A program made the translations under genes and the position numbers. DNA of 64,000 nucleotides from Pseudomonas graminis (GTDB lineage Bacteria > Pseudomonadota > Gammaproteobacteria > Pseudomonadales > Pseudomonadaceae). Positions within the stretch are counted from its first letter, which is position 1; each line of letters begins with the position of its first letter. The DNA is taken from assembly GCF_013201545.1 (NCBI RefSeq), contig NZ_CP053746.1:4478501-4542500 (forward strand), given 5' to 3'. The notes beneath the pieces are model-generated. The model searched no databases. It had not been told where the DNA came from and worked only from the letters and a program-made list of their open reading frames with translations. Shown here piece after piece: positions 1 through 64,000 of this stretch.

Positions 1-180
1 CGCTTTGCCGTTCCCGCTGCTGCGGCTCGCGCTGGACTGGGCTTGATCGGTTTTCTGCGCGGCAGCGTCCGGCTTCGACGCAGAGCCTGGCCAGAAGCGC
101 CAGCACAGGCCAGCGACGATCAACAGAACCAACAGGCTTATCAGCCAGCGACGGGAATTACGGGGGCCAGACGATTGCAT
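1..180 (-). CDS. RND multidrug efflux periplasmic adaptor, N-terminal fragment (MdtA/MuxA type)
   Basis: Only the first 60 codons are in the window; the gene runs off the left edge on the minus strand. The ATG is at 178-180. The N-terminus has a basic stretch (GPRNSRRW), a hydrophobic membrane anchor (about residues 13-26) and then a low-complexity Ala/Ser/Gln/Lys linker. This is the usual start of MdtA/MuxA-type membrane fusion proteins, which bridge an RND pump and TolC-like outer membrane channel. The assignment rests on the anchor, the linker and recall of Pseudomonas MdtA/MuxA starts. The conserved lipoyl and beta-barrel domains lie outside the window, so another adaptor paralogue is possible. 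Confidence 0.6.
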   Translation of the reverse strand, partial: MQSSGPRNSRRWLISLLVLLIVAGLCWRFWPGSASKPDAAAQKTDQAQSSASRSSGNGKA

Positions 181-310
181 GAATAAATCAACCAGTGTGC
201 GCGTGAGCGTCTTCGGGAAGCTGAACAATAAGCACAGAAATCAGCGGGGCAAAGGGCCTTTACCGGCAATTTACCTAGTGCTTACTTTGGATAAGGTGCT
301 GACGTACCAA

Positions 311-338
311 TAAAAAACGGCCTGAGGGAGTCAGGCCG
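311..338 (-). terminator. Rho-independent terminator downstream of tpx
   Basis: A perfect 8-bp stem (CGGCCTGA/TCAGGCCG, 318-338) with a 5-nt loop is followed on the minus strand by a T-rich run (311-317). It lies about 55 nt past the tpx stop. A second inverted repeat, GTATTGCC/GGCAATAC (354-361 and 372-379), lies between the stop and this terminator but has no T-tract. Confidence 0.8.
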
Positions 339-392
339 CCTGGAGGTTGCCGGGTATTGCCGTCCGATGATGGCAATACGCCGTGAGGGAGC

Positions 393-893
393 TTACTTCA
401 ATACGGCCAGTGCTGCGTCGTAGTTCGGCTCCTGGCCGATCTCCGGTACCAGCTCGCTATGCAGGACAATATCGTTTTCGTCCAGCACCACCACGGCACG
501 GGTGGTCAGGCCCTTCATGGAGCCGTCGGCAATGGCAACGCCGTAATCCTGCATGAACTGCGCGCCGCGCATGGTGGACAGGTTCTTCACGTTTTCCAGA
601 CCTTCCGCACCACAGAAACGTGCCTGGGCAAACGGCAGGTCGGCGGAGATGCACAGCACAACAGCGTTGCTGAGCTCGTTGGCCTGGGCGTTGAATTTGC
701 GGACGGAGGTGGCGCAGGTCGGCGTGTCGACGCTCGGGAAAATGTTCAGCACCTTGCGCTTGCCGGCGAAGGTTTCCAGGGTTGCGTCAGACAGGTCGCC
801 CGCCACCAGCGTGAAGGCGGGCGCCTTGCTTCCGACGTTCGGCAGTTCGCCGCTGATCTGTACCGGGGAGCCTTTACGAGTCACTTGTGGCAT
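393..893 (-). CDS. tpx: Thiol peroxidase Tpx (atypical 2-Cys peroxiredoxin)
   Basis: This 166-residue protein is the usual length for Tpx, which reduces hydroperoxides with thioredoxin as donor. It carries the peroxidatic motif DTPTC with Cys60 and a resolving Cys94 (RFCGAEG), matching the two-cysteine spacing of E. coli Tpx. The start MPQVTRKG at 893 is chosen because AAGGAA lies 8-13 nt upstream and known Tpx proteins start here; a longer in-frame extension to 941 has no support. The gene is monocistronic, with a strong terminator downstream. All catalytic features appear intact. Confidence 0.95.
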
Positions 894-996
894 GAGCTGA
901 TTCCTTGTTTGAGGTGGCATGCAAGGGCGGAAGTTAACCATGAAAACACAGGGTCACCTACCGCCGGGAATGAATATTCTGACAGTGCCGCGGCCG

Positions 997-3900
997 TTAA
1001 AAATCACGCTTGTAAAAAATATCCAGAGAGCTCGCCACGCCGCCTGCGACCTCCAGATACACCTTCTTGCTCAACAGGTAGCGCAAGGTCAGGGTGTTGG
1101 CCGGTTCAAATACCCCAACGCCATAGCGCAGGCTGAGCTTGTCGGTGATCTTGCCGCTGGCGACTACCGCTGTCTTGTCGCCGCTGCCCGAGGTGTCCAG
1201 ATCGAAATCCCGAATGCCCAGCCCGGACGCCAGCTTGCCCGCCGTCGACGAACCGCCGGCCAGGCCCAGTGCCAGCGCAGCCTGGGCGACCATGTTGCTG
1301 TCTTCACCATTTGTGCTCAGCGGACGGCCCAGCACCAGATAGGACAACGCCTGCTCCTGGCTCATGGCCGGTTCGGAAAACACCGTGGTGGTGGGCTGTT
1401 CGGCGCTGCCGCTCAGGCGGATGCCGGCAATCACGTCGTCAGTCTGGCGGATGGCTTCGATGTCCAGATACGGCTGATCAACCGGCCCTGCAAACAACAG
1501 GCGGGCCTTGCGGATGGTCAGGCGCTGACCGTACGCGCGGTAGCGGCCGTCGTTGAGGTTCAACTCGCCCCGCGTGTCCATGTTGTCGCCGATGTGCACG
1601 TGGCCGGCGAGATTGGCGGTCAGGCCGAAGCCTGTGAAGCTCAAGGTCTCCTGGCCCACTTCGACGTTGACGTCCATGGCGATGGCCAGCGGGGTTTTGC
1701 CCTGTTTGGTCTGCTGGCCGACGATCACCGTGTCATCAGAGACTTTCACGGTCGACGGCGGCAGCTGCCGCACAGTGATTTCGCCTTTCGGAATCAGGAC
1801 TTTGCCCGACACCGCAAGCCGGTCGCCCTGCAGGGTGATCTTCAGGTCCGGGGCCGCCTCCAGCTTGGCGTAGGGTTCAACCGTTATCGGCAGGCGCGTG
1901 CCTTTCAACGCTACGTCGACATCCAGTGCGTCGGCCCAGGCCACATGCCCGCCAATGCTGCCCTGGCCTGTCGGGCCGCTGTTCCATTTGCCGGTCAAAT
2001 CGACGCGCTCGCCAGCAATCAGGGCTTGAACGTTGAGGTTTTCAAAGCTCACGGGTACCTCCGGACCGGAGACTTCGCCGTCGGTGAGCGCCACATTGCC
2101 GTTGATCTGCGGCGCCAGCAGGCTGCCCGAAACCCGGCCGCTGCCGTTGAGCTTGCCATTGAGTTTTTCCACCATCGGCACAAACGGCCGTGCAACCGAC
2201 ACGTCCAGGCCGCTCAGGGTGAATTCGCCGGTGACGGGCTTGTTTTTGGCGATCGGGTCGATGCTCAGTCGGGCCAACAACTCGCCGAGCTTGCCGCCAC
2301 GAAAATTCAGGCTGGTGTCGACTTTCTTCGGCGTCAGGCTGCTGGTCAACTTCAGCGTGTCGTAGGGGAAGTCCAGCCACTGGCGCTTGTCCTTGACCCG
2401 CAGTGTTCCGCCACTGGCGTCGATGACCACCTGACCATTGGGGCCGGCAGCCGGCACGTCCAGCTGAATATCCGCATTCAATGCACCCTTCCAGGCGAAA
2501 TCCTTGGGCAGCCATTGCGCCAGGCTTTCCAGCGGGAAGCGCTTGAGGTGGTAACGCAGGCGCGGCTCAGGCATCAGACGCTGATCTTCGCCGCACAGAC
2601 TCGCAGGCCCCGAGACCCAGCAATGGGCACCGAAGTTGACCTTGCCGTCTGCCAGGCGCTCCAGTTTGGCCGGCTGCTGCAACTTCCAGTCCTGCCCGCC
2701 GCTCTGGATGTCACCGCTGGCCAGACGCCCGCGCCAGTTGCCTTTGTCCAGGTTGCCATCCAGCGCAAGGGCCAGTTTAAGCAGCGGCCCTTTAAGATCG
2801 AATTTGACTTGTTGACGCTTGATGTCGCCCTGGCCGTTCACATTCAAGGCACCCAGCGCGGTGTCGCCCGCTTGAATGCCGGTGGTCTTCAGATCAAAGG
2901 TCGCGCGCTGGGCGTTGTCGAGCTTGGCCGCCAACGTAAGCGCCTGCAGCTTGTTCGCCTCCAAGGCCAGTTGAGTGCCCTGCAAAGTCAGTTGCCCCTG
3001 GGGCGCCTGCACGGTGCCGGCAACGTCGACGCGCCCCTTCATCTGGCCTTGCAACCCGGGCCACAGCTGACCGAGTCGCGGGAGGTTGATGTCCAGCTTT
3101 CCGGCGATTTTCTGCTGCAGGTTGCCCGAGCCTTGAATCCGGTTATCGCCCAGGCGAATCTCAAGGCCGTTGAGATTCCATATGTTGTCGGCGCCATCGG
3201 CCTTGGCCTGCAGCACCGCAGGCTGACCACGCAGGCGACCTTTCAGATCCAGGTCGGCGTTCAGGTTCAATTGCTCGTTACGCAGCGACCCTTTGCTGCG
3301 CAGCGGACCCGCCAGGGAGCCTGGCAGTTCCGCGACCCAGTACGCGGGATCGATGGCGCTGAGATCCAGCGCCGTGTCCCAGGCAATGCCGTCGGCAAAT
3401 TGCAGGTTCAGATGACCGCTGGCCTTGCCCTGCCCGGCTGCCAGTTCGAGCTGAGGCAGGAAGATCTGCTGCAGATCGCCGCTGACCGGACTTTGCAACG
3501 TGAAGGGGCCGGCCGGGCCTTTGAAGTCACCGGAGAAATGGCCGAGGTATTTACCGTCGGTGTAGGACACCTCCCCAGTGAACGCGTGCACGCTGACCTG
3601 CGGCTCGTCGATCAGCGGGTACAGGCGATGCCAGGGGAAGTCGAGCCAGTCGATTTTTGCGTCGGCGCGCAGGCCCTGTTGCCAGTCCAGCTTGCCGCTG
3701 GCCTTGAGACGCTGGGTGTCACTAGCGGTCAGGTCCAGCGCCGCGATGTCCGCGCCCTTGGCGTCGACCCGGCCTTGCAACGCCAACGCCACCGAGCCTT
3801 TTTCAGCAGGCAGGCTTGCGCTGCCAGTGATGGCATAGCCTTGAGAAAGGTCGCCCTTGGCGTTGAGAACCAACTGATTGAGCTGCAGCGTGTCCGGCAA

Positions 3901-4689
3901 ATCGGCACTCGGTTTGAACCCGTCGCTGGTGATGGCGATATTTGCAGGCAGGTGCTCAACCAAGGGCTGCAGCTCACCGACGAGATGAGCGTCAATGTAG
4001 CCCTTGCTCTGCGCATTGAGCGTCAATGTCTTGAGCAGATCGCCCTGAACATTAAGCGCCATAGATAACGGCTGACCGCTGACGTCTGGCAGTTTCAGCT
4101 GCCCCTCGGCGGTCAGCGGCCAGTCCCCCTCTGGTTTGAGCAGCCCTGTCAGGTCAAGCGCGATGTCATCACGACCAGCGTGCAGCGAGTCGATTTTCAG
4201 GCCTTGAGCAGTCCAGTGCGCCGCCAGTTGCACGTCGCGGACCTGTTCGGTGCCGTCCAGGTGCAGGCTGCCGACCTGCACGCGCCCCAGTTGCAACGCC
4301 AGGGGCAGCTTGAGATCCGGCAGTTTAATGGGGCCGCTGCTGACTTCGTCGCTCGAAGGCGGGAATTGCAGGCGGATGTCGCCGGTTTGCAGGTTGTCGA
4401 TGCACAGCGTCATGCGGGCGAGGCACGCCGGGGACCAGTCGAATACCGGCGCGTCGACTTCGACCTTGCTCTGGTCTTGCTGCCAGACCAGGTGATCGGC
4501 CTGCCATGCGCCGCCGAGCCGACCCGAAAACCCCTCGACCGACAGGCCCGGAACAAGCCCCAACGCCCATCGACTGCCGCTTTGAGTGCCGAGAAGGAGC
4601 ATGAATGTCAGCCCCACAAGGATTACCAGCGACAGCAGCGTAACCGCCGTAATGGCCAGGGTGCGTTTCAACAAAGCCATGTTCGTCAC
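997..4689 (-). CDS. tamB: Translocation and assembly module inner-membrane component TamB
   Basis: A 1230-residue protein with an N-terminal membrane anchor (about residues 7-33), a very long repetitive beta-rich region typical of AsmA/TamB bridge proteins, and the conserved C-terminal DUF490 domain ending in an aromatic residue (YKRDF). TamB spans the periplasm and works with TamA in autotransporter and lipid transport to the outer membrane. The GTG at 4687-4689 overlaps the tamA stop (GTGA) and has GGGA at 8 nt spacing, so it is preferred; the next ATG (4680) is possible. The opposite strand carries a long ORF, which is a shadow of this GC-rich gene. Confidence 0.92.
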   Translation of the reverse strand: MTNMALLKRTLAITAVTLLSLVILVGLTFMLLLGTQSGSRWALGLVPGLSVEGFSGRLGGAWQADHLVWQQDQSKVEVDAPVFDWSPACLARMTLCIDNLQTGDIRLQFPPSSDEVSSGPIKLPDLKLPLALQLGRVQVGSLHLDGTEQVRDVQLAAHWTAQGLKIDSLHAGRDDIALDLTGLLKPEGDWPLTAEGQLKLPDVSGQPLSMALNVQGDLLKTLTLNAQSKGYIDAHLVGELQPLVEHLPANIAITSDGFKPSADLPDTLQLNQLVLNAKGDLSQGYAITGSASLPAEKGSVALALQGRVDAKGADIAALDLTASDTQRLKASGKLDWQQGLRADAKIDWLDFPWHRLYPLIDEPQVSVHAFTGEVSYTDGKYLGHFSGDFKGPAGPFTLQSPVSGDLQQIFLPQLELAAGQGKASGHLNLQFADGIAWDTALDLSAIDPAYWVAELPGSLAGPLRSKGSLRNEQLNLNADLDLKGRLRGQPAVLQAKADGADNIWNLNGLEIRLGDNRIQGSGNLQQKIAGKLDINLPRLGQLWPGLQGQMKGRVDVAGTVQAPQGQLTLQGTQLALEANKLQALTLAAKLDNAQRATFDLKTTGIQAGDTALGALNVNGQGDIKRQQVKFDLKGPLLKLALALDGNLDKGNWRGRLASGDIQSGGQDWKLQQPAKLERLADGKVNFGAHCWVSGPASLCGEDQRLMPEPRLRYHLKRFPLESLAQWLPKDFAWKGALNADIQLDVPAAGPNGQVVIDASGGTLRVKDKRQWLDFPYDTLKLTSSLTPKKVDTSLNFRGGKLGELLARLSIDPIAKNKPVTGEFTLSGLDVSVARPFVPMVEKLNGKLNGSGRVSGSLLAPQINGNVALTDGEVSGPEVPVSFENLNVQALIAGERVDLTGKWNSGPTGQGSIGGHVAWADALDVDVALKGTRLPITVEPYAKLEAAPDLKITLQGDRLAVSGKVLIPKGEITVRQLPPSTVKVSDDTVIVGQQTKQGKTPLAIAMDVNVEVGQETLSFTGFGLTANLAGHVHIGDNMDTRGELNLNDGRYRAYGQRLTIRKARLLFAGPVDQPYLDIEAIRQTDDVIAGIRLSGSAEQPTTTVFSEPAMSQEQALSYLVLGRPLSTNGEDSNMVAQAALALGLAGGSSTAGKLASGLGIRDFDLDTSGSGDKTAVVASGKITDKLSLRYGVGVFEPANTLTLRYLLSKKVYLEVAGGVASSLDIFYKRDF

Positions 4690-6416
4690 AGTTCAGATCC
4701 CATCGAGAAGTGCAGACGAATACCGCCTTCTTCATCCAGCGCGTGGGCGAGGTCCAGCCGCAGCGGCCCGACCGGTGACACCCAGCGCACACCGATGCCC
4801 ACGCCGGTCTTGAGGCTTGGCAGGTCCAGAGAATTGAACGAGTTGCCCTGATCGACGAATGCCGCCACGCGCCACTTTTCGGCGATCGAGTACTGATATT
4901 CGGCGCTGCCGGCGATCATGTAGCGGCCGCCAATCTTGTCGCCGTCGGAGTTTTCCGGTGACAGCGATTGATAGTCATAGCCGCGCACGCTCTGGTCGCC
5001 ACCGGCAAAAAAGCGCAGGGACGGCGGGATGGATTTGTAGCCGTTGGTGGCGCTGCCGCCGACCTGCACCCGGCCGAGGAAGCGGTGATTCTGCGCCACG
5101 GTGGTCAGCCCTTTGAGCATGACCGTACCGTGCAAGAGGTTGGCATCCGAGCCCAGCCCTTCCTTGGCGACCTGGGTGTCGAACTGCAGCCGGTAGCCAT
5201 TGTGCGGGTCGATGCGGTTATCGCTGCGCAGGTATGAATAGCTGACGCCGGGCATGAGCAACGTGCTCAGGCCTGAGTCGTTGCCCAGTCGGTATTCTTC
5301 GCGCTGCCACTTCAGCGAGATCACCCGCTCCCAGCCGCTGGGCAGCTTGCTGTGCCATTCGGGCCCGACGGTCAGCAGTTTGCTGAGGCTGTCCGTGTCG
5401 GCGATCTCTTCATATTGATAGCCGCCGGCGAAACGCAGTTTGTCGGTCAGGGGCGGGTCCAGCGGAATGTCGTAGAACAGGCCGACGTTCTGCCGAGGGG
5501 CGGAGATTTCGGCTTCAGCGCCATAACTGTGGCCTTGTGGATTGACCCAGTGGCGCGTCCAGTTGGCCTTCACCCGTGGGCCGACGTCGGTCGAATAGCC
5601 CACGCCCAGTCCCATGGTCCGCGGCTTGCGGGTCTGCAGTTGGACGTCGACCGGAATAACCTGAGCCTGGGCGTCTGTAGGCGCTGCATTGACTCGCACG
5701 CCTTCAAAATAGCCGCTCGCCTGCATGGCCTGGTTGAGTTCGGCGATGAGTTCGGAGTCGTAGGGCGTGTCCTGCTTGAAAGGCACCATTCGCTGCAGCA
5801 GGTCTTCATCGAAAGGCGCGTCGCCGCTGAAGATCACTTTACCCAGCGAGAAACGTGGCCCGCTGTCGTAAACCAGCTCGATGTCGGCGACACCAGCACG
5901 GGGGTCAACGGACAGGCGCTGGGTCACGAATCGGCCATTGAAAAAGCCATAGCGCGCGGCCTGGGTTTCGATCAGGTGCTTGGCGTCCTCGTAGACACCA
6001 TGGTTGAGTACTGCGCCGGGTTTCAGGGCGTCGCCTTTAGGCACGCGGAAGCTCTTGAGCTGGGTGGCCTGCCCGGTTACGCGGATGGACACGTTGCGCA
6101 GGTGGACAGGCTCGCCGGCCTCGACCTTCAGCAGCAGTTGCAGGTTGTTGTCGACGTGGCGGACTTCGCTGTCAATCTGCGCCTGGTAATAGCCAAGGGC
6201 CTGAGCAGCCTTCAGCGCCTGCTCGACGGCCCCCACGCTGAAGCGTTCGAGGGCCGGCTCGTCGCGCTCGCCGAGACTGCCCACATACCCTTCGATGTTG
6301 GATTTGAGCGCGGCATTGGACGGCTTGATCCGGACCTCCAGCTGCGCATCGGCGAATGCCGCGCAGCTGGACAACATCAAGACAAAGCCACTGGTGTATC
6401 GACGGGGAAACTTCAT
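4686..6416 (-). CDS. tamA: Outer-membrane Omp85-family assembly protein TamA
   Basis: A 576-residue protein with a Sec signal peptide (MKFPRRYTSGFVLMLSSCAAFA), three POTRA-like domains (about residues 24-265) and a C-terminal 16-strand Omp85 barrel with the surface-antigen motif (FFAGGDQSVRGYDY, VRGY-type motif). It ends in a short barrel strand. TamA forms the outer-membrane half of the TAM complex. Its stop codon overlaps the tamB start by 4 nt, so the two are translationally coupled. This is the standard tamAB arrangement. Confidence 0.93.
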   Translation of the reverse strand: MKFPRRYTSGFVLMLSSCAAFADAQLEVRIKPSNAALKSNIEGYVGSLGERDEPALERFSVGAVEQALKAAQALGYYQAQIDSEVRHVDNNLQLLLKVEAGEPVHLRNVSIRVTGQATQLKSFRVPKGDALKPGAVLNHGVYEDAKHLIETQAARYGFFNGRFVTQRLSVDPRAGVADIELVYDSGPRFSLGKVIFSGDAPFDEDLLQRMVPFKQDTPYDSELIAELNQAMQASGYFEGVRVNAAPTDAQAQVIPVDVQLQTRKPRTMGLGVGYSTDVGPRVKANWTRHWVNPQGHSYGAEAEISAPRQNVGLFYDIPLDPPLTDKLRFAGGYQYEEIADTDSLSKLLTVGPEWHSKLPSGWERVISLKWQREEYRLGNDSGLSTLLMPGVSYSYLRSDNRIDPHNGYRLQFDTQVAKEGLGSDANLLHGTVMLKGLTTVAQNHRFLGRVQVGGSATNGYKSIPPSLRFFAGGDQSVRGYDYQSLSPENSDGDKIGGRYMIAGSAEYQYSIAEKWRVAAFVDQGNSFNSLDLPSLKTGVGIGVRWVSPVGPLRLDLAHALDEEGGIRLHFSMGSEL

Positions 6417-6482
6417 AGGCGAGAATGCTACACGAGCAACGCGGGCTGCTGGAACCCGCTGAAATTGAGGAGCTTGCGTAGC

Positions 6483-7133
6483 TCAAGCCACAGAACCCAA
6501 TGAAACATGAGGGTTTGGGTGGAAAAATATGCGTTCTCGGACAGGTCCTACTGCGACCTCACCGATTTCCTCATAACCCTGTCGTTGATAGAACTCCAGA
6601 TAGTGGCCATTACCGGTGTCGAGGACGATCCCTTCCGAGTTCTTATCCTCGGCACACCAGTCATGCAGGGCATGCAACAACTGCTCGCCGTAGCGCTGGC
6701 CCTGGAAATCAGGGTGGACACCGAACAACGGCAGCACGTGAACCGCTTCGGACGGCGCGCAGGCCAGCACATCGTGGTAATACTCCAGATAGCGCTGGGT
6801 TCCCCGCAGGCCGGTGCTCATCAACATGCGAATGCGCCAGGCCCAGCTTTCGGTGATGCCCAGCCGCCGTTGGGGCGGGGCAATCAGCACAGCGCCTACC
6901 AGCCGGTCTGCGACGAACAGGCCCAGCGCCGGCATTTCCTGAAGAAAGTGCTGCTTGACCAGTTGGCGGATGGTCGACCTGACCCGGTGCTCGTAACCGG
7001 ATCGGCCAGATTCGAAGAGGTGGGCGAAGCTTGGCTCCTGGCGGTAGGCGAGGTACAGCAGCGAGCGGGTTTCGCGGGAGTAGCCGCTGTCGAGCTGACG
7101 GATCTCCGCCGTTTCGCTAGGCAGTTCTGGCAT
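6483..7133 (-). CDS. GNAT-family N-acetyltransferase
   Basis: A 216-residue protein with a GNAT fold. Motif A is visible as VHPDFQGQRYGEQLL (acetyl-CoA pyrophosphate-binding Q-G-Q-R-Y-G), followed by VLDTGNGHYLEFYQRQGYEEIGE, the typical motif B region. Substrate is unknown. The start MPELPSE at 7133 has AGGA 7-9 nt upstream; an extension to 7187 lacks support. It lies 66 nt upstream of tamA on the same strand and may be co-transcribed, a neighbourhood seen in other pseudomonads by recall. Confidence 0.82.
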   Translation of the reverse strand: MPELPSETAEIRQLDSGYSRETRSLLYLAYRQEPSFAHLFESGRSGYEHRVRSTIRQLVKQHFLQEMPALGLFVADRLVGAVLIAPPQRRLGITESWAWRIRMLMSTGLRGTQRYLEYYHDVLACAPSEAVHVLPLFGVHPDFQGQRYGEQLLHALHDWCAEDKNSEGIVLDTGNGHYLEFYQRQGYEEIGEVAVGPVRERIFFHPNPHVSLGSVA

Positions 7134-7354
7134 GGTGTTCGTCCTTTTGATGAGCCCCGGGGCGGCCGCTCGGGTGGTGGTCTTCAAGGCTTCGAGTGGC
7201 CGTCTACAAGCGCAGTTCCCGCGATGTGGCCATCGTTCAGAAATGCCTACCCGCCATCTGTGCTCCTGCCGAGCGAACCGGGCGCTGGCCGTCGCCCGGC
7301 AGGTCGGCTAGCATCGCCGTTTGTATTTGTAAGGAGCTGCCAGGAGCGCCGCCC

Positions 7355-8167
7355 ATGAAAATTGTGTCTTTTAATATCAACGGCCTCCGCGCCCGACCGC
7401 ATCAACTGGCGGCGTTGATCGAGAAGCATCAACCCGACGTCATCGGCTTGCAGGAAACCAAGGTCTCCGACGAGCAATTTCCCCAGGCCGATATCGAAGC
7501 GCTGGGTTACCACGTGCATTTCCACGGTCAGAAAGGTCATTACGGCGTCGCCCTCCTCTCGCGTCAGGCGCCACTGTCGATTCACAAGGGCTTCGACAAC
7601 GACGATGAGGACGCCCAGCGCCGTTTCATCTGGGGCACGTTCGCCGATCGCAACGGCAATCCGGTGACGGTCATGAATGGCTATTTCCCACAGGGCGAAA
7701 GCCGTGATCACCCGACCAAATTCCCGGCCAAGCTGCGTTTCTATGCGGATTTGCAGAACCTGCTGGAGACGCGTTTCAGCAATGACCAGCCGCTGGTGGT
7801 GATGGGCGACGTCAACATTTCCCCCGAGGACAGCGACATCGGCATCGGCGCCGACAATGCCAAGCGCTGGTTGAAAACCGGCAAGTGCAGCTTCCTGCCG
7901 GAAGAGCGCGAGTGGCTCGGCAAACTCAAGAGTTGGGGCTTGGTGGACAGCTTCCGCCATCTGTACCCGGAAGTGGTCGATCAATTCAGCTGGTTCGATT
8001 ACCGCAGTCGCGGTTTTGAAGACGAGCCCAAGCGCGGCCTGCGCATCGACCTGATCCTTGCGTCCCACGGGCTGCAACCGCGCATCAAGGCCGCCGGCGT
8101 GGATTATCACCTGCGGTCGATGGACAAACCGTCCGACCACGCGCCGATCTGGCTTGAGCTGGAGTAA
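7355..8167 (+). CDS. xthA: Exodeoxyribonuclease III
   Basis: The 270-residue length matches XthA, an AP endonuclease and 3'-5' exonuclease of base excision repair. Visible EEP-family motifs are FNINGLRAR near the start, [12 protein letters not shown] (metal-binding Glu), [11 protein letters not shown] (catalytic Asp/Asn) and [10 protein letters not shown] (catalytic His) at the C-terminus. The start [11 protein letters not shown] at 7355 is the family-standard start, about 10 nt after AGGAGC. It is divergent from the GNAT gene and probably monocistronic. Confidence 0.95.
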
Positions 8168-8307
8168 CTGAACCATTAAGCGATGAGCCGCGCGGCGCCG
8201 TGCCTGCGGCTCGATCGTCCAACGCGCAACAAGCCGCGAGCTGTCATCTGGCCGTCATTCGCCTGTCTTATTCTCCGACCACTTCATTTCCCATAAAGAT
8301 GCCGCAC

Positions 8308-9648
8308 ATGCTGCGCACTCGTGTATTCGTTCTGCTCGCTTCGCTTCTCGCAATAGACACGCACGCGGCGGCCCTGCCCGCGCCCACTGATGGCGCGCCG
8401 GCCTTGCGTATTCAGGGCTCTAACACGATTGGCGCGCAGCTCGGGCCGGCGCTGGTCAAAGGCTTGCTGGCTCGGCAAGGCGCGCTGGGAGTACAGGAAC
8501 AACCCGGCCCGAACCCCAACGAGATGCGTCTTATCGCCCGGTTGCCCTCGGGCCAGGACGTCAGCATCGAGATCGCGGCCCACGGATCGAGCACCGGGTT
8601 CGTGGCGCTGAAGGACGGGCTTGCCGATGTGGCCGCCTCTTCACGCCCCATCAAGAACAACGAGGCCATCGACTTGGCGGCCCTTGGCGATCTGCGCAGT
8701 CATGAGGCCGAACAGGTGATCGCCATCGACGGCGTTGCAGTGATCCTTCACCCCGGCAACCCGCTCCGCGAGCTGAGCACGGCGCAACTGGCGAAGATCT
8801 TTTCCGGAGAAATCCGCGACTGGGAGCAATTGGGCGGCCCGGCCGGGGCTATCCATTTATACGCACGGGATCACCAGTCCGGCACGTACGACACCTTCAA
8901 CGAGCTGGTGCTGGCCAGGTCAGGCAAGACGCTGTCGAAGGAGGCCAGGCGCTTCGAGTCCAGCGAGGAATTGTCCGATCAAGTCAGTCAGGACCGTCAG
9001 GGCATTGGCTTCATCGGGCTCCCCTATATTCGCCAGGCCAAAGCCGTGGCGATCATCGACGGTAAGTCGAAACCGATGCTGCCCACCGCCAGCTTGATTG
9101 CCACCGAAGATTACCCTCTGTCTCGCCGCCTGTACTTCTACTTGCCGCCCGACTCGAGGCAGCGCTGGGCCAAGGCGCTGGTGCGGTTCGCCCAGAGTCC
9201 ACAGGGCCAGTCCATCGTCGCGCAGAACGGGTTTGTGGCGCAGACGGTTCAAGCGGTGAAGGTGCGGGCGACGGCGCAGATGCCGCTGGCGTACCAGAAC
9301 CTTGCCCGTGTGGCCGAGCGGCTGTCGGTAAACTTCCGTTTTGCCCAGGGCAGCGCGACGCTGGACACCAAGGCAATGCTCGATCTCAAGCGCGTGGTCG
9401 AGTACCTGAAGGCCCATGACAAGCTGGATCAGAAGGTGACGCTGGCGGGGTTTGGCGATGCCAAAAGCGATCCCGCGCGGGCGCAATTGCTGTCAAAACT
9501 GCGCGCCATGGCGGTGCGCCGGGAACTGCTGAAACATCAGGTGGTGCTGCGTGACGTGCGTGGGTTCGGCGACGAAATGCCCGTGGCGGCCAATGATGGC
9601 GATGAAGGCCGGATCAAGAACCGCCGGGTGGAGGTTTGGGTGGAGTGA
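8308..9648 (+). CDS. Periplasmic PstS-like substrate-binding protein with C-terminal OmpA-like domain
   Basis: A 446-residue secreted protein. A signal peptide (MLRTRVFVLLASLLAIDTHA) is followed by a PBP-like phosphate-binding domain (about residues 25-300; IQGSNTIG, GSSTGF, DHQSGTYDTFNELVL and GIGFIGLPYI resemble PstS ligand loops) and then an OmpA C-terminal peptidoglycan-binding domain (about 330-446, with FRFAQGSATLD and NRRVEVWV). This architecture suggests a peptidoglycan-anchored anion-binding or sensor protein rather than a normal ABC binding protein, and no pst genes are adjacent. ATG 8308 is chosen for the AAAG 9 nt upstream; 8299 (MPHM) is equally possible. Confidence 0.82.
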   Translation: MLRTRVFVLLASLLAIDTHAAALPAPTDGAPALRIQGSNTIGAQLGPALVKGLLARQGALGVQEQPGPNPNEMRLIARLPSGQDVSIEIAAHGSSTGFVALKDGLADVAASSRPIKNNEAIDLAALGDLRSHEAEQVIAIDGVAVILHPGNPLRELSTAQLAKIFSGEIRDWEQLGGPAGAIHLYARDHQSGTYDTFNELVLARSGKTLSKEARRFESSEELSDQVSQDRQGIGFIGLPYIRQAKAVAIIDGKSKPMLPTASLIATEDYPLSRRLYFYLPPDSRQRWAKALVRFAQSPQGQSIVAQNGFVAQTVQAVKVRATAQMPLAYQNLARVAERLSVNFRFAQGSATLDTKAMLDLKRVVEYLKAHDKLDQKVTLAGFGDAKSDPARAQLLSKLRAMAVRRELLKHQVVLRDVRGFGDEMPVAANDGDEGRIKNRRVEVWVE

Positions 9649-9733
9649 TGCGGTTGAGGCACGCAGTTACTGTGCAAACCATTCACTATCCTGTCGTGGG
9701 ATACCTCCGCAATCGCGCTGCGAACGGGGTCTA

Positions 9734-9826
9734 TGTGGGAGTGAGCTTGCTCACGAAGAAGGCATTTCAGGCGCTGAAAACTTGAAAGATTTGCCGACTT
9801 CTTCGCGAGCAAGCTCGCTCCCACAA
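9734..9826. repeat. REP pair (GTGGGAG(C/T)GAGC family), inverted
   Basis: Two imperfect inverted copies of a Pseudomonas REP unit flank about 45 bp: TGTGGGAGTGAGCTTGCTCA at the left and GCGAGCAAGCTCGCTCCCAC at the right. Each copy has its own internal palindrome (GAGCTTGCTC). It lies between two convergent genes, a usual REP location, and may also act in transcript termination or protection. Confidence 0.85.
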
Positions 9827-9902
9827 ATTGCTTGTCATCAGAAAAATTTGCGGTGCCGCCGCGCTCGATGAAACCCCGCTCGCTGGCGACTCCGCCCGTC
9901 GG

Positions 9903-11135
9903 TCACCGGTGCTCGCTGCGCATCATCTCTTTCGGCACATACTTGCCGACCTCGAATTTGCCAATGGCCGCGCGGTGCACTTCGTCCGGGCCGTCGGCCA
10001 GGCGCAAGGTGCGCTGCATGGCGTACATATAGGCCAGCGGGAAATCGCCGGATACCCCGGCTCCGCCGTGCATCTGGATCGCCCGGTCGATCACCCGTAA
10101 CGCAACATTCGGTGCGACCACTTTGATCTGCGCGATCTCGCTTCTCGCCACCTTGTTGCCGACGGTGTCCATCATGTAAGCCGCCTTCAGGGTAAGCAGG
10201 CGGGCCATGTCGATTTCCATCCGCGAGTCGGCGATCTTGTCGATGTTGCCGCCCAATCGCGCCAATGGCCGCCCGAACGCCGTGCGCTGCACGGAGCGTT
10301 TGCACATCAGTTCCAGTGCCCGTTCCGCCATGCCGACCGAGCGCATGCAGTGGTGAATCCTTCCCGGGCCAAGGCGACCCTGGGCGATTTCGAAGCCACG
10401 TCCTTCACCCAACAGAACGTTTTCGTACGGCACGCGCACGTTTTCAAACAGCACTTCGGCGTGGCCATGGGGCGCATCGTCGTAGCCGAACACTGGCAGC
10501 GGTCGCACGATCTTCACGCCGGCCGCGTCAGTCGGCACCAGAATCATTGAATGCTGCTGGTGGCGCGGGCCGTCGGGGTTGCTCAGGCCCATGAAGACCA
10601 TGATCTTGCAGCGCGGGTCGCAGGCCCCGGAGGTCCACCATTTACGGCCGTTGATGACCCACTCATCGCCATCGCGCACCGCTGTAGCGGCCATGTTGGT
10701 GGCATCCGAGGACGCCACGTCGGGTTCGGTCATCGCAAACGCCGAGCGAATCTCGCCGCGCAGCAAGGGTTCTAGCCACTCTTGCTTCTGCGCGTCATTG
10801 GCATAGCGCACCAGCACTTCCATGTTGCCGGTGTCCGGCGCGGAACAGTTAAAGGGCTCCGGCCCCAGCAGCGAGCGGCCCATGATCTCCGCCAGCGGCG
10901 CGTATTCGAGGTTCGACAGCCCTGCCCCGAGCTCGGATTCGGGCAGAAACAGGTTCCACAACCCCTCGGCTTTTGCCTTGGCTTTCAGTTCCTCCATGAT
11001 GGCCGTCGGCTGCCAGCGGTCGCCTTCGGCCACTTGACGCTCGAACACCGGCTCGGCGGGATACACGTAGGCGTCCATGAAGGAGGTCACGCGCTCGCGC
11101 AGTGCCTGAACCTTGGGGGAGTAAGCGAAATCCAT
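9903..11135 (-). CDS. Acyl-CoA dehydrogenase family protein (ACAD10/11-like)
   Basis: A 410-residue flavoprotein of the acyl-CoA dehydrogenase superfamily. Signature regions are [15 protein letters not shown] (FAD/acyl contact), the KWWTSGA segment, and the C-terminal [20 protein letters not shown] motif. The pattern [22 protein letters not shown] is typical of the ACAD10/11-like branch. It would oxidise an acyl-CoA to the enoyl-CoA, passing electrons to ETF; the substrate cannot be read from sequence. It is divergent from a LysR regulator at 11293, its likely controller. Confidence 0.85.
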
Positions 11136-11231
11136 GGGGCAGCTGCCTTCTGTGAGGTGTTGTCAGGTCGTGATCCGATGCTAGAACAGCGCTCCCCATT
11201 TATCTAACCTATTCTCGCCGTGTATAAACAT

Positions 11232-11248
11232 TCATAACCGATATATGA
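11232..11248. promoter_or_regulatory. Candidate LysR-type operator
   Basis: An inverted repeat, TCATA-N7-TATGA, lies in the 157-bp divergent region between the acyl-CoA dehydrogenase and the LysR gene. Its size and AT-rich arms fit the T-N11-A class of LysR sites. This is inference from position and symmetry only. Confidence 0.4.
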
Positions 11249-11292
11249 TTCGGCGCATTCCAAACAACAAGAACCGCACGAGGCGCACGGCA

Positions 11293-12240
11293 ATGAACCT
11301 GAGCAAGGTCGATCTCAATCTCTTTATTGTGTTTGACGCCATCTACACTGAAGCCAACCTGACCCGCGCCGGCCAGATCGTCGGCATCACCCAGCCTGCC
11401 GTGTCCAACGCCTTGTCTCGCCTGCGCGAAACCTTCAACGATCCGCTGTTCGTGCGCACGGCTCAGGGCATGGTGCCAACGCCCATGGCGCAGAACATCA
11501 TCGGCCCGGTACGCAATGCCCTGTCGCTGCTGCGGGTGTCGGTGCAGGAGAGCCGGATTTTCAATCCGCTGCAGGCCAGCAAGAATTACCGCATCAGCAT
11601 GACCGACCTCACCGAGGCAGTGATTCTGCCGGCGCTGTTCCAGCGGCTGCGGCGTCTGGCGCCCACCGTGACCATCGAAAGCTTTCTGTCCAAGCGCCGG
11701 GAGACGACCAAGGAACTCGCGGCGGGCCGGCTGGATTTTGCCGTGGATGCGCCGCTGAACACTGACCCGCAGGTGCGCCACGTCAAGCTGATGGAAGACC
11801 ACTACGTGTGCGCCATGCGCCGGGGCCATCCGCTGGCAAACAAGGAGGCCATCAGCCTGGATGACTACCTCGGTGTCGCGCACATTCATATTTCCAGTCG
11901 ACGCAGCGGCCTGGGTTATGTGGACCTGGCATTGGGAAAAATGGGCATTCAGCGCAAGGTCGCGTTGCGTTCGCAGCACTACCTGATGGCCTCGCAAGTG
12001 TTGCAGCAGACCGACATGGTGATGACCGTCCCCGAGCGCTTCGCCCGACGCAATGACCTGCATTTCGTGTATTTGCCGGTGAACGACGTGCCGACCGTGG
12101 AGACGCACCTGTACTGGCACGAAAGCACCGACCAGGACCCGGCGAACCGCTGGATGCGCGAGCAGATCATCGAGCTTTGTCAGTTGGTGACTGCGCAGGA
12201 GCGCAAGTTGGGGAAGACCCTTGAAGCAGCTGTGAAGTAG
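11293..12240 (+). CDS. LysR-family transcriptional regulator
   Basis: A 315-residue protein with an N-terminal winged helix-turn-helix (residues 1-65: VDLNLFIVFDAIYTEANLTRAG, ITQPAVSNALSRLRE) and a C-terminal effector-binding domain. The start VDLNLFIVFDAI and FNDPLFVRTAQGMVPT place it in the NodD/LeuO-like branch. ATG 11293 is preferred over the upstream start because family proteins begin a few residues before VDLNL and GAGGC lies upstream. It probably regulates the divergent acyl-CoA dehydrogenase; the inducer is unknown. Confidence 0.88.
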   Translation: MNLSKVDLNLFIVFDAIYTEANLTRAGQIVGITQPAVSNALSRLRETFNDPLFVRTAQGMVPTPMAQNIIGPVRNALSLLRVSVQESRIFNPLQASKNYRISMTDLTEAVILPALFQRLRRLAPTVTIESFLSKRRETTKELAAGRLDFAVDAPLNTDPQVRHVKLMEDHYVCAMRRGHPLANKEAISLDDYLGVAHIHISSRRSGLGYVDLALGKMGIQRKVALRSQHYLMASQVLQQTDMVMTVPERFARRNDLHFVYLPVNDVPTVETHLYWHESTDQDPANRWMREQIIELCQLVTAQERKLGKTLEAAVK

Positions 12241-12264
12241 GCGTTCAGCGGCGCATCCGGCCAC

Positions 12265-12426
12265 TGTAGGACCGGCTTTAGCCGGGAAGCCGCCGGTATG
12301 AACACCATCAATTTTGAGGTGCTGCCGCCAACGCCTTCCCGGCTGAAGCCGGTCCTACAATTGGAATGCGATCATCCAGTGATGAACGCGGCGATCCAGT
12401 GAGACTGGCTTCAGCCGGGAAGAAGG
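12265..12426. repeat. REP cluster (GTAGGACCGGCTTCAGCCGGGAAG family)
   Basis: An inverted pair of REP units (12265-12288 and about 12335-12359) carries the palindromic core CCGGCTT(T/C)AGCCGG. A third, degenerate direct unit (about 12403-12426, GACTGGCTTCAGCCGGGAAG) lies just upstream of the liuR promoter. The same family recurs at 20.2, 20.4, 43.1-43.3 and 59.8 kb. Confidence 0.85.
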
Positions 12427-12446
12427 TGATGAGAGTGATACGCCCC

Positions 12447-12476
12447 TTGACGTTAACGTAAAGCCCAACTTACGTT
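12447..12476 (+). promoter_or_regulatory. liuR promoter with LiuR-like palindrome
   Basis: TTGACG (12447-12452) can serve as -35 and TACGTT (12471-12476) as -10 with an 18-bp spacer, or ACGTTA with 19 bp, the long-spacer design of MerR-type promoters. The palindrome ACGTTAACGT (12450-12459) overlaps the -35. The same palindrome precedes liuA, so autoregulation by LiuR is inferred. Confidence 0.6.
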
Positions 12477-12506
12477 ACGCCCATGCCTTCTGTATCGAGC
12501 ACTGCC

Positions 12507-12887
12507 ATGACCGCGACCACCTACAGTATTTCCGACCTCGCCCGCGAGCTGGACATCACCACCCGCACCATTCGCTTCTACGAAGAACAAGGCATGCTCA
12601 GCCCCGAACGCCGTGGGCTGGAGCGGGTTTATTCGGGCCGCGACAAGGTCACCCTCAAGCTGATTCTGCGGGGCAAGCGCATCGGCTTTTCCCTGGCGGA
12701 ATGCCGCGACCTCATTGGCCTGTATGACCCCGCCGGCGGGAATCACAGACAACTGAGCACCATGCTGGAGAAAATCGCCGAGCGTCGCGCGCAGTTGGAT
12801 CAGCAACTTCTGGACATTCAGCAGATGCAGCTGGAGCTCGACACGGCAGAGGAACGCTGCAAGGCCGCACTGGAAACATCCAGTTGA
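12507..12887 (+). CDS. liuR: MerR-family regulator LiuR of leucine/isovalerate catabolism
   Basis: A 126-residue protein with a MerR DNA-binding domain at the N-terminus (YSISDLARELDITTRTIRFYEEQG, about residues 6-29) and a C-terminal dimerisation coiled coil (LEKIAERRAQLDQQLLDIQQMQLELD). It heads the liu genes, as in other pseudomonads, where LiuR represses the regulon until a branched acyl-CoA intermediate accumulates. ATG 12507 is chosen because the proposed promoter would place the alternative ATG (12483) at the transcription start. No metal-binding cysteine pair like that of MerR is present, as expected for LiuR. Confidence 0.9.
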   Translation: MTATTYSISDLARELDITTRTIRFYEEQGMLSPERRGLERVYSGRDKVTLKLILRGKRIGFSLAECRDLIGLYDPAGGNHRQLSTMLEKIAERRAQLDQQLLDIQQMQLELDTAEERCKAALETSS

Positions 12888-12941
12888 TGCAACCCGCTAG
12901 CACAAGAACCTAAAGTCAAAACTCTCAGGAACGATGCCGCT

Positions 12942-13841
12942 ATGTCTCTCCCTCAACGTGTGCGTCTGGTTGAAGTCGGCCCTCGGGATGGCCTTCAGAA
13001 CGAATCCCACCCAGTCAGCGTCAGCGACAAACTTCAATTGGTTCAGGATTTGACCGACGCTGGCGTGAGCTACATCGAAGCGGGCAGTTTCGTGTCGCCG
13101 AAATGGGTGCCGCAGATGGCCGGCTCCGCTGAACTGTTCGCCGGCATTCAGCGCAAGGACGGCGTGATCTACGCCGCGCTGGCCCCCAACCTGCGCGGGT
13201 TCGAAGACGCGCTGGCCGCCGGCGTGAAGGAAATCGCCGTGTTCGCCGCCGCGTCGGAGTCGTTCTCCCAGCGCAACATCAACTGCTCAATCAGCGAAAG
13301 CCTGGATCGGTTTCTGCCGATCATGGAGGCCGCGCGCCTGCACGGCATCAGCGTTCGCGGCTACGTGTCCTGTGTGCTGGGTTGCCCCTATGAAGGTGAC
13401 ATTGCGCCGAAGCAAGTGGCGGCAGTTGCCAACGAGCTGTTCGCGATGGGCTGCTACGAGGTGTCCCTCGGCGACACCATCGGCACCGGCACGCCGGGCG
13501 CCACCCGCACGCTGTTCGACGTGGTCGCCGGGCAGATTCCGCGCGGCAAACTGGCCGGGCATTTCCACGACACCTATGGTCAGGCGTTGGCCAACATCTA
13601 TGCCAGCCTGCTGGAAGGTATTCAGGTGTTCGACAGTTCCGTGGCCGGCCTCGGCGGCTGCCCTTACGCCAAAGGCGCGACCGGCAATGTGGCCAGTGAG
13701 GACGTGGTTTACCTCCTGCAGGGCCTTGGCATCGAAACCGGTATCGATCTGGACAAGCTCATTACCGCCGGTCAACGCATTAGCGACATCCTCGGTCGAG
13801 CGAACGGCTCGCGGGTGGCAAAGGCACGTTTGTCGGCTTGA
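12942..13841 (+). CDS. liuE: Hydroxymethylglutaryl-CoA lyase
   Basis: A 299-residue TIM-barrel lyase that splits HMG-CoA into acetoacetate and acetyl-CoA, the last step of leucine degradation. Family residues are present: GPRDGLQNE with Arg15/Asp16, metal ligands His207 and His209 (GHFHDTYG), and catalytic Cys240 in GLGGCPYAKGATGN. It follows liuR by 54 nt and is cut off from liuABCD by a 690-bp region holding the CrcY-type sRNA, unlike the liuRABCDE order known in P. aeruginosa. The mvaB name is also used. Confidence 0.95.
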   Translation: MSLPQRVRLVEVGPRDGLQNESHPVSVSDKLQLVQDLTDAGVSYIEAGSFVSPKWVPQMAGSAELFAGIQRKDGVIYAALAPNLRGFEDALAAGVKEIAVFAAASESFSQRNINCSISESLDRFLPIMEAARLHGISVRGYVSCVLGCPYEGDIAPKQVAAVANELFAMGCYEVSLGDTIGTGTPGATRTLFDVVAGQIPRGKLAGHFHDTYGQALANIYASLLEGIQVFDSSVAGLGGCPYAKGATGNVASEDVVYLLQGLGIETGIDLDKLITAGQRISDILGRANGSRVAKARLSA

Positions 13842-13863
13842 TGTGCGACAAGTTGTCACACAA

Positions 13864-13904
13864 TGTTACCCTGCCCGCCATCACGTTCAGGGAAACGGGT
13901 AACA
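13864..13904. promoter_or_regulatory. Candidate CbrB upstream activator site
   Basis: TGTTAC (13864-13869) and GTAACA (13899-13904) form an inverted repeat with a 29-bp spacer about 85-125 bp upstream of the sigma-54 promoter of the sRNA gene. CbrB sites described at crcZ/crcY contain TGTTAC/GTAACA half-sites (from memory). The spacing here is not the consensus I recall, so treat it as a candidate. Confidence 0.5.
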
Positions 13905-13987
13905 CGGAAACACCTGGCGACAGATTCGGTCTTGAATCCACGCCGGTGAATTCCGGAAAGCCCCGCGAACCGGGACCTCAGCAAAGT

Positions 13988-14003
13988 TGGCATGGCTTCT
14001 GCT
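13988..14003 (+). promoter_or_regulatory. Sigma-54 (-24/-12) promoter of the CrcY-type sRNA
   Basis: TGGCATGGCTTCTGCT has the invariant GG (13989-13990) and GC (14001-14002) separated by exactly 10 nt, the RpoN promoter rule. It lies immediately upstream of the A-rich sRNA. crcZ and crcY promoters are known to be RpoN/CbrB dependent. Confidence 0.8.
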
Positions 14004-14013
14004 ATGTCTTACG

Positions 14014-14371
14014 TACGACAAAAATAACAAATGCAATAACCCAATAAAAACAAGACGTATCGGCTCTGACACAACAAGAACAACACGGACAGAGACGCAG
14101 CTAACTGATTTTTTTGGAGTGGATCGCTCTACTTGAGGCCTTGGCCTCACGACCGTACTGAGAACAATAAAACTGCGTTCAGGCAGCTACCAGACGAGTC
14201 GGATCGAAAGATCGAAGCGTATCAGCGCTCAAAAAAATACGTTTGCTCTTGGCCCCCTATGGGGTCGCTCAAAAAAAGCAAAAAAGGCTGGCTGCCAAAA
14301 ATAACAACAGGCCACCTAATAATAACAAGAGCATGCAGTTGAAATTGAAGGGGAGCCCAGGCTCCCCTTCG
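14014..14371 (+). ncRNA. crcY: CrcY-type small RNA (Crc/Hfq-sequestering decoy)
   Basis: A roughly 360-nt non-coding stretch starts about 12 nt after the sigma-54 -12 element and ends in a stable hairpin. At least six A-rich AAnAAnAA-type Hfq/Crc motifs are visible: near 14018 (CAAAAATAACAA), 14041 (CCAATAAAAACAAG), 14070 (CACAACAAGAACAACAC), 14161 (AGAACAATAAAA), 14296 (CAAAAATAACAACAG) and 14318 (AATAATAACAAGA). CrcZ/CrcY/CrcX RNAs carry such repeats and titrate Hfq/Crc to lift catabolite repression. In P. putida crcY sits next to the mvaB (HMG-CoA lyase) gene (from memory), as here. Ends are estimated. Confidence 0.85.
14347..14370 (+). terminator. Hairpin at the 3' end of the CrcY-type RNA
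   Basis: An 11-bp inverted repeat (GAAGGGGAGCC/GGCTCCCCTTC) has almost no loop and no strong T-tract (GTGCTATC follows). It most likely marks the RNA 3' end, but termination efficiency is uncertain. Confidence 0.6.
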
Positions 14372-14456
14372 TGCTATCCGGCATTCGTAAACCTCCCCTT
14401 CTACCTATTCCAGCGGCCAGCACCTCGCCCCCGTTGACATCAACCCGACCGCAGGC

Positions 14457-14470
14457 TTACGTTAACGTAA
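14457..14470 (+). promoter_or_regulatory. LiuR-like operator/promoter of liuABCD
   Basis: The perfect 14-bp palindrome TTACGTTAACGTAA lies 58 bp before the liuA ATG. It can act as -35 (TTACGT) with TTTATT (14482-14487) as -10 at 19-bp spacing, or overlap a -10 behind TTGACA (14434-14439) at 18 bp. The core ACGTTAACGT is shared with the liuR promoter, supporting control by LiuR. Confidence 0.75.
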
Positions 14471-14528
14471 AGGTGACACCGTTTATTCCCTCCTGACAGC
14501 CCTCCAATAACAACACGGGATGCAGTTC

Positions 14529-15692
14529 ATGAATTACCCCACGCTCAACTTCGGCCTCGGCGAAACCCTCGACATGCTGCGCGACCAGGTGCGCGCCTTC
14601 GTGGCCGCCGAGCTCGCCCCGCGCGCTGCCCAGATCGACAAAGACAATCTCTTTCCCGCCGACATGTGGCGCAAGTTCGGCGACATGGGCCTCCTGGGTA
14701 TTACCGTCGATGAGCAATACGGCGGCGCCGGCCTCGGCTACCTAGCCCACGTCATCGCCATGGAAGAAATCAGCCGGGGCTCTGCCTCCGCGGCGTTGTC
14801 CTACGGCGCCCACTCCAATCTCTGTGTCAACCAGATCAACCGCAACGGCACCCCCGAACAAAAAGCCCGCTACCTGCCCAAGCTGATCAACGGCGAGCAC
14901 GTCGGCGCCCTCGCCATGAGCGAACCCAACGCCGGTTCCGACGTGGTCTCGATGAAGCTGCGCGCAGACCGACGCGGCGACCGTTTCGTGCTCAACGGCA
15001 GCAAAACCTGGATCACTAACGGCCCTGATGCCAACACTTACGTGATCTACGCCAAGACCGACCTGGAAAAAGGCGCCCACGGCATCAGCGCGTTCATCGT
15101 CGAGCGCGATTGGCACGGCTTCTCCCGGGGCAACAAGTTCGACAAGCTCGGCATGCGCGGCTCCAATACCTGCGAGCTGTTCTTCGATGACGTTGAGGTA
15201 CCGGAAGAAAACCTGCTGGGGGCGCTCAACGGTGGCGTGAAGGTGCTGATGAGCGGCCTGGATTACGAGCGCGTCGTGCTCTCGGGCGGGCCGGTCGGGA
15301 TCATGCAGGCGTGCATGGACGTGGTGCTGCCGTACATTCACGACCGCAAACAGTTCGGTCAGAGCATCGGCGAGTTCCAGCTGATCCAGGGCAAGGTCGC
15401 CGATATGTACACCCAGCTCAACGCCAGCCGCGCCTACCTGTACGCCGTGGCCCAGGCCTGCGAGCGCGGCGAGACCACGCGCAAGGACGCCGCCGGGGTG
15501 ATCCTCTACACCGCCGAACGGGCGACCCAGTTCGGCCTGGACACCATCCAGATTCTCGGCGGCAACGGCTACATCAACGAATTCCCGGCCGGACGACTGC
15601 TGCGTGACGCCAAGCTCTACGAGATCGGCGCAGGCACCAGTGAGATCCGCCGCATGCTGATCGGCCGCGAGCTGTTCAACGAAACCCGCTGA
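14529..15692 (+). CDS. liuA: Isovaleryl-CoA dehydrogenase
   Basis: A 387-residue acyl-CoA dehydrogenase that oxidises isovaleryl-CoA to 3-methylcrotonyl-CoA. Typical segments are [43 protein letters not shown], and [14 protein letters not shown], which holds the catalytic Glu of this subfamily; the C-terminus has [22 protein letters not shown] (14529) matches the start of Pseudomonas LiuA and gives its usual length; a longer start (14520) is possible. It is the first gene of liuABCD. Confidence 0.94.
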
Positions 15693-15708
15693 CCGCGCCG
15701 GAGGCCCC

Positions 15709-17316
15709 ATGACCATTCTGCACACCCGGATCAACCCGCGTTCGCCGGAATTCGCCAGCAACAGTGACGCCATGCGCACGCAACTCGACGCCCTGCACAG
15801 CCTGCTCGACCACGTCCAGCGAGGTGGCGGTGCGAAGGCGCAGGAACGCCACACCTCCCGGGGCAAGCTGCTGCCCCGGGAGCGAATCAATCGCTTGCTC
15901 GACATCGGCTCGCCCTTCCTCGAACTCAGCCAGCTCGCCGCCCATGACGTGTATGGCGAAGACGTCCCGGCCGCCGGGCTGATCGCCGGCATTGGCCGGG
16001 TTGAAGGCGTCGAATGCATGATCATCGCCAACGACGCGACGGTGAAAGGCGGCACGTATTACCCGCTCACGGTGAAAAAACACCTTCGCGCCCAGACCAT
16101 CGCCCAGCAAAACCGCTTGCCGTGCATCTATCTGGTGGACTCCGGTGGCGCCAACTTGCCCCGCCAGGACGAAGTGTTCCCGGACCGCGAACACTTCGGC
16201 AGGATCTTCTTCAATCAGGCCAACCTGAGCGCCGAGGGTATCGCCCAGATCGCCGTGGTCATGGGCTCCTGCACCGCTGGCGGCGCCTATGTGCCGGCCA
16301 TGGCCGACGAAACCATCATGGTCCGCGAGCAGGCGACCATCTTCCTTGCCGGGCCGCCGCTGGTGAAAGCCGCCACAGGCGAAGTGGTGAGCGCCGAAGA
16401 CCTTGGCGGGGCCGATGTGCATTGCAGGGTTTCCGGCGTTGCTGATCACTACGCCGACAGCGATGATCACGCCTTGGCCCTGGCACGACGCTGCGTGGCC
16501 AACCTGAACTGGCGCAAGCTTGGCCAGTTGCAGACCCGCCCGCCCCAGGCACCGCTGTATGCCGATGACGAGCTGTACGGCGTGATCCCGGCAGACGCCA
16601 AGCAGCCGTTCGACGTGCGCGAAGTCATCGCGCGGCTGGTGGACGGTTCGGTGTTCGATGAATTCAAGGCGCTGTTCGGCACCACGCTGGTCTGCGGCTT
16701 CGCCCACCTGCACGGTTACCCGATCGCTATCCTCGCCAACAACGGCATCCTCTTCGCCGAGGCTGCCCAGAAAGGCGCGCACTTCATCGAACTGGCCTGC
16801 CAGCGCGGCATTCCGCTGCTGTTTCTGCAGAACATTACCGGCTTCATGGTTGGCCAGAAGTACGAGGCCGGCGGTATCGCCAAGCACGGCGCCAAGCTGG
16901 TCACCGCCGTGGCTTGTGCGAAAGTCCCCAAGTTCACGGTGATCATCGGCGGCAGCTTCGGCGCAGGTAACTACGGTATGTGCGGCCGCGCCTATGACCC
17001 GCGCTTTCTGTGGATGTGGCCCAACGCGCGGATCGGCGTCATGGGTGGCGAACAGGCGGCCGGTGTGCTGGTGCAGGTCAAGCGCGAGCAAGCTGAACGC
17101 AGCGGCCAGACCTTCAGCGCTGAGGAAGAAGCCGCGCTGCGCCAGCCGATCCTTGATCAATACGAGCATCAGGGCCATCCCTGGTATTCCAGCGCCCGGC
17201 TATGGGACGACGGTGTGATCGACCCCGCCCAGACCCGCGACATTCTCGGCCTGGCCATCAGCGCCTCCCTCAACGCCGCCATCGAACCGACCCGCTTCGG
17301 CGTGTTCCGGATGTGA
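15709..17316 (+). CDS. liuB: Methylcrotonyl-CoA carboxylase carboxyltransferase (beta) subunit
   Basis: A 535-residue carboxyltransferase that transfers CO2 from carboxybiotin on LiuD to 3-methylcrotonyl-CoA. It shows the two crotonase-like halves of acyl-CoA carboxylase beta subunits: the N-terminal half with [19 protein letters not shown] and [14 protein letters not shown], and the C-terminal half with [25 protein letters not shown] and [23 protein letters not shown] lies 9 nt before the ATG. It starts 16 nt after liuA and is clearly co-transcribed. Confidence 0.95.
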
Positions 17317-17333
17317 CCCGAGAGAATCGCCCC

Positions 17334-18185
17334 ATGAATGATTTCGCCACCCTCGACATCGCCCTCGACCCACGAGGGTTCGCCACGCTCTGGCTCAACC
17401 GGCCGGAGAAAAACAACGCCTTCAACGCGCAGATGATTCGCGAGCTGATCATTGCTCTGGATCAGCTGCAGAAGGACGACAGCCTGCGTTTTCTGCTGTT
17501 GCGCGGACGCGGCCGACATTTCAGCGCCGGTGCAGACCTCGCCTGGATGCAGGAGTCGGCCAACCTCGATTACAACACCAACCTGGGCGACGCCCGGGAG
17601 TTGGGCGAGTTGATGTACAACCTCGCCAAGTTCAAGGCGCCGACCCTCGCCGTGGTGCAAGGCGCTGCTTATGGCGGCGCACTGGGCCTGATCAGTTGTT
17701 GCGACATGGCCATTGGCGCTGAAGACGCGCAGTTCTGCCTGTCGGAAGTGAAGATCGGCCTCGCCCCGGCGGTGATCAGCCCGTTCGTGGTGCAAGCCAT
17801 CGGCGAACGTCACGCGCGACGCTATGCCCTGACCGCCGAACGCTTCGACGGCACCCGGGCGCGGGAAATCGGCCTGCTGGCTGAGTGTTACCCCGCCGCC
17901 GATCTGGAGCAGCACCTGGAACACTGGATCGTCAACCTGCTGCTCAACAGCCCCCAGGCCATGCGCGTCAGCAAAGACCTGCTGCGTGAAGTTGCCGATG
18001 GTGAGCTGACCCCTGCCCTGCGCCGCTATTGCGAGAACGCCATCGCACGCATTCGCGTCAGCGCCGAAGGCCAGGAAGGTCTGCGGGCGTTTCTGCAAAA
18101 GCGCGAACCGGCCTGGCGCGGCAAACCCGGCACGCTGTCTCAAACACCACAAGACCTGCGTGCCCCACAAGGAGAGTCGCACTGA
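17334..18185 (+). CDS. liuC: Methylglutaconyl-CoA hydratase
   Basis: A 283-residue enoyl-CoA hydratase/isomerase-family protein that hydrates 3-methylglutaconyl-CoA to HMG-CoA. Crotonase oxyanion-hole segments are visible (GRGRHFSAGADLAWM and VQGAAYGGALGLISCCDMAI), along with FCLSEVKIGLAPAVISPFV. ATG 17334 lies 17 nt after the liuB stop. The stop overlaps the liuD start by one base (TGATG), so translation is coupled. Confidence 0.93.
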   Translation: MNDFATLDIALDPRGFATLWLNRPEKNNAFNAQMIRELIIALDQLQKDDSLRFLLLRGRGRHFSAGADLAWMQESANLDYNTNLGDARELGELMYNLAKFKAPTLAVVQGAAYGGALGLISCCDMAIGAEDAQFCLSEVKIGLAPAVISPFVVQAIGERHARRYALTAERFDGTRAREIGLLAECYPAADLEQHLEHWIVNLLLNSPQAMRVSKDLLREVADGELTPALRRYCENAIARIRVSAEGQEGLRAFLQKREPAWRGKPGTLSQTPQDLRAPQGESH

Positions 18186-20161
18186 TGAGCGCCCCCCACA
18201 CACAACCGCTGAATTCGGTGCTGATCGCCAACCGGGGCGAAATCGCCTGCCGGGTCATGCGCACGGCCAAGGCCATGGGCCTGACCACCGTCGCCGTGCA
18301 CAGCGCCACGGACAGCAACGCTCGGCACGTACGCGAGGCCGACGTCGCGGTGAACCTCGGTGGCAGCAAGGCCAGCGAGAGTTACCTGCAAATCGACAAG
18401 CTGATTGCAGCCGCCAAGGCCAGTGGCGCCCAGGCCATCCACCCCGGTTACGGGTTTCTCTCGGAAAACGCAGGCTTTGCCCGCGCTGTCGAGCAGGCAG
18501 GCCTGATCTTCCTCGGCCCGCCCGCCTCGGCCATTGACGCCATGGGCAGCAAATCGGCGGCCAAGTCGCTGATGGAAACCGCTGGCGTGCCGCTGGTGCC
18601 CGGCTATCACGGCGATGCGCAAGACGCCGCAACCTTCCGCGAAGCGTCCGCCCGCATCGGCTACCCGGTACTGCTCAAGGCCACGGCCGGCGGTGGCGGC
18701 AAGGGCATGAAGGTGGTTGAGCGCGACGAGGATCTGGCCGAAGCGCTGGCCTCGGCACAACGTGAGGCGCAGTCGTCGTTCGGCGATTCCCGCATGCTTG
18801 TCGAAAAGTACGTGCTCAAGCCACGCCACGTGGAGATTCAGGTATTCGCTGACCAGCACGGGCACTGCTTGTACCTCAACGAGCGCGACTGCTCGATTCA
18901 GCGCCGTCACCAGAAGGTCGTCGAAGAAGCCCCGGCGCCGGGCCTGACACCACAGATGCGTCAGGCCATGGGCGAAGCGGCGGTGCGTGCGGCTCAGGCG
19001 ATTGGCTACGTCGGTGCCGGCACGGTGGAGTTTCTGCTGGACGCCCGGGGCGATTTCTTCTTCATGGAAATGAACACGCGCCTGCAAGTCGAGCACCCGG
19101 TGACCGAGGCGATTACCGGGCTGGACCTGGTGGCCTGGCAGATTCGGGTGGCCCAGGGCGAGCCGCTGCCGATCACCCAGGCCGAAGTGCCGCTGAACGG
19201 TCACGCGATTGAAGTGCGGTTGTATGCGGAAGACCCGGCCAACGACTTCCTGCCCGCCACCGGGACGCTGGCGCTGTATCGCGAATCGTCGCCGGGGCCG
19301 GGACGCCGCGTTGACAGCGGCGTCGCGGAAGGTGACGAAGTTTCGCCGTTCTACGACCCGATGCTCGGCAAACTGATCGCCTGGGGCGAGACCCGTGAAC
19401 AAGCGCGCTTGCGGCTGCTGGCGATGCTCGACGAATTCGCCATCGGCGGCCTGAGGACCAATCTTGCGTTTCTGCGCCGCATTATCGCGCACCCCGCCTT
19501 CGCCCAAGCCGAGCTGGACACCGGATTTATCCCTCGTTACCAGGAAGATCTGCTGCCAGCGGCAGAGGGCTTGACGGAGGAGTTCTGGCAGCTGGCGGCG
19601 CAGGCGTACCTGAGCACTGCAGCGGTGACGATCAGATCCGACGACGCCCATTCGCCGTGGTCGACCACCCGCGGTCTTCGCCTTGGCGGCCCAAGCGAAG
19701 TGACACTGCACCTGGCGTGTGGTGCAGAGTCCCGAAGCATGGTGATGCGGAGTGACTCGCAGCAAGGCGTTCGTTTGAGCGGCGAGCACTTGCTGATCGA
19801 GCGGGATGGCGTGCGCCGGCAGACCATTGCGATCCGTCGGGCCGGCACGCTTTACCTGCAATGGCAGGGCGATGTGCATGCGATCCGCTCGGTTGACCCG
19901 ATTGCCGAGGTGGATGTGAGCCAAGGTCATCAAGGCGGCCTCACCGCCCCCATGAACGGCAGCATCGTTCGGGTGCTGGTCAGCGTGGGCGAACAGGTGC
20001 AGATCGGCACGCCGCTGGTAGTGCTGGAAGCAATGAAAATGGAACACAGCATCCGCGCGAACGCAGCGGGTACCGTGGCAGCGCTGCATTGTGCCGAAGG
20101 CGAGATGGTCAAGGAAGGGACAGTGCTGGTGGAGCTCGCCGCTGTGGTAGACGGCGAATGA
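18185..20161 (+). CDS. liuD: Methylcrotonyl-CoA carboxylase biotin-containing (alpha) subunit
   Basis: A 658-residue biotin-dependent carboxylase subunit. Order: biotin carboxylase domain (about 10-455; NRGEIACRV, KATAGGGGKGMK ATP-grasp loop, FFMEMNTRLQVEHPVTE), a linker domain, and a C-terminal biotinyl domain with EAMKMEH, in which Lys618 is the biotinylation site. It carboxylates biotin with ATP and bicarbonate for LiuB. Start MSAPHTQPL overlaps the liuC stop by one base. The antisense strand has a long spurious ORF. Confidence 0.95.
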   Translation: MSAPHTQPLNSVLIANRGEIACRVMRTAKAMGLTTVAVHSATDSNARHVREADVAVNLGGSKASESYLQIDKLIAAAKASGAQAIHPGYGFLSENAGFARAVEQAGLIFLGPPASAIDAMGSKSAAKSLMETAGVPLVPGYHGDAQDAATFREASARIGYPVLLKATAGGGGKGMKVVERDEDLAEALASAQREAQSSFGDSRMLVEKYVLKPRHVEIQVFADQHGHCLYLNERDCSIQRRHQKVVEEAPAPGLTPQMRQAMGEAAVRAAQAIGYVGAGTVEFLLDARGDFFFMEMNTRLQVEHPVTEAITGLDLVAWQIRVAQGEPLPITQAEVPLNGHAIEVRLYAEDPANDFLPATGTLALYRESSPGPGRRVDSGVAEGDEVSPFYDPMLGKLIAWGETREQARLRLLAMLDEFAIGGLRTNLAFLRRIIAHPAFAQAELDTGFIPRYQEDLLPAAEGLTEEFWQLAAQAYLSTAAVTIRSDDAHSPWSTTRGLRLGGPSEVTLHLACGAESRSMVMRSDSQQGVRLSGEHLLIERDGVRRQTIAIRRAGTLYLQWQGDVHAIRSVDPIAEVDVSQGHQGGLTAPMNGSIVRVLVSVGEQVQIGTPLVVLEAMKMEHSIRANAAGTVAALHCAEGEMVKEGTVLVELAAVVDGE

Positions 20162-20181
20162 CAGGCTGCCGACTCCCGTAA

Positions 20182-20276
20182 TGTAGGACCGGCTTCAGCC
20201 GGGAAAGCGGCAGTGGGGACACCACACAATTGAGGGTGTTAACACTGGCCTCTTCCCGGCTAAAGCCGGTCCTACT
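20182..20276. repeat. REP pair (GTAGGACCGGCTTCAGCCGGGAA family)
   Basis: Two inverted units face each other: TGTAGGACCGGCTTCAGCCG at the left and CGGCTAAAGCCGGTCCTACT at the right. They lie 20 nt after the liuD stop and may terminate or stabilise the liu transcript. Confidence 0.88.
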
Positions 20277-20359
20277 ATTGCACAGCGTGCAGCCAGTGAG
20301 ATTGTGTGGGTTTCACCCACGCATCGCGGGCATACAATGAGATCGAGCGTGAACTCAAA

Positions 20360-20454
20360 TGTAGGACCGGCTTCAGCCGGGAAGGCGGCAGTCGTTGCAC
20401 CGCGAGATTGAGGGTTCGCACACTGGCCTCTTCCCGGCTAAAGCCAGTCCTACC
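20360..20454. repeat. Second REP pair of the same family
   Basis: A second inverted pair has the same spacing as the preceding one (20182-20276). The internal segment (GGCGGCAGT...ACACTGGCCTCTTCCCGG) is also similar, so the whole unit is a tandem duplicate-like BIME. The 346-bp gap between liuD and the convergent oxidoreductase contains only these two units and about 80 bp of unassigned sequence. Confidence 0.88.
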
Positions 20455-20507
20455 AAGCGATGCATCCATTGCGGTAGGAGGAGGCCTGACCGACCTCCTC
20501 CCATTCC

Positions 20508-23500
20508 TCATGCCGCTACCTCATACAACTTAAGCACTTCAACTTCGCCACTGACCAGGCTCTGGCGCATCCGCGCCGCCTGCAGTGCCGCTGCCTTCAT
20601 GGCGCTTTCCTTGACGTGACCATAACCGCGAATGCGTTCCGGGAGCCGCGCAAGACTCAGTGCCGTGTGCCGGTTGCTCGCGCTCAGGTGGCCGAGGATC
20701 AGCTCGATATCGCCCACGTACGCATCAATCAGCTCGCGCTCCTGGCGTCGCTCGACGCTGCGGCCGAACGGATCGAGCGCGGTGCCGCGCAGGAATTTGA
20801 AACGCGCCAGCACATCGAACGCCTTCAGCATCCACGGCCCGAAGCTGCGTTTGCGCGGCACGCCACTCTTCGGATCACGCTTGGCCAGCCACGACGGTGC
20901 CAGATGAAACTCGATGCGGTAATCCCCTTCAAATTGCGCTTCAAGCTGACGGGTGAAATCGCCGTTGCTGTACAGCCGCGCCACTTCGTACTCGTCCTTA
21001 TAGGCCAGCAGCTTGAAGTAGTTGAACGCCACCGCCTCGGTCAACGCAGGCGGTTGCCCCGGGAACAGCCGTGCCTCGGCGTCCCGCACACGGTTCACCA
21101 GCGTCAGGTAGCGCTCGCTCAGCGCGCCGTTCTGATAAGCGATCAAGGCGTGGACGTTGCGGGTGACACGCTCTTCCAGGGTCAGATGCTCAGGGTCCGG
21201 CGTTGGCTGGCTCTGCGGATTGGCCGCCGCTTGCACCGCAGGGAGGTCAAACGCTGCACGACGCCCCCACAAGAACGCTTGCTGGTTCAGATTGACCGCC
21301 ACGCCGTTAAGCTCGATGGCTTTTTCGATGGCCGCAGAGGTCAACGGAATCAGCCCCAGCTGGAAGGCATAACCCAGCATGAAAAGGTTGCTGGCAATGC
21401 TGTCGCCCATCAATTTGGTCGCCAGGTCCGTCGCCTGCACAAAGTGCGTTTTGTCGGCGCCGACGGCTTCGCGAATGGTCTGCATCATCGCTTCGGCGGG
21501 AAACTCCGCGTCGGGGTTTCGGGTGAACTCAGCGGTCGGCGTCTGCTGGCTGTTGATCACCGCATGGGTTTTTGCGCTGTTGAGCTTGGCGATGGCGTCA
21601 GGGCCTGAGGCCACCAGCAGATCACATCCCAGCAGCAGATGCGCTTCACCGGCCGCGATGCGCACGGCGAACAGATCTTCCTGGCGCGCGGCGATACGAA
21701 TGTGGCTGACCACCGGGCCGAACTTCTGGGCCAGACCGGCCTGGTCGAGCACGCTGCAGCCCTTGCCCTCCAGATTGGCGGCGTAACCCAACATAGCGCC
21801 CACGGTAGTCACGCCCGTCCCGCCCACGCCCGGCAGCAGAATGTTGTACGGCTGCGCGAGGCTCGGCAGGGTCGGCTGCGGCAGTTCGGCGAACGCCTGG
21901 GCCTGTTTCGGCAACTGCGGCTTGCGCAGCTTGCCGCCATGCACCGTGACGAAGCTCGGGCAGAAGCCTTCGACGCAGCTGAAGTCCTTGTTGCACGCGC
22001 TCTGGTCGATTTCGCGCTTGCGCCCTTCGGGGGTTTCCTTCGGCAGCACCGACAGACAGCCCGACTTGACGCCACAATCGCCACAGCCTTCGCACACGGC
22101 CGGGTTGATGATGGCGCGCTTGTCCAGATCCACCATCGTGCCGCGTTTGCGGCGACGGCGTTTTTCCGTGGCGCAGGTCTGGTCGTAGATGATCACCGAC
22201 ACGCCCTTGAACTCGCGCAGCTCGCGCTGCACGGCATCAAGGTCGCTACGGTGGTGGAAAGTAGTAATCGGCGCGAACTGCTCGCGGCTTGGGTATTTCT
22301 CTGGCTCGTCAGACACCAGCGCAATGCGCTGCACGCCTTCGTTGAACACCTGGCGGCTCAGTTGATCCACCCGAAGCACGCCATCGATGGGCTGTCCGCC
22401 GGTCATGGCGACGGCGTCGTTATAGAGAATCTTGTAAGTGATGTTGACCTTGGAGGCGACCGCCGCCCGCAGCGCCAGATGCCCGGAGTGGAAGTAGGTG
22501 CCGTCACCCAGGTTCTGGAACACGTGGGGGGTTTCGGTGAACGGCGCCTGGCCGATCCAGGTCACGCCCTCGCCGCCCATCTGGGTAAACGTCTCGGTTT
22601 CCCGGTCCATCCAGATGGTCATGTAATGGCAGCCGATCCCGGCCAGGGCGCGGCTGCCCTCCGGCACACGGGTCGAGGTGTTGTGCGGGCAGCCTGAGCA
22701 GAAATGCGGGGTGCGCTGGGTGTTGAACAGCGGCGCAGCAAGGGCCTTTTCCTTGTCGGCCAGAAATTGCAGACGCGCGTCGATTTTCGGGCTGCTGTAA
22801 ATCGGCGCAAGGCGCTTGGCGATGACCCGGGCGATCATCGCCGGCGTCAGTTCGGCCAGGTTTGGCAACAGCGAACGGCCTTCTTCATCAAACTCACCGA
22901 CCACACGGGGACGCTGATCCACCGGCCAGTTGTACAGCTGGCCGGTAAGCTGATCCTCAATGACGCTGCGCTTTTCCTCGACCACAAGGATCTCGTCCAG
23001 GCCTTCCGCAAAGCCGTGCACCGACACCGGCTCAAGCGGCCAGCTCATGCCGACCTTAAGCACACGAATGCCCACCGACGCGCAGAGGTCTTCGTCGATG
23101 CCAAGCTCCTCGAGGGCCTGACGCACATCCAGATACGACTTGCCGGTGGTGATGATGCCAAGCCGCGGTTGCGGCGAATCGATGACCACTTTATTGAGGT
23201 TGTTGGCCCGGGCGAACGCGCGGGCGGCGTAGATTTTATAGGTATTGAGGCGCGCCTCCTGGGCGAGGGGCGGATCGGGCCAGCGAATGTGCAGGCCGCC
23301 TTCGGGAATCTGGAAGTCTTCAGGTATCTGCGTCTGGATGCGCAGCGGATCGACCTCAACAACAGCCGAGGAATCGACGTTTTCGGCGATGGTCTTCATG
23401 GCCACCCAGCAACCGCTGTAGCGCGAAAGCTCCCAGCCAATGATGCCGTAATCGAGAATTTCCTGGACGTTGCTGGGGTTGAGCACCGGGATCATCGAGG

Positions 23501-23993
23501 CGATGAAGGCGTGCTCGCTCTGGTGCGCAATGGTCGAGGATTTGCAGCCGTGGTCGTCCCCGGCGAGGATCAGCACCCCGCCCTTTTCGGCGACGCCGGC
23601 CGAGTTGCCGTGCTTGAACACGTCGCCGCAGCGGTCAACGCCCGGACCTTTGCCGTACCACAGGGCGAAGACGCCGTCGTATTTGCCGTGGGGAAACAGG
23701 TTGACTTGCTGACTGCCCCAGACCGCCGTCGCGGCGAGCTCTTCGTTGACGCCTGGCTGGAAATGAATGGCGTTCTGCTGGAGATAATCCTTGGCGTCCC
23801 AGAGGCTCTTGTCGAGGTTGCCCAACGGCGAGCCGCGATAGCCTGAGATAAAGCCGGCGGTGTTGAGCCCGCGGGCTTCGTCGCGCTGCTTCTGCAGCAT
23901 CGGCAGGCGAGTCAGCGCCTGGGTTCCGGTCAGGTACAGATTGCCGGTTGCGAGTCGGTACTTATCGTCCAGACGAATATCAGCCAGGGACAT
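20508..23993 (-). CDS. Indolepyruvate ferredoxin oxidoreductase family protein (fused three-domain 2-oxoacid oxidoreductase)
   Basis: A 1161-residue fusion. The N-terminal IorA-like half binds TPP (FCSGCPHNTSTRVPEGSRALAGIGCHYM, about 450-480; ILYNDAVAMTGGQ). A cysteine-rich ferredoxin-like segment follows (CEGCGDCGVKSGC ... CNKDFSCVEGFC, about 650-700), then an IorB-like gamma domain (GVGGTGVTTVGAMLGYAA). Such fused enzymes decarboxylate aryl or branched 2-oxoacids to acyl-CoA. Position next to the liu operon is compatible with amino acid catabolism, though it is on the opposite strand. AGGAG lies 8 nt before the ATG. Exact substrate is unknown. Confidence 0.9.
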   Translation of the reverse strand: MSLADIRLDDKYRLATGNLYLTGTQALTRLPMLQKQRDEARGLNTAGFISGYRGSPLGNLDKSLWDAKDYLQQNAIHFQPGVNEELAATAVWGSQQVNLFPHGKYDGVFALWYGKGPGVDRCGDVFKHGNSAGVAEKGGVLILAGDDHGCKSSTIAHQSEHAFIASMIPVLNPSNVQEILDYGIIGWELSRYSGCWVAMKTIAENVDSSAVVEVDPLRIQTQIPEDFQIPEGGLHIRWPDPPLAQEARLNTYKIYAARAFARANNLNKVVIDSPQPRLGIITTGKSYLDVRQALEELGIDEDLCASVGIRVLKVGMSWPLEPVSVHGFAEGLDEILVVEEKRSVIEDQLTGQLYNWPVDQRPRVVGEFDEEGRSLLPNLAELTPAMIARVIAKRLAPIYSSPKIDARLQFLADKEKALAAPLFNTQRTPHFCSGCPHNTSTRVPEGSRALAGIGCHYMTIWMDRETETFTQMGGEGVTWIGQAPFTETPHVFQNLGDGTYFHSGHLALRAAVASKVNITYKILYNDAVAMTGGQPIDGVLRVDQLSRQVFNEGVQRIALVSDEPEKYPSREQFAPITTFHHRSDLDAVQRELREFKGVSVIIYDQTCATEKRRRRKRGTMVDLDKRAIINPAVCEGCGDCGVKSGCLSVLPKETPEGRKREIDQSACNKDFSCVEGFCPSFVTVHGGKLRKPQLPKQAQAFAELPQPTLPSLAQPYNILLPGVGGTGVTTVGAMLGYAANLEGKGCSVLDQAGLAQKFGPVVSHIRIAARQEDLFAVRIAAGEAHLLLGCDLLVASGPDAIAKLNSAKTHAVINSQQTPTAEFTRNPDAEFPAEAMMQTIREAVGADKTHFVQATDLATKLMGDSIASNLFMLGYAFQLGLIPLTSAAIEKAIELNGVAVNLNQQAFLWGRRAAFDLPAVQAAANPQSQPTPDPEHLTLEERVTRNVHALIAYQNGALSERYLTLVNRVRDAEARLFPGQPPALTEAVAFNYFKLLAYKDEYEVARLYSNGDFTRQLEAQFEGDYRIEFHLAPSWLAKRDPKSGVPRKRSFGPWMLKAFDVLARFKFLRGTALDPFGRSVERRQERELIDAYVGDIELILGHLSASNRHTALSLARLPERIRGYGHVKESAMKAAALQAARMRQSLVSGEVEVLKLYEVAA

Positions 23994-24204
23994 TCAGGCA
24001 CTCCTTTATTTTTATTAGTGCGTTTTGAATGCGGCGCCAGCGGCGTTTGCAGCCTTGCCAGCGCCTCGCCGTCAGGACGGTTCAGCCCAACGGTCACAGA
24101 CAAAATACTGCCTGCCCGACGGAGGCTTTTTCTTCCTAAATCGATGCGAATCTGCTCATATCGTGCATGCCCGTTCCCGTTCAAGAATAAAAAAGGGTCA
24201 ATTC

Positions 24205-24672
24205 ATGCAGGTCAAGCTCAGCCCCATCGATCGCAAGATCCTCCGTCTGTTGCAGCACGACGCCAATCTCTCCGCCGCGGAGATCGCCGAGCGTGTCGAA
24301 CTCTCCCAATCCCCCTGCTGGCGGCGCATCAATCGTCTGGAAGAAGAGGGCATCATCGAACGCAAGGTCGCCCTGCTCAACCCGGCCAAGCTCGGGCTGA
24401 CCATGACCGTGTTCGTCGACGTCAAGCTGTCCGGCCACGGGCGCAAATACCTGACCGAATTTGAAGAGGCGATCACCGGATTTCGCGAAGTGCTGGAGTG
24501 CTACACCATGGCCGGCGACATGGACTTCCTGCTGAAGGTGGTGGTGCAGGACATCGCCAGCTACGAACGATTCCTGCGCGATCACCTGCTGCAGAGCCCC
24601 CATGTGCAGGAAGCGCATTCGAACATTGCAATGAGTGTGGTGAAGCGCACGACAGAATTGCCGATCGACTAG
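24205..24672 (+). CDS. Lrp/AsnC-family transcriptional regulator
   Basis: A 155-residue protein with an N-terminal helix-turn-helix (DRKILRLLQHDANLSAAEIAERVELSQSPCWRRINRLEEEGII) and a C-terminal RAM/AsnC ligand-binding domain (about 65-150; GDMDFLLKVVVQDIASYERFL). ATG 24205 has AAAAGGG upstream and gives the standard family length. It is divergent from the indolepyruvate ferredoxin oxidoreductase gene and is therefore its most likely amino-acid-responsive regulator. Confidence 0.92.
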   Translation: MQVKLSPIDRKILRLLQHDANLSAAEIAERVELSQSPCWRRINRLEEEGIIERKVALLNPAKLGLTMTVFVDVKLSGHGRKYLTEFEEAITGFREVLECYTMAGDMDFLLKVVVQDIASYERFLRDHLLQSPHVQEAHSNIAMSVVKRTTELPID

Positions 24673-24747
24673 GCTGCCGATGGACCGAGGCGGAGGCAAA
24701 AGCCGCCCACGGGGAAAAACTCTTTTCACTGGGGCACGAAAAAAGCA

Positions 24748-24779
24748 TTGACTCTCAAATGGGAATGATTATTATTGAG
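24748..24779 (+). promoter_or_regulatory. prrF promoter with Fur box
   Basis: TTGACT (24748-24753) serves as -35 and TATTAT/ATTATT (24770-24776) as -10. A Fur-box-like 19-mer, GGGAATGATTATTATTGAG (24761-24779), overlaps the -10 and matches 12 of 19 consensus positions by my count. Iron-loaded Fur would block transcription here. Confidence 0.78.
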
Positions 24780-24782
24780 CGC

Positions 24783-24893
24783 AACCGGTCGCGAGACTGG
24801 TTGGTAACCCAGAAGCCTTAGGTCGGCTTCCGGATTATCTCCTCATCAGGCTAATCACGGTTTTTGACCCGGCTTATAGCCGGGTCTTTTTTT
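24783..24893 (+). ncRNA. prrF: PrrF-type iron-responsive small RNA
   Basis: A roughly 111-nt transcript is predicted from the Fur-controlled promoter to the T-run. It starts like P. aeruginosa PrrF1/2 (AACCGGTCGCGAGA) and contains the characteristic conserved antisense core CGGATTATCTCCTCATCAGG followed by CTAATCACGGTTTTTGACC (24831-24869). PrrF RNAs base-pair near the starts of mRNAs for iron-containing proteins such as sodB and repress them under iron starvation. Only one copy is visible here; many non-aeruginosa pseudomonads carry two at separate loci. Confidence 0.92.
24866..24893 (+). terminator. Terminator of the PrrF sRNA
   Basis: The hairpin GACCCGGCT/AGCCGGGTC is followed by a run of seven or more T (to 24893), a textbook intrinsic terminator and typical Hfq-binding poly-U end. 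Confidence 0.92.
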
Positions 24894-25109
24894 ATGCCCT
24901 TTTCGGGTCTGGGTTCGGTCGGGTGTTGCGTCTTCAGGCTAATGAAGAGGGTTCGACAGTGAACTGTCTTTTCGATGGCGCGCATCATAGCAAATGGATC
25001 GAGCGATGGGCTCTTGCCGCTGTCAAAAATTGACACATTCAGTAAGAACTTCCGAATTCACGACGTTGTTTTCCGCGACCGCCGCTATTCAAACAGTGAG
25101 CAAGACGCC

Positions 25110-25649
25110 ATGACTCAGCTCCTCGACTCGTTGATAACCAACTCTCCCGTGTCGCCCGCCTTGGGCACGAGCGCCGAAACCGACCTGTACCGACGCCGTC
25201 TGCAGCGTCTGCCGCGCAGGGTTCAGCAGGTCTTTCTGCTGAGCCGCCTCGACGACCTTTCTTACACCGATATCGCCCGCCTGCTTGACGTGGACGCCAG
25301 CACCGTCGAACGCTGCATGACGGTTGTGCTTGAGCACTGCGTCAGCGAGCCCGCCGGACATGACCCGTCCCGTGGGATTCTGCTGCAAGCCTTGCGCTGG
25401 TACGTGCACCTGCAAAGTCCTCAGGCCACGGCCAGTCAGCGCATCGAGTTTCGTCACTGGCTCGACGCCGACCCCAGGCATCTGGCGGCGTTTCAGCACA
25501 GCGAGCAGTTCTGGCGCACGCTGCAGGCACCGGCCGCGATTCTGGGTGCCAGTGGCTGGCATCGGCGCAAACCGCGTGCCTACGTCGGCTGGTTGCTGGT
25601 CACGGTGCTGCTGTGTGGTCTGCTGGTCACCGCCGAGGCCTACAGCTGA
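25110..25649 (+). CDS. Sigma-70 region-4-like/FecR-N-terminal (DUF4880) chimera
   Basis: A 179-residue protein. The first half (about 20-75; RLPRRVQQVFLLSRLDDLSYTDIARLLDVDASTVERCM) is a sigma region-4 helix-turn-helix of the FecI type, without region 2. The second half (about 90-140; ALRWYVHLQSPQATASQRIEFRHWLDADPRHLAAFQHSEQFW) is the FecR N-terminal DUF4880 domain, followed by a C-terminal transmembrane segment (VGWLLVTVLLCGLLVTAEAY). It looks like a FecI-FecR remnant joined in one frame, or a regulator in its own right. No FecA receptor is adjacent. It lies just after the PrrF gene, which suggests an iron context. ATG 25110 is chosen because upstream sequence is non-conserved. Confidence 0.72.
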   Translation: MTQLLDSLITNSPVSPALGTSAETDLYRRRLQRLPRRVQQVFLLSRLDDLSYTDIARLLDVDASTVERCMTVVLEHCVSEPAGHDPSRGILLQALRWYVHLQSPQATASQRIEFRHWLDADPRHLAAFQHSEQFWRTLQAPAAILGASGWHRRKPRAYVGWLLVTVLLCGLLVTAEAYS

Positions 25650-25815
25650 GGCAAACCCTGACTCTTTCGCGAAATATTCTGTCGCGGTCCTTCAACCTGA
25701 TGCGTGTAAAGTAACCGTCATAACAGCCCAGCGAGACAATCAGGCCCTGCGTCGATTGCCTCCCGATGGCGTTGCGACGGCCTCGCAATGATAACCACGT
25801 ACTCAGGACGCTCCC

Positions 25816-26958
25816 GTGACTCAAACCGCCCTTACCATCTCCGCCGATTTCGACAGCGGTAACATCGTCATGCTCGACGCCAGCAACCCGAAAGCGGTGC
25901 AACTGGCGATTCGCCCTGACACCAAGAGCGCGCACTTCCAGTGGTTCCATTTCAAGGTTGAAGGCCTGCACATCGGCGAGCCCCACGGCTTCAGCCTGAC
26001 CAACGCCGGCGAGTCCAGCTACAACGACGCCTGGACCGGCTACAACGCAGTGGCCTCCTACGACCAGAAAACCTGGTTCCGCGTACCGAGCCAGTTCAAC
26101 GGCAAGGCGCTGAACTTCGAGCTGACGCCCAGCGAATCCCAGGTGTGGTTCGCCTACTTCGAACCCTACAGCCGCGAGCGCCACGACTGGCTGGTGGAAG
26201 AGGCGCTGAACAAGGCCGGCACCGAGCTGCTGGCCACCGGCAAGAGCGTCGAGGGCCGAGACATTCCGCTGCTGCGCAAGGGCGACGGCGCTGCGGGCAA
26301 ACGCAACATCTGGATCATCGCGCAGCAGCACCCCGGCGAGCACATGGCCGAGTGGTTCATGGAAGGCATCATCGAACGGCTACAGGAAAACGACCCTGAG
26401 TTGCAGGCCTTGCTGGCCTCGGCGGACCTGTATCTGGTGCCGCACATGAACCCGGACGGTTCGTTCCACGGGCATCTGCGCACCAACGCCCACGGCAAGG
26501 ACCTCAATCGCGCATGGCAGGACACGACCCCCGAGCTCAGCCCGGAAGTGTTTTTCGTCAAAGCGCAGATGGAAAAATATGGCGTGGACATGTTCCTCGA
26601 CGTCCACGGCGATGAGGAAATCCCCTACGTCTTCACCGCTGCCTGCGAAGGCAATCCGGGGTACACCGACAAGCAGGCGCAACTGGAAGCGGATTTCCGC
26701 GCGCGGTTGAGCGGCCTGACCCGGGACTTTCAAAGCAAATATGGCTATCCGAAATCGGCGCCGGGCCAGGCCAACATGAACCTGGCGTGCAACAGCGTTG
26801 GCGAGCGCTACAAGTGCCTGTCGCTGACCCTGGAAATGCCGTTCAAGGACAACGATGACGCGCCGGATGTCGTCACCGGCTGGTCAGGCCAGCGCTCGAA
26901 ACAGCTGGCCCGTGATGTGCTGACCACGCTGGGGCAGATGGTGTCGGTGCTGCGCTGA
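25816..26958 (+). CDS. M14-family zinc carboxypeptidase (cytosolic carboxypeptidase-like)
   Basis: A 380-residue enzyme. An N-terminal beta-sandwich domain typical of cytosolic carboxypeptidases (about 5-120; FQWFHFKVEGL, SYNDAWTGYNAVASYD) is followed by the M14 catalytic domain. Zinc ligands are His172 and Glu175 (QHPGEHMAEW) and His264 (FLDVHGDEE), with NPDGSFHGHLRTNAHGKDLNRAW providing substrate-binding Asn/Arg and TLEMPF the catalytic Glu. No signal peptide is seen, so it is cytoplasmic. A GTG start (25816) with CAGGA upstream is used. Physiological substrate is unknown. Confidence 0.88.
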   Translation: MTQTALTISADFDSGNIVMLDASNPKAVQLAIRPDTKSAHFQWFHFKVEGLHIGEPHGFSLTNAGESSYNDAWTGYNAVASYDQKTWFRVPSQFNGKALNFELTPSESQVWFAYFEPYSRERHDWLVEEALNKAGTELLATGKSVEGRDIPLLRKGDGAAGKRNIWIIAQQHPGEHMAEWFMEGIIERLQENDPELQALLASADLYLVPHMNPDGSFHGHLRTNAHGKDLNRAWQDTTPELSPEVFFVKAQMEKYGVDMFLDVHGDEEIPYVFTAACEGNPGYTDKQAQLEADFRARLSGLTRDFQSKYGYPKSAPGQANMNLACNSVGERYKCLSLTLEMPFKDNDDAPDVVTGWSGQRSKQLARDVLTTLGQMVSVLR

Positions 26959-27049
26959 GGCGTGAGCTGACAGTTCTCAGCTTCCAGAAACACCATCGGC
27001 AGCAGGGTGTGCCCGCTGGCGATGGCGTCAATCACAGTGACGACACGCA

Positions 27050-27595
27050 TTAATCCCGCGATTTCCCCCGCAGCATGCTGTCCAGCACCTCATCCCTCCT
27101 CACCCAGCCGTGAAACAGCGCGGCGGCCAGATGCGCCAGAATTGTCAGGAAAAACAGGTACGCCAAATAGGCGTGGGCCTTGCGCAGCAGCGCGAAGGTG
27201 TCCGGGTTGGCCGAGACGATGGACGGCAGGCGCACCGAACTGCCGAGCATGACCGGATCCCCGGCGGCGGAAATCATCGCCCAGCCAATCAGCGGCATCG
27301 CCAGCATCAGCGCGTACAGCACGTAATGGGACAGCTTGGCCGCCAGTGCCTGCACGGCCGACAAGTCAGCCGGGAGCGGCGGCGTCTGAGTGGTCACACG
27401 GACGATGATCCTGACGATGACCAGCAGCAGAATCGCGATGCCCAAGGGCTTGTGCAGGTTCAGCAGCCACTGGTGCCGCTCGGACACCGAGGCGACCATG
27501 CCGGCGCCGATGAACAGCATGGCGATGACCATCAGCGCCATCAGCCAGTGCAACAGCCGCGCCAGTGGGGCGAAATGCTTGACGGGCGTACTCAT
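27050..27595 (-). CDS. Cytochrome b561
   Basis: A 181-residue four-helix membrane protein with histidines in each helix (LLHWLMALMV, NLHKPLGIAI, LSHYVLYALM, KAHAYLAYLF and LAHLAAALFHGW) suited to bind two b-type hemes. It probably shuttles electrons between quinol and a periplasmic acceptor. The ATG overlaps the stop of the upstream catalase-like gene (ATGA), a conserved pairing that suggests the two act together in peroxide reduction. Confidence 0.92.
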   Translation of the reverse strand: MSTPVKHFAPLARLLHWLMALMVIAMLFIGAGMVASVSERHQWLLNLHKPLGIAILLLVIVRIIVRVTTQTPPLPADLSAVQALAAKLSHYVLYALMLAMPLIGWAMISAAGDPVMLGSSVRLPSIVSANPDTFALLRKAHAYLAYLFFLTILAHLAAALFHGWVRRDEVLDSMLRGKSRD

Positions 27596-28677
27596 GGCTG
27601 TTTCTCCTGGGCAGGTTCGGCTTTCAGCTGATCGACTTCACCGGTGCGACGCATGTACGACGCGGCGTAGGCGGCCGAACGCGCAGCGAGCAGCGGGTCA
27701 TCCGAGCCTTCAATACCATTGGGCAGGATCAGCGGATCGTAATTGATATCGCGGCAGTCGCCGCTCAGTTGCGGGCTGTCGGCATTGACGACCAGCGTCC
27801 CGGCGTCGACGGTCTTGTGCTCACCGGACCAGGCCTTGGACGCATCGTTGGTCGGGTCCTGAGGGTTGGCCAGCGTCAGCACCAGCTTCCAGCGTTGGGG
27901 ACCACTGGCGAGTCGTTCGCTGAGGTCCTTGTCCAGATAGTCCTTCGCGTCGGGCGCAGGCGCCGCATCGGTGGCTTCCGGCACCAGACTCCAGCGCACG
28001 GCCTGACGCTTGCCGCTGGCATTCACCAGCACGAATGCGTTGATGCTGTTGTAAGTTTCAGTGGCGAAGCTGGCCGAAGGCTTGGCGGTCTTGACCCAGG
28101 CCAGAAACGGCTGGGCTTCCGGGTGCGCGGCAAAGAACGCCTGGGGTTTCGCCGGGTCGGGCTTGCCGGTTTTCGGGTCAGGCCCGGTGGCGATCTGCAG
28201 ATCGACAAACGCCTCGGGCGTCGCCACCGGAAACACCGGCATGCTGTTCATGCCGGTGCGCCATTGCTGGCCGTTGGGCTGGGTGAACTGCACGGCAAAG
28301 CTGCGCAACGGCGCGGCGCTGTCGGGGGAGTACGGGTTGCCGGTGGGCACCGCCAGACGCCCGATCACCGGCGTACGCCCGCTGGCGAAAACTCCAGCTT
28401 TGGACAGGCTGGCAGCGGCGCCGTTGCTCTCGAAGTAGCCAGCAACACAGATGCCTTTCGGGTGGTTGCGACGGTAACCGGGGTGGACACCATTGTTGCG
28501 TTCGAACACGTCAACGACGCGCGCCGGCGTCAGTCGCTGTGGGTCGAGGCTGCCATTGACGTAGGCGAACGCACCTGCAGCAATCAGTACGATCAGGCCA
28601 ATGCCGCCCAGGCGCGCCAGTTTTGCCGATGTGCTCAACGGCGGTTTACGGGGGGATGGTGGTTCACGGTCAATCAT
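27592..28677 (-). CDS. Catalase-family peroxidase (SrpA-like), membrane-anchored
   Basis: A 361-residue protein with a basic N-terminus, a signal anchor (about residues 21-42, LGGIGLIVLIAAGAFAYV) and a short catalase core. The distal-side region (GVHPGYRRNHPKGICVAGYF, catalytic His candidate) and the proximal region (DINYDPLILPNGI, in place of the usual R-x3-Y heme motif) are visible. It is smaller than a true catalase and probably a peroxidase exported to the periplasm. ATG 28677 has GGAG at 8 nt; the GTG at 28686 is less likely. Coupled to cytochrome b561 downstream and divergent from an ECF sigma/anti-sigma pair. Confidence 0.9.
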   Translation of the reverse strand: MIDREPPSPRKPPLSTSAKLARLGGIGLIVLIAAGAFAYVNGSLDPQRLTPARVVDVFERNNGVHPGYRRNHPKGICVAGYFESNGAAASLSKAGVFASGRTPVIGRLAVPTGNPYSPDSAAPLRSFAVQFTQPNGQQWRTGMNSMPVFPVATPEAFVDLQIATGPDPKTGKPDPAKPQAFFAAHPEAQPFLAWVKTAKPSASFATETYNSINAFVLVNASGKRQAVRWSLVPEATDAAPAPDAKDYLDKDLSERLASGPQRWKLVLTLANPQDPTNDASKAWSGEHKTVDAGTLVVNADSPQLSGDCRDINYDPLILPNGIEGSDDPLLAARSAAYAASYMRRTGEVDQLKAEPAQEKQP

Positions 28678-28863
28678 CGATAACACTCCGGGCTTCTAGC
28701 CTCTTGAACTGCGGGTGATGTGGGACGCACTGAGCACGTCCTTATTCCAGGCACCGAACTTTATTTCTGCAACAAGGGAATATCTTGCTGCGTTGTGCGT
28801 CTTTCTACTTTGCCAGGTCGCTACTACGGCCTACCGATCCTGTCGATCGCTCAGGAAACGCCC

Positions 28864-29376
28864 ATGCACGATGTCGATGACCAACTACGCGAGTTGCTGC
28901 CACGCCTGCGCCGTTTCGCGGTTTCACTGACCCGGGACCCCAGCAGTGCCGATGATCTGGTCCAGTCGAGTCTCGAAAAAGCCTTGTCATCCTGGAGCGG
29001 CAAACGGCCGGAGGGTGACCTGCGCGCCTGGCTGTTCTCCATTCTTTATAGGCAATTTCTCGACGCCCATCGGCGCTCGCGGCGATATAGCCGGATGCTG
29101 GAGTTTTTTACCGGGAATTCGCACGACCCGCACACGCCGTCGGCTGAGCGCACGATCGTGGCTCAGACCACGTTGCAGGCGTTCGAGAGCCTGAGCGCCG
29201 AACAGCGCGCGCTGCTGCTGGCGGTTTCGGTCGAAGGCTTGAGCTACAAGGAAGTGGCGCTGATGCTCGATGTGCCCATTGGCACCGTCATGTCTCGTTT
29301 GTCCCGCGCGCGTCAGGCGTTGCGCCTGCTCAGCGAAGGCGAGATCACCACCCCTGCCCTGCGAATACTCAAATGA
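28864..29376 (+). CDS. ECF sigma factor
   Basis: A 170-residue RNA polymerase sigma factor of the ECF class: region 2 (DPSSADDLVQSSLEKALSSW and the WLFSILYRQFLDAHRR segment) and region 4 (LSAEQRALLLAVSVEGLSYKEVALMLDVPIGTVMSRLSRARQAL). ATG 28864 is the family-like start. It overlaps the anti-sigma gene by 4 nt (ATGA). Divergence from the catalase/cytochrome b561 operon suggests that operon as target, by analogy with similar Pseudomonas loci. No convincing ECF promoter could be fixed in the 186-bp divergent region. Confidence 0.92.
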   Translation: MHDVDDQLRELLPRLRRFAVSLTRDPSSADDLVQSSLEKALSSWSGKRPEGDLRAWLFSILYRQFLDAHRRSRRYSRMLEFFTGNSHDPHTPSAERTIVAQTTLQAFESLSAEQRALLLAVSVEGLSYKEVALMLDVPIGTVMSRLSRARQALRLLSEGEITTPALRILK

Positions 29377-30119
29377 TCACACTGCCCCCTAGCGAACGCG
29401 ATCTTCATGCTTACGTCGATGGCCAGCTCAATGAGGCCGACCGGGCGACGATGGACACCTATCTCGCCGCAAACCCGGCGTTGTTACAACGGCTTCGAGG
29501 CTGGCAGCAGGACGCCCACAGCCTGCGCGCCGGATTGAGCGGCGATCTGCATCGGATGCCCAATCCGCAGCTGGACCCGAGCGCGATTCGCCGGCGGATC
29601 GCACAGCAACGTACGCGTCGGATTGCAACGGCGGCGGTGCTGTTGGTTGCGGTGAGCGTCGGCGGCGCCGGCGGCTGGCAAGCGAGGAATATGTCCATAG
29701 GCCACGCCAATCCGCCGATGGCCGATGCCGTGCAGGCTTATCGGTTGTTCGCGGGCAACGCGGAGATGGCAAGCGATTGGAGCGCCACGAAAACCCGCGA
29801 CGTACAGGGCTGGCTCGACACCCACTTCGCCCGGGCCAATCGGCTGCCGGATCTGGCGTCGGCAGGCTTTAAACCGGTCAGCGGACGCCTCACCACCACC
29901 GAACAGGGCCCGGCGGCCATGGTGGTGTACCGGGACGAACAGGGTCGCACCTTGAGTTTTTACATTCGCCCGCCCGGCGAATTGAACAAGCTGCTCCCCC
30001 GCGGCTCCCGTCGCGACGGCGACCTGCAAGCGGATTACTGGTCAGGCGCTGGCTATAACTACGCAGTGGTCGGACCCGCCGACGACCCGGCGGCGCAGGC
30101 GGCGCGGCGGGCTTTTTGA
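29373..30119 (+). CDS. Membrane anti-sigma factor
   Basis: A 248-residue protein with an N-terminal anti-sigma-like domain (ERDLHAYVDGQLNEADRATMDTYLAANP), a single transmembrane helix (about residues 84-102, ATAAVLLVAVSVGGAGG) and a periplasmic domain that ends with VVYRDEQGRTLSFYIRPP. It contains no cysteine at all, so the HxxxCxxC zinc anti-sigma motif is absent and redox release through cysteines can be excluded. It is translationally coupled to the ECF sigma gene and should sequester that sigma factor. Confidence 0.88.
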   Translation: MITLPPSERDLHAYVDGQLNEADRATMDTYLAANPALLQRLRGWQQDAHSLRAGLSGDLHRMPNPQLDPSAIRRRIAQQRTRRIATAAVLLVAVSVGGAGGWQARNMSIGHANPPMADAVQAYRLFAGNAEMASDWSATKTRDVQGWLDTHFARANRLPDLASAGFKPVSGRLTTTEQGPAAMVVYRDEQGRTLSFYIRPPGELNKLLPRGSRRDGDLQADYWSGAGYNYAVVGPADDPAAQAARRAF

Positions 30120-30177
30120 GCGGCTTTGGCCGGGAAGGTGTCGGACAGCGCGCTGTACAACCGAGGCTGTAGCGCTG

Positions 30178-31773
30178 TCAGCCATTGAGCCTCGACGGCT
30201 CGCTTTGCAGCAGCACCCTGGCATGAATCCCGGCCAAGGTGTCTTTCAGGGTCGAGGTCCCGCGGCCCTGTCTGGCTTCTTTGTCCTGTTGCAACGCCTG
30301 TTGCAGCACGCTGAGGAAGTTCTGGGTCTTGGAGGTGGAGATCGGCGTGTGCGTCTCTTTTTCCAGGCGGCCCAGCACATACTTGGAAATACGCGTCGAC
30401 TGGCTGGCCGACTGGCTCACCGTCGCGTCCACCAGCTCGCCTTTTTTATAGCCGATGCTGGTCTTGCTGCTGGCCTGATCGCTGATCTGGTAATACAGGT
30501 AATTCTGCGTTTTCGGATCGGTGCTCAGGTCCAGCTTTTGCCCGCCTGGCAGTGGCTTGTGAAAACTCGCCGTGAGCTGGGATTGCTGGTCCTGGACAAT
30601 GGTGCGATTCAATTGGTCGCGGCCTTTGGACTGGGTCGCCTGGGACAACGTATAGGCAAAGGAATCGAGCTCGCCGGGCCGACCCGGGTTGCCTTCGACA
30701 CTCTTCTCGCTGACCGACGCGCTGAAGTCGCCCAGCCCGGTCAACAGGCCGTGGTCCGTGTCGGTCAGCTCGATGGAACTCACCGTCTGCGGCGCTGCTG
30801 AAACACGGGTGTCAGGGTAATTGGAGTGCAGCGTTTTGAACGCGTCCTCGAACATGGACAGCAGCTGCGCGTCGCCGTCACCGCGTTTGCGCGCCGCGTC
30901 GATCTGGCTGACATAGCCCTCCAGCGCCTTGGCCTGCTGGCCGCTGTCACCACGAATGGCCGCGTTTTTCAGGTCCACCGAGAGATCGAGATTGCCCAGC
31001 GCGCCATTCATGCGCACCGAACGCTTGTCGGCATCGGCGTGCAGTTCAAGGGTCTGGGCGCTGCCGTCTTCAAGCTTGAGGCTGGTTTTCAAATCTACGG
31101 AGGCGAAAGCCTTGGCATCGAAATGGGTCAGAGCGTCCAGCTTCAGGGTCGGCGGTTTCGAGGTCAGGCCGTCGATGGCCGACTGAAAACCGTCCGCCAT
31201 GGCGTTCAGTGCGCTCATCTCGTCGTCGCTGAGGTCGCCGCCGCTCACCTGGGCCTGCACCGCCAGACCGTCGTCCTGACTGGAAAGGCTCAGCTCGATG
31301 GTTTTGCCGCTGGCGGTTTTCAGGGTCAGGCTGATGCTGTTGGCCGGATTACTGTGCAGGCGGTCCTGGGCAGCAGCGAGCTCTGCAGGCTCCAGCGCTT
31401 TACCGGTGGAGGAACGCAGCACCGATTGGGAAATATTCTGGCCGTTCTGGGCCAACTGACTGAGCAGCGTTGCACCCAGGGCCTGGAAGCGACCCGCGGT
31501 GGCGGAGGTGCTGAAATTGCCCGTCATGGCCAGCGAGACTTTGTCCTGCCGGGTGTACTCCCAGGCCGGCGGGACGCTGGCGTCGGGCATCAGGCCTCGG
31601 ACGTTGTAGACCAACGGGGCGCTGACCTTGTTGTCCTGGCCGAGCATGACAACGGACGACGGCGTGGCAGTGGTGGTGGCAGCAGCGGCGTTGTCATTGA
31701 GCGCGACGGTGGCCGCCGGCTTGACCACCGGCATCAACTGGGCGGTTGAAATGACCGAAGAAATCGCTGACAT
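30178..31773 (-). CDS. Large conserved-type protein of unknown function
   Basis: 531 residues, not recognised. No signal peptide or membrane helix is obvious. The N-terminal 50 residues are low complexity (Ala/Thr-rich); the middle (about 110-260) is rich in Leu/Asp/Ser and looks alpha/beta; the C-terminal third is Gln/Ser/Lys-rich and polar. By recall, similar Pseudomonas proteins are sometimes labelled 'lactate dehydrogenase', which the sequence does not support: no Rossmann motif or LDH active site is present. MSAISSVISTAQL (31773) is chosen as start because it follows a GGGAAGTG-type RBS. The gene is monocistronic. Confidence 0.75.
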   Translation of the reverse strand: MSAISSVISTAQLMPVVKPAATVALNDNAAAATTTATPSSVVMLGQDNKVSAPLVYNVRGLMPDASVPPAWEYTRQDKVSLAMTGNFSTSATAGRFQALGATLLSQLAQNGQNISQSVLRSSTGKALEPAELAAAQDRLHSNPANSISLTLKTASGKTIELSLSSQDDGLAVQAQVSGGDLSDDEMSALNAMADGFQSAIDGLTSKPPTLKLDALTHFDAKAFASVDLKTSLKLEDGSAQTLELHADADKRSVRMNGALGNLDLSVDLKNAAIRGDSGQQAKALEGYVSQIDAARKRGDGDAQLLSMFEDAFKTLHSNYPDTRVSAAPQTVSSIELTDTDHGLLTGLGDFSASVSEKSVEGNPGRPGELDSFAYTLSQATQSKGRDQLNRTIVQDQQSQLTASFHKPLPGGQKLDLSTDPKTQNYLYYQISDQASSKTSIGYKKGELVDATVSQSASQSTRISKYVLGRLEKETHTPISTSKTQNFLSVLQQALQQDKEARQGRGTSTLKDTLAGIHARVLLQSEPSRLNG

Positions 31774-31919
31774 GGCACTTCCCTGTTCAAGTGAGTAATA
31801 GACTTCCTGAACAGGGTGTCGGCGGACACTTTTGTAACTTGAGCGATACAAACCCGAACCACACCGGCACAAGGTGAGCGCCGTGGGGTGGGCCTCTCGA
31901 GGTTGAAACCGGAGTCAAC

Positions 31920-32819
31920 TCAGGACAGGGCCACCGGCGCCTCTTGACGCAGACGTCGCGCGTCCTCTGCCGGTGGCACACCGAACAGGCGCCGGTAATC
32001 CCGACTGAACTGCGACGGGCTTTCATACCCGACGCGGTAGCCAGCGGCCGCCGCATCAACAGCCTGGGCCACCATCAGCCGTTGCGCTTCCTGCAGTCGC
32101 AATTGACTGCGAAACGCCAGCGGGCTCATGGACGTTACTGCTTTGAAATGCGTGTGAAAGGTCGAGCGGCTCATGCCCGCCACCTCGGCCATGTCCTCGA
32201 TCCGACAGCCCTCCGTGTAATGCCCGCGCAGCCAGGCGATGGCCTTGGCAATCTGGCGCAGACGGCTGTCGGCGTTGGCCAGTTGGCGGAGCACGCCGTG
32301 GCCGCTGCCGGTCAGCAACCGGTAGAGAATCTCGCGCACGGCCAAGGGTGCGAGCTCGTCGATGTGTTGGGGCGTGTCCAGCAGGCGGGCAAGCCGCACT
32401 GCCGCCTCGAACAGCTCGGGACTGGTGTCGTTGAGTTCGATACCGGCCGCCGGCACGGCGCTCCTGTCAGCGGGCGCCGGGTGTCGCAACGCCAGATCGC
32501 TCAGGGCCGTCATGTCCAGGTCAAGCACCAGACACAGGTAAGGCTCGCGCTCGCTGGCCTCAATCACCGAGCCCATGACCGGAATGTCGATTGAGGCCAC
32601 CAGGTAGCTGGCGGCGTCGTAGACAAAGGACCGGCCGCCGGCGATCACGCGCTTGCGACCCTGGGCGATGAGGCACAGCGTCGGTTCGTAGACCACTGGC
32701 ATCGCCACGGTAGGTGCAGCGGCCCGCGCCAGGCTTACGCCCGGAATGGCCGTTGAATGCAGGCCATCGTCTGCAGCATGGCGGCTGATGAGGTCAACCA
32801 GTGTGGACAACGCGGTCAT
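31920..32819 (-). CDS. AraC-family transcriptional regulator
   Basis: A 299-residue protein: an N-terminal AraC-type effector domain (VYEPTLCLIAQGRKRVIAGGRSFVYD, the YqhC/'cupin-like' form) and two C-terminal helix-turn-helix motifs (IEDMAEVAGMSRSTFHTHFKAVTSMSPLAF; AAGYRVGYESPSQFSRDYRRLFGVPP). ATG 32819 fits family length. It is divergent from the aldo/keto reductase at 32976, an arrangement like yqhC-yqhD/dkgA, so aldehyde-responsive control of that reductase is inferred. Confidence 0.9.
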   Translation of the reverse strand: MTALSTLVDLISRHAADDGLHSTAIPGVSLARAAAPTVAMPVVYEPTLCLIAQGRKRVIAGGRSFVYDAASYLVASIDIPVMGSVIEASEREPYLCLVLDLDMTALSDLALRHPAPADRSAVPAAGIELNDTSPELFEAAVRLARLLDTPQHIDELAPLAVREILYRLLTGSGHGVLRQLANADSRLRQIAKAIAWLRGHYTEGCRIEDMAEVAGMSRSTFHTHFKAVTSMSPLAFRSQLRLQEAQRLMVAQAVDAAAAGYRVGYESPSQFSRDYRRLFGVPPAEDARRLRQEAPVALS

Positions 32820-32975
32820 GGTTGCTCCGTTGTACGGATAAAGCAGAGGCCGGCAAAGAACCGACCGATCGGATAATCGTGCAAGAGCGCGGGATGATCC
32901 GCCTACGGCGTTATTCGCAGTGTTCGGCAGACTGAGGCCCTGAAGCATTCCACTCCATCACTCAAGGAAGCCATC

Positions 32976-34040
32976 ATGCCCACTCTCAATGCACTCGACC
33001 ACTACCGCCTGCTCGGACGATCGGGGATGCGCGTTTCACCCCTTTCCCTTGGCACCATGACGTTCGGCTCCGACTGGGGCTGGGGTTCCGATGAAGCCGA
33101 GGCCCGGCAGATTTTCGACACCTACGTCGACCACGGCGGCAACTTCATCGACACCGCCGTCAACTACACCAACGGCGCGTCCGAGCGAATCCTCGGCCAG
33201 TTTCTCAAGCACAAACGGGATCGTCTCGTGGTCGCCACCAAGTACACCATGGCTCGCGACCCGGGCGATCCCAACTCCGGCGGCAATCACCGGATGAACC
33301 TCACTCGTTCGGTGGAGACCAGCCTGAAGCAACTGGACACCGACCGCATCGAGCTGCTCTACCTGCATGCGTGGGATTTCACCACGTCTGCCGATGAGGT
33401 CATGCGTGCACTGGATGACCTCGTTCGCGCCGGCAAGGTGTTGTACCTCGGCATTTGTAACACCCCGGCGTGGAAAGTCGCGGAACTGCAGACCCTCGCA
33501 ACCCTCAGGGGCTGGGCGCCGCTGGCGGCCCTGCAAATCGAATACAGCCTGGTCGAGCGCAGTGTCGAGCATGAGCTGATGCCCATGGCCCAGGCGATGG
33601 GCCTTGGCGTGCTGCCGTGGTCGCCGTTGGGCGGCGGCATTCTGACCGGCAAATACAACCGAGAAGATTTGCAGCAAGCGAGCGAAGCCGGCGTATCCGC
33701 GACCCGCAAAGGCGTGATCAGCTCGTCGGGCCATATGAACGAGCGGTCCCTGCAGATCGCCAGCGCCGTGGTCGACGTCGCCCATGACATCGGCGCCACA
33801 CCCTCCCAGGTGGCTCTGGCGTGGACGCTCCTCAATCCGGCCGTCGTCGCCCCGGTCATGGGCGCAAGAACCCTTGCCCAGGCCCACGACAACCTGGGCG
33901 CCCTCGCCTTGCAGCTTGATGCCGAACAGATTGCCCGGCTGAACGAGGCCAGCACGCCGGAGCCGATATTCCCGGCCCGATTCGTCAACCAGCCGATGGT
34001 TCAGCAGTTGATATTCGGGGGCGCCACAGTGCAGAAGTAA
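32976..34040 (+). CDS. Aldo/keto reductase
   Basis: A 354-residue NADPH-dependent (beta/alpha)8-barrel oxidoreductase. The catalytic tetrad appears as Asp and Tyr in FIDTAVNYTNG, Lys in VVATKYTM and His in LLYLHAWD. The pattern LGTMTFGSDWGWGSDEAEARQIFDTYVDHGG places it in the YajO/potassium-channel-beta-like subgroup. Substrate is probably a small aldehyde or ketone. The divergent AraC gene is the likely regulator. Confidence 0.9.
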   Translation: MPTLNALDHYRLLGRSGMRVSPLSLGTMTFGSDWGWGSDEAEARQIFDTYVDHGGNFIDTAVNYTNGASERILGQFLKHKRDRLVVATKYTMARDPGDPNSGGNHRMNLTRSVETSLKQLDTDRIELLYLHAWDFTTSADEVMRALDDLVRAGKVLYLGICNTPAWKVAELQTLATLRGWAPLAALQIEYSLVERSVEHELMPMAQAMGLGVLPWSPLGGGILTGKYNREDLQQASEAGVSATRKGVISSSGHMNERSLQIASAVVDVAHDIGATPSQVALAWTLLNPAVVAPVMGARTLAQAHDNLGALALQLDAEQIARLNEASTPEPIFPARFVNQPMVQQLIFGGATVQK

Positions 34041-34532
34041 AGTGGTCGATCGCCCCCTTGCAAACAGGGGGCGAGCTGCCAGATGGTGTAAACGCGTTTT
34101 TCATATGCGAACGCATCTGTAATCCATTCGACTGATGGTTTTTGTCTCTATTTATTGATCCACCATCCAGCGACGAGCATTCCGCCTGCACTTAATCAAC
34201 TTTCCCGACAACTCACTCACTTGAATTGTTATCAACGAACGCACACTTTCCCTCCTCACATGGATACGGTGCTGTGGTGAGTCATTTAAAAATTAAGCAC
34301 AGGTATGCTGATCTCACTGCGATTAAAGCCAGGCACCGACAAAGAACTCACCGTTTATTTTTAAACAATCAAACCCAGGGTCAAATGGAATGTCACAGCG
34401 TCCGGAGCCCTTGCCCCAACGCCCGGGAGACAGGGGTGCCGACCGCCGATCTAAAGCGTCGCGTGCCTGATGATTCTGTCCCGCCTGACGAGAAGATGTA
34501 GTATCCACCAACATTTATCAGAACTTATTCCC
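34041..34532. other. 492-bp non-coding gap
   Basis: There is no convincing gene. A hairpin CGCCCCCT/AGGGGGCG (34051-34073) follows the aldo/keto reductase but lacks a T-tract. The rest is AT-richer than its surroundings and should hold the promoter of the KaiC-like operon. A 91-codon ORF at 34226-34501 has atypical composition and no RBS. Confidence 0.5.
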
Positions 34533-34967
34533 ATGTTTGCCGAAAGCGAAGCAGGCCAACGAATCGCCGCATGCCTGACCCATCGGGTCAATGGCAGCGA
34601 GGAAGTTTCCGAAGTCGCTGAAGCAATTGTCTCGATGTTCGAGGAGATTGAAACCTCCCTGACGCCCATCATCGGGCCTAAAGGCGTTGCCGCATTGCAT
34701 CGGCGCAGTCTTCACCTCTACCTGTCGAAGCATCCACTGCGTGGTGACAATTACGGCATGCTGGTGGTGGGCATGGATATTCAAGCGTTAAAGGCGTTGC
34801 TGGCCGAAGAGTCCATACCCGACGCGCTGTTGTTCGGTCAGGAAGTTCTGAACACCTATTACGCGCTACTCGCCACTCTGATCGGATCATCACTGGCTGC
34901 ACGGCTGCTGCTTGACGTGTGGGAACATTCTTTCAGCGGCCCGCCTGCCCAGGACACCTCACAATGA
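34533..34967 (+). CDS. Unrecognised helical protein encoded ahead of a KaiC-like ATPase
   Basis: A 144-residue, mostly alpha-helical protein with no signal peptide or membrane helix (FAESEAGQRIAACLTHRVNG, ALHRRSLHLYLSKHP, LLDVWEHSF). The segment PIIGPKGVAALHRRSL looks like its conserved core. It is not KaiB, which is about 100 residues with a thioredoxin fold, and it does not resemble KaiA. Its stop overlaps the KaiC-like start by 4 nt (ATGA), so the products are probably made in step. Start MFAESEAG is used; the upstream start at 34470 lacks support. Confidence 0.78.
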   Translation: MFAESEAGQRIAACLTHRVNGSEEVSEVAEAIVSMFEEIETSLTPIIGPKGVAALHRRSLHLYLSKHPLRGDNYGMLVVGMDIQALKALLAEESIPDALLFGQEVLNTYYALLATLIGSSLAARLLLDVWEHSFSGPPAQDTSQ

Positions 34968-36448
34968 GTAGCAAAGTCACGATCAACCGTCTGGCAACGG
35001 GCGTACCGGGATTCGACGAGATTCTGGGCGGCGGCCTGCCGGAGTTTTCCTTCAACCTCATCGCCGGTCCGCCAGGCTGCGGCAAGACCACGCTGGCGCA
35101 CCAGATGATGTTCGCCCTCGCCACACCCGAGCGCCCGGCGATTTTCTTCACGGTGCTCGGCGAACCGCCGCTGAAGATGCTGCGCTATCAACAGCAGTTC
35201 AGCTTTTTCGACGACGCAGCGGTCAACCGCTCGATCCGCTACGTCAACCTGGCGGACGACACCCTGGCCGGGGATCTGGACGAAGTACTGCGGCGAATCG
35301 TTGCCGAAGTGGAAACCCACAGCCCTGCCCTGGTGTTCGTGGACTCGTTTCGCTCGGTGGTGCTGGCCAGCGAAACCGCAAGCAATCCCAACAACAACCT
35401 GCCGCAGTTCGTGCAGCAGTTGGGCATGCTGATGACCACCTGGCAGGCGACGACCTTCCTGTTGGGGGAGTATTTCAACGAGCTCGACAGCAACCCGATC
35501 TTCACCGTCGCCGATGGGCTGATCTGGCTGCGCCAGAGCGTTCAACGCAATTCCATGGTGCGCAAGATGGAGATCATGAAGATGCGCGGCCAGCCAACGC
35601 TGCCCGGACTGCACACCTTCCGTATCGCCGATTCGGGCATCACGGTATTTCCGCCGGCCGCGGTCACACTTCGGGACCGCTCCGAGCTTGTCGATGGCAG
35701 CCCGCAGCAGCGGCTGAAAATGGGCGTGCCTCATTTGGACGATATGCTTGGCGGCGGCCTGCCCCGGGGCTATTCGTTGCTGGTGGCAGGTCCTTCAGGC
35801 TCCGGCAAGAGCCTGCTGGCGGCAGCCTTTCTCGAAGAGGGCGCACGCAATGGCGAAACGGGTGTCATCGCGGTCTTTGAACAGCGGCCCAACCATCTGC
35901 ATAACGCCGCACTCACGCGTCTGGTGCAGATGGACAAAGTGGGCGTCGTCGACCGACGCGTGCCGGACCTGTCCATCGACGAGATCGTGCAGCAGTTGCT
36001 CGCGGAAATTCGCCGGCTGGGTGCGACGCGTGTGGTGATCGACTCGCTGTCGGGCTTCGAACTGGCCGTGGCCCCTGCGTTTCGCGAGGACTTCCGTGAA
36101 TCCCTGTCGCGCATGGTCAATGCGTTGACCAGCGCCGGAGTCAGTGTGCTGATGACCTCGGAACTGGAAGACCGCTACACGGATCTGCGCTTCAGCCCTT
36201 ACGGCACGGCATTTCTGACCGACGCCATCATCGTCCAGCGTTACATCGAAATCGACAGCCGCTTGCAGCGCATCATGGCAGTGGTGAAGGTCCGGGCCAG
36301 CGCCCACTCGGATGAACTGCGGCTGTACCGCATCGACGACAATGGCTTGCAGATCGGCACGCGCCTGCACAATCAGGAAGGCCTGCTGGGCGGGCGTCCG
36401 ACGCGCCTGGCGCCAGGGTTTACTGACGCGGCAGACGACATCCGATGA
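34964..36448 (+). CDS. KaiC-like dual RecA-fold ATPase
   Basis: A 494-residue protein with two tandem KaiC/RadA-type ATPase domains. Each begins with the pattern LGGGLP: domain 1 has Walker A GPPGCGKT (Lys41) and Walker B LVFVDSFRS; domain 2 has GPSGSGKS (Lys282) and TRVVIDSLSGF. Where KaiC CI and CII have paired catalytic Glu residues, here single Glu is seen (TVLGEPPLK; VFEQRPN), so the ATPase chemistry may differ. It lies between a 144-residue unknown and a soluble histidine kinase. Signalling rather than circadian timing is the likely role. Confidence 0.88.
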   Translation: MSSKVTINRLATGVPGFDEILGGGLPEFSFNLIAGPPGCGKTTLAHQMMFALATPERPAIFFTVLGEPPLKMLRYQQQFSFFDDAAVNRSIRYVNLADDTLAGDLDEVLRRIVAEVETHSPALVFVDSFRSVVLASETASNPNNNLPQFVQQLGMLMTTWQATTFLLGEYFNELDSNPIFTVADGLIWLRQSVQRNSMVRKMEIMKMRGQPTLPGLHTFRIADSGITVFPPAAVTLRDRSELVDGSPQQRLKMGVPHLDDMLGGGLPRGYSLLVAGPSGSGKSLLAAAFLEEGARNGETGVIAVFEQRPNHLHNAALTRLVQMDKVGVVDRRVPDLSIDEIVQQLLAEIRRLGATRVVIDSLSGFELAVAPAFREDFRESLSRMVNALTSAGVSVLMTSELEDRYTDLRFSPYGTAFLTDAIIVQRYIEIDSRLQRIMAVVKVRASAHSDELRLYRIDDNGLQIGTRLHNQEGLLGGRPTRLAPGFTDAADDIR

Positions 36449-36458
36449 GCACGTCCTC

Positions 36459-37481
36459 ATGAATGAGTTCGACAGCAAGGACCCGGCAGCGCGCGCGGAC
36501 ACCGACCGCGCCTACGCGCTGCTCGCACAGAACAAGGAAGAAGCCCTCGCGCACCTGGCGTCCCTGCGCCGAGAGCTGTTCGAGACCGAAGCTTCTGTTG
36601 GCACTGGCTTGCATATTGAGCTGCTGGTGCAAGCCAATCAGAAACTGGTGCTGACGGCGCTTGCGGCGCAGGCGCAGGCCCCCGCTGCCAATGCACCCGC
36701 CGATGTCTATCAGGAGCTGCGCGAAGCCAACGAACACCTGGTGATTTCCGCGCTCCACGCGCAGACGCTGCAGGCCCAGGCCGAACTGGCCCTGTCCCAG
36801 CAACGCACGGCCATGGCGTCAGTGGCCCATGAGATGCGCAACCCGCTGACGCCCATCAGCCTGATCGCCGAGCGCATGGTGCGCGCGTCCAGCGACAAAC
36901 TTCCGGAAATGCGCGCGATGATTGAGGGGCAGGTGCAACATTTGGCGCGCATGGTTGAAGACTTGCTCGACGTCGCCCGGGCGAGCACCGGCAAGCTGCG
37001 CCTGACCTGCGCCCATATCGACATCGTGCACATCATCCGTGAATCGGTTGAAGCCTGTGCGCCGTTGATGCACAAGAAAAACCTGCAAATGGACATCAGC
37101 CTTCCGGGTGCGCCGATGCTGGTCAACGGCGACCGCATCAGGATCGTGCAGATCTTCACCAATGTCCTTACCAATGCAACCAAATACACGCCATGCGGCG
37201 GCAAGATCGCGCTGTGCGCCGAGGCGGTTCCCGAAGGCCTGAAGATCGTCATCTCCGACAACGGCATCGGCATTTCGGCCCAGGCATTGCCGATGATCTT
37301 CGATGCTTATGTCCAGGACACCCAGGCCATCGGCTTCAATGGTTCAGGCCTCGGCATCGGGCTGACCGTGGTCCGGCAATTGGTGGAAGGCCATGGCGGC
37401 AGCGTGACGGCCCACAGCGAGGGCGAAGGCAAAGGCTGTCGTTTCATTATTTTGTTTCCGCTGGTGGGATCTGCGCCGTAA
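36459..37481 (+). CDS. Soluble sensor histidine kinase
   Basis: A 340-residue kinase without a transmembrane segment. An N-terminal helical/coiled-coil region (about 20-115) is followed by the dimerisation/phosphoacceptor domain with His124 in SVAHEMRNPLTPI, and a HATPase domain with N box (NVLTNATKYTP), G1 (DNGIGI) and G2 (GSGLGIGL). It lacks PAS, GAF or receiver domains, so input probably comes through the KaiC-like partner 10 nt upstream. No response regulator is adjacent. ATG 36459 is chosen; an earlier ATG at 36445 stops at once. Confidence 0.9.
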   Translation: MNEFDSKDPAARADTDRAYALLAQNKEEALAHLASLRRELFETEASVGTGLHIELLVQANQKLVLTALAAQAQAPAANAPADVYQELREANEHLVISALHAQTLQAQAELALSQQRTAMASVAHEMRNPLTPISLIAERMVRASSDKLPEMRAMIEGQVQHLARMVEDLLDVARASTGKLRLTCAHIDIVHIIRESVEACAPLMHKKNLQMDISLPGAPMLVNGDRIRIVQIFTNVLTNATKYTPCGGKIALCAEAVPEGLKIVISDNGIGISAQALPMIFDAYVQDTQAIGFNGSGLGIGLTVVRQLVEGHGGSVTAHSEGEGKGCRFIILFPLVGSAP

Positions 37482-37569
37482 CTCGGCCACAATACGCCCC
37501 TAATCCCAGGCTCCAGGGCTTTACGCCTTTCGGTTCGCCGCAAAACCCGACACCCCCCAGGACTGAGCA

Positions 37570-37818
37570 ATGCCCCAAGAGCGAATCGCTGCACTTCGGC
37601 TTCCCAAACCCATTCAAGGTGCGATCGATGATCTGGTGCGCGCGTTGAACGCCGCCACCACCAAGGAAGAACTCGAACGCGAGGCCGCCATGGAAATCAG
37701 CTTCATCCTCAGCCTTGAGACCAGCAAACGCCTGCGCCCGGCCGATGTAGAAACGTTGTACATGATCTTTGACGACGCCGTGCAGGAACGGCTCAGCCAA
37801 CTGGCGGATCGGTCCTGA
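37570..37818 (+). CDS. Small conserved-type protein of unknown function
   Basis: 82 residues, acidic and helical (IQGAIDDLVRALNAATTKEELEREAAMEISFILSLETSKRLRPADVETLYMIFDDAV), unrecognised. Codon use and the ATG after AGGACTGAGCA (AGGA 10 nt upstream) support it being real. Its last 26 bp overlap the 3' end of the convergent HxlR gene. Confidence 0.65.
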   Translation: MPQERIAALRLPKPIQGAIDDLVRALNAATTKEELEREAAMEISFILSLETSKRLRPADVETLYMIFDDAVQERLSQLADRS

Positions 37819-38284
37819 CCGGATTGGCCGCAGCCCCCCTCACCTGCGCGTCGTAGCGTTCGCGCGCAGCCGTAAAGCCCTCCGCCTGTTCGATGACCCA
37901 GGTCCACAGCGGGATCATCTGCACCAGCAAGCCCATGCCCAGTTCGGTCAGCGCGTACTCGACGCGCAAGGGTTTCTCGCCGAAGTCACGACGACTGATC
38001 AGCCCGTCGCGCTCCAACTGCCGCAGTGTGTGGGTCAGCATGCGTTGGGTGACGCCGTGCAGCTGGCGCCGCAACTCGGCGTGACGCAACGGGCTACTCA
38101 CGCCGAGCGCATGCACCACGCCCAGTGACCACCGGTTGCCGGAGTGGCCGAGGATATCGCGCTTGAGCCCGTCCTCATCGTCGCTGAGCGCACGACAGGC
38201 GTCCTGCGAACGCCGGACGATTTCCTGAGCATCCAGGCCGCTCGGTATCACCGCTGTGCCTACTTTTTGCCCGCCGATGTCCAT
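37793..38284 (-). CDS. HxlR-family transcriptional regulator
   Basis: A 163-residue MarR/HxlR-type winged-helix regulator: RWSLGVVHALGVSSPLRHAELRRQLHGVTQRMLTHTLRQLERDGLISRRDFGEKPLRVEYALTELG is the typical domain. The divergent NmrA-type reductase gene starts 47 bp away, so control of that gene is likely. The family senses aldehydes or quinones through cysteines elsewhere; here one Cys is seen before the DNA-binding domain (QDACRAL). Confidence 0.9.
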   Translation of the reverse strand: MDIGGQKVGTAVIPSGLDAQEIVRRSQDACRALSDDEDGLKRDILGHSGNRWSLGVVHALGVSSPLRHAELRRQLHGVTQRMLTHTLRQLERDGLISRRDFGEKPLRVEYALTELGMGLLVQMIPLWTWVIEQAEGFTAARERYDAQVRGAAANPVRTDPPVG

Positions 38285-38331
38285 GACAAGATCCCCAGCC
38301 TCACGTTAAGTGCGTCAAACAGGGGCTCACC

Positions 38332-39267
38332 ATGCAGGCTGGTATTTCAAACGTCAAACAACACATTCTGGTCCTCGGCGCCGGCGAACTGGGGCTTGCC
38401 GTACTGCGAGGACTGACCGCGCGCGGGACTGAATCAGGGAGTATCAGCGTGCTCCTGCGCCAGACCCGCGTGGAGAGTCCGTCTCTGGAAAAGCAAAAGG
38501 AAATCGCCGCAATCAGGTCTCTCGGTGTAGCCATTGAGGTGGCCGACATCGCCGACGCCTCGGTGGCGGAACTGGCGGGGGTGCTCGGCCGTTTCGATAC
38601 GGTGATCAGTTGCGTGGGTTTCGGTGCCGGTCGGGGCACCCAACGCAAACTCACAGAGGCTGCCCTCGTCGCGGGCGTCAAGCGCTACGTGCCCTGGCAA
38701 TTCGGTGTCGACTACGACGTGATCGGACGCGGCAGCCCGCAAGACCTCTTCGACGAGCAACTGGAGGTGCGCGACCTGTTGCGCGCCCAGTCACGCACGG
38801 AATGGCTGATTATCTCAACCGGGATGTTCACCAGCTTTCTGTTCGATCCGGCATTCGGGGTGGTGGATCTGCAGGCCGGGCGGGTCAATGCGCTGGGCAG
38901 TCTGGACACGGCGGTGACGGTAACGACGCCGGAAGACATCGGCACCCTCACCGCCGCGATCGTCCTGCACAGCCCTCGCTTGATCAATCAGGTGGTGTAC
39001 ACCGCTGGCGACACCCTGACCTACGATGATCTGGCGGATGTACTTGAGCGCGTCACCGGACGGACATTCTGCCGCCGGGCCTCCAGCGTGCAGCAGTTAC
39101 TGGCGGCCCTTGAGGAAATGCCCGACGACAATCTGCGCAAGTACCGGGCGGTGTTCGCCCTGGGCCAAGGCGTGGCATGGGATGTGGCGCAGACGTTCAA
39201 TGGGCGGCACGGTATTGCGGTGACCGATGCCGAGGGTTGGGCACGGTCTAACCTGGCTCGCGGCTGA
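38332..39267 (+). CDS. NmrA-type (isoflavone reductase-like) NAD(P)-dependent reductase
   Basis: A 311-residue atypical SDR: N-terminal nucleotide-binding motif ILVLGAGELGLAVLRGL, then VISCVGFGAGRGTQRKLTEAALVAGVKRYVPWQFGVDYD, characteristic of the aromatic-alcohol/isoflavone reductase-like group. There is no classic YxxxK catalytic pair. It is divergent from an HxlR regulator with a 47-bp gap, as is common for redox-stress inducible reductases. Substrate is unknown. Confidence 0.85.
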   Translation: MQAGISNVKQHILVLGAGELGLAVLRGLTARGTESGSISVLLRQTRVESPSLEKQKEIAAIRSLGVAIEVADIADASVAELAGVLGRFDTVISCVGFGAGRGTQRKLTEAALVAGVKRYVPWQFGVDYDVIGRGSPQDLFDEQLEVRDLLRAQSRTEWLIISTGMFTSFLFDPAFGVVDLQAGRVNALGSLDTAVTVTTPEDIGTLTAAIVLHSPRLINQVVYTAGDTLTYDDLADVLERVTGRTFCRRASSVQQLLAALEEMPDDNLRKYRAVFALGQGVAWDVAQTFNGRHGIAVTDAEGWARSNLARG

Positions 39268-39377
39268 CTCGCGGTCAATCTCTCTGAGTACGCACAGGAT
39301 TTTTCCCGCGCAGATGTATCCAATGCCGAGACGGCCCCACGGCCTGCACTTCGAATGGTTTCAGCAAAGGACCCCAC

Positions 39378-39818
39378 ATGACGTTCTATATCTTCCTCAT
39401 CGCCTGCGCCGCAGCGGCCAGCACCGGCATCATTTTCAAGCCGGGCAGCTGGTATGAATCGCTGCAAAAGCCACGTTTCACCCCGCCAAACTGGTTGTTT
39501 CCGGTGGCCTGGACGACGATTTATCTGCTGCTGGCCTGGGCCGGTTATCGCCTGACCCTGATTCCCGGCAGCGAAACCGTGCTGGCGTTGTGGGCCGCGC
39601 AGATTGCCTTGAACACGCTGTGGACGCCGGTGTTCTTTGGCGCCCACCGCATCCTGGCGGGCATGATCATCATTTCGCTGCTGTGGCTGGTGGTCGCTGC
39701 CATGGTCGTGCTGGGGATTCAGCTGGACCTCATCACCGGGTTGATCCTGTTCCCCTATCTGGTGTGGCTCACCGTAGCTTCGGCGCTGAATTTTTCGATT
39801 CTGCGTCATAACCGGTAA
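39378..39818 (+). CDS. TspO/MBR-family tryptophan-rich sensory protein
   Basis: A 146-residue membrane protein with five transmembrane helices. Family features are KPGSWYESLQKPRFTPPNWLFPVAWTTIYLLLAWAGY, AAQIALNTLWTPVFFGAHR and the C-terminal LPYLVWLTVASALNF-like helix (here FPYLVWLTVASALNFSI). TspO proteins bind porphyrins and function in stress signalling. AAAGGA lies 7-12 nt before the ATG. It ends 6 nt from the convergent MFS gene. Confidence 0.93.
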   Translation: MTFYIFLIACAAAASTGIIFKPGSWYESLQKPRFTPPNWLFPVAWTTIYLLLAWAGYRLTLIPGSETVLALWAAQIALNTLWTPVFFGAHRILAGMIIISLLWLVVAAMVVLGIQLDLITGLILFPYLVWLTVASALNFSILRHNR

Positions 39819-39824
39819 CGCGGA

Positions 39825-41030
39825 TCAGGCAGCCCTGGCCCGGCCGGCCTGCTGAATCAGCAGACCGGCCAGCGCCGACACCGCCAGCAAGACCACCACG
39901 CCGCCGTAGACATTGGTGGTGCTCACCAGCCCCGCCGTTTTGATCGACACGCCGGCCAGCAGCGCCGGAATGCAGAACGCCAGATAACTCAGGGCCAGAA
40001 ACGCCGCCATCAGCGCACCCCGTTCGTGGGCGTGGGCCAGCGGCATCAACAGGCGCAGGGCGCCGAGGAAACTTGCCCCGAAGCCGACCCCGGCCACCAC
40101 AGCGCCGGTGAAGAACAGCCACAACCAGCCCAGATTCACGGCCGCCAGAATCACCGAAACCCCGATCGCCAGAAAACTGCAGCCCACGAGCAAGGCCAGC
40201 CGCGGCGCGCGCAGGCGCAGGGTATGGATAGAAATCGCGCCACTGAGGGTCAGCGCTGCCACGGCAAAGCCGCCGTTGAGTACCGAGGTCGAACCGGTCG
40301 CGGCCGTCAGCAGCGACGGCGCCAGTGACAGGAAAAATCCGCCCAGCGCCCAGGCCGCGATGTCGGCCGGCAACACCACTAACAACGTTCCCCTCGCCTG
40401 CGCCGGCACAGCGAGCCGCGGGCGCAGGGTTTTCAGCACCCCTGGTTGCGGCGTCACGGTTTCAGCCACCCGCAGCAGGTAAAACGCCTGGCCCACGAAC
40501 GCCGCGAGGAGCAAACCATAGGCCAGGCCCATGGGCAGCGGCGCGTATTCCACCAGTGAACTGGTGCCCAGCGCACCCAGCGCCATGCCGAACATCGGCG
40601 TGATGCTGTTGAGCAGTGGCCCTTGCTGCGCGTCGCTGTCGAGCATCGCGGCGCCCAACGCGCTGGTGGCTATGCCGGTCGCCACGCCCTGCAGCACCCG
40701 CGCGGCGATCAGCCAGGTGACGTCGGTGGCGGCGATGAACAACAGCATCGAGACGATCTCCAGCAGCAGCCCGATCCAGATGACCGGGCGGCGTCCGAGA
40801 TAATCCGACAGCGAGCCGAAGACCAGCAGCGTCGCCAGAAGGCTAAGGGCGTAGACCGCAAAAATCACCGTCAACAGCACCGAAGAGAAGCCCCACGCCT
40901 GTTGATAGAGGTGGTAAAGCGGCGTAGGCGCACTGGACGCCGCGAAGAAACACAGCAGCACGAACGCCAGGAATCCCAAGTGGCTCGTCCCCCGACCATC
41001 GACTTGCGGGTTCTGCAAAGAATCAGACAC
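39825..41030 (-). CDS. MFS transporter (efflux type)
   Basis: A 401-residue major facilitator with about 12 transmembrane helices. The signature GSLSDYLGRRPVIW between TM2 and TM3 and RVLQGVATGIATSALGAAMLD after TM4 fit drug-efflux MFS members. The GTG at 41030 is selected since GGGAGAG precedes it by about 8 nt; an upstream GTG (41054) is possible. It is divergent from a TetR regulator at 41136, suggesting repression of the pump until substrate is present. Confidence 0.88.
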   Translation of the reverse strand: MSDSLQNPQVDGRGTSHLGFLAFVLLCFFAASSAPTPLYHLYQQAWGFSSVLLTVIFAVYALSLLATLLVFGSLSDYLGRRPVIWIGLLLEIVSMLLFIAATDVTWLIAARVLQGVATGIATSALGAAMLDSDAQQGPLLNSITPMFGMALGALGTSSLVEYAPLPMGLAYGLLLAAFVGQAFYLLRVAETVTPQPGVLKTLRPRLAVPAQARGTLLVVLPADIAAWALGGFFLSLAPSLLTAATGSTSVLNGGFAVAALTLSGAISIHTLRLRAPRLALLVGCSFLAIGVSVILAAVNLGWLWLFFTGAVVAGVGFGASFLGALRLLMPLAHAHERGALMAAFLALSYLAFCIPALLAGVSIKTAGLVSTTNVYGGVVVLLAVSALAGLLIQQAGRARAA

Positions 41031-41135
41031 GAGTACACTCTCCCGAAAAAGCACGCCACAAAAGCTATGAATTAGCGTTAGCAGTGTGCGAGCAGCGTCT
41101 GCTTAAAGCAAATACTTTGTGTTAGGGTCCGCAGC
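41031..41135. promoter_or_regulatory. MFS/TetR divergent control region
   Basis: The 105-bp region contains two short palindromes: GCTA-TGAAT-TAGC (41064-41076) and TGCTT-A-AAGCA (41100-41110). Either might be the TetR operator. No promoter hexamer pair is convincing. Confidence 0.4.
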
Positions 41136-41684
41136 ATGGCTATCAAAGAAGGCATTCGCACCGGCGGCCGCAGTGCCCGGGTGCAGACATCGATTCACGC
41201 GGCGGTTCGCGATCTGCTTCAGGAGCAGGAGCGTTCGGCCCTCAGCGTGCCCATGATTGCGGCCCGCGCCGGTGTCACGCCGTCCACCATCTATCGGCGC
41301 TGGGGTGACCTGACTTCGCTGCTCGCCGATGCTGCTGTCGAGCGTCTGCGTCCGGACGAACCCGTGGACTGCGGCAACTTGCGTGACGACTTGCGCACTT
41401 GGGTCGAGGTCTATCTTGAAGAAACCAACTCCGCGCCAGGCCGCGAAATGATGCGCGACGTGGTCGCCAGCAGCGCGACCCTGTGCTCCGGCAAGTGCCT
41501 GAACATGGTTCGCGATCAACTGCAGATCATCATCGACCGGGCCCGGGAACGCGGGGAACAGAGTCCCTCGGCCGATGAACTGGTCGACGCTGTTGTGGCG
41601 CCCATGGTTTACCGCATTTTGTACGCCGAGTCGGCGCCGTCCCTTGAGCGGATGCATCAATTGCTGGACCGCTGCCTGAGCTGA
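41136..41684 (+). CDS. TetR-family transcriptional regulator
   Basis: A 182-residue protein with an N-terminal TetR helix-turn-helix (RDLLQEQERSALSVPMIAARAGVTPSTIYRRWGDLTSLLADAA) and a C-terminal ligand domain of the TetR_C_16-like class (EMMRDVVASSATLCSG, Cys-containing). It is divergent from an MFS pump gene and probably represses it. Codon use matches the neighbours. Confidence 0.92.
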   Translation: MAIKEGIRTGGRSARVQTSIHAAVRDLLQEQERSALSVPMIAARAGVTPSTIYRRWGDLTSLLADAAVERLRPDEPVDCGNLRDDLRTWVEVYLEETNSAPGREMMRDVVASSATLCSGKCLNMVRDQLQIIIDRARERGEQSPSADELVDAVVAPMVYRILYAESAPSLERMHQLLDRCLS

Positions 41685-41773
41685 CTCCTCTCCCGTCGCG
41701 CCGCGACCAACGAGCACTGGCCCCGACGACTGGGTATCATGGCCGCTCATTGATCACAGGCGCCCTTACCCCC

Positions 41774-43057
41774 ATGCACACCCTTGCAGACCTGCGTGCC
41801 GGCAAACTGGCAGGCATCACGCGGCTCACTCTCAGTGCCGACCTCAGCGAACTCCCCGAGGAAATCTTCAGCCTCGCCGAATCCCTGGAGGTGCTGGACC
41901 TCAGCGGTAACCGGCTGACCGAATTGCCCGCCGACCTGCACCGCCTCAAGCGCCTGAAAATCCTGTTCTGTTCCAATAATCCCTTTACCCGCCTGCCGGA
42001 ATGCCTGGGCCAGTGCGAGCAGCTGTTCTTCGTCGGGTTCAAGGCCTGCAAGATCGTCAATGTGCCTGCTAAAGCGCTACCACCCTCGCTGCGCTCGCTG
42101 GTGCTGACCGATAACTGCATCGAGACCCTGCCCGAAGCGATAGGCGACTGTTCACACCTGCAGAAGCTGATGCTGGCAGGGAACCGGCTGCGGCAATTGC
42201 CGGAATCACTGGCACGCTGCCAGCGCCTGGAACTGGTGCGGATCGCGGTCAACGATTTCCATGAACTGCCGCGCTGGCTGCTGGAAATGCCCGCACTTGC
42301 GTGGCTGGCGTTTGCCGGCAATCCGCTGAACGACATCCACACCGTAGAGCCGATCCGGCAGATTCCGTGGCCGCAACTGGCGCTGCAGAAGGTGCTGGGC
42401 GAAGGTGCGTCCGGGGTGATTCAGCAGGCGCAATGGCGTGCCAATGAAGAGGCCGCCTCGCTGGACGTTGCGGTGAAGCTGTACAAGGGCGACGTCACCA
42501 GCGACGGCTCGCCCTTGAACGAGATGCAGGCGTGCATTGCGGCCGGGCGTTATGACCATCTGATTCCGGTGCTCGGGCAGATCCAGGACCACCCGCAGGG
42601 CGCTCGCGGCCTGGTGATGGCGCTGATTTCTCCTTCTTTCGTCACCCTCGCCCGCCCGCCGACCCTGGAATCCTGCACACGCGACACTTACGCAGGCACA
42701 CGGCTGAGCGTTTCGACCGTGAAGCGCATGGCCGCCGGGATCGCAGCGGCCTGCGCCCATTTACACGGCCACGGCATCAACCACGGCGACCTGTATGCCC
42801 ACAACATTCTCTGGAACGAGTCCGGCGACAGTCTGCTGGGGGATTTCGGCGCGGCGGCGTTCTACCCGGATGAAGAAACGGGCAGGAGGCTGGAGCGCAT
42901 CGAAGTCCGGGCGTTCGGGATATTGCTGGGGGAATTGCTCGACTGCTGCGAGGCAAGCGATGGGGAAGCGGCCGGCCTGCGGGAGTTGCAGCGGCGGTGC
43001 GTGCAGGCTGATGTGATGCAGCGGCCTGGTTTTGCGGAGATTGAGCGGCAGTTTTGA
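41774..43057 (+). CDS. Leucine-rich-repeat protein kinase
   Basis: A 427-residue protein. The N-terminal half (about 20-205) has roughly eight leucine-rich repeats (LEVLDLSGNRLTELPADLHRL, LRSLVLTDNCIETLPEAIGDC, LQKLMLAGNRLRQLPESLARC). The C-terminal half is a Ser/Thr-like kinase: glycine loop LGEGASGVI, Lys in VAVKLYKGD, catalytic loop HGDLYAHNIL (HGD in place of HRD) and metal-binding DFG in LGDFGAAAFY. Start MHTLADLRAGK at 41774 is preferred over an upstream TTG. No phosphatase or secretion gene is adjacent; substrates are unknown. Confidence 0.87.
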   Translation: MHTLADLRAGKLAGITRLTLSADLSELPEEIFSLAESLEVLDLSGNRLTELPADLHRLKRLKILFCSNNPFTRLPECLGQCEQLFFVGFKACKIVNVPAKALPPSLRSLVLTDNCIETLPEAIGDCSHLQKLMLAGNRLRQLPESLARCQRLELVRIAVNDFHELPRWLLEMPALAWLAFAGNPLNDIHTVEPIRQIPWPQLALQKVLGEGASGVIQQAQWRANEEAASLDVAVKLYKGDVTSDGSPLNEMQACIAAGRYDHLIPVLGQIQDHPQGARGLVMALISPSFVTLARPPTLESCTRDTYAGTRLSVSTVKRMAAGIAAACAHLHGHGINHGDLYAHNILWNESGDSLLGDFGAAAFYPDEETGRRLERIEVRAFGILLGELLDCCEASDGEAAGLRELQRRCVQADVMQRPGFAEIERQF

Positions 43058-43089
43058 GGGCTGAATATCCGTGGTGTGACCACCGACGC

Positions 43090-43294
43090 TTTCCCGGCTG
43101 AAGCCGGTCCCACTGACTGCACGCGGCGTGTCAGTGAGACCCTGCCATGAGCACGCCGCGCAACATGTGGGACCCAGCCCTGAGGACGCCGCGCAATTTG
43201 TGGGACCGGCTTTAGCCGGGAAGAGGCCAGCGTGAACATCCTGAGTTTCGCGGTGTGCCCACCGACGCTTTCCCGGCTAAAGCCGGTCCTCCAA
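43090..43294. repeat. REP cluster (GGACCGGCTTTAGCCGGGAAG family)
   Basis: Three units (43090-43113, 43199-43223 and 43269-43293) and a degenerate one near 43166 fill most of the 269-bp gap between the kinase and YebC genes. The second and third units face each other as an inverted pair. The stretch GTG(A/C)CCACCGACGCTTTCCCGG occurs before both the first and third unit. Confidence 0.85.
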
Positions 43295-43326
43295 CCAGCG
43301 AATTCAATCAACTGGCCCGGTCAGCC

Positions 43327-44031
43327 TTACCCCGCCAGACCGACGTAAACGTTTTGCACGTCATCATGGCTGTCGATGGCTTCGAGGAAGGCTTCCACCT
43401 CGGCAATCTGCTCTTCGCTCAGGCCTTCCACCGGGTTTTTCGGGCGGTAGCCGATCTTGGCGGATTCAACGGTGAAGCCGAATTCAGGCAGCGCCTTGCA
43501 CACGGCGTCGAGGTCGGTGGTGTCGGTGTAAAACGTCGCAACGCCCTCTTCGCCTTGTTCAACGTCCTGAGCGCCCGCTTCGATGGCGGCTTCGTCGGCG
43601 TCTGCTTCGTCTTTGGCGGCGACGGCGTCGATCATGCCCAAATGGTCGAAATCCCAGGTAATCGAACCTTCGGCGCCCAGTTGGCCCTTGCGGAACAGCA
43701 CACGGATCTCCGAAACGGTCCGGTTGATGTTGTCGGTCAGGCATTCCACGATGACCGGCACTTTGTGCGGCGCAAAGCCTTCGTAGGTGAGTTTTTCGAA
43801 GTGCACGTGCTCGCCGAGCAATCCGGCGCCTTTCTTGATGGCGCGCTCCAGGGTTTCGCGCGGCATCGACGCCTTTTTGGCTTGCTCGACCACCAGACGC
43901 AGGCGCGCGTTCATGTCGGGGTCAGCGCCGGAGCGCGCGGCAATCATGATTTCCTTGGACAGCTTGCCGAAAATACGCCCCTTGGCGTTGGCTGCCGCTT
44001 CTTTGTGTTTGACCTTCCACTGTGCGCCCAT
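43327..44031 (-). CDS. YebC/PmpR-family DNA-binding regulator
   Basis: A 234-residue protein of the YebC/PmpR family ([45 protein letters not shown] start; [40 protein letters not shown]). These proteins act as transcription factors or, in recent work on YebC, as ribosome-associated factors. The initial MGAQWK in place of MAGHSKW marks the YeeN-type paralogue rather than the ruvC-linked YebC. It stands alone. Confidence 0.93.
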
Positions 44032-44325
44032 GATTGCTCTCTTGTTCCGGTGGCGATAGATCGCTCTGATTCGACGCGTCTTGCGCGCCGGACGATGACG
44101 ATAAATGCTGAAATAATGGTGATCGATAGTGACACGCCGCAGCAGAGCCTTGGCAATCGGCGCATTTTATACACGCTGGCGCCAGAAGAAACCCCTGTAA
44201 CGCAGGGATGCAGCCCTATAGGCTAGATAGGCTCCAGGTTCATGCAGCCGATGCACGCGTTGGCTGTGTCGCATCGACCCGTTTGCCCCGGCATTGCGCC
44301 CGGTTTCTGACTCGAGAATTCTCTG

Positions 44326-44796
44326 ATGAAAGTCCTGTTCATGTGCACCCACAACAGCTGCCGCAGCATCCTTTCCGAAGCACTGTTCTCCCACTTGGCG
44401 CCGGCGGGTATCGAGGCGGTCAGCTCTGGCAGTTTCCCCAGCGGCCGGGTCAATCAGCGGGCCCTGCAAACCCTCGCCGCCGCAGGCATCTCCACGGCGG
44501 GCTTGAGCAGTAAAGGGTCGGGCGCGTTCGAGGGCGTGCCACCCGATGTGGTGATTACCGTCTGCGATCGAGCTGCCGGAGAAGCCTGTCCTGTCTTTTT
44601 CGGACCTGCCCTGAAGGCCCATTGGGGCCTGGCCGACCCCTCCGAAGTCACCGGGTCCGAAGCCGAGATCAGCGCAGCGTTTGACGCCACCCTCGCGAAG
44701 ATCCGCGAGCGGGTGAGTGCGTTTCTAGAATTGCCGCTGAAAGAGATGAGCGCGGCCGCCCTGCAAGCCGAACTGAACCGCATCGGTACGCTTTAA
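44326..44796 (+). CDS. arsC: Arsenate reductase ArsC (low-molecular-weight phosphatase fold)
   Basis: A 156-residue reductase with the LMW-PTP P-loop CX5R (Cys7-THNSC-Arg13) and redox cysteines Cys80 and Cys88 ([15 protein letters not shown]), typical of thioredoxin/glutathione-linked ArsC. It reduces arsenate to arsenite. The ATG lacks a strong RBS. arsH follows after 44 nt, but no arsR repressor or arsB/acr3 arsenite pump is adjacent, so an exporter elsewhere would be needed. Confidence 0.92.
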
Positions 44797-44840
44797 CGAT
44801 CAGCCGAGGCGGCACTCGCGAGGCCGTCCGAGGAGTCCAC

Positions 44841-45554
44841 ATGCACGACACACTGCCGAATCTACACAGCGACCTGATCGACATCCCGTCACTTCAGCAA
44901 CTGGAGCCGCGCGGGCCATCCCTCCACAAACCCCGCATTCTGCTGCTCTATGGATCGACCCGCGAGCGCTCATTCAGCCGGCTGGTGACACAAGAGGCGG
45001 CGCGTCTGCTGGAGCAGTTCGGCGCCGACACCCGGATTTTCGATCCCGCCGGGCTTCCGCTGCCGGACGATGCCCCGGAGACGCACCCCAAAGTGGCGGA
45101 ACTGCGCGAACTGATGCAGTGGTCAGAAGGCCAGGTCTGGTGTTCGCCCGAACGGCACGGGTCGATGAGCGCCGTGTTCAAGGCGCAGATTGACTGGGTG
45201 CCGCTGGCGATCGGGGCGGTACGGCCTACTCAGGGTAAAACGCTGGCTGTCATGCAGGTCTGCGGCGGGTCGCAGTCGTTCAACGTGGTCAATCAACTGC
45301 GCGTGCTGGGTCGGTGGATGCGGATGTTCACCATCCCCAACCAATCCTCGGTAGCCAAGGCGTTCGCCGAATTCGACGAGGCCGGCCGGATGAAGCCGTC
45401 CTCGTATTACGACCGACTGGTGGACGTCATGGAAGAGCTCATGAAGTTCACACTGCTGCTGCGCGACCGTCAGGACTATCTGGTGGATCGTTACTCCGAG
45501 CGCAAAGAGTCGGCCGACGAACTGTCCAGGCGCGTCAACCAACGCTCCATCTGA
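44841..45554 (+). CDS. arsH: Arsenical resistance flavoprotein ArsH
   Basis: A 237-residue NADPH-dependent FMN reductase-fold protein with the FMN phosphate loop [29 protein letters not shown] and [23 protein letters not shown], characteristic of ArsH. It oxidises trivalent organoarsenicals and reduces quinones or Cr(VI). GAGGAG lies 6-11 nt before the ATG. It forms a two-gene unit with arsC and ends 27 nt from the convergent enoyl-CoA hydratase. Confidence 0.94.
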
Positions 45555-45581
45555 GTGAGCCTGTGCGTTCGGGAACGTCCA

Positions 45582-46355
45582 TCAGCGGTGCTTGAACGCC
45601 GGCTCGCGCTTCTCGATGAACGCCGCCATGCCTTCCTTCTGGTCCTCGCTGGCAAACGCTGCATGGAACACACGGCGTTCGAAACGGATACCCTCGGCCA
45701 GGCTGACTTCAAAAGCGCGATTGACGCTTTCCTTGACCATCATGGCCGCTGGCAACGACTTCGCCGCAATGCCGGCCGCGACGTTCATCGCCTCATCCAG
45801 CAGTTGATCCTGCGGCACGATGCGCGCCACCAGCCCGGCACGCTCTGCTTCGACGGCATCGATCAGGCGCCCGGTCAGGCACATTTCCATGGCCTTGGCC
45901 TTGCCCACCGCGCGGGTCAGGCGCTGGGTGCCGCCCATGCCCGGCAGCACGCCCAGCTTGATTTCCGGCTGGCCAAAGCGCGCGTTGTCGGCGGCGAGGA
46001 TGAAGTCGCACATCAGCGCCAGCTCGCAACCGCCGCCCAAGGCAAATCCCGAGACGGCGGCAATGATCGGCTTGCGGCGATTAGCCACCCGATCGCTGTC
46101 GCTGAACAGGTCGTCCAGGTAAATCTGCGGGTACTTGAGCTCGGCCATTTCCTTGATGTCCGCCCCGGCAGCGAACGCTTTCGCCGAGCCCGTCAGGACG
46201 ATGCAGCCGATGCCGTGATCGCGCTCCAGCTCGTCGAGGGCGTGGTTGAGTTCGCTAATCAGCTGCGCATTCAAGGCGTTGAGCGCTTCCGGGCGATTGA
46301 GGGTCAGGAGTGCGACGCGACCTCTCACTTCCTGGAGGATTGTTGTGTAATTCAT
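45582..46355 (-). CDS. Enoyl-CoA hydratase
   Basis: A 257-residue crotonase. Oxyanion-hole segments are [17 protein letters not shown] and [18 protein letters not shown], and the two catalytic Glu fall in GGGCELAL and [20 protein letters not shown]. It resembles FadB1x/PaaF of P. putida. It is the third gene of the unit with the thiolase (46440) and SDR (47666) and probably hydrates a 2-enoyl-CoA such as tiglyl-CoA or crotonyl-CoA. The stop is 27 nt from the arsH stop. Confidence 0.9.
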
Positions 46356-46439
46356 TGTTTTACAGACCTTTTTGAGTTTGCAAGCAAGATACCGATAACC
46401 ACAGATTCCACATGCGAAGGACGACGCAAGCCATTGATA

Positions 46440-47651
46440 TCAAACGACAAGCTCGACAGCCATCGCCGTCGCTTCGCCGCCGCCGATGCAGATCGCCGCC
46501 ACCCCGCGTTTTAGTCCACGCTGCTTCAACGCCGACAGCAACGTCACCAGAATCCTCGCCCCCGATGCACCAATGGGATGGCCCAGCGCGCAAGCGCCGC
46601 CATGCACATTGACCTTTTGATGGGGCAATTGCAGGCGGGCCATGGTGACCAGCGCGACGACGGCAAACGCTTCGTTGATCTCGAACAGATCGACCTCGTC
46701 CAGGGACCAGCCGGTCCTGCTCATCAATTTGTCGATGGCGCCCACCGGTGCGGTGGGAAACAGACCCGGTTCGTTGGCATAGGCGGCGTGGCCATGGATG
46801 ACGGCCAGCGGCTTGATCCCGCGTCGTTGCGCTTCGGATTGACGCATCAGGGTCAAGGCCGCAGCGCCGTCGGAGATTGAGCTGGAGTTGGCCGCCGTGA
46901 CGGTGCCGCCCTCGCGAAACGCCGGTTTCAACTGCGGGATCTTGTCCAGCTTCGCCTTGGGCGGCTGCTCGTCCTGGCGAATGGTCTTGCGCTCCTTGCC
47001 AACGGTCACTTCCACCGGAACGATTTCAGCGTCGAACCAGCCCCGGGTCATGGCCTCCTGGGCCCGGGTCAGCGAAGCGACTGCAAAACCGTCCTGGGCC
47101 TCCCGACTGAAATTTTCCAGCCCTGCGCACTCCTCGGCGAAGGTGCCCATCAAGCGGCCTCGGTCGTAAGCATCTTCTAGGCCGTCGAGAAACATGTGAT
47201 CGATGATCCGGCCGTGGCCCATGCGGTAACCGCTGCGGGCTTTTTCCAACAGATAGGGTGCGTTGGACATGCTTTCCATCCCGCCGGCGATCACCACGTC
47301 GGCGCTGCCCGCCAGCAACATGTCGTGGCCGAGGATCGCGGCCTGCATCCCCGACCCGCACATTTTGTTCAGGGTCGTGCAGGTCGTGGCGTCGCTGAGC
47401 CCGGCACCCAGTGCCGCCTGACGCGCCGGCGCCTGTCCCAGTCCCGCGGCCAATACACAACCGAACAGCACCTCATCGACCTGCCCCGGCTCAATGCCGG
47501 CTCGTTCGACGGCAGCGCGAATCGCAGCGGCGCCCAGTTGCGGCGCGGTCAGGCTTTTGAGATCACCCTGAAAGGCGCCCATGGGCGTGCGCGCAGCGCT
47601 CACGATCACCACAGGGTCGTCGTTCAACGTCTGGCGTTTGTTCAAAGACAT
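46440..47651 (-). CDS. Acetyl-CoA C-acyltransferase (thiolase, FadAx-like)
   Basis: A 403-residue thiolase. The nucleophilic Cys98 is in NKMCGSGMQA, and the C-terminal GGACALGHPIGASGARI provides His and the second Cys region. It matches the P. putida FadAx type that cleaves 2-methylacetoacetyl-CoA or acetoacetyl-CoA in isoleucine degradation. It follows the SDR gene by 14 nt, giving the order fadB2x-fadAx, then the hydratase. Confidence 0.92.
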   Translation of the reverse strand: MSLNKRQTLNDDPVVIVSAARTPMGAFQGDLKSLTAPQLGAAAIRAAVERAGIEPGQVDEVLFGCVLAAGLGQAPARQAALGAGLSDATTCTTLNKMCGSGMQAAILGHDMLLAGSADVVIAGGMESMSNAPYLLEKARSGYRMGHGRIIDHMFLDGLEDAYDRGRLMGTFAEECAGLENFSREAQDGFAVASLTRAQEAMTRGWFDAEIVPVEVTVGKERKTIRQDEQPPKAKLDKIPQLKPAFREGGTVTAANSSSISDGAAALTLMRQSEAQRRGIKPLAVIHGHAAYANEPGLFPTAPVGAIDKLMSRTGWSLDEVDLFEINEAFAVVALVTMARLQLPHQKVNVHGGACALGHPIGASGARILVTLLSALKQRGLKRGVAAICIGGGEATAMAVELVV

Positions 47652-47665
47652 AATGGATTCCTCGA

Positions 47666-48433
<768 letters not shown>

Positions 48434-48572
48434 GATTGTGTCGTCCTTACACTTTTATTGTTGGAGTGGCGAAATACTCCGCTCTGCAGCGCCGATGGGC
48501 AATAGTCAAAGCGCGCAGAACGTCTGGTGGTTTTGGCCAGTGGCGCGTCAGTCTCAATGGGTTGTCGGCGGG

Positions 48573-49967
48573 TCAGGCCTTGGGTTGCAGCAGTGCGGCA
48601 CCGGCCTGGGCCGACACCCGACGATTATCCAGCAGGGCCAGGGCGGCGATCAGCGCAACGCCAATAAAGGTCAGCTGGAAATCCGCCGTCACGGCGTGCC
48701 CGTCGTTGCCATGCAGGACCATCGCACCACGCAACAGTAAAGCGGCGATGGCGACACCCAGGCCCATGCTCAGCTGGAAGCACATGCTGAACATCGTCGA
48801 GGCATCGCTCATCTGCGGCTTGGGTACGTCGGCGAAACCCAGCGTGTTGAACGCGGTGAACTGCATCGAGCGCGACAGCCCGCCGATGAACAGAATCAGC
48901 AGGATCAGCGGCCAGCCCATGGCCTGATCGAGCAGCGCGCAGGCGGCAATCGCTGCCACGCCGATGCAACCATTGACCAACAGCACCTGACGAAAGCCCC
49001 AGCGCTGCATGATGCTGCTGGTAAACGGCTTCATCGCCAGATTGCCCGCGAACACCCCCAGCACCAGCAGCCCGGCGTCGAATGCGGACAGACCAAAGCC
49101 GAGCTGGAACATCAGCGGCAGCAGGAACGGCAATGTGCTGATAGCGACACGAAACACCGAGCCGCCCAGCAGGCTGACGCTGAAGGTGCGGATGTGCACC
49201 ACCGCGACGTTCATCAGCGGCTGCGGGTGCCGGCGCATGTGTCGCCAGGCCAGCACGCCACAGACCACCCCGAGCGCCGTTATCAATAGGCCGGGCCACT
49301 GACTGCCATGGCCCTGCCCCAGTCGCTCCATCCCGAACAACAGCGCGGTGCAGGCCACGCCCAGCAGCAGGAAACCTTTCAGGTCAAACGGCCGAGTGCT
49401 GACTTCATTGCGCTTGGGGATGAGGATGAGGGTGGCAATCAGCGCCATGATGCCGAGGGGCAGGTTGAGGTAGAAAATCCACGGCCACGACGCGTGGGTA
49501 ACGATGAACCCACCCAGGGGCGGCCCGAGTATCGGCGCCACCAGCCCGGGCCAGGTGATCAGCGAAATGGCCCGCACCAGGTCTTTCTTTTCGGTGGCGC
49601 GCATGACCGCAAGGCGCCCCACCGGGACCATCATCGCGCCGCTCATGCCTTGCAGGACCCGGGCCGCGACGAACGTCTCCAGGCTGTCGCTGATGCCGCA
49701 CAGCATCGAAGCCACCGTGAACAGCACGATGGCGCCGCCGAACACCCGGCGTGAACCGAGTCGGTCGGCCAACCAGCCGCTGAGGGGAATGAACGCGGCG
49801 ATTGCCAGCATGTAGGCGCTCATGCCGATATTCAGGTCCACCGCCGCGACACCGAACGTCCGGGCCATTTCCGGCATCGCCGTAGCGATCACCGTAGCGT
49901 CGAGGTTTTCCATGAAAAAAGTGACCGCCACCAGCAAGGCGATCAGCGTGGATTGACGTTGCGACAT
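48573..49967 (-). CDS. MFS transporter, DHA2 (EmrB/QacA-like) family
   Basis: A 464-residue transporter with about 14 predicted helices. Motif D1-like FFMENLDATVIATAMPEMA in TM1, motif A GWLADRLGSRRVF, and motif C-like GPPLGGFIVTHASWPWIFYLNLPLG are typical of DHA2 proteins. The start MSQRQSTL at 49967 is supported by GAGGACCCCGTCA upstream. It lies with a TetR and quiC on the same strand, suggesting transport of shikimate/protocatechuate-type acids or related compounds. Confidence 0.88.
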   Translation of the reverse strand: MSQRQSTLIALLVAVTFFMENLDATVIATAMPEMARTFGVAAVDLNIGMSAYMLAIAAFIPLSGWLADRLGSRRVFGGAIVLFTVASMLCGISDSLETFVAARVLQGMSGAMMVPVGRLAVMRATEKKDLVRAISLITWPGLVAPILGPPLGGFIVTHASWPWIFYLNLPLGIMALIATLILIPKRNEVSTRPFDLKGFLLLGVACTALLFGMERLGQGHGSQWPGLLITALGVVCGVLAWRHMRRHPQPLMNVAVVHIRTFSVSLLGGSVFRVAISTLPFLLPLMFQLGFGLSAFDAGLLVLGVFAGNLAMKPFTSSIMQRWGFRQVLLVNGCIGVAAIAACALLDQAMGWPLILLILFIGGLSRSMQFTAFNTLGFADVPKPQMSDASTMFSMCFQLSMGLGVAIAALLLRGAMVLHGNDGHAVTADFQLTFIGVALIAALALLDNRRVSAQAGAALLQPKA

Positions 49968-50016
49968 TGACGGGGTCCTCAGGCAGGCGTGGCGTTTCGC
50001 TTCAGTGCTCACCTGG

Positions 50017-50688
50017 TCACGGGGTCAGATAACGCACCACCGAGTCACAGATCATGGCCTTCTGGCGTGCCTTGATCTGCGCATCTTCGAGGTCGATCTG
50101 AAAGATTTCCGAGAAGGTGTGACGGTTGGAGACCCGATAGAAACAGAACGAGCTGATCAGCATGTGCAGGTCCACTGCCTGTACGCCCGGGCGGAAATCG
50201 CCCTGCTGCTCGCCCCGGCGCAGCGTCTCGTCCAGCGCCTGAAGCACGTTGCGGCTGAGCGCGCGGATGGTCGAGGACTGTTTGACGTTGGCGCCGTTGT
50301 GGATGTTCTCGATGCACACGATGCGCACGAAATCGACGTTCCGGTCGTGGTGATCGAAGGTGAATTCCACCAGCCGCCTGATCGCCTCTTCCGGCGCGAG
50401 GACGTCCAGCCTGAGGCTGCTCTCGGTGTTGCGGATGTCGCCGTACAGTTTCTCGAGCACCTCGGTGTAGAGCTGCTCTTTGCTGTTGAAGTAGTAATAG
50501 ATCATTCGCTTCGAGGTTTGCGTGCGCTCGGCAATGGCATCCACTCGTGCGCCGGAAAGCCCCTGGGAGACGAACTCGGCGACGGCCGCCTGAAGGATGT
50601 CGTCGCGGGTTTTTTCCGGATTGTGCTTGCGGGTCTTGCGGGGCGCCTCTACGGGCAGGTCGGCGAGGCTGTCGTCAACGGTTTTCAT
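50017..50688 (-). CDS. TetR-family regulator of the quiC cluster
   Basis: A 223-residue protein with TetR helix-turn-helix (DDILQAAVAEFVSQGLSGARVDAIAERTQTSKRMIYYYFNSKEQLYTEVLEKLY) and a TetR_C_13-type C-terminal domain (VDFVRIVCIENIHNGANVKQS). It sits between quiC and the MFS gene, all minus strand, which supports control of quinate/shikimate catabolism. A perfect palindrome at 52816 upstream of quiC is its possible operator. ATG 50688 is set by GAGCCCCGC upstream and family length. Confidence 0.9.
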   Translation of the reverse strand: MKTVDDSLADLPVEAPRKTRKHNPEKTRDDILQAAVAEFVSQGLSGARVDAIAERTQTSKRMIYYYFNSKEQLYTEVLEKLYGDIRNTESSLRLDVLAPEEAIRRLVEFTFDHHDRNVDFVRIVCIENIHNGANVKQSSTIRALSRNVLQALDETLRRGEQQGDFRPGVQAVDLHMLISSFCFYRVSNRHTFSEIFQIDLEDAQIKARQKAMICDSVVRYLTP

Positions 50689-50776
50689 GCGGGGCTCACA
50701 ACCACGGGGTAATCGCGGGATTATGAGCTGCACCCGAGCGTTACGGAAGCGGCGCGTACGAACGCGGTGCGAGCCA

Positions 50777-52705
50777 TCAGAGCGAGGCTGAATCGCCGCA
50801 AGCCCTGGCCATCGCTGCAAGGCGCACCGATGCATTCGCCTCGCCATAACCGGCGTAGCCGTTCCTGCGATGAAGGATTTCAAAAAAGAAACGCGCCTCG
50901 AACGCCTGGGTGTAAGCGTGGAACAGCTCGCCACCGTCGGCGTCGCGGTCGTACAGCACGTCGTGAGCAGCCAGCTTGCTGAGGAACGCCTCGTCAAAAC
51001 CGAAGCGCGCCGCCAGGTCGTTGTAGTAGTTCCGCGGAATCGCCAGCCATGGCACGCCTGCCGCTTTGGCTCGCGCTGCTTGGACGAAGATGTCGTCACA
51101 GGCAAAAGCAATGTGATGAACACCTGAGCGGCCGTAGCTCGTCAACGCGCGGGCGATCGCGGTGTTGCCACGATCCGACGTGTTCAGCGGCAGGCCCACG
51201 CTGCCGCAGCGGCTGCGCAACGCCCGACTCCTCACCAGACCATGAGGGTCGGACAGCAGCACGTCGGCATCGGCCTGGAAATCCAGCACGCTCTTGAAGA
51301 ACAGGACCTGACTGTCCAGGCCGTCGGCGGGCAACGCCATGGCCACGTGATCGACGCGTTGCAAACCGTTGTGCGCCGAAGGTAGCGACCTCAACGTGAA
51401 GTCCCTGTCCCAGAACGATTGCCCCGGTGCGGCGGGCTCGACCAGATAAATCAGGCTGCCGTCCGGCGCGCGCACGGCTGGAAATCCTGGTTGATCAGAG
51501 CCGAGGGGACCGCCGCAGATTTCGGCGTTGAACTGACGCGCCCGCTTCAGCCCGGCAGCGCTGTCGTCCACCCGCAACGCCATTGAGCGCAGCGACGCGC
51601 CGTGGACTTCGAGGTCAGACTGAGCAAAGGGCGGTTGAGCGAAGGGCGACTCAGCGAGGGAATCATGCCCGGCGGTCAACACAACCCTGATATCGCCCTG
51701 CCCCAGCAAGGTCGCGGCGTTGCTCCGGTGGTGACCCAACGTGCAGAAGCCCAGGCCGTGCAGCCATTGGCTCAGCCGTGCCCCGTGGCCGTCATCCACG
51801 GCGAACTCGAGAAACTCCACGCCGTGGCAGGGGCTCGGCGCCGGCGGATGGAACAATAATGACGGCGCAACGGCTTGAGGCTGCTGCTCCAGCAGCCCGC
51901 GTGTCTTCTCTTCCAGGTACAACAACGAACGCAAGCCGTCGGCGGCGGTTGCCTGAGCGGGCGCAGTGCGAAACACGTCGTTGAAAATCTCCAGCGACAG
52001 TGGGCCGGTGTACCCGCTGCGCAGAATCGCCGCGAGAAAACCGGGACAATCGAACTCGCCCTGCCCCGGGAAACAACGAAAATGCCGGCTCCACTCCAAC
52101 ACGCCCATGTTCAGCAGTGGCGCATCGGCCATCTGCACGAAGAAGATCTTCTCAGCTGGGATCTGCGCGATGGCGCTCGGGTCACCTTTGAGCGACAGCG
52201 TGTGAAAACTGTCGAGTAGCACGCCGAGGGCCGGATGGTCGACCTGCCGGACCAGATCCCAGACCTGCTGCCAGGTGTTGACGTGACGTCCCCATGCCAG
52301 CCCTTCATACCCCACGCGCAGTTGACGCGCGCCCGCCCGCTCGGCCAGCAACCCCAAGTCCTCACGCAGTAGGTCGTGGTCGCCCAGTGAATCCGTGGCG
52401 GTGTTGCTGCACACCAGCATCAGGTCGGTGCCCAGTTCGTGCATCAGGTCGAATTTTTGCTCGGCGCGGTCGAGGTTGCGCTGCAGATGCTCGCGGCGAC
52501 AGCCTTCAAAGTCGCTGAAAGGCTGAAAAAGCGTGATGGCGATGCCGAGATCAGCACAAAGCTGCCCCACCTGGCGGGGGCCGCCGTTGTGATTGAGCAA
52601 ATCCTTTTCGAAGATCTCCACGCCATCGAAACCTGCCGCGGCGATAGCGCGCAGCTTTTGCGGCAGGGTGCCGCTTAAGGAAACGGTGGCGATCGAGCGC
52701 TGCAT
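50777..52705 (-). CDS. quiC: 3-Dehydroshikimate dehydratase with C-terminal HPPD-like domain
   Basis: A 642-residue bifunctional-looking protein. The N-terminal half (about 1-290) is a TIM-barrel sugar-phosphate-isomerase-like dehydratase (RSIATVSLSGTLPQKLRAIAAAGFDGVEIFEKDL; metal-site region LLDSFHTLSLKGDP and EIFNDVFRTAPA). The C-terminal half (about 300-642) has two vicinal-oxygen-chelate modules like 4-hydroxyphenylpyruvate dioxygenase (RVDHVAMALP, HHIAFACDDIF, FEILHRR). It converts 3-dehydroshikimate to protocatechuate. This two-domain QuiC1 form is known from Pseudomonas. ATG 52705 matches. Confidence 0.92.
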   Translation of the reverse strand: MQRSIATVSLSGTLPQKLRAIAAAGFDGVEIFEKDLLNHNGGPRQVGQLCADLGIAITLFQPFSDFEGCRREHLQRNLDRAEQKFDLMHELGTDLMLVCSNTATDSLGDHDLLREDLGLLAERAGARQLRVGYEGLAWGRHVNTWQQVWDLVRQVDHPALGVLLDSFHTLSLKGDPSAIAQIPAEKIFFVQMADAPLLNMGVLEWSRHFRCFPGQGEFDCPGFLAAILRSGYTGPLSLEIFNDVFRTAPAQATAADGLRSLLYLEEKTRGLLEQQPQAVAPSLLFHPPAPSPCHGVEFLEFAVDDGHGARLSQWLHGLGFCTLGHHRSNAATLLGQGDIRVVLTAGHDSLAESPFAQPPFAQSDLEVHGASLRSMALRVDDSAAGLKRARQFNAEICGGPLGSDQPGFPAVRAPDGSLIYLVEPAAPGQSFWDRDFTLRSLPSAHNGLQRVDHVAMALPADGLDSQVLFFKSVLDFQADADVLLSDPHGLVRSRALRSRCGSVGLPLNTSDRGNTAIARALTSYGRSGVHHIAFACDDIFVQAARAKAAGVPWLAIPRNYYNDLAARFGFDEAFLSKLAAHDVLYDRDADGGELFHAYTQAFEARFFFEILHRRNGYAGYGEANASVRLAAMARACGDSASL

Positions 52706-53073
52706 GCGGGGGAACTCCGGATAAATACAGGGCGCCCGGCACCTGAATGAGGGCCCGAGCCTGGCGAGTGTGCGGGGGATTATTCGCGCCGCTGGGCAGC
52801 AGATCAAATGAAATGAACCGTCCGGTTAGTTTTGCGCCTGCTCGGACTTTGCGTTTTAACCGCCTGTATCGGCGCCATGTGCCGGGCTGAGACTTGGAGA
52901 GATGTTGGTTGCCTGTCCTGTACGATCGGTGTGCATTCAGTAGTCGATCGAATCGAGAATTCAGGCCTTTCGTCTGGCGCAAGTGTCGATCATCGACTGT
53001 GCTGCAACTCGATGGAATTTTCGGGAACTGCTTCTCTCTGACCTACATATCAAGAAAAGTCAGCAGGCTACCC
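52706..53073. other. Divergent 368-bp control region of quiC and the diiron-protein operon
   Basis: This region holds start signals for both neighbours but no gene. The most visible element is a TetR-like palindrome (52816-52827). No clear promoter hexamer pair was identified. An upstream ORF-start at 52894 for the plus-strand gene is not preferred over 53074. Confidence 0.5.
52816..52827. promoter_or_regulatory. Candidate TetR operator upstream of quiC
   Basis: AACCG-TC-CGGTT is a perfect 12-bp inverted repeat about 110 bp upstream of the quiC start. It resembles operators bound by TetR-family regulators, and the cluster encodes one at 50017. No second copy was found near the TetR or MFS genes. 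Confidence 0.5.
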
Positions 53074-54429
53074 ATGACCTCTTTACAGCTACTTTCCGAG
53101 CGTTCTGCCACGGCGCACCTATCCACCGGTGCCCATTACTCGCTGTACTCCCGTTTGCTGCGCGGACAGGCGGCAGCAGAGCGGGATAACGTCCGTGATT
53201 TTCTCCAGGAGCAGCTGGAAATCGCGAAAACGCTGCCGTCGAACCTGCCTGCTGACTTGAACGACCTGTCCACCTGGGTAGCCAGCAACAGTCATGCGGT
53301 GGCCGAGCGTTACCGCGTCTACCTGGAGGAACGCCGCGCCGGCGGGCCTCGACAATTCTTCACCAACAAAGCTCACGCGCTGTATTTCCTGCAAAGCGTC
53401 GCGCCAAGCAAGCTGGTGGACGGCGCCTGGCTGTATGGCACGGTCAAGCATGCGGAGGATTGGCGCTACCATGGCTTGATTCGCACCTACCTCGAAGAGC
53501 TGGGTGACGGCGAGCCTGCGTTGAACCATGTGGTCCTGTACCGCAACCTGCTGACTGAACACGACTGTGCCCCCATCGCGCCCCTCGACGATGCCCTGTA
53601 TCTGCAAGGCGCCATCCAGTTGGGCCTCGGTCATTTGAGCGACGAGTTCCTGCCGGAAGTGCTCGGCTACAACCTGGGCTACGAGCAACTGCCGCTGCAT
53701 TTGCTGATCACCGCTTTCGAGCTGAGTGAATTGGGTATCGATCCCTATTACTTCACCCTGCACGTGACCATCGACAACGCCAGCTCGGGCCACGCCCAGA
53801 AGGCCGTGCAGGCGGTGCTGGATCTGTTGCCGAATGACGACAGCAAGGATGAATTCCTCAAGCGTCTGCGCGCCGGCTATTTGCTCAACGATCTGGGGAT
53901 TGGCTCGACCGACATCGTCCGCGCCTTCGATCTGGAAGAAGAAGTGGTCTCGATGCTGGAGACCAAGAGCACCTTCGGCCAGCACATGCATTCCGATTAC
54001 TGCCGCCTCGAAGGCCGCACGATCAATGACTGGCTTGCCACCCCAGGCCAGAGTCGTCAGTTATTGAGCGCGCTGGAAGACCGTGGCTGGATCAAGCGCA
54101 ACCAGGACCCGCAGGACAGCCGTTTCTGGCAGTTGATCGATGGACCCGGTGCAGTGATGTTCGGTGTGTTCAGCGGTTATGAAATGCAGCTGCTGAAGGA
54201 TTGGATCGCTGGCGACTGGCAGGCGTCGGAGCAGAGCAACCCGTTCCGCACGCGCTTCCGTCGTCGCCATGTGGGGAGCAATGACGCCCCACAGCCGCGT
54301 AACGCCTCTTCTCTGCCATTCGAGAAACTGGTCGAGCTGATCGCGCCCGACGCTCACCCGACGCCGGAAGGTCTGGCGGCGACCCGTATCTACGCCCGCC
54401 AGCTGGCGCAAGGAAGCCTGACACGATGA
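53074..54429 (+). CDS. Iron-containing redox enzyme (heme-oxygenase-like diiron family)
   Basis: A 451-residue protein. Its central region (about 130-260) has the diiron-ligand pattern of heme-oxygenase-like diiron proteins: E141/E142...H152, YEQLPLH (E204, H209) and LHVTIDNASSGHA (H230, D234, H240). Such enzymes perform oxidative tailoring of amino acids or fatty acids. The C-terminal third (about 310-440) contains a winged-helix-like stretch (NDWLATPGQSRQLLSALEDRGWIKRN). ATG 53074 is used; the upstream extension is less likely. The stop overlaps the next methyltransferase gene by 4 nt. Substrate unknown. Confidence 0.8.
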   Translation: MTSLQLLSERSATAHLSTGAHYSLYSRLLRGQAAAERDNVRDFLQEQLEIAKTLPSNLPADLNDLSTWVASNSHAVAERYRVYLEERRAGGPRQFFTNKAHALYFLQSVAPSKLVDGAWLYGTVKHAEDWRYHGLIRTYLEELGDGEPALNHVVLYRNLLTEHDCAPIAPLDDALYLQGAIQLGLGHLSDEFLPEVLGYNLGYEQLPLHLLITAFELSELGIDPYYFTLHVTIDNASSGHAQKAVQAVLDLLPNDDSKDEFLKRLRAGYLLNDLGIGSTDIVRAFDLEEEVVSMLETKSTFGQHMHSDYCRLEGRTINDWLATPGQSRQLLSALEDRGWIKRNQDPQDSRFWQLIDGPGAVMFGVFSGYEMQLLKDWIAGDWQASEQSNPFRTRFRRRHVGSNDAPQPRNASSLPFEKLVELIAPDAHPTPEGLAATRIYARQLAQGSLTR

Positions 54430-55412
54430 GCACCCAGACTGCGCTTGAGAGCACGTTCGATACGCTGGAAACGACAGACGAAAACCACGACCTCGCCCTG
54501 CTGCAGTTGGGGCAACGCCTCCAGTCAGAGGGTTATCGGTTCATGACCGTTACACCGCTGACCCATCAGCGGGTCAACGGGCGCGAGCAGAACCGCAAGG
54601 CGCGTAGCCTGCGGGATGTGTTCGGCTGGAGCCGCCCTTTCGAAACGGGCTTACTGGACGAATCCGAACTCGAAACGTTGCTGGCCGCCGGGGTGTTACG
54701 GGCCCACGCCGGGATGTGGGCCAGCGAAGTACGCTGGTCGAGCCTGGACGACTTACTGTTCGTGCACTCCGCCTTTCCTACCGTGGCTCACGATTCGGTG
54801 TTCTTCGGCCCTGACACCTACCGCTTCGCCCAAGCCATTGAAGAGCACTTGCGTACCTCGACGCATCCCATTCGTACCGCCGTTGATATCGGCTGCGGCA
54901 GTGGCGTCGGCGCGATCCTCATCGGGCGTGCCCGGCGGGATGCTCAGGTGCTCGCGGTCGACATTAATCCGACGGCCCTGCGATTCACCGCGGTCAACGC
55001 ATCACTGGCCAAGGCGAATAATGTGGTCGCGTATCACAGCGATATCCTGTCGGGCACCACAGGCGAATTCGACCTGATCGTCGCCAATCCGCCGTACATG
55101 AAGGACAGTCAGGAGCGCGCCTATCGCCACGGAGGCGATCAGTTGGGTTCGCAACTGTCCGTGCGTATTCTCGCCCAAGCCATCGAACGACTGGCGCCGG
55201 GCGGCAGCGTGTTGCTGTACACCGGTGCGCCTTCGGTCGATGGGGTCGACCTCTTCCTTGAGCAGGCGCGCAAGCTCATCGACCGGGCTGACCTCGCCTG
55301 GTCTTATCGCGAGATGGACCCTGATGTGTTTGGTGAAGAGCTGGAAACCGAGACCTATCAAGAGGCCGACCGCATTGCGGCGGTGGTGCTGACGGTCACG
55401 CGAATCCAGTGA
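54426..55412 (+). CDS. HemK/PrmC-like class I SAM methyltransferase
   Basis: A 328-residue methyltransferase. An N-terminal helical domain (about 1-140) precedes a Rossmann methyltransferase core: motif I VDIGCGSGVGAIL (about 153-165) and motif IV NPPY (221-224), which is diagnostic for enzymes methylating planar NH2 groups, as in PrmC/HemK. The N-terminal domain does not resemble PrmC, so the target may differ. It starts inside the preceding gene's stop (ATGA) and ends in TGATG shared with the next gene. Confidence 0.83.
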   Translation: MSTQTALESTFDTLETTDENHDLALLQLGQRLQSEGYRFMTVTPLTHQRVNGREQNRKARSLRDVFGWSRPFETGLLDESELETLLAAGVLRAHAGMWASEVRWSSLDDLLFVHSAFPTVAHDSVFFGPDTYRFAQAIEEHLRTSTHPIRTAVDIGCGSGVGAILIGRARRDAQVLAVDINPTALRFTAVNASLAKANNVVAYHSDILSGTTGEFDLIVANPPYMKDSQERAYRHGGDQLGSQLSVRILAQAIERLAPGGSVLLYTGAPSVDGVDLFLEQARKLIDRADLAWSYREMDPDVFGEELETETYQEADRIAAVVLTVTRIQ

Positions 55413-55735
55413 TGTATCCGACCACGCCGGACGGTCGCTATTTTGTCGTCAAGGGCCAGCTGTGGCGCTGTAGCAATCCGGCACTTGCCGAGGAAGAGCG
55501 CCAATCGTGGGTCAACGACCTGATAAAGGCTCGGCAGGCTGTCAAAGCCGCGAAACGCGCCGAGGACGCTGCCGCACTCAAGGCGGCACGCGCCTCGGTC
55601 AACGCAGCGAAGATTGCATTGGGTGAGCGCGGGCCGGTCTGGTGGTCGGATGGCACACCCGACTTCAACCGTTACAAGGCGGTCAATACGCCCTACCGGA
55701 ACTGGTTTGAGGGACTGGAAGAGCAAGACGCCTGA
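55412..55735 (+). CDS. Small protein of unknown function coupled to the methyltransferase
   Basis: A 107-residue protein (MYPTTPDGRYFVVKGQLWRCSNPAL start) with a charged helical middle (KARQAVKAAKRAEDAAALKAARASVNAAK) and an aromatic C-terminal end (PVWWSDGTPDFNRYKAVNTPYRNW). It recalls a small conserved Pseudomonas protein of unknown role. The ATG at 55412 shares a base with the methyltransferase stop; a GTG at 55409 is possible. The coupling suggests it belongs to the diiron/methyltransferase operon. Confidence 0.75.
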   Translation: MYPTTPDGRYFVVKGQLWRCSNPALAEEERQSWVNDLIKARQAVKAAKRAEDAAALKAARASVNAAKIALGERGPVWWSDGTPDFNRYKAVNTPYRNWFEGLEEQDA

Positions 55736-55782
55736 CCGGACGCCGCAACTTGCCCATCCGCGGTGTTTTTTAAAAATTCTCT

Positions 55783-55810
55783 GAACGATTGGCCGTTGCT
55801 TCCAGTCGGA
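55783..55810 (+). promoter_or_regulatory. AlgU/sigma-22-like promoter for the DUF4142 gene
   Basis: GAACGA (55783-55788), 17-nt spacer, TCGGA (55806-55810). This approximates the AlgU consensus GAACTT-N16/17-TCtgA and lies about 50 bp before the ATG. Confidence 0.5.
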
Positions 55811-55862
55811 AACAATACGGGCACTTACCCCGCGTCACTTTTAAAAGAAGAGGAACTTCACG

Positions 55863-56378
55863 ATGACAAATCTATTCAAGACTTCTGCATTCGCATTGTT
55901 GATGGCTGTTGGCAGCCAAGGCGCTTTCGCGGCGCAGGACAATGATGACTTTGTTGAAGATGCATCCGCCAAAGGTGTGGCAGAAGTCGAAGCCGGTAAG
56001 CTTGCGATAGAAAAAGGCACTTCCGCCGACGTTAAAACCTTCGCAGAAATGATGGTCAAAGATCACACCGCAGCGAACGCCAAACTGAAGGGCATTGCTG
56101 ACACCAAAAAGCTGGAAGTCTCCGACAACGCCATGCTGATGGACAAAGCCAAGGCGATGATCCTCGAACTGCGCAGCGCCAAGTCGTTTGACCAGGCTTA
56201 TGCTAACAACCAGGTTGTTGCTCACGAACAAACCATCGCGCTGTTCAAGAAAGAAGCGGCTGAAGGCAAAGACGCTGATCTGAAAGCATTTGCGACTGCG
56301 ACCCTGCCAAAGCTGGAAGAGCATCTGACCCATGCTAAAGCCCTGGCCAAGGCGCACGGTGGTGACGCTGCCAAATAA
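55863..56378 (+). CDS. DUF4142 periplasmic protein
   Basis: A 171-residue protein with a Sec signal peptide (MTNLFKTSAFALLMAVGSQGAFA, cut before AQDNDDF) and a ferritin-like helical bundle of the DUF4142 family (about 28-165; KGVAEVEAGKLAIEKGTSADVKTFAEMMVKDHTAAN; ANNQVVAHEQTIALFKKEA). DUF4142 proteins are stress-induced and of unknown biochemical role. GAGGAA lies 9-14 nt upstream of the ATG. An AlgU-like promoter precedes it and an intrinsic terminator follows. Confidence 0.93.
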   Translation: MTNLFKTSAFALLMAVGSQGAFAAQDNDDFVEDASAKGVAEVEAGKLAIEKGTSADVKTFAEMMVKDHTAANAKLKGIADTKKLEVSDNAMLMDKAKAMILELRSAKSFDQAYANNQVVAHEQTIALFKKEAAEGKDADLKAFATATLPKLEEHLTHAKALAKAHGGDAAK

Positions 56379-56421
56379 TTCGGATCACGCCTGTCACAGG
56401 CGGCTCGAATGTTTAGTTGAG

Positions 56422-56451
56422 AAAGGCAGGGTCCAGAGACTCTGCCTTTTT
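56422..56451 (+). terminator. Terminator downstream of the DUF4142 gene
   Basis: The inverted repeat AAAGGCAG...CTGCCTTT with a 12-nt loop is followed by T-rich sequence (TTTTTCAT). Good stem, short T-run. Confidence 0.75.
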
Positions 56452-56520
56452 CATATCTGTCATAGGGGCATTGCACTACACGCCCGACCTACTACGCGCC
56501 ACTCCAATGTGAGGCCCGAC

Positions 56521-56763
56521 ATGAGCAATGCCACCCGCAATCAAATGGCTGTTGTCCTCAACCAATTAAACGAACTTCGAGGCAGCGTGAACGTATTGTT
56601 CAGGTTGGAGCTATCTGAAGTCACGGAATTAACCGGGCACCAGACCGTGGACGATAAACAGAGCATCAACCAGTGTTTCGCGACCCTGGAAGCCTCCATT
56701 CTGGACATGGAACAAACCCTGGCAATGTTGGCGGAAGCGACTGAGCAGCGTGGAGTTGTCTGA
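56521..56763 (+). CDS. Small protein of unknown function
   Basis: An 80-residue protein (MSNATRNQMAVVLNQLNELRGSVNVLFRLELSEVTELTG start), helical and without a signal peptide, located between the DUF4142 terminator and ligD. Gene-like codon use supports it, but no strong RBS is visible and it was not recognised. It could belong to the same stress block. Confidence 0.6.
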   Translation: MSNATRNQMAVVLNQLNELRGSVNVLFRLELSEVTELTGHQTVDDKQSINQCFATLEASILDMEQTLAMLAEATEQRGVV

Positions 56764-56775
56764 GCGTTATGACCG

Positions 56776-56802
56776 GAACTCTGCGAGTGCCCCGCACTCT
56801 GG
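56776..56802 (+). promoter_or_regulatory. AlgU/sigma-22-like promoter for ligD
   Basis: GAACTC (56776-56781), 16-nt spacer, TCTGG (56798-56802), a close match to GAACTT-N16-TCTGA. The ATG of ligD lies 37 bp downstream. Confidence 0.6.
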
Positions 56803-56838
56803 GTTTAATAGACACATGCCGCAGTGTGAGGGATTTCC

Positions 56839-59535
56839 ATGAGTGCCGAACTGGACGAATACAACCGCAAGCGCGATTTCAACGCGACATCTGAGCCGTC
56901 AGGCAACACGAAGAAAAAACGCGCCTCGTCCAGGAAGGCTGCGCACGCCCTGCAGTTCTGTATTCAAAAGCATGACGCATCACGCCTGCATTACGACTTC
57001 CGCCTCGAAATCGATGGCACGCTGAAAAGCTGGGCAGTGCCCAAAGGTCCGTCGCTGGACCCCAAGGCCAAACGCCTGGCGGTGCACGTCGAGGATCACC
57101 CCGTTGAATACGCCACCTTCGAGGGCAACATTCCCGAGGGGCATTACGGTGCGGGCGACGTCATCGTCTGGGACCGCGGTGTGTGGACACCCCTCTCCGA
57201 CCCTGCCGACGCCTATGCCAAGGGCAAGCTCAAATTTGAATTGCTGGGTGAGAAGCTTGGCGGCGTGTGGAACTTGGTCAAGACCCACATTCCCGGCAAG
57301 CAGGAACAGTGGTTTCTGATCAAGCATCAGGACGAATTCGCCCGCCCGGAAGCTGACTACGATGTGGTCAAGGCGCTGCCCGACAGCGTGCTCAGCGAGC
57401 GCACCCTGATTCCCAGAAAGCGCGGCGCAAAGCCAGCGTCTGCCAAGTCGGCGAAGTCCACGGCTGAGAAGCCAAAGCCCGTGGAGAAAGTCCCCGCCCC
57501 TCGGAAAAAATCCGCCAAGGCGCAGCTGGTGGGCGCCGAGCCCGCCGAGCTGCCGGATCTCATCAAGCCCGAACTGGCCACTTTGGTGGAATCTGCCCCT
57601 GGAGGCGACTGGCGCTACGAGATCAAATTCGACGGCTACCGGGTCATGGCTCGGGTCGCCGACGGCAAGGTGCAGCTGTTCACCCGCAATGGCCATGACT
57701 GGACCCACAAACTGCCGCGCCAGGCCGAGGCCATCGCCGGTCTGGCTCTTGAGTCGGCCTGGCTCGACGGCGAGATGGTCGTCGCCAACGATGACGGCGT
57801 GCCTGACTTCCAGGCCCTTCAGAATGCCTTCGAAGCCGGCCGCAGCGGCAACATCATTTATTACCTGTTCGACATGCCCTTTCTGAATGGCATGGACCTG
57901 CGTGAGGTGCCGGTGGAACAGCGCCGCGCCGCGCTGTCCAAGGTGCTCGAACGAACGGACGACGAGGTGCTCAGGTACTCCGAAGACTTCGCCGAAGTAC
58001 CGGAAGTCCTGCTCAACAGCGCCTGCCAGATGAAGATGGAAGGCCTGATCGGCAAGCGCGCCGGCAGCCCTTATGTGTCGCGCCGCAGCGGTGACTGGAT
58101 CAAGCTCAAGTGCAAACGTCGCCAGGAATTCGTTGTCGTGGGCTATACCGATCCGAAGGGCGCACGCAGCAAATTCGGCGCGTTGCTGTTGGGTTTGCAC
58201 GACGCCGACAGTGGCGAGCTGCGGTACGCCGGCAAAGTCGGCACCGGTTTCAATGAAGCGACATTGGGCACGATTTACGACCAGCTGACACCGCTCCACG
58301 CGAAGAAGGCCGCGGCGGTCAATCCGCCCACCGGTTTCGAGGCCAAAGGCGTGCACTGGCTTAAACCTGCATTGCTGGCGGAAGTCGCCTTCGCCGAGAT
58401 CACCAAAGAAGGATCGGTGCGCCACGCGGTGTTCCATGGCCTGCGCACCGACAAACCTGCGGAGTCCATCACCGAAGAGCTTCCGGCGTCGGCGCCTTCT
58501 GACGATCAATCGTCGGAGTCCGCGCGGGCGTCAGACGTGCCAGAAGAGCAGCTGGAAGACACGCCAACACCTGCGCCCCCACGCAAGCGCGCGAAGACAT
58601 CCAAACCTGTCAAAGCGCAAGAGAGTCCGCGTGAATCCGACGCCGCCGATACCAGAACCGGCAAGATCCGCCTGACCCACCCCGAGCGGGTGATCGATCC
58701 CACCAGCGGCGCGACCAAGCGTGATCTGGCCGATTACTACGTCCGCATATCCGACTGGCTCCTGCCGCAACTGGCCCAACGCCCCGTCGCGCTAGTGCGG
58801 GCGCCGGAGGGCATCGGCGGCGAACTGTTCTTCCAGAAAAACGCCGACCGCCTCGCCATCCCCGGCATCGAGACCATGGGCAAGGAATACACCGGCCATC
58901 CGGTCATGCTGATCAACAACGTTGAGGCGCTGATCGGCGCCGTGCAAATGAGCACGATGGAGCTGCACACCTGGAACGCGGTCGCCAAGAATCTTGAGCG
59001 GCCGGACCGTTTCATTCTCGACCTAGACCCTGATCCGGCGCTGCCCTGGAAAACCATGGTGGAAGCCACGCAGCTGACGCTCGCCGTGCTGGATGAACTG
59101 GGGCTCAAATCGTTCCTGAAAACCAGCGGCGGCAAGGGCATTCATGTGGTCGTACCGCTGACGCCGAAGGCCGACTGGGACGCCGTGAAGGACTTCAGCC
59201 ACGCCATCGTCAAGCACATCGCCAGGCTGCTGCCGGAGCGGTTTTCGGCGGTGTCAGGGCCGAAGAACCGCATTGGCAAGATCTTCATCGATTACCTGCG
59301 CAACGGCCTCGGCGCTACGACCATTTGCGCGTACTCGGTGCGCACACGGGAGGGTCTGCCGGTGTCAGTGCCGATCTACCGCGAGGAATTGCTGGAAATC
59401 AAAGGTGCAAACGCCTGGGACATCCACACCGTCCACGAACGCCTCGCCGAACTCGACAGCGACCCCTGGGCGGACCTGGGCAAAACCCGACAGACCATCA
59501 CGGCAGACATGCGCAAGCGCGTCGGCCTTAAATGA
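56839..59535 (+). CDS. ligD: ATP-dependent DNA ligase D (LigD) for non-homologous end joining
   Basis: An 898-residue LigD in Pseudomonas order: 3'-phosphoesterase domain first (about 36-190; QKHDASRLHYDFRLE with His ligands, EGNIPEGHYGAGDVIVWD), then ligase (about 240-545; catalytic Lys263 in EIKFDGYR, WLDGEMVV), then primase-polymerase (about 615-895; catalytic Asp728/Asp730 in LDLDPDP). It repairs double-strand breaks with Ku. The ku gene is not in the window. DUF2188 follows after 20 nt. An AlgU-like element sits upstream. Confidence 0.95.
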   Translation: MSAELDEYNRKRDFNATSEPSGNTKKKRASSRKAAHALQFCIQKHDASRLHYDFRLEIDGTLKSWAVPKGPSLDPKAKRLAVHVEDHPVEYATFEGNIPEGHYGAGDVIVWDRGVWTPLSDPADAYAKGKLKFELLGEKLGGVWNLVKTHIPGKQEQWFLIKHQDEFARPEADYDVVKALPDSVLSERTLIPRKRGAKPASAKSAKSTAEKPKPVEKVPAPRKKSAKAQLVGAEPAELPDLIKPELATLVESAPGGDWRYEIKFDGYRVMARVADGKVQLFTRNGHDWTHKLPRQAEAIAGLALESAWLDGEMVVANDDGVPDFQALQNAFEAGRSGNIIYYLFDMPFLNGMDLREVPVEQRRAALSKVLERTDDEVLRYSEDFAEVPEVLLNSACQMKMEGLIGKRAGSPYVSRRSGDWIKLKCKRRQEFVVVGYTDPKGARSKFGALLLGLHDADSGELRYAGKVGTGFNEATLGTIYDQLTPLHAKKAAAVNPPTGFEAKGVHWLKPALLAEVAFAEITKEGSVRHAVFHGLRTDKPAESITEELPASAPSDDQSSESARASDVPEEQLEDTPTPAPPRKRAKTSKPVKAQESPRESDAADTRTGKIRLTHPERVIDPTSGATKRDLADYYVRISDWLLPQLAQRPVALVRAPEGIGGELFFQKNADRLAIPGIETMGKEYTGHPVMLINNVEALIGAVQMSTMELHTWNAVAKNLERPDRFILDLDPDPALPWKTMVEATQLTLAVLDELGLKSFLKTSGGKGIHVVVPLTPKADWDAVKDFSHAIVKHIARLLPERFSAVSGPKNRIGKIFIDYLRNGLGATTICAYSVRTREGLPVSVPIYREELLEIKGANAWDIHTVHERLAELDSDPWADLGKTRQTITADMRKRVGLK

Positions 59536-59555
59536 TTCATCAACTGGAGAATGCT

Positions 59556-59780
59556 ATGGATAACTACCACATCACAAAATCCGAGAATGGCTGGGCGCTG
59601 ACCCGGGAAGGCGCCGCCCGCGCGTCGAAAACCGCCGACACCAAGGCTGAAATCATCAGTGCGGCAAGTGAATTTCTCGACGGCAAGACAGCCTCGCTGA
59701 AGATTCACAAGGAGGACGGCACCATTCAGGAAGAGCGCACCTACCCACGCAGCGCCGACCCTACCAAAACCAAGGGCTGA
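59556..59780 (+). CDS. DUF2188 domain protein
   Basis: A 74-residue protein fully covered by DUF2188 (NYHITKSENGWALTREGAARASKTADTKAEIISAASEFLDGKTASLKIHKEDGTIQEERTYPR). GGAGA precedes the ATG by 6 nt. It begins 20 nt after ligD and is probably co-transcribed. Function is unknown; family members are small stress-associated proteins. Confidence 0.85.
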   Translation: MDNYHITKSENGWALTREGAARASKTADTKAEIISAASEFLDGKTASLKIHKEDGTIQEERTYPRSADPTKTKG

Positions 59781-59798
59781 GATCGCGTCCAGCTCGCC

Positions 59799-59864
59799 TC
59801 TTCCCGGCCAGAGCCGGTCCTCCGGATACGCCGTTCGGCAGGACCGGCTTTGGCCGGGAAGGCC
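59799..59864. repeat. REP pair (GGACCGGCTTTGGCCGGGAAGG family)
   Basis: Left unit CTTCCCGGCCAGAGCCGGTC (about 59800-59819) and right unit GGACCGGCTTTGGCCGGGAAGG (59841-59862) face each other. They follow the DUF2188 stop and may end that transcript. Confidence 0.85.
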
Positions 59865-59923
59865 CGTGGCAGGGCTGACGGGGCATTTACCTACCGCTAA
59901 TCCCCCCGCTTCTGCTATGACCT

Positions 59924-59951
59924 GAACTAAACCCCTCGTGGCCTGCTCCGC
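59924..59951 (+). promoter_or_regulatory. Possible AlgU-like promoter for the alcohol dehydrogenase
   Basis: GAACTA (59924-59929), 17-nt spacer, TCCGC (59947-59951), 40 bp before the ATG. The -10 is weaker than at the ligD promoter. Confidence 0.4.
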
Positions 59952-59990
59952 TATTTAGATGTTCATTCTTAATCGCGGAGAAAAACCACA

Positions 59991-61226
59991 ATGAGAGCAC
60001 TTACCTACCACGGCGCCCATGATGTGAAAGTCGACACGGTTCCGGACCCGGTCATCGAGCAACCTGACGACATCATCCTGCGCGTGACCGCCACGGCGAT
60101 ATGCGGTTCTGACCTGCACCTGTACCGCGGCAAGATCCCCACCGTTGAACACGGCGATATTTTCGGCCACGAATTCATGGGCATCGTCGAAGACACCGGT
60201 TCGTCCGTGAGCGCCGTGCAGCGCGGTGACCGGGTCGTGATTCCCTTTGTCATTGCCTGCGGCGAATGCTTCTTCTGCAACATGGACCTGTACGCCGCCT
60301 GCGAGACCACCAACACCGGTCGCGGCGCGATCATGAACAAGAAGGCCATTCCGCCAGGGGCTGCGCTGTTTGGCTTCAGCCACCTCTACGGCGGCATCCC
60401 GGGCGGCCAGGCCGAATACGTGCGCGTGCCCAAAGCCAACACCGGCCCGTTCAAGGTCCCCGGCACGCTGTCGGACGAGAAAGTGCTGTTCCTCTCCGAC
60501 ATCCTGCCCACCGGTTATCAGGCAGTCCTCAATACCGGCATCGGCCAGGGTTCGAGCATCGCCATCTACGGCGCCGGGCCTGTAGGTTTAATGGCAGCGG
60601 CCGTGGCCCGGATGCTAGGCGCCGATCAGATTTTCATGGTCGACCACCACGCCTACCGCCTGGCATACGCGCAGGCGACCTATGGCGTGATTCCGATCAA
60701 TTTCGATGAAGACGACGATCCGGCGGACACCATCATCCGTCAGACCAAGGGCATGCGCGGCGTTGACGGCGTAGTCGATGCGGTAGGTTTCGAAGCCAAG
60801 GGCAGCACCACGGAAACCATCCTGACCAACCTGAAGATGGAGGGCAGCAGCGGCAAGGCGTTGCGCCAGTGCATCGCGGCAGTTCGCCGTGGCGGCGTGG
60901 TCAGTGTGCCGGGCGTGTACGCCGGCTTCATTCACGGCTTCCTGTTCGGCGATGCCTTCGACAAGGGCCTGACCTTCAAAATGGGCCAGACCCATGTCCA
61001 GCGTTTTCTGCCGGAACTGCTCGAACACATCGAAGCCGGCCGTCTCGCGCCGGAAGCAATCATCAGCCATCGCCTGTCCCTGGAGCAGGCCGCCGAGGGT
61101 TACAAGATTTTTGACAAGAAACAGGAAGACTGCCGCAAGGTCATCCTGACCCCCGGCAGCCCTGAAATCCCTCTGACTGAAACCGCCACTGGCACCCAGA
61201 CGGTGACCGGCATCCCTGCCGTGTAA
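59991..61226 (+). CDS. Zinc-dependent alcohol dehydrogenase (formaldehyde-dehydrogenase-like)
   Basis: A 411-residue medium-chain dehydrogenase. Catalytic Zn ligands lie in [11 protein letters not shown] and GHEFMG; the structural Zn Cys cluster is [15 protein letters not shown]. The nucleotide-binding motif is [12 protein letters not shown]. The long insertion and the C-terminal segment fit the fdhA/'alcohol dehydrogenase catalytic domain' group, rather than classical ADH. Substrate is unknown. A small PLDN-type gene follows after 26 nt. Confidence 0.9.
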
Positions 61227-61252
61227 CCGCTCGCGCAAAAGAGGTACACGCA

Positions 61253-61471
61253 ATGGAAACGCTCTTCTCGATCGCCCTGGCGGTCATCATCCTTCTGGTC
61301 GACGTGTGGGCCATCGCCAGTGTCTGGCGCAGCACCAAATCGTCCGGCACCAAGATCGGCTGGGCGGTGCTGATCCTTATCTTCCCGGTCATCGGCGTCG
61401 CTATCTGGGGCATCGCGGGGCCGCGGGGGATCGCCGAAGCGCCAACGTCCAACGAGCACAGCAAGGGCTGA
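61253..61471 (+). CDS. Small membrane protein with PLDN (phospholipase D-nuclease N-terminal) domain
   Basis: A 72-residue membrane protein with two helices (LFSIALAVIILLVDVWAIASVW and IGWAVLILIFPVIGVAIWGIAGPRG), the PLDc_N pattern. Such proteins accompany lipid or envelope stress genes. AGAGGTAC precedes the ATG. It ends the operon; a hairpin follows at 61488. Confidence 0.85.
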   Translation: METLFSIALAVIILLVDVWAIASVWRSTKSSGTKIGWAVLILIFPVIGVAIWGIAGPRGIAEAPTSNEHSKG

Positions 61472-61487
61472 GGCTGGCCTTTGATCC

Positions 61488-61524
61488 GGCGCGCGGTCGC
61501 AATGATCGCGCGCCTTTGCTTTCT
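61488..61524 (+). terminator. Probable terminator after the PLDN gene
   Basis: GGCGCGCG/CGCGCGCC (8-bp stem, 11-nt loop, 61488-61514) is followed by TTTGCTTTC, a weak U-rich tail. The remaining sequence to 61765 holds no gene. Confidence 0.55.
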
Positions 61525-61629
61525 GCGCCCTTCCCCTCACTTGAATCGACCTGCGCACTGACGTGCTCGATTATCCCCGCACGTTTCCCTCATTCGGATC
61601 AACCGTGCAACCGTTCGTCTCCGCCCCCG

Positions 61630-61657
61630 AACTCCCGCTTCGCCAAGCCCCTCCACC
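61630..61657 (+). promoter_or_regulatory. Possible AlgU-like promoter for the split-gene/DUF1469/DUF3618 unit
   Basis: GAACTC (61630-61635), 17-nt spacer, TCCAC (61653-61657), about 110 bp before the next ATG. Weak -10. Confidence 0.35.
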
Positions 61658-61765
61658 CTTACACAGCGCGCAGATTCCATGCAGCGTGGAATGGCCAGGC
61701 GCGCCCGTCCCCGAGTGTGCCTTTGCCGCGAATGATGTCCCGATTGATTTAAGGATGATGATCAA

Positions 61766-62122
61766 ATGCCTACATTCAGCGAAGACACCGCAGGCGCTCA
61801 ACCGCGCCCCGCGTCTCCAGGCGAGGCGCTGCACACTCTGCAAGACAACGCGAAGGATCTGCTCGGCACGGCCCGCGAACATGGCACCGAGCAGTTTGGC
61901 AGTTACCGCGACAGCGCTGCCGAGCAGATCGAAAACCTGGCGAAAACGGCGAGCGCTGCGGCGGAAGAGCTGCAGGACAAGGACACCCTGGGCATCTCCC
62001 ATTACATCAGCGACATCGCCGAGAGCCTGAGCGCGTTCGCGACGAGCATGCGCGGCAAAAGCGCCGAGGAGATGCTGCAGCAGGCGGGTCGTCTGGCACG
62101 GGAAAACCCTGCGCTGTTGTGA
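61766..62122 (+). CDS. N-terminal half of a split stress-type membrane protein
   Basis: 118 residues (MPTFSEDTAGAQPRPASPGEAL start), helical with a repeat-like DAAEQIENLAKTASAAAEEL pattern, ending RENPALL followed by a TGA. The following reading frame (62119 onwards) resumes with VTGSVAVGFGLSRFF, a glycine-rich membrane segment that continues this protein in similar Pseudomonas genes by recall. Adding one base near 62118 would fuse the two parts. It heads the unit with the DUF1469 and DUF3618 genes. AAGGATGAT precedes the ATG. Confidence 0.75.
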   Translation: MPTFSEDTAGAQPRPASPGEALHTLQDNAKDLLGTAREHGTEQFGSYRDSAAEQIENLAKTASAAAEELQDKDTLGISHYISDIAESLSAFATSMRGKSAEEMLQQAGRLARENPALL

Positions 62123-62523
62123 CCGGCAGTGTTGCGGTGGGCTTCGGGCTGTCCCGATTCTTCCGCGCCAGCAGCCCGGACCTGACGGCGTCGACCTCGT
62201 CCACGTCGTCCTCCGCCCCCGACTCGCCGCAATACCCTTCAGGGGAAAGCGATGGCGGCTTCAAGGCAGGCGAAGACGAAGGTCTGAATGCTCGTCACCC
62301 GTACGAAGGTGCTGCCTCCCGCGGCACACCGATCCAGACGCCGGATCCACTGGCCCCACACAACCCCACCGCCCAGGGTTCAGCCGCCACAGATGTTGAC
62401 GGCGGGATTCAGCAATCCGGCGCGGAACTGGGCAGTTTTAATGCTGACCCTGGCACGGCAACCCGCCCTGCTTCCACATCAACGCCCGCGCCAGACAAGC
62501 CCGCGCCACGAGGAGAATTCTAA
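62119..62523 (+). pseudogene. C-terminal half of the split stress-type protein (frameshift)
   Basis: 134 residues opening with GTG at 62119 overlapping the previous stop (GTGA). It starts with VTGSVAVGFGLSRFFRASSPD, a membrane-anchor end without a helix start, then a low-complexity polar tail rich in Ser/Pro/Gly/Thr. On its own it begins in mid-domain, so I interpret it as the detached end of the 61766 gene. Genuine translation from the GTG cannot be excluded. Its stop overlaps the next ATG (TAATG). Confidence 0.65.
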
Positions 62524-62954
62524 TGTCGATCAATTCTGAACTCCCGCCGCGCGGCACCGCCAGCCACAACGGCGACACCGACACCTCGGCCCTTGGCCTC
62601 ATCCGCCAGCTGGCCCACGAAGTCCCGGCGCTGATCAGCGAAGAACTTGCGCTGGCCAAGGCCGAAATCCGCACCTCGGTCGCCACTGCCAAAGCGGCAG
62701 CCGCGGCCCTCGCCGGCGGCATGGTCATCATGATGGCCGGGTTGGTGATCCTGCTGCTGGCCGCCGTCTATGCGCTGGCGATGGTTGTCGCGCCCTGGCT
62801 GGCCGCGCTGATCGTGGGCGTGGCGGCAATGCTCGTCGGCTACTTGATGGTGCAATCCGGCAAGAAACACCTTGAAGCCACCCAACTGGCCCCTGAGCGC
62901 ACGATGAACTCGCTCAGCAAGGACAAAGACGCTATTCAGAGGAAAGTCTCATGA
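62523..62954 (+). CDS. Phage-holin-like membrane protein (DUF1469)
   Basis: A 143-residue protein: an amphipathic N-terminus (LGLIRQLAHEVPALISEELALAKAEIRTSVATAK) followed by two membrane helices (about 61-82 and 89-111; MVIMMAGLVILLLAAVYALAM and AALIVGVAAMLVGYLMV). It matches the DUF1469/holin superfamily III group found beside DUF3618 genes in bacteria, and is not a phage gene here. Its start overlaps the previous stop; its stop overlaps the DUF3618 start (ATGA). Confidence 0.88.
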   Translation: MSINSELPPRGTASHNGDTDTSALGLIRQLAHEVPALISEELALAKAEIRTSVATAKAAAAALAGGMVIMMAGLVILLLAAVYALAMVVAPWLAALIVGVAAMLVGYLMVQSGKKHLEATQLAPERTMNSLSKDKDAIQRKVS

Positions 62955-63793
62955 GCATCGACAGCAGCTTTGCCAGCGAAGATGAACTGAACCGCGACAT
63001 CCCCGACCCGCTCCTGGCGAAAAGCCCGGACGCGATCGAGCGCAACATCGATGCGCGCAGGGCCAACATTGAAAACCTGGTCGACGCCTTGGAGAGCAAG
63101 CTGTCCCCCGGGCAACTGATCGATCAGGCGCTGGCATTCACCCGGGAAAACGGCGGCGAGTTTTTCGGCAACCTCGGCACCTCGATCAAGAACAACCCGA
63201 TGCCGATGCTGCTGACCACGGTGGGCATCTCCTGGCTGATGCTTGGGCAGAATCAAAAGCCCGGCCATACGTCAGGCAGCAGCGGTGGCGCGTCAATGTT
63301 CGGGCAACTGGGCGAGAAGCTCAGCGGTGCTGCGCAGAGCGTGAGCGAGACGTTCAGCGGCGCGACGGATCACGCACGGGAATCGGCGCACCAGGCCAGC
63401 GACAAGGTCGGGCAGTTTGGTGAGTCCGCCAGCCACACCCTGGACGATCTCAAGCATCAGGCCAGCGAAAAGACGGCGGCGATGAAAAACACGCTGTCAT
63501 CGTCAGCCGGCAATGCCCAGGAAGCGCTTCTACGTCAGGGTCGTCATTTGCAAGGCACCTTCGAGTACATGCTGCGCGAGCAACCGTTGGCGCTCGCCGC
63601 GATGGGCATCGCGCTGGGGGCGGCCCTCGGCGCTGCGTTGCCGAGCACCGAAAAGGAAGACAAGGCGTTTGGCAAGGCCAGTGACAACCTCGCGCAGAAA
63701 GCCAAGGCGACGGTTAGCGAGACATGGGAAACGGTGTCGGACGCCGGCAAGAACATGGCCGACGACCTAAAGAACACTGCCAAAGGCGTTTGA
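62951..63793 (+). CDS. DUF3618 domain membrane protein
   Basis: A 280-residue protein. The N-terminal DUF3618 segment (AIERNIDARRANIENLVDALESKLSPGQLIDQALAFTREN) is followed by a helix (NPMPMLLTTVGISWLML), a long Ala/Ser/Glu/Lys-rich amphipathic region (about 100-205) resembling apolipoprotein or LEA-like stress proteins, and a second helix (QPLALAAMGIALGAALGAALP). It is the last gene of the unit and is followed by a terminator. Role probably in envelope or osmotic stress. Confidence 0.88.
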   Translation: MSIDSSFASEDELNRDIPDPLLAKSPDAIERNIDARRANIENLVDALESKLSPGQLIDQALAFTRENGGEFFGNLGTSIKNNPMPMLLTTVGISWLMLGQNQKPGHTSGSSGGASMFGQLGEKLSGAAQSVSETFSGATDHARESAHQASDKVGQFGESASHTLDDLKHQASEKTAAMKNTLSSSAGNAQEALLRQGRHLQGTFEYMLREQPLALAAMGIALGAALGAALPSTEKEDKAFGKASDNLAQKAKATVSETWETVSDAGKNMADDLKNTAKGV

Positions 63794-63814
63794 CGGCGAA
63801 TGCAACGAGAGACA

Positions 63815-63845
63815 AAAAAAAGGGGCTGCGTTGGCAGCCCCTTTT
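63815..63845. terminator. Bidirectional terminator after the DUF3618 gene
   Basis: GGGGCTGC/GCAGCCCC (63822-63841) has a GTTG loop, an A-run on the left (63814-63821) and TTTT on the right, so it can terminate both the DUF3618 unit and the convergent SDR gene. Confidence 0.9.
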
Positions 63846-63890
63846 CATGCGCGCTACTCGCCGAGCAGGTATGCGCAGCGGTTGGAGCCG

Positions 63891-64000
63891 TTACAAGATC
63901 GGCTTGCCGCCGGTCACGCCATAACGTGTCCCCGAGATATAACTGCCTTCGTCGGAGCCTAGCAGTACATAGATCGGCGAGACTTCAACCGGCTGACCCG
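63891..64000 (-). CDS. SDR-family oxidoreductase, C-terminal fragment
   Basis: Only the last 35 codons are in the window; the gene continues beyond the right edge. The translation ends with VLLGSDEGSYISGTRYGVTGGKPIL and has the C-terminal signature of SDR enzymes (SDE.SYISG...VTGG), of the YhxC/YgfF-like large SDR group. Cofactor and catalytic residues lie outside the window. Confidence 0.8.
   Translation of the reverse strand, partial: GQPVEVSPIYVLLGSDEGSYISGTRYGVTGGKPIL

Follow-up and report, generated by a model that had tools for sequence, protein, structure and literature searches.

Two questions are raised by the gap between liuE and liuA in Pseudomonas graminis: what is encoded there, and does its placement among the liu genes carry regulatory meaning? 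The gap spans positions 13842-14528 of the window, that is, the whole stretch of 64,000 nucleotides that was analyzed (positions 4478501-4542500 of a 5.52-Mb, one-contig genome). Upstream of it on the + strand lie a gene for a MerR-family regulator of 126 aa (liuR, 12507-12887, with a listed open reading frame that begins at 12483), which MerR-type models match with scores that are all under their cut-offs, and liuE, also named mvaB, which encodes hydroxymethylglutaryl-CoA lyase (12942-13841; NF004283, 485 bits versus a cut-off of 246). Homologs of liuR were recovered by tblastn immediately 5' of mvaB in all 20 loci fetched, including that of the window's genome, and from this context and from published descriptions the gene is presumably LiuR. 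Downstream, again on the + strand, liuABCD begins with liuA (14529-15692), a gene for an isovaleryl-CoA dehydrogenase-like acyl-CoA dehydrogenase that is named by context, none of the NCBIfam models scoring above its cut-off for this protein; an in-frame ATG at 14520 lies ahead of the conserved start at 14529. It is followed by liuB (15709-17316), liuC (about 17334-18161; gamma-carboxygeranoyl-CoA hydratase model above its cut-off), and liuD (about 18209-20161). Read 5' to 3', the gap between the liuE end at 13841 and the liuA start holds a CbrB-type pair of subsites, a sigma-54 promoter, crcY, a TTGACA element with a palindrome, an A-rich motif, and the liuA ribosome site. With near certainty, the product of this gap is CrcY, an Hfq/Crc-sequestering RNA driven by CbrB and sigma-54 that would free repressed mRNAs, including that of liuA.

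The identity of the RNA is carried by its family match, its fold, and its place in a tree of family members. The sequence at 14015-14402 (+) matches the Rfam CrcZ model RF01675, which describes the CrcZ/CrcY/CrcX family, over its full length (1-398) with 299.6 bits (E 5.9e-83; gathering cut-off 95 bits), and its fold has a z-score of -4.3. A covariance-model search was the check on which the initial annotation, made from the letters of the DNA, had staked its proposal of a CrcZ/CrcY-type RNA, and the outcome upholds both the RNA gene and its start, proposed at about 14014; the proposed length of about 350 nt gives way to a modelled length of 388 nt. The predicted A-rich Hfq/Crc motifs, at least six in number, are also present. 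Six non-overlapping AAnAAnAA motifs of 8 bases begin at 14020, 14043, 14073, 14163, 14297, and 14318 (+; span 14020-14325), versus a mean of 1.1 in shuffled sequences, none of which (0/1000) reached six. When the + strand of the window was divided into 637 tiles of 388 bases, a single tile held six such motifs and none held more. Relative to the window copy, identity at the fixed A positions of the motifs is 94% among 49 other CrcY copies and 96% among 60 CrcZ copies, compared to 65% and 43% for the free N positions and 68% and 60% for the RNA outside of the motifs; conservation of this kind is as expected for an RNA that would hold Hfq/Crc. The sixth motif (14318) is retained in one of the 49 CrcY copies in an alignment that is judged to be shifted at that point. 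At least two motifs fall within the 100 bases before the terminal hairpin in 50/50 CrcY, 60/60 CrcZ, and 9/10 other copies, and six motifs are present in 54 of the 60 CrcZ copies.

The hairpin that had been noted after the motifs is the stem AAGGGGAGC-CCAG-GCTCCCCTT at 14348-14369 (+), and it is kept in 50/50 CrcY copies, of which 43 have the strict form, one has a stem shorter by a pair, and six have variants. The six variants (L037, L046, L058, L067, L072, and L082, the CrcY copies of G004, G017, G031, G040, G048, and G059, respectively) form a single branch of the tree and have GGGACC/GGTCCC stems (or GGGGACC/GGTCCCC-like stems) in place of GGGAGC/GCTCCC, such that both sides of the stem are altered, as in a compensatory change.

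To place the RNA within its family, 60 genomes (G000-G059) were taken in order from the 199 in which a family member was matched, and all of their 120 copies were included; since these genomes are related, counts from this survey do not represent independent events. Every genome carries one cbrB-linked copy, 50 copies from 49 genomes follow mvaB, and the remaining 10 are located elsewhere. The distance from mvaB to crcY is 152-206 bases, apart from 689 bases for the second copy of a tandem pair in G051. The window's genome has three copies: one located after cbrB and before a poly(A)-polymerase-like gene, which is crcZ, the copy in the window, and a third elsewhere. A quick maximum-likelihood tree of the 120 copies, rooted at its midpoint and containing several long branches, separates CrcZ from CrcY with an SH-aLRT support of 94. 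One side comprises the 60 CrcZ copies linked to cbrB plus a divergent extra copy, and the other comprises the 50 mvaB-linked copies, among them that of the window, together with nine others, some of which are CrcX-like. Because the window RNA groups with mvaB-linked copies and not with cbrB-linked CrcZ, it is CrcY, as had been claimed over CrcZ; its adjacency to mvaB and the CrcY-type spacing of its promoter (see below) agree with this assignment. It clusters with copies from six other genomes, each of which likewise has three copies. Its median identity to other CrcY copies is 67%, and it is 55.5% identical to the crcZ RNA of the same genome. It is extremely improbable that this locus is an A-rich stretch arisen by chance or a CrcY copy that has decayed and lost its function. 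Among CrcY copies, that of the window does have the longest terminal branch (0.7 changes per column), but the model match is full length, the promoter is intact, six motifs are present, and the changes fall mostly outside the fixed motif positions; a chance A-rich stretch is ruled out by the covariance match itself.

Several other copies deserve mention. The third copy of the window's genome (L003/L110; G000:C1:3047584-3047983, - strand) has CrcY-type promoter spacing and clusters with CrcY. This is probably the RNA that is called CrcX in the literature, a name given for P. syringae (PMC6296734, PMC8871633). The candidate shares with CrcY its type of promoter spacing and its side of the tree and differs in its place in the genome, and CrcX may, by these sequence relationships, stem from CrcY. 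In L075 (G051:C1:6292075-6293406), a tandem pair of CrcY copies (6292288-6292664 and 6292825-6293200) lies between mvaB and liuA; the two are mutual nearest neighbors in the tree, and the assembly is listed at 9% contamination. The CrcY of L058 (G031:C41:288085-288382) is just 298 bases long (237.8 bits), and since its match spans the model from end to end, it seems to lack approximately 100 bases of the interior.

The promoter region of crcY points to control by CbrB and sigma-54. The promoter TTGGCATGGCTTCTGCT at 13987-14003 (+) is the sole match of TTGGCAYRNNNNYTGCW in the window, where 0.08 matches were expected from shuffles. An RpoN promoter of the form GG-N10-GC had been placed at 13988-14003; the promoter is there, with each end one base off (GG at 13989-13990, GC at 14001-14002). 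A TGG-N10-GC promoter is found with 50/50 CrcY, 60/60 CrcZ, and 10/10 other copies, and its GC lies 14 bases ahead of the model start in the window copy and likewise in 43 of the 50 CrcY copies. Farther upstream is a CbrB-type pair, TGTTAC-N29-GTAACA (13864-13904, +; subsites 13864-13869 and 13899-13904), which occurs once in the window versus 0.01 expected. Across the genome, TGTTAC-N13-31-GTAACA occurs in three places, each upstream of one CrcZ-family gene. A reversed control pattern is likewise found in three places, so the number of pairs is unremarkable and it is the coincidence of place that speaks. Both TGTTAC and GTAACA are present upstream of 48 of the 50 CrcY copies, at about 124 (or 113) and about 89 bases, respectively, from the promoter GG, whereas in CrcZ the distances are about 125 bases for TGTTAC, about 105 for GTAACA, and about 83 for GTAACG. 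The window copy has the subsite spacing of CrcY rather than that of CrcZ, at a position that is conserved in the CrcY class. It should be noted that in the P. putida crcY promoter, expression was unchanged when R1 or R' was exchanged, whereas the F1 and, to a lesser extent, R2 subsites mattered (PMC6296734), and GTAACA may therefore matter less than its conservation suggests. An ANR site has been reported in the crcY promoter of one strain (PMC12552145); a simple ANR pattern was found with none of the 50 CrcY, 60 CrcZ, or 10 other copies.

The proteins that such a system would involve are encoded in the same genome. Hfq and RpoN score above curated cut-offs, the gene for CbrB precedes crcZ, and a gene for a Crc-like protein, which we take to be Crc, lies beside pyrE. 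The pyrE neighbor of crc agrees with a published description (PMC6292655). By analogy to P. putida and P. aeruginosa, from which it is inferred that CrcY depends on CbrB and RpoN, binds Hfq/Crc, and relieves repression, exhaustion of good carbon sources would lead phosphorylated CbrB to bind at 13864-13904 and to activate sigma-54 transcription from 13987-14003. The CrcY RNA of about 388 nt would then offer its six A-rich motifs to Hfq/Crc, and titration of Hfq/Crc would free repressed mRNAs, the mRNA of the neighboring liuA among them.

As an RNA gene, crcY of the window is an ordinary ortholog of a known global regulator, because the gene, its type of promoter, its mvaB neighbor, and a joint transcript with a LiuR homolog have already been described in P. 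putida. Like the window copy, CrcY of P. putida KT2440 has a sigma-54 promoter, TGTTAC and GTAACA, mvaB upstream, and a LiuR homolog before that (PMC6296734, PMC6292655), and processing of CrcY from a PP3539-mvaB-crcY transcript, in which PP3539 is the LiuR homolog, was reported (PMC6292655). CrcZ of Pseudomonas, located 3' of cbrB, shares with the window RNA the Rfam family, the sigma-54 promoter, and CbrB subsites. The site next to mvaB is not general, since crcY of Azotobacter is described as located elsewhere (PMC6292655). The interest of the window lies in its layout: crcY sits at a break in the liuRABCDE order, it has palindromes on both flanks, and the liuA leader carries a Crc/Hfq motif.

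In P. aeruginosa, the same genes form an unbroken liuRABCDE cluster that is controlled by LiuR, CbrAB, and Crc/Hfq (PMC8871633, section 5.4; PMC6235884), whereas here liuE is beside liuR and is followed by crcY. The proposal that crcY splits the liu genes into liuR-liuE and liuABCD is borne out by the gene order in the window and in the survey, and a comparison of the mvaB-crcY order across pseudomonads, recommended at the outset, recovers liuE-crcY in 49 of 60 genomes. None of these 49 has liuA within 20 kb before liuE on the same strand; the other 11 of the 60 have liuA at a distance of 4.4-6 kb ahead of liuE, the order of liuABCDE. Directly after crcY, liuA is found in 10 of 60 genomes (126 bases separate the model end from liuA in the window). 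In 29 genomes it is 1.7-13 kb downstream, G051 being counted in this class with the distance taken from the first of its two tandem crcY copies, and in 10 it is farther away (more than 20 kb) or on another contig. At the P. putida-named locus L205, no liuA was found within 6.5 kb downstream, in contrast to the window, where liuABCD directly follows crcY. By its liuE protein, the named relatives closest to the window's genome are Pseudomonas. Among the best 80 of the public loci listed by liuE similarity, the 20 with the RNA, all named Pseudomonas, always have the order liuR-liuE-crcY; the other 60 have no crcY in the stretches covered, and where a cluster of theirs is covered in full it runs liuABCDE. 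Among the matches listed for these RNA-less loci, liuR is mostly before liuA and comes after liuE in L227 and L231. Given that genomes and loci that lack crcY show the old order, the broken order looks derived and seems to have arrived with crcY, most simply once.

The liuA mRNA has the features of a Crc/Hfq target. The motif AATAACAA (14506-14513, +) is located right before the ribosome site in the liuA leader, and 29 of 60 genomes (that of the window and 28 of the 59 others) have AAnAAnAA between positions -40 and +3 relative to the liuA start, versus 0.95 expected from shuffles. The letters of the motif differ among genomes (AATAACAA, AACAACAA, AATAATAA) while the frame of A residues is constant; the exact motif is absent in 31 of 60 genomes, many of which have another A-rich stretch there. 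As a contrast, AAnAAnAA occurs in 3 of 20 mvaB leaders. Genes listed as post-transcriptionally repressed by Crc in P. aeruginosa include liuA, liuB, and liuC (PMC6235884). By class, the leader motif is found in 24 of the 49 crcY genomes (0.81 expected) and in 5 of the 11 others (0.14 expected). This last count fits a reading without regulatory meaning, in which chance brought an ancestral duplicate of crcZ into the liu cluster and liuA is one Crc/Hfq target among many; so do the 10 crcY genomes (of 49) whose liuA is over 20 kb distant or belongs to a different contig. Against such a reading, 49 of 60 genomes have preserved liuE-crcY, at a distance of 152-206 bases, while liuA comes and goes. 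On balance, the chances that the placement is without regulatory meaning are about even.

Palindromes of a LiuR type flank crcY. The first, TGACGTTAACGTAA, is located at 12448-12461 (+) in the liuR-liuE promoter, where it is overlapped by a -35-like TTGACG. Across the genome, TKACGTTAACGTMAA occurs in just two places, 12448-12461 before liuR and 14457-14470 before liuA. Before liuA, TTGACA at 14434-14439 and the palindrome TTACGTTAACGTAA at 14457-14470, which lies over the -10 region, form a proposed liuA promoter (14434-14470, +). A scan of 13700-14700 for sigma-70 promoters called no promoter-like site, that of liuA included; the promoter is proposed nonetheless because the spacing of TTGACA and palindrome is conserved and its -10 region is too unlike TATAAT for the scan. 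The exact palindrome is present before liuA in 48 of the 49 crcY genomes, and in 7 of the 11 genomes without crcY it is found 466-513 bases upstream, presumably before liuR. Of these 55 genomes with the exact palindrome, 52 have TTGAC 22-23 bases ahead of it. From the 49 crcY genomes, 20 were picked for spread, and the region upstream of liuR has a similar palindrome in each of them (at least 12 of 14 degenerate positions, a count made with no chance control); its TTGACG also resembles a -35 box, which in most of the 20 is followed by a TAGSTTA-like box. From its position, the palindrome is presumably the operator to which LiuR binds. By this arrangement, crcY would lie between two LiuR-type promoters, that of liuR-liuE before it and that of liuABCD after it. 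The initial annotation had suggested that crcY and the liu operon share an intergenic control zone. The layout is as described, in that the CbrB/sigma-54 promoter of crcY is followed within the gap by the palindrome promoter and Crc/Hfq motif of liuA; the promoters of crcY and liuABCD seem separate. Because the promoters seem separate, the liuA motif is found where crcY is lacking, and adjacency is limited to 10 of 60 genomes, nothing shows that crcY and liuA need to be adjacent.

Transcription of crcY from its sigma-54 promoter could also pass the hairpin into liuABCD, such that CbrB would directly activate leucine breakdown where crcY and liuA are adjacent. The short distance to liuA, 126 bases from the model end, would permit this. 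In the 12-base tail after the hairpin of the window (14368-14379), any 8 bases contain at most 4 T, and a terminator scan called no + strand intrinsic terminator at this hairpin. A T-poor hairpin as the normal end of the family was considered and rejected, since a T-rich tail (at least 5 T in 8 bases) follows the strict hairpin in 27 of 43 CrcY and 44 of 58 CrcZ copies. Among the CrcY copies with the strict hairpin (seven with a different one being omitted), a T-rich tail is found in 2 of 10 liuA-adjacent copies (nine genomes, G051 counted twice) versus 25 of 33 non-adjacent copies. The T-poor tail where liuA adjoins could reflect leakier termination into liuA or kinship: the adjacent genomes are mostly of one lineage, and the difference hinges on 4 versus 5 T. 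In P. aeruginosa, LiuD requires CbrB (PMC8871633), but this effect occurs without crcY in the liu cluster. Moreover, the hairpin is retained in the adjacent genomes, nearly all genomes have a proposed palindrome-bearing promoter in front of liuA, and 39 of the 49 crcY genomes have liuA elsewhere than next to crcY, with an acyl-CoA synthetase gene on the opposite strand in the one intervening stretch that was examined. Since liuA seems to have its own promoter and adjacency is confined to 10 of 60 genomes, read-through is not the leading idea and is judged unlikely.

On the upstream side of crcY, a different form of coupling can be considered. In addition to its own CbrB/sigma-54 promoter, crcY could be transcribed from the LiuR-controlled promoter of liuR, at the 3' end of a liuR-liuE-crcY message. 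Relief of LiuR repression by leucine breakdown products would then yield processed CrcY, titrate Hfq/Crc, and lift the translational block on liuA and other targets, such that the regulator of the pathway would assist in ending catabolite repression. Several observations are consistent with such a leucine feed-forward. First, a LiuR-type palindrome lies over the liuR promoter in all 20 fetched of the 49 liuE-crcY genomes, and the only other exact occurrence in the window's genome is just before liuA. Second, a terminator scan that was limited to loops of at most 10 bases called no intrinsic terminator in any of the 50 mvaB-crcY gaps. Third, processed CrcY was reported from the PP3539-mvaB-crcY transcript of P. 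putida, and expression of crcY independent of CbrB is suspected in P. ogarae (PMC12552145). These points are countered by others. The upstream promoters are called constitutive in P. putida work (PMC6292655), and the palindrome is assigned to LiuR by its position. The absence of a called terminator is weak evidence because 57 of 60 cbrB-crcZ gaps are likewise without one and the scan covers loops of at most 10 bases; in the crcZ gap of the window's genome, a long-loop hairpin before a run of T, beyond the reach of the scan, can be recognized by eye. The authors of the P. ogarae study favor ANR or NarXL rather than LiuR (PMC12552145), and the searchable literature, as distinct from subscription papers, contains no measurement of CrcY on leucine and nothing that connects CrcY levels with control by leucine or LiuR. 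A leucine feed-forward is thus possible but doubtful. A fuller version is a shade more doubtful still, namely that in much of Pseudomonas leucine relieves LiuR repression, that the liuR-liuE-crcY message is cut to CrcY, that Hfq/Crc repression of liuA and other targets is lifted, and that the arrangement arose once from an old crcZ duplicate placed with liuE between liuR and liuA, whereby the ancestral liuRABCDE order was broken.

If such a feed-forward were to operate, a single substrate could override global catabolite repression without CbrAB, and the leucine pathway would make a sponge that frees its own mRNA. Regulators other than CbrB have been suggested to drive CrcY (PMC12552145); the LiuR-type promoter upstream, together with the lack of a recognized terminator before crcY, makes LiuR one candidate. 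The layout makes testable what drives CrcY when CbrB is absent, a question that goes with that of why pseudomonads retain two or three similar sponges.

Two further features lie beyond the liu genes. Directly 3' of liuD, a long gene (1161 aa) of the indolepyruvate ferredoxin oxidoreductase family is encoded on the - strand (20508-23993). At 24748-24894 (+), the window contains a PrrF iron-regulated small RNA (RF00444, 155.2 bits); since the second genomic copy is located at C1:905450-905599, the two PrrF copies of this genome are distant from one another and not in tandem.
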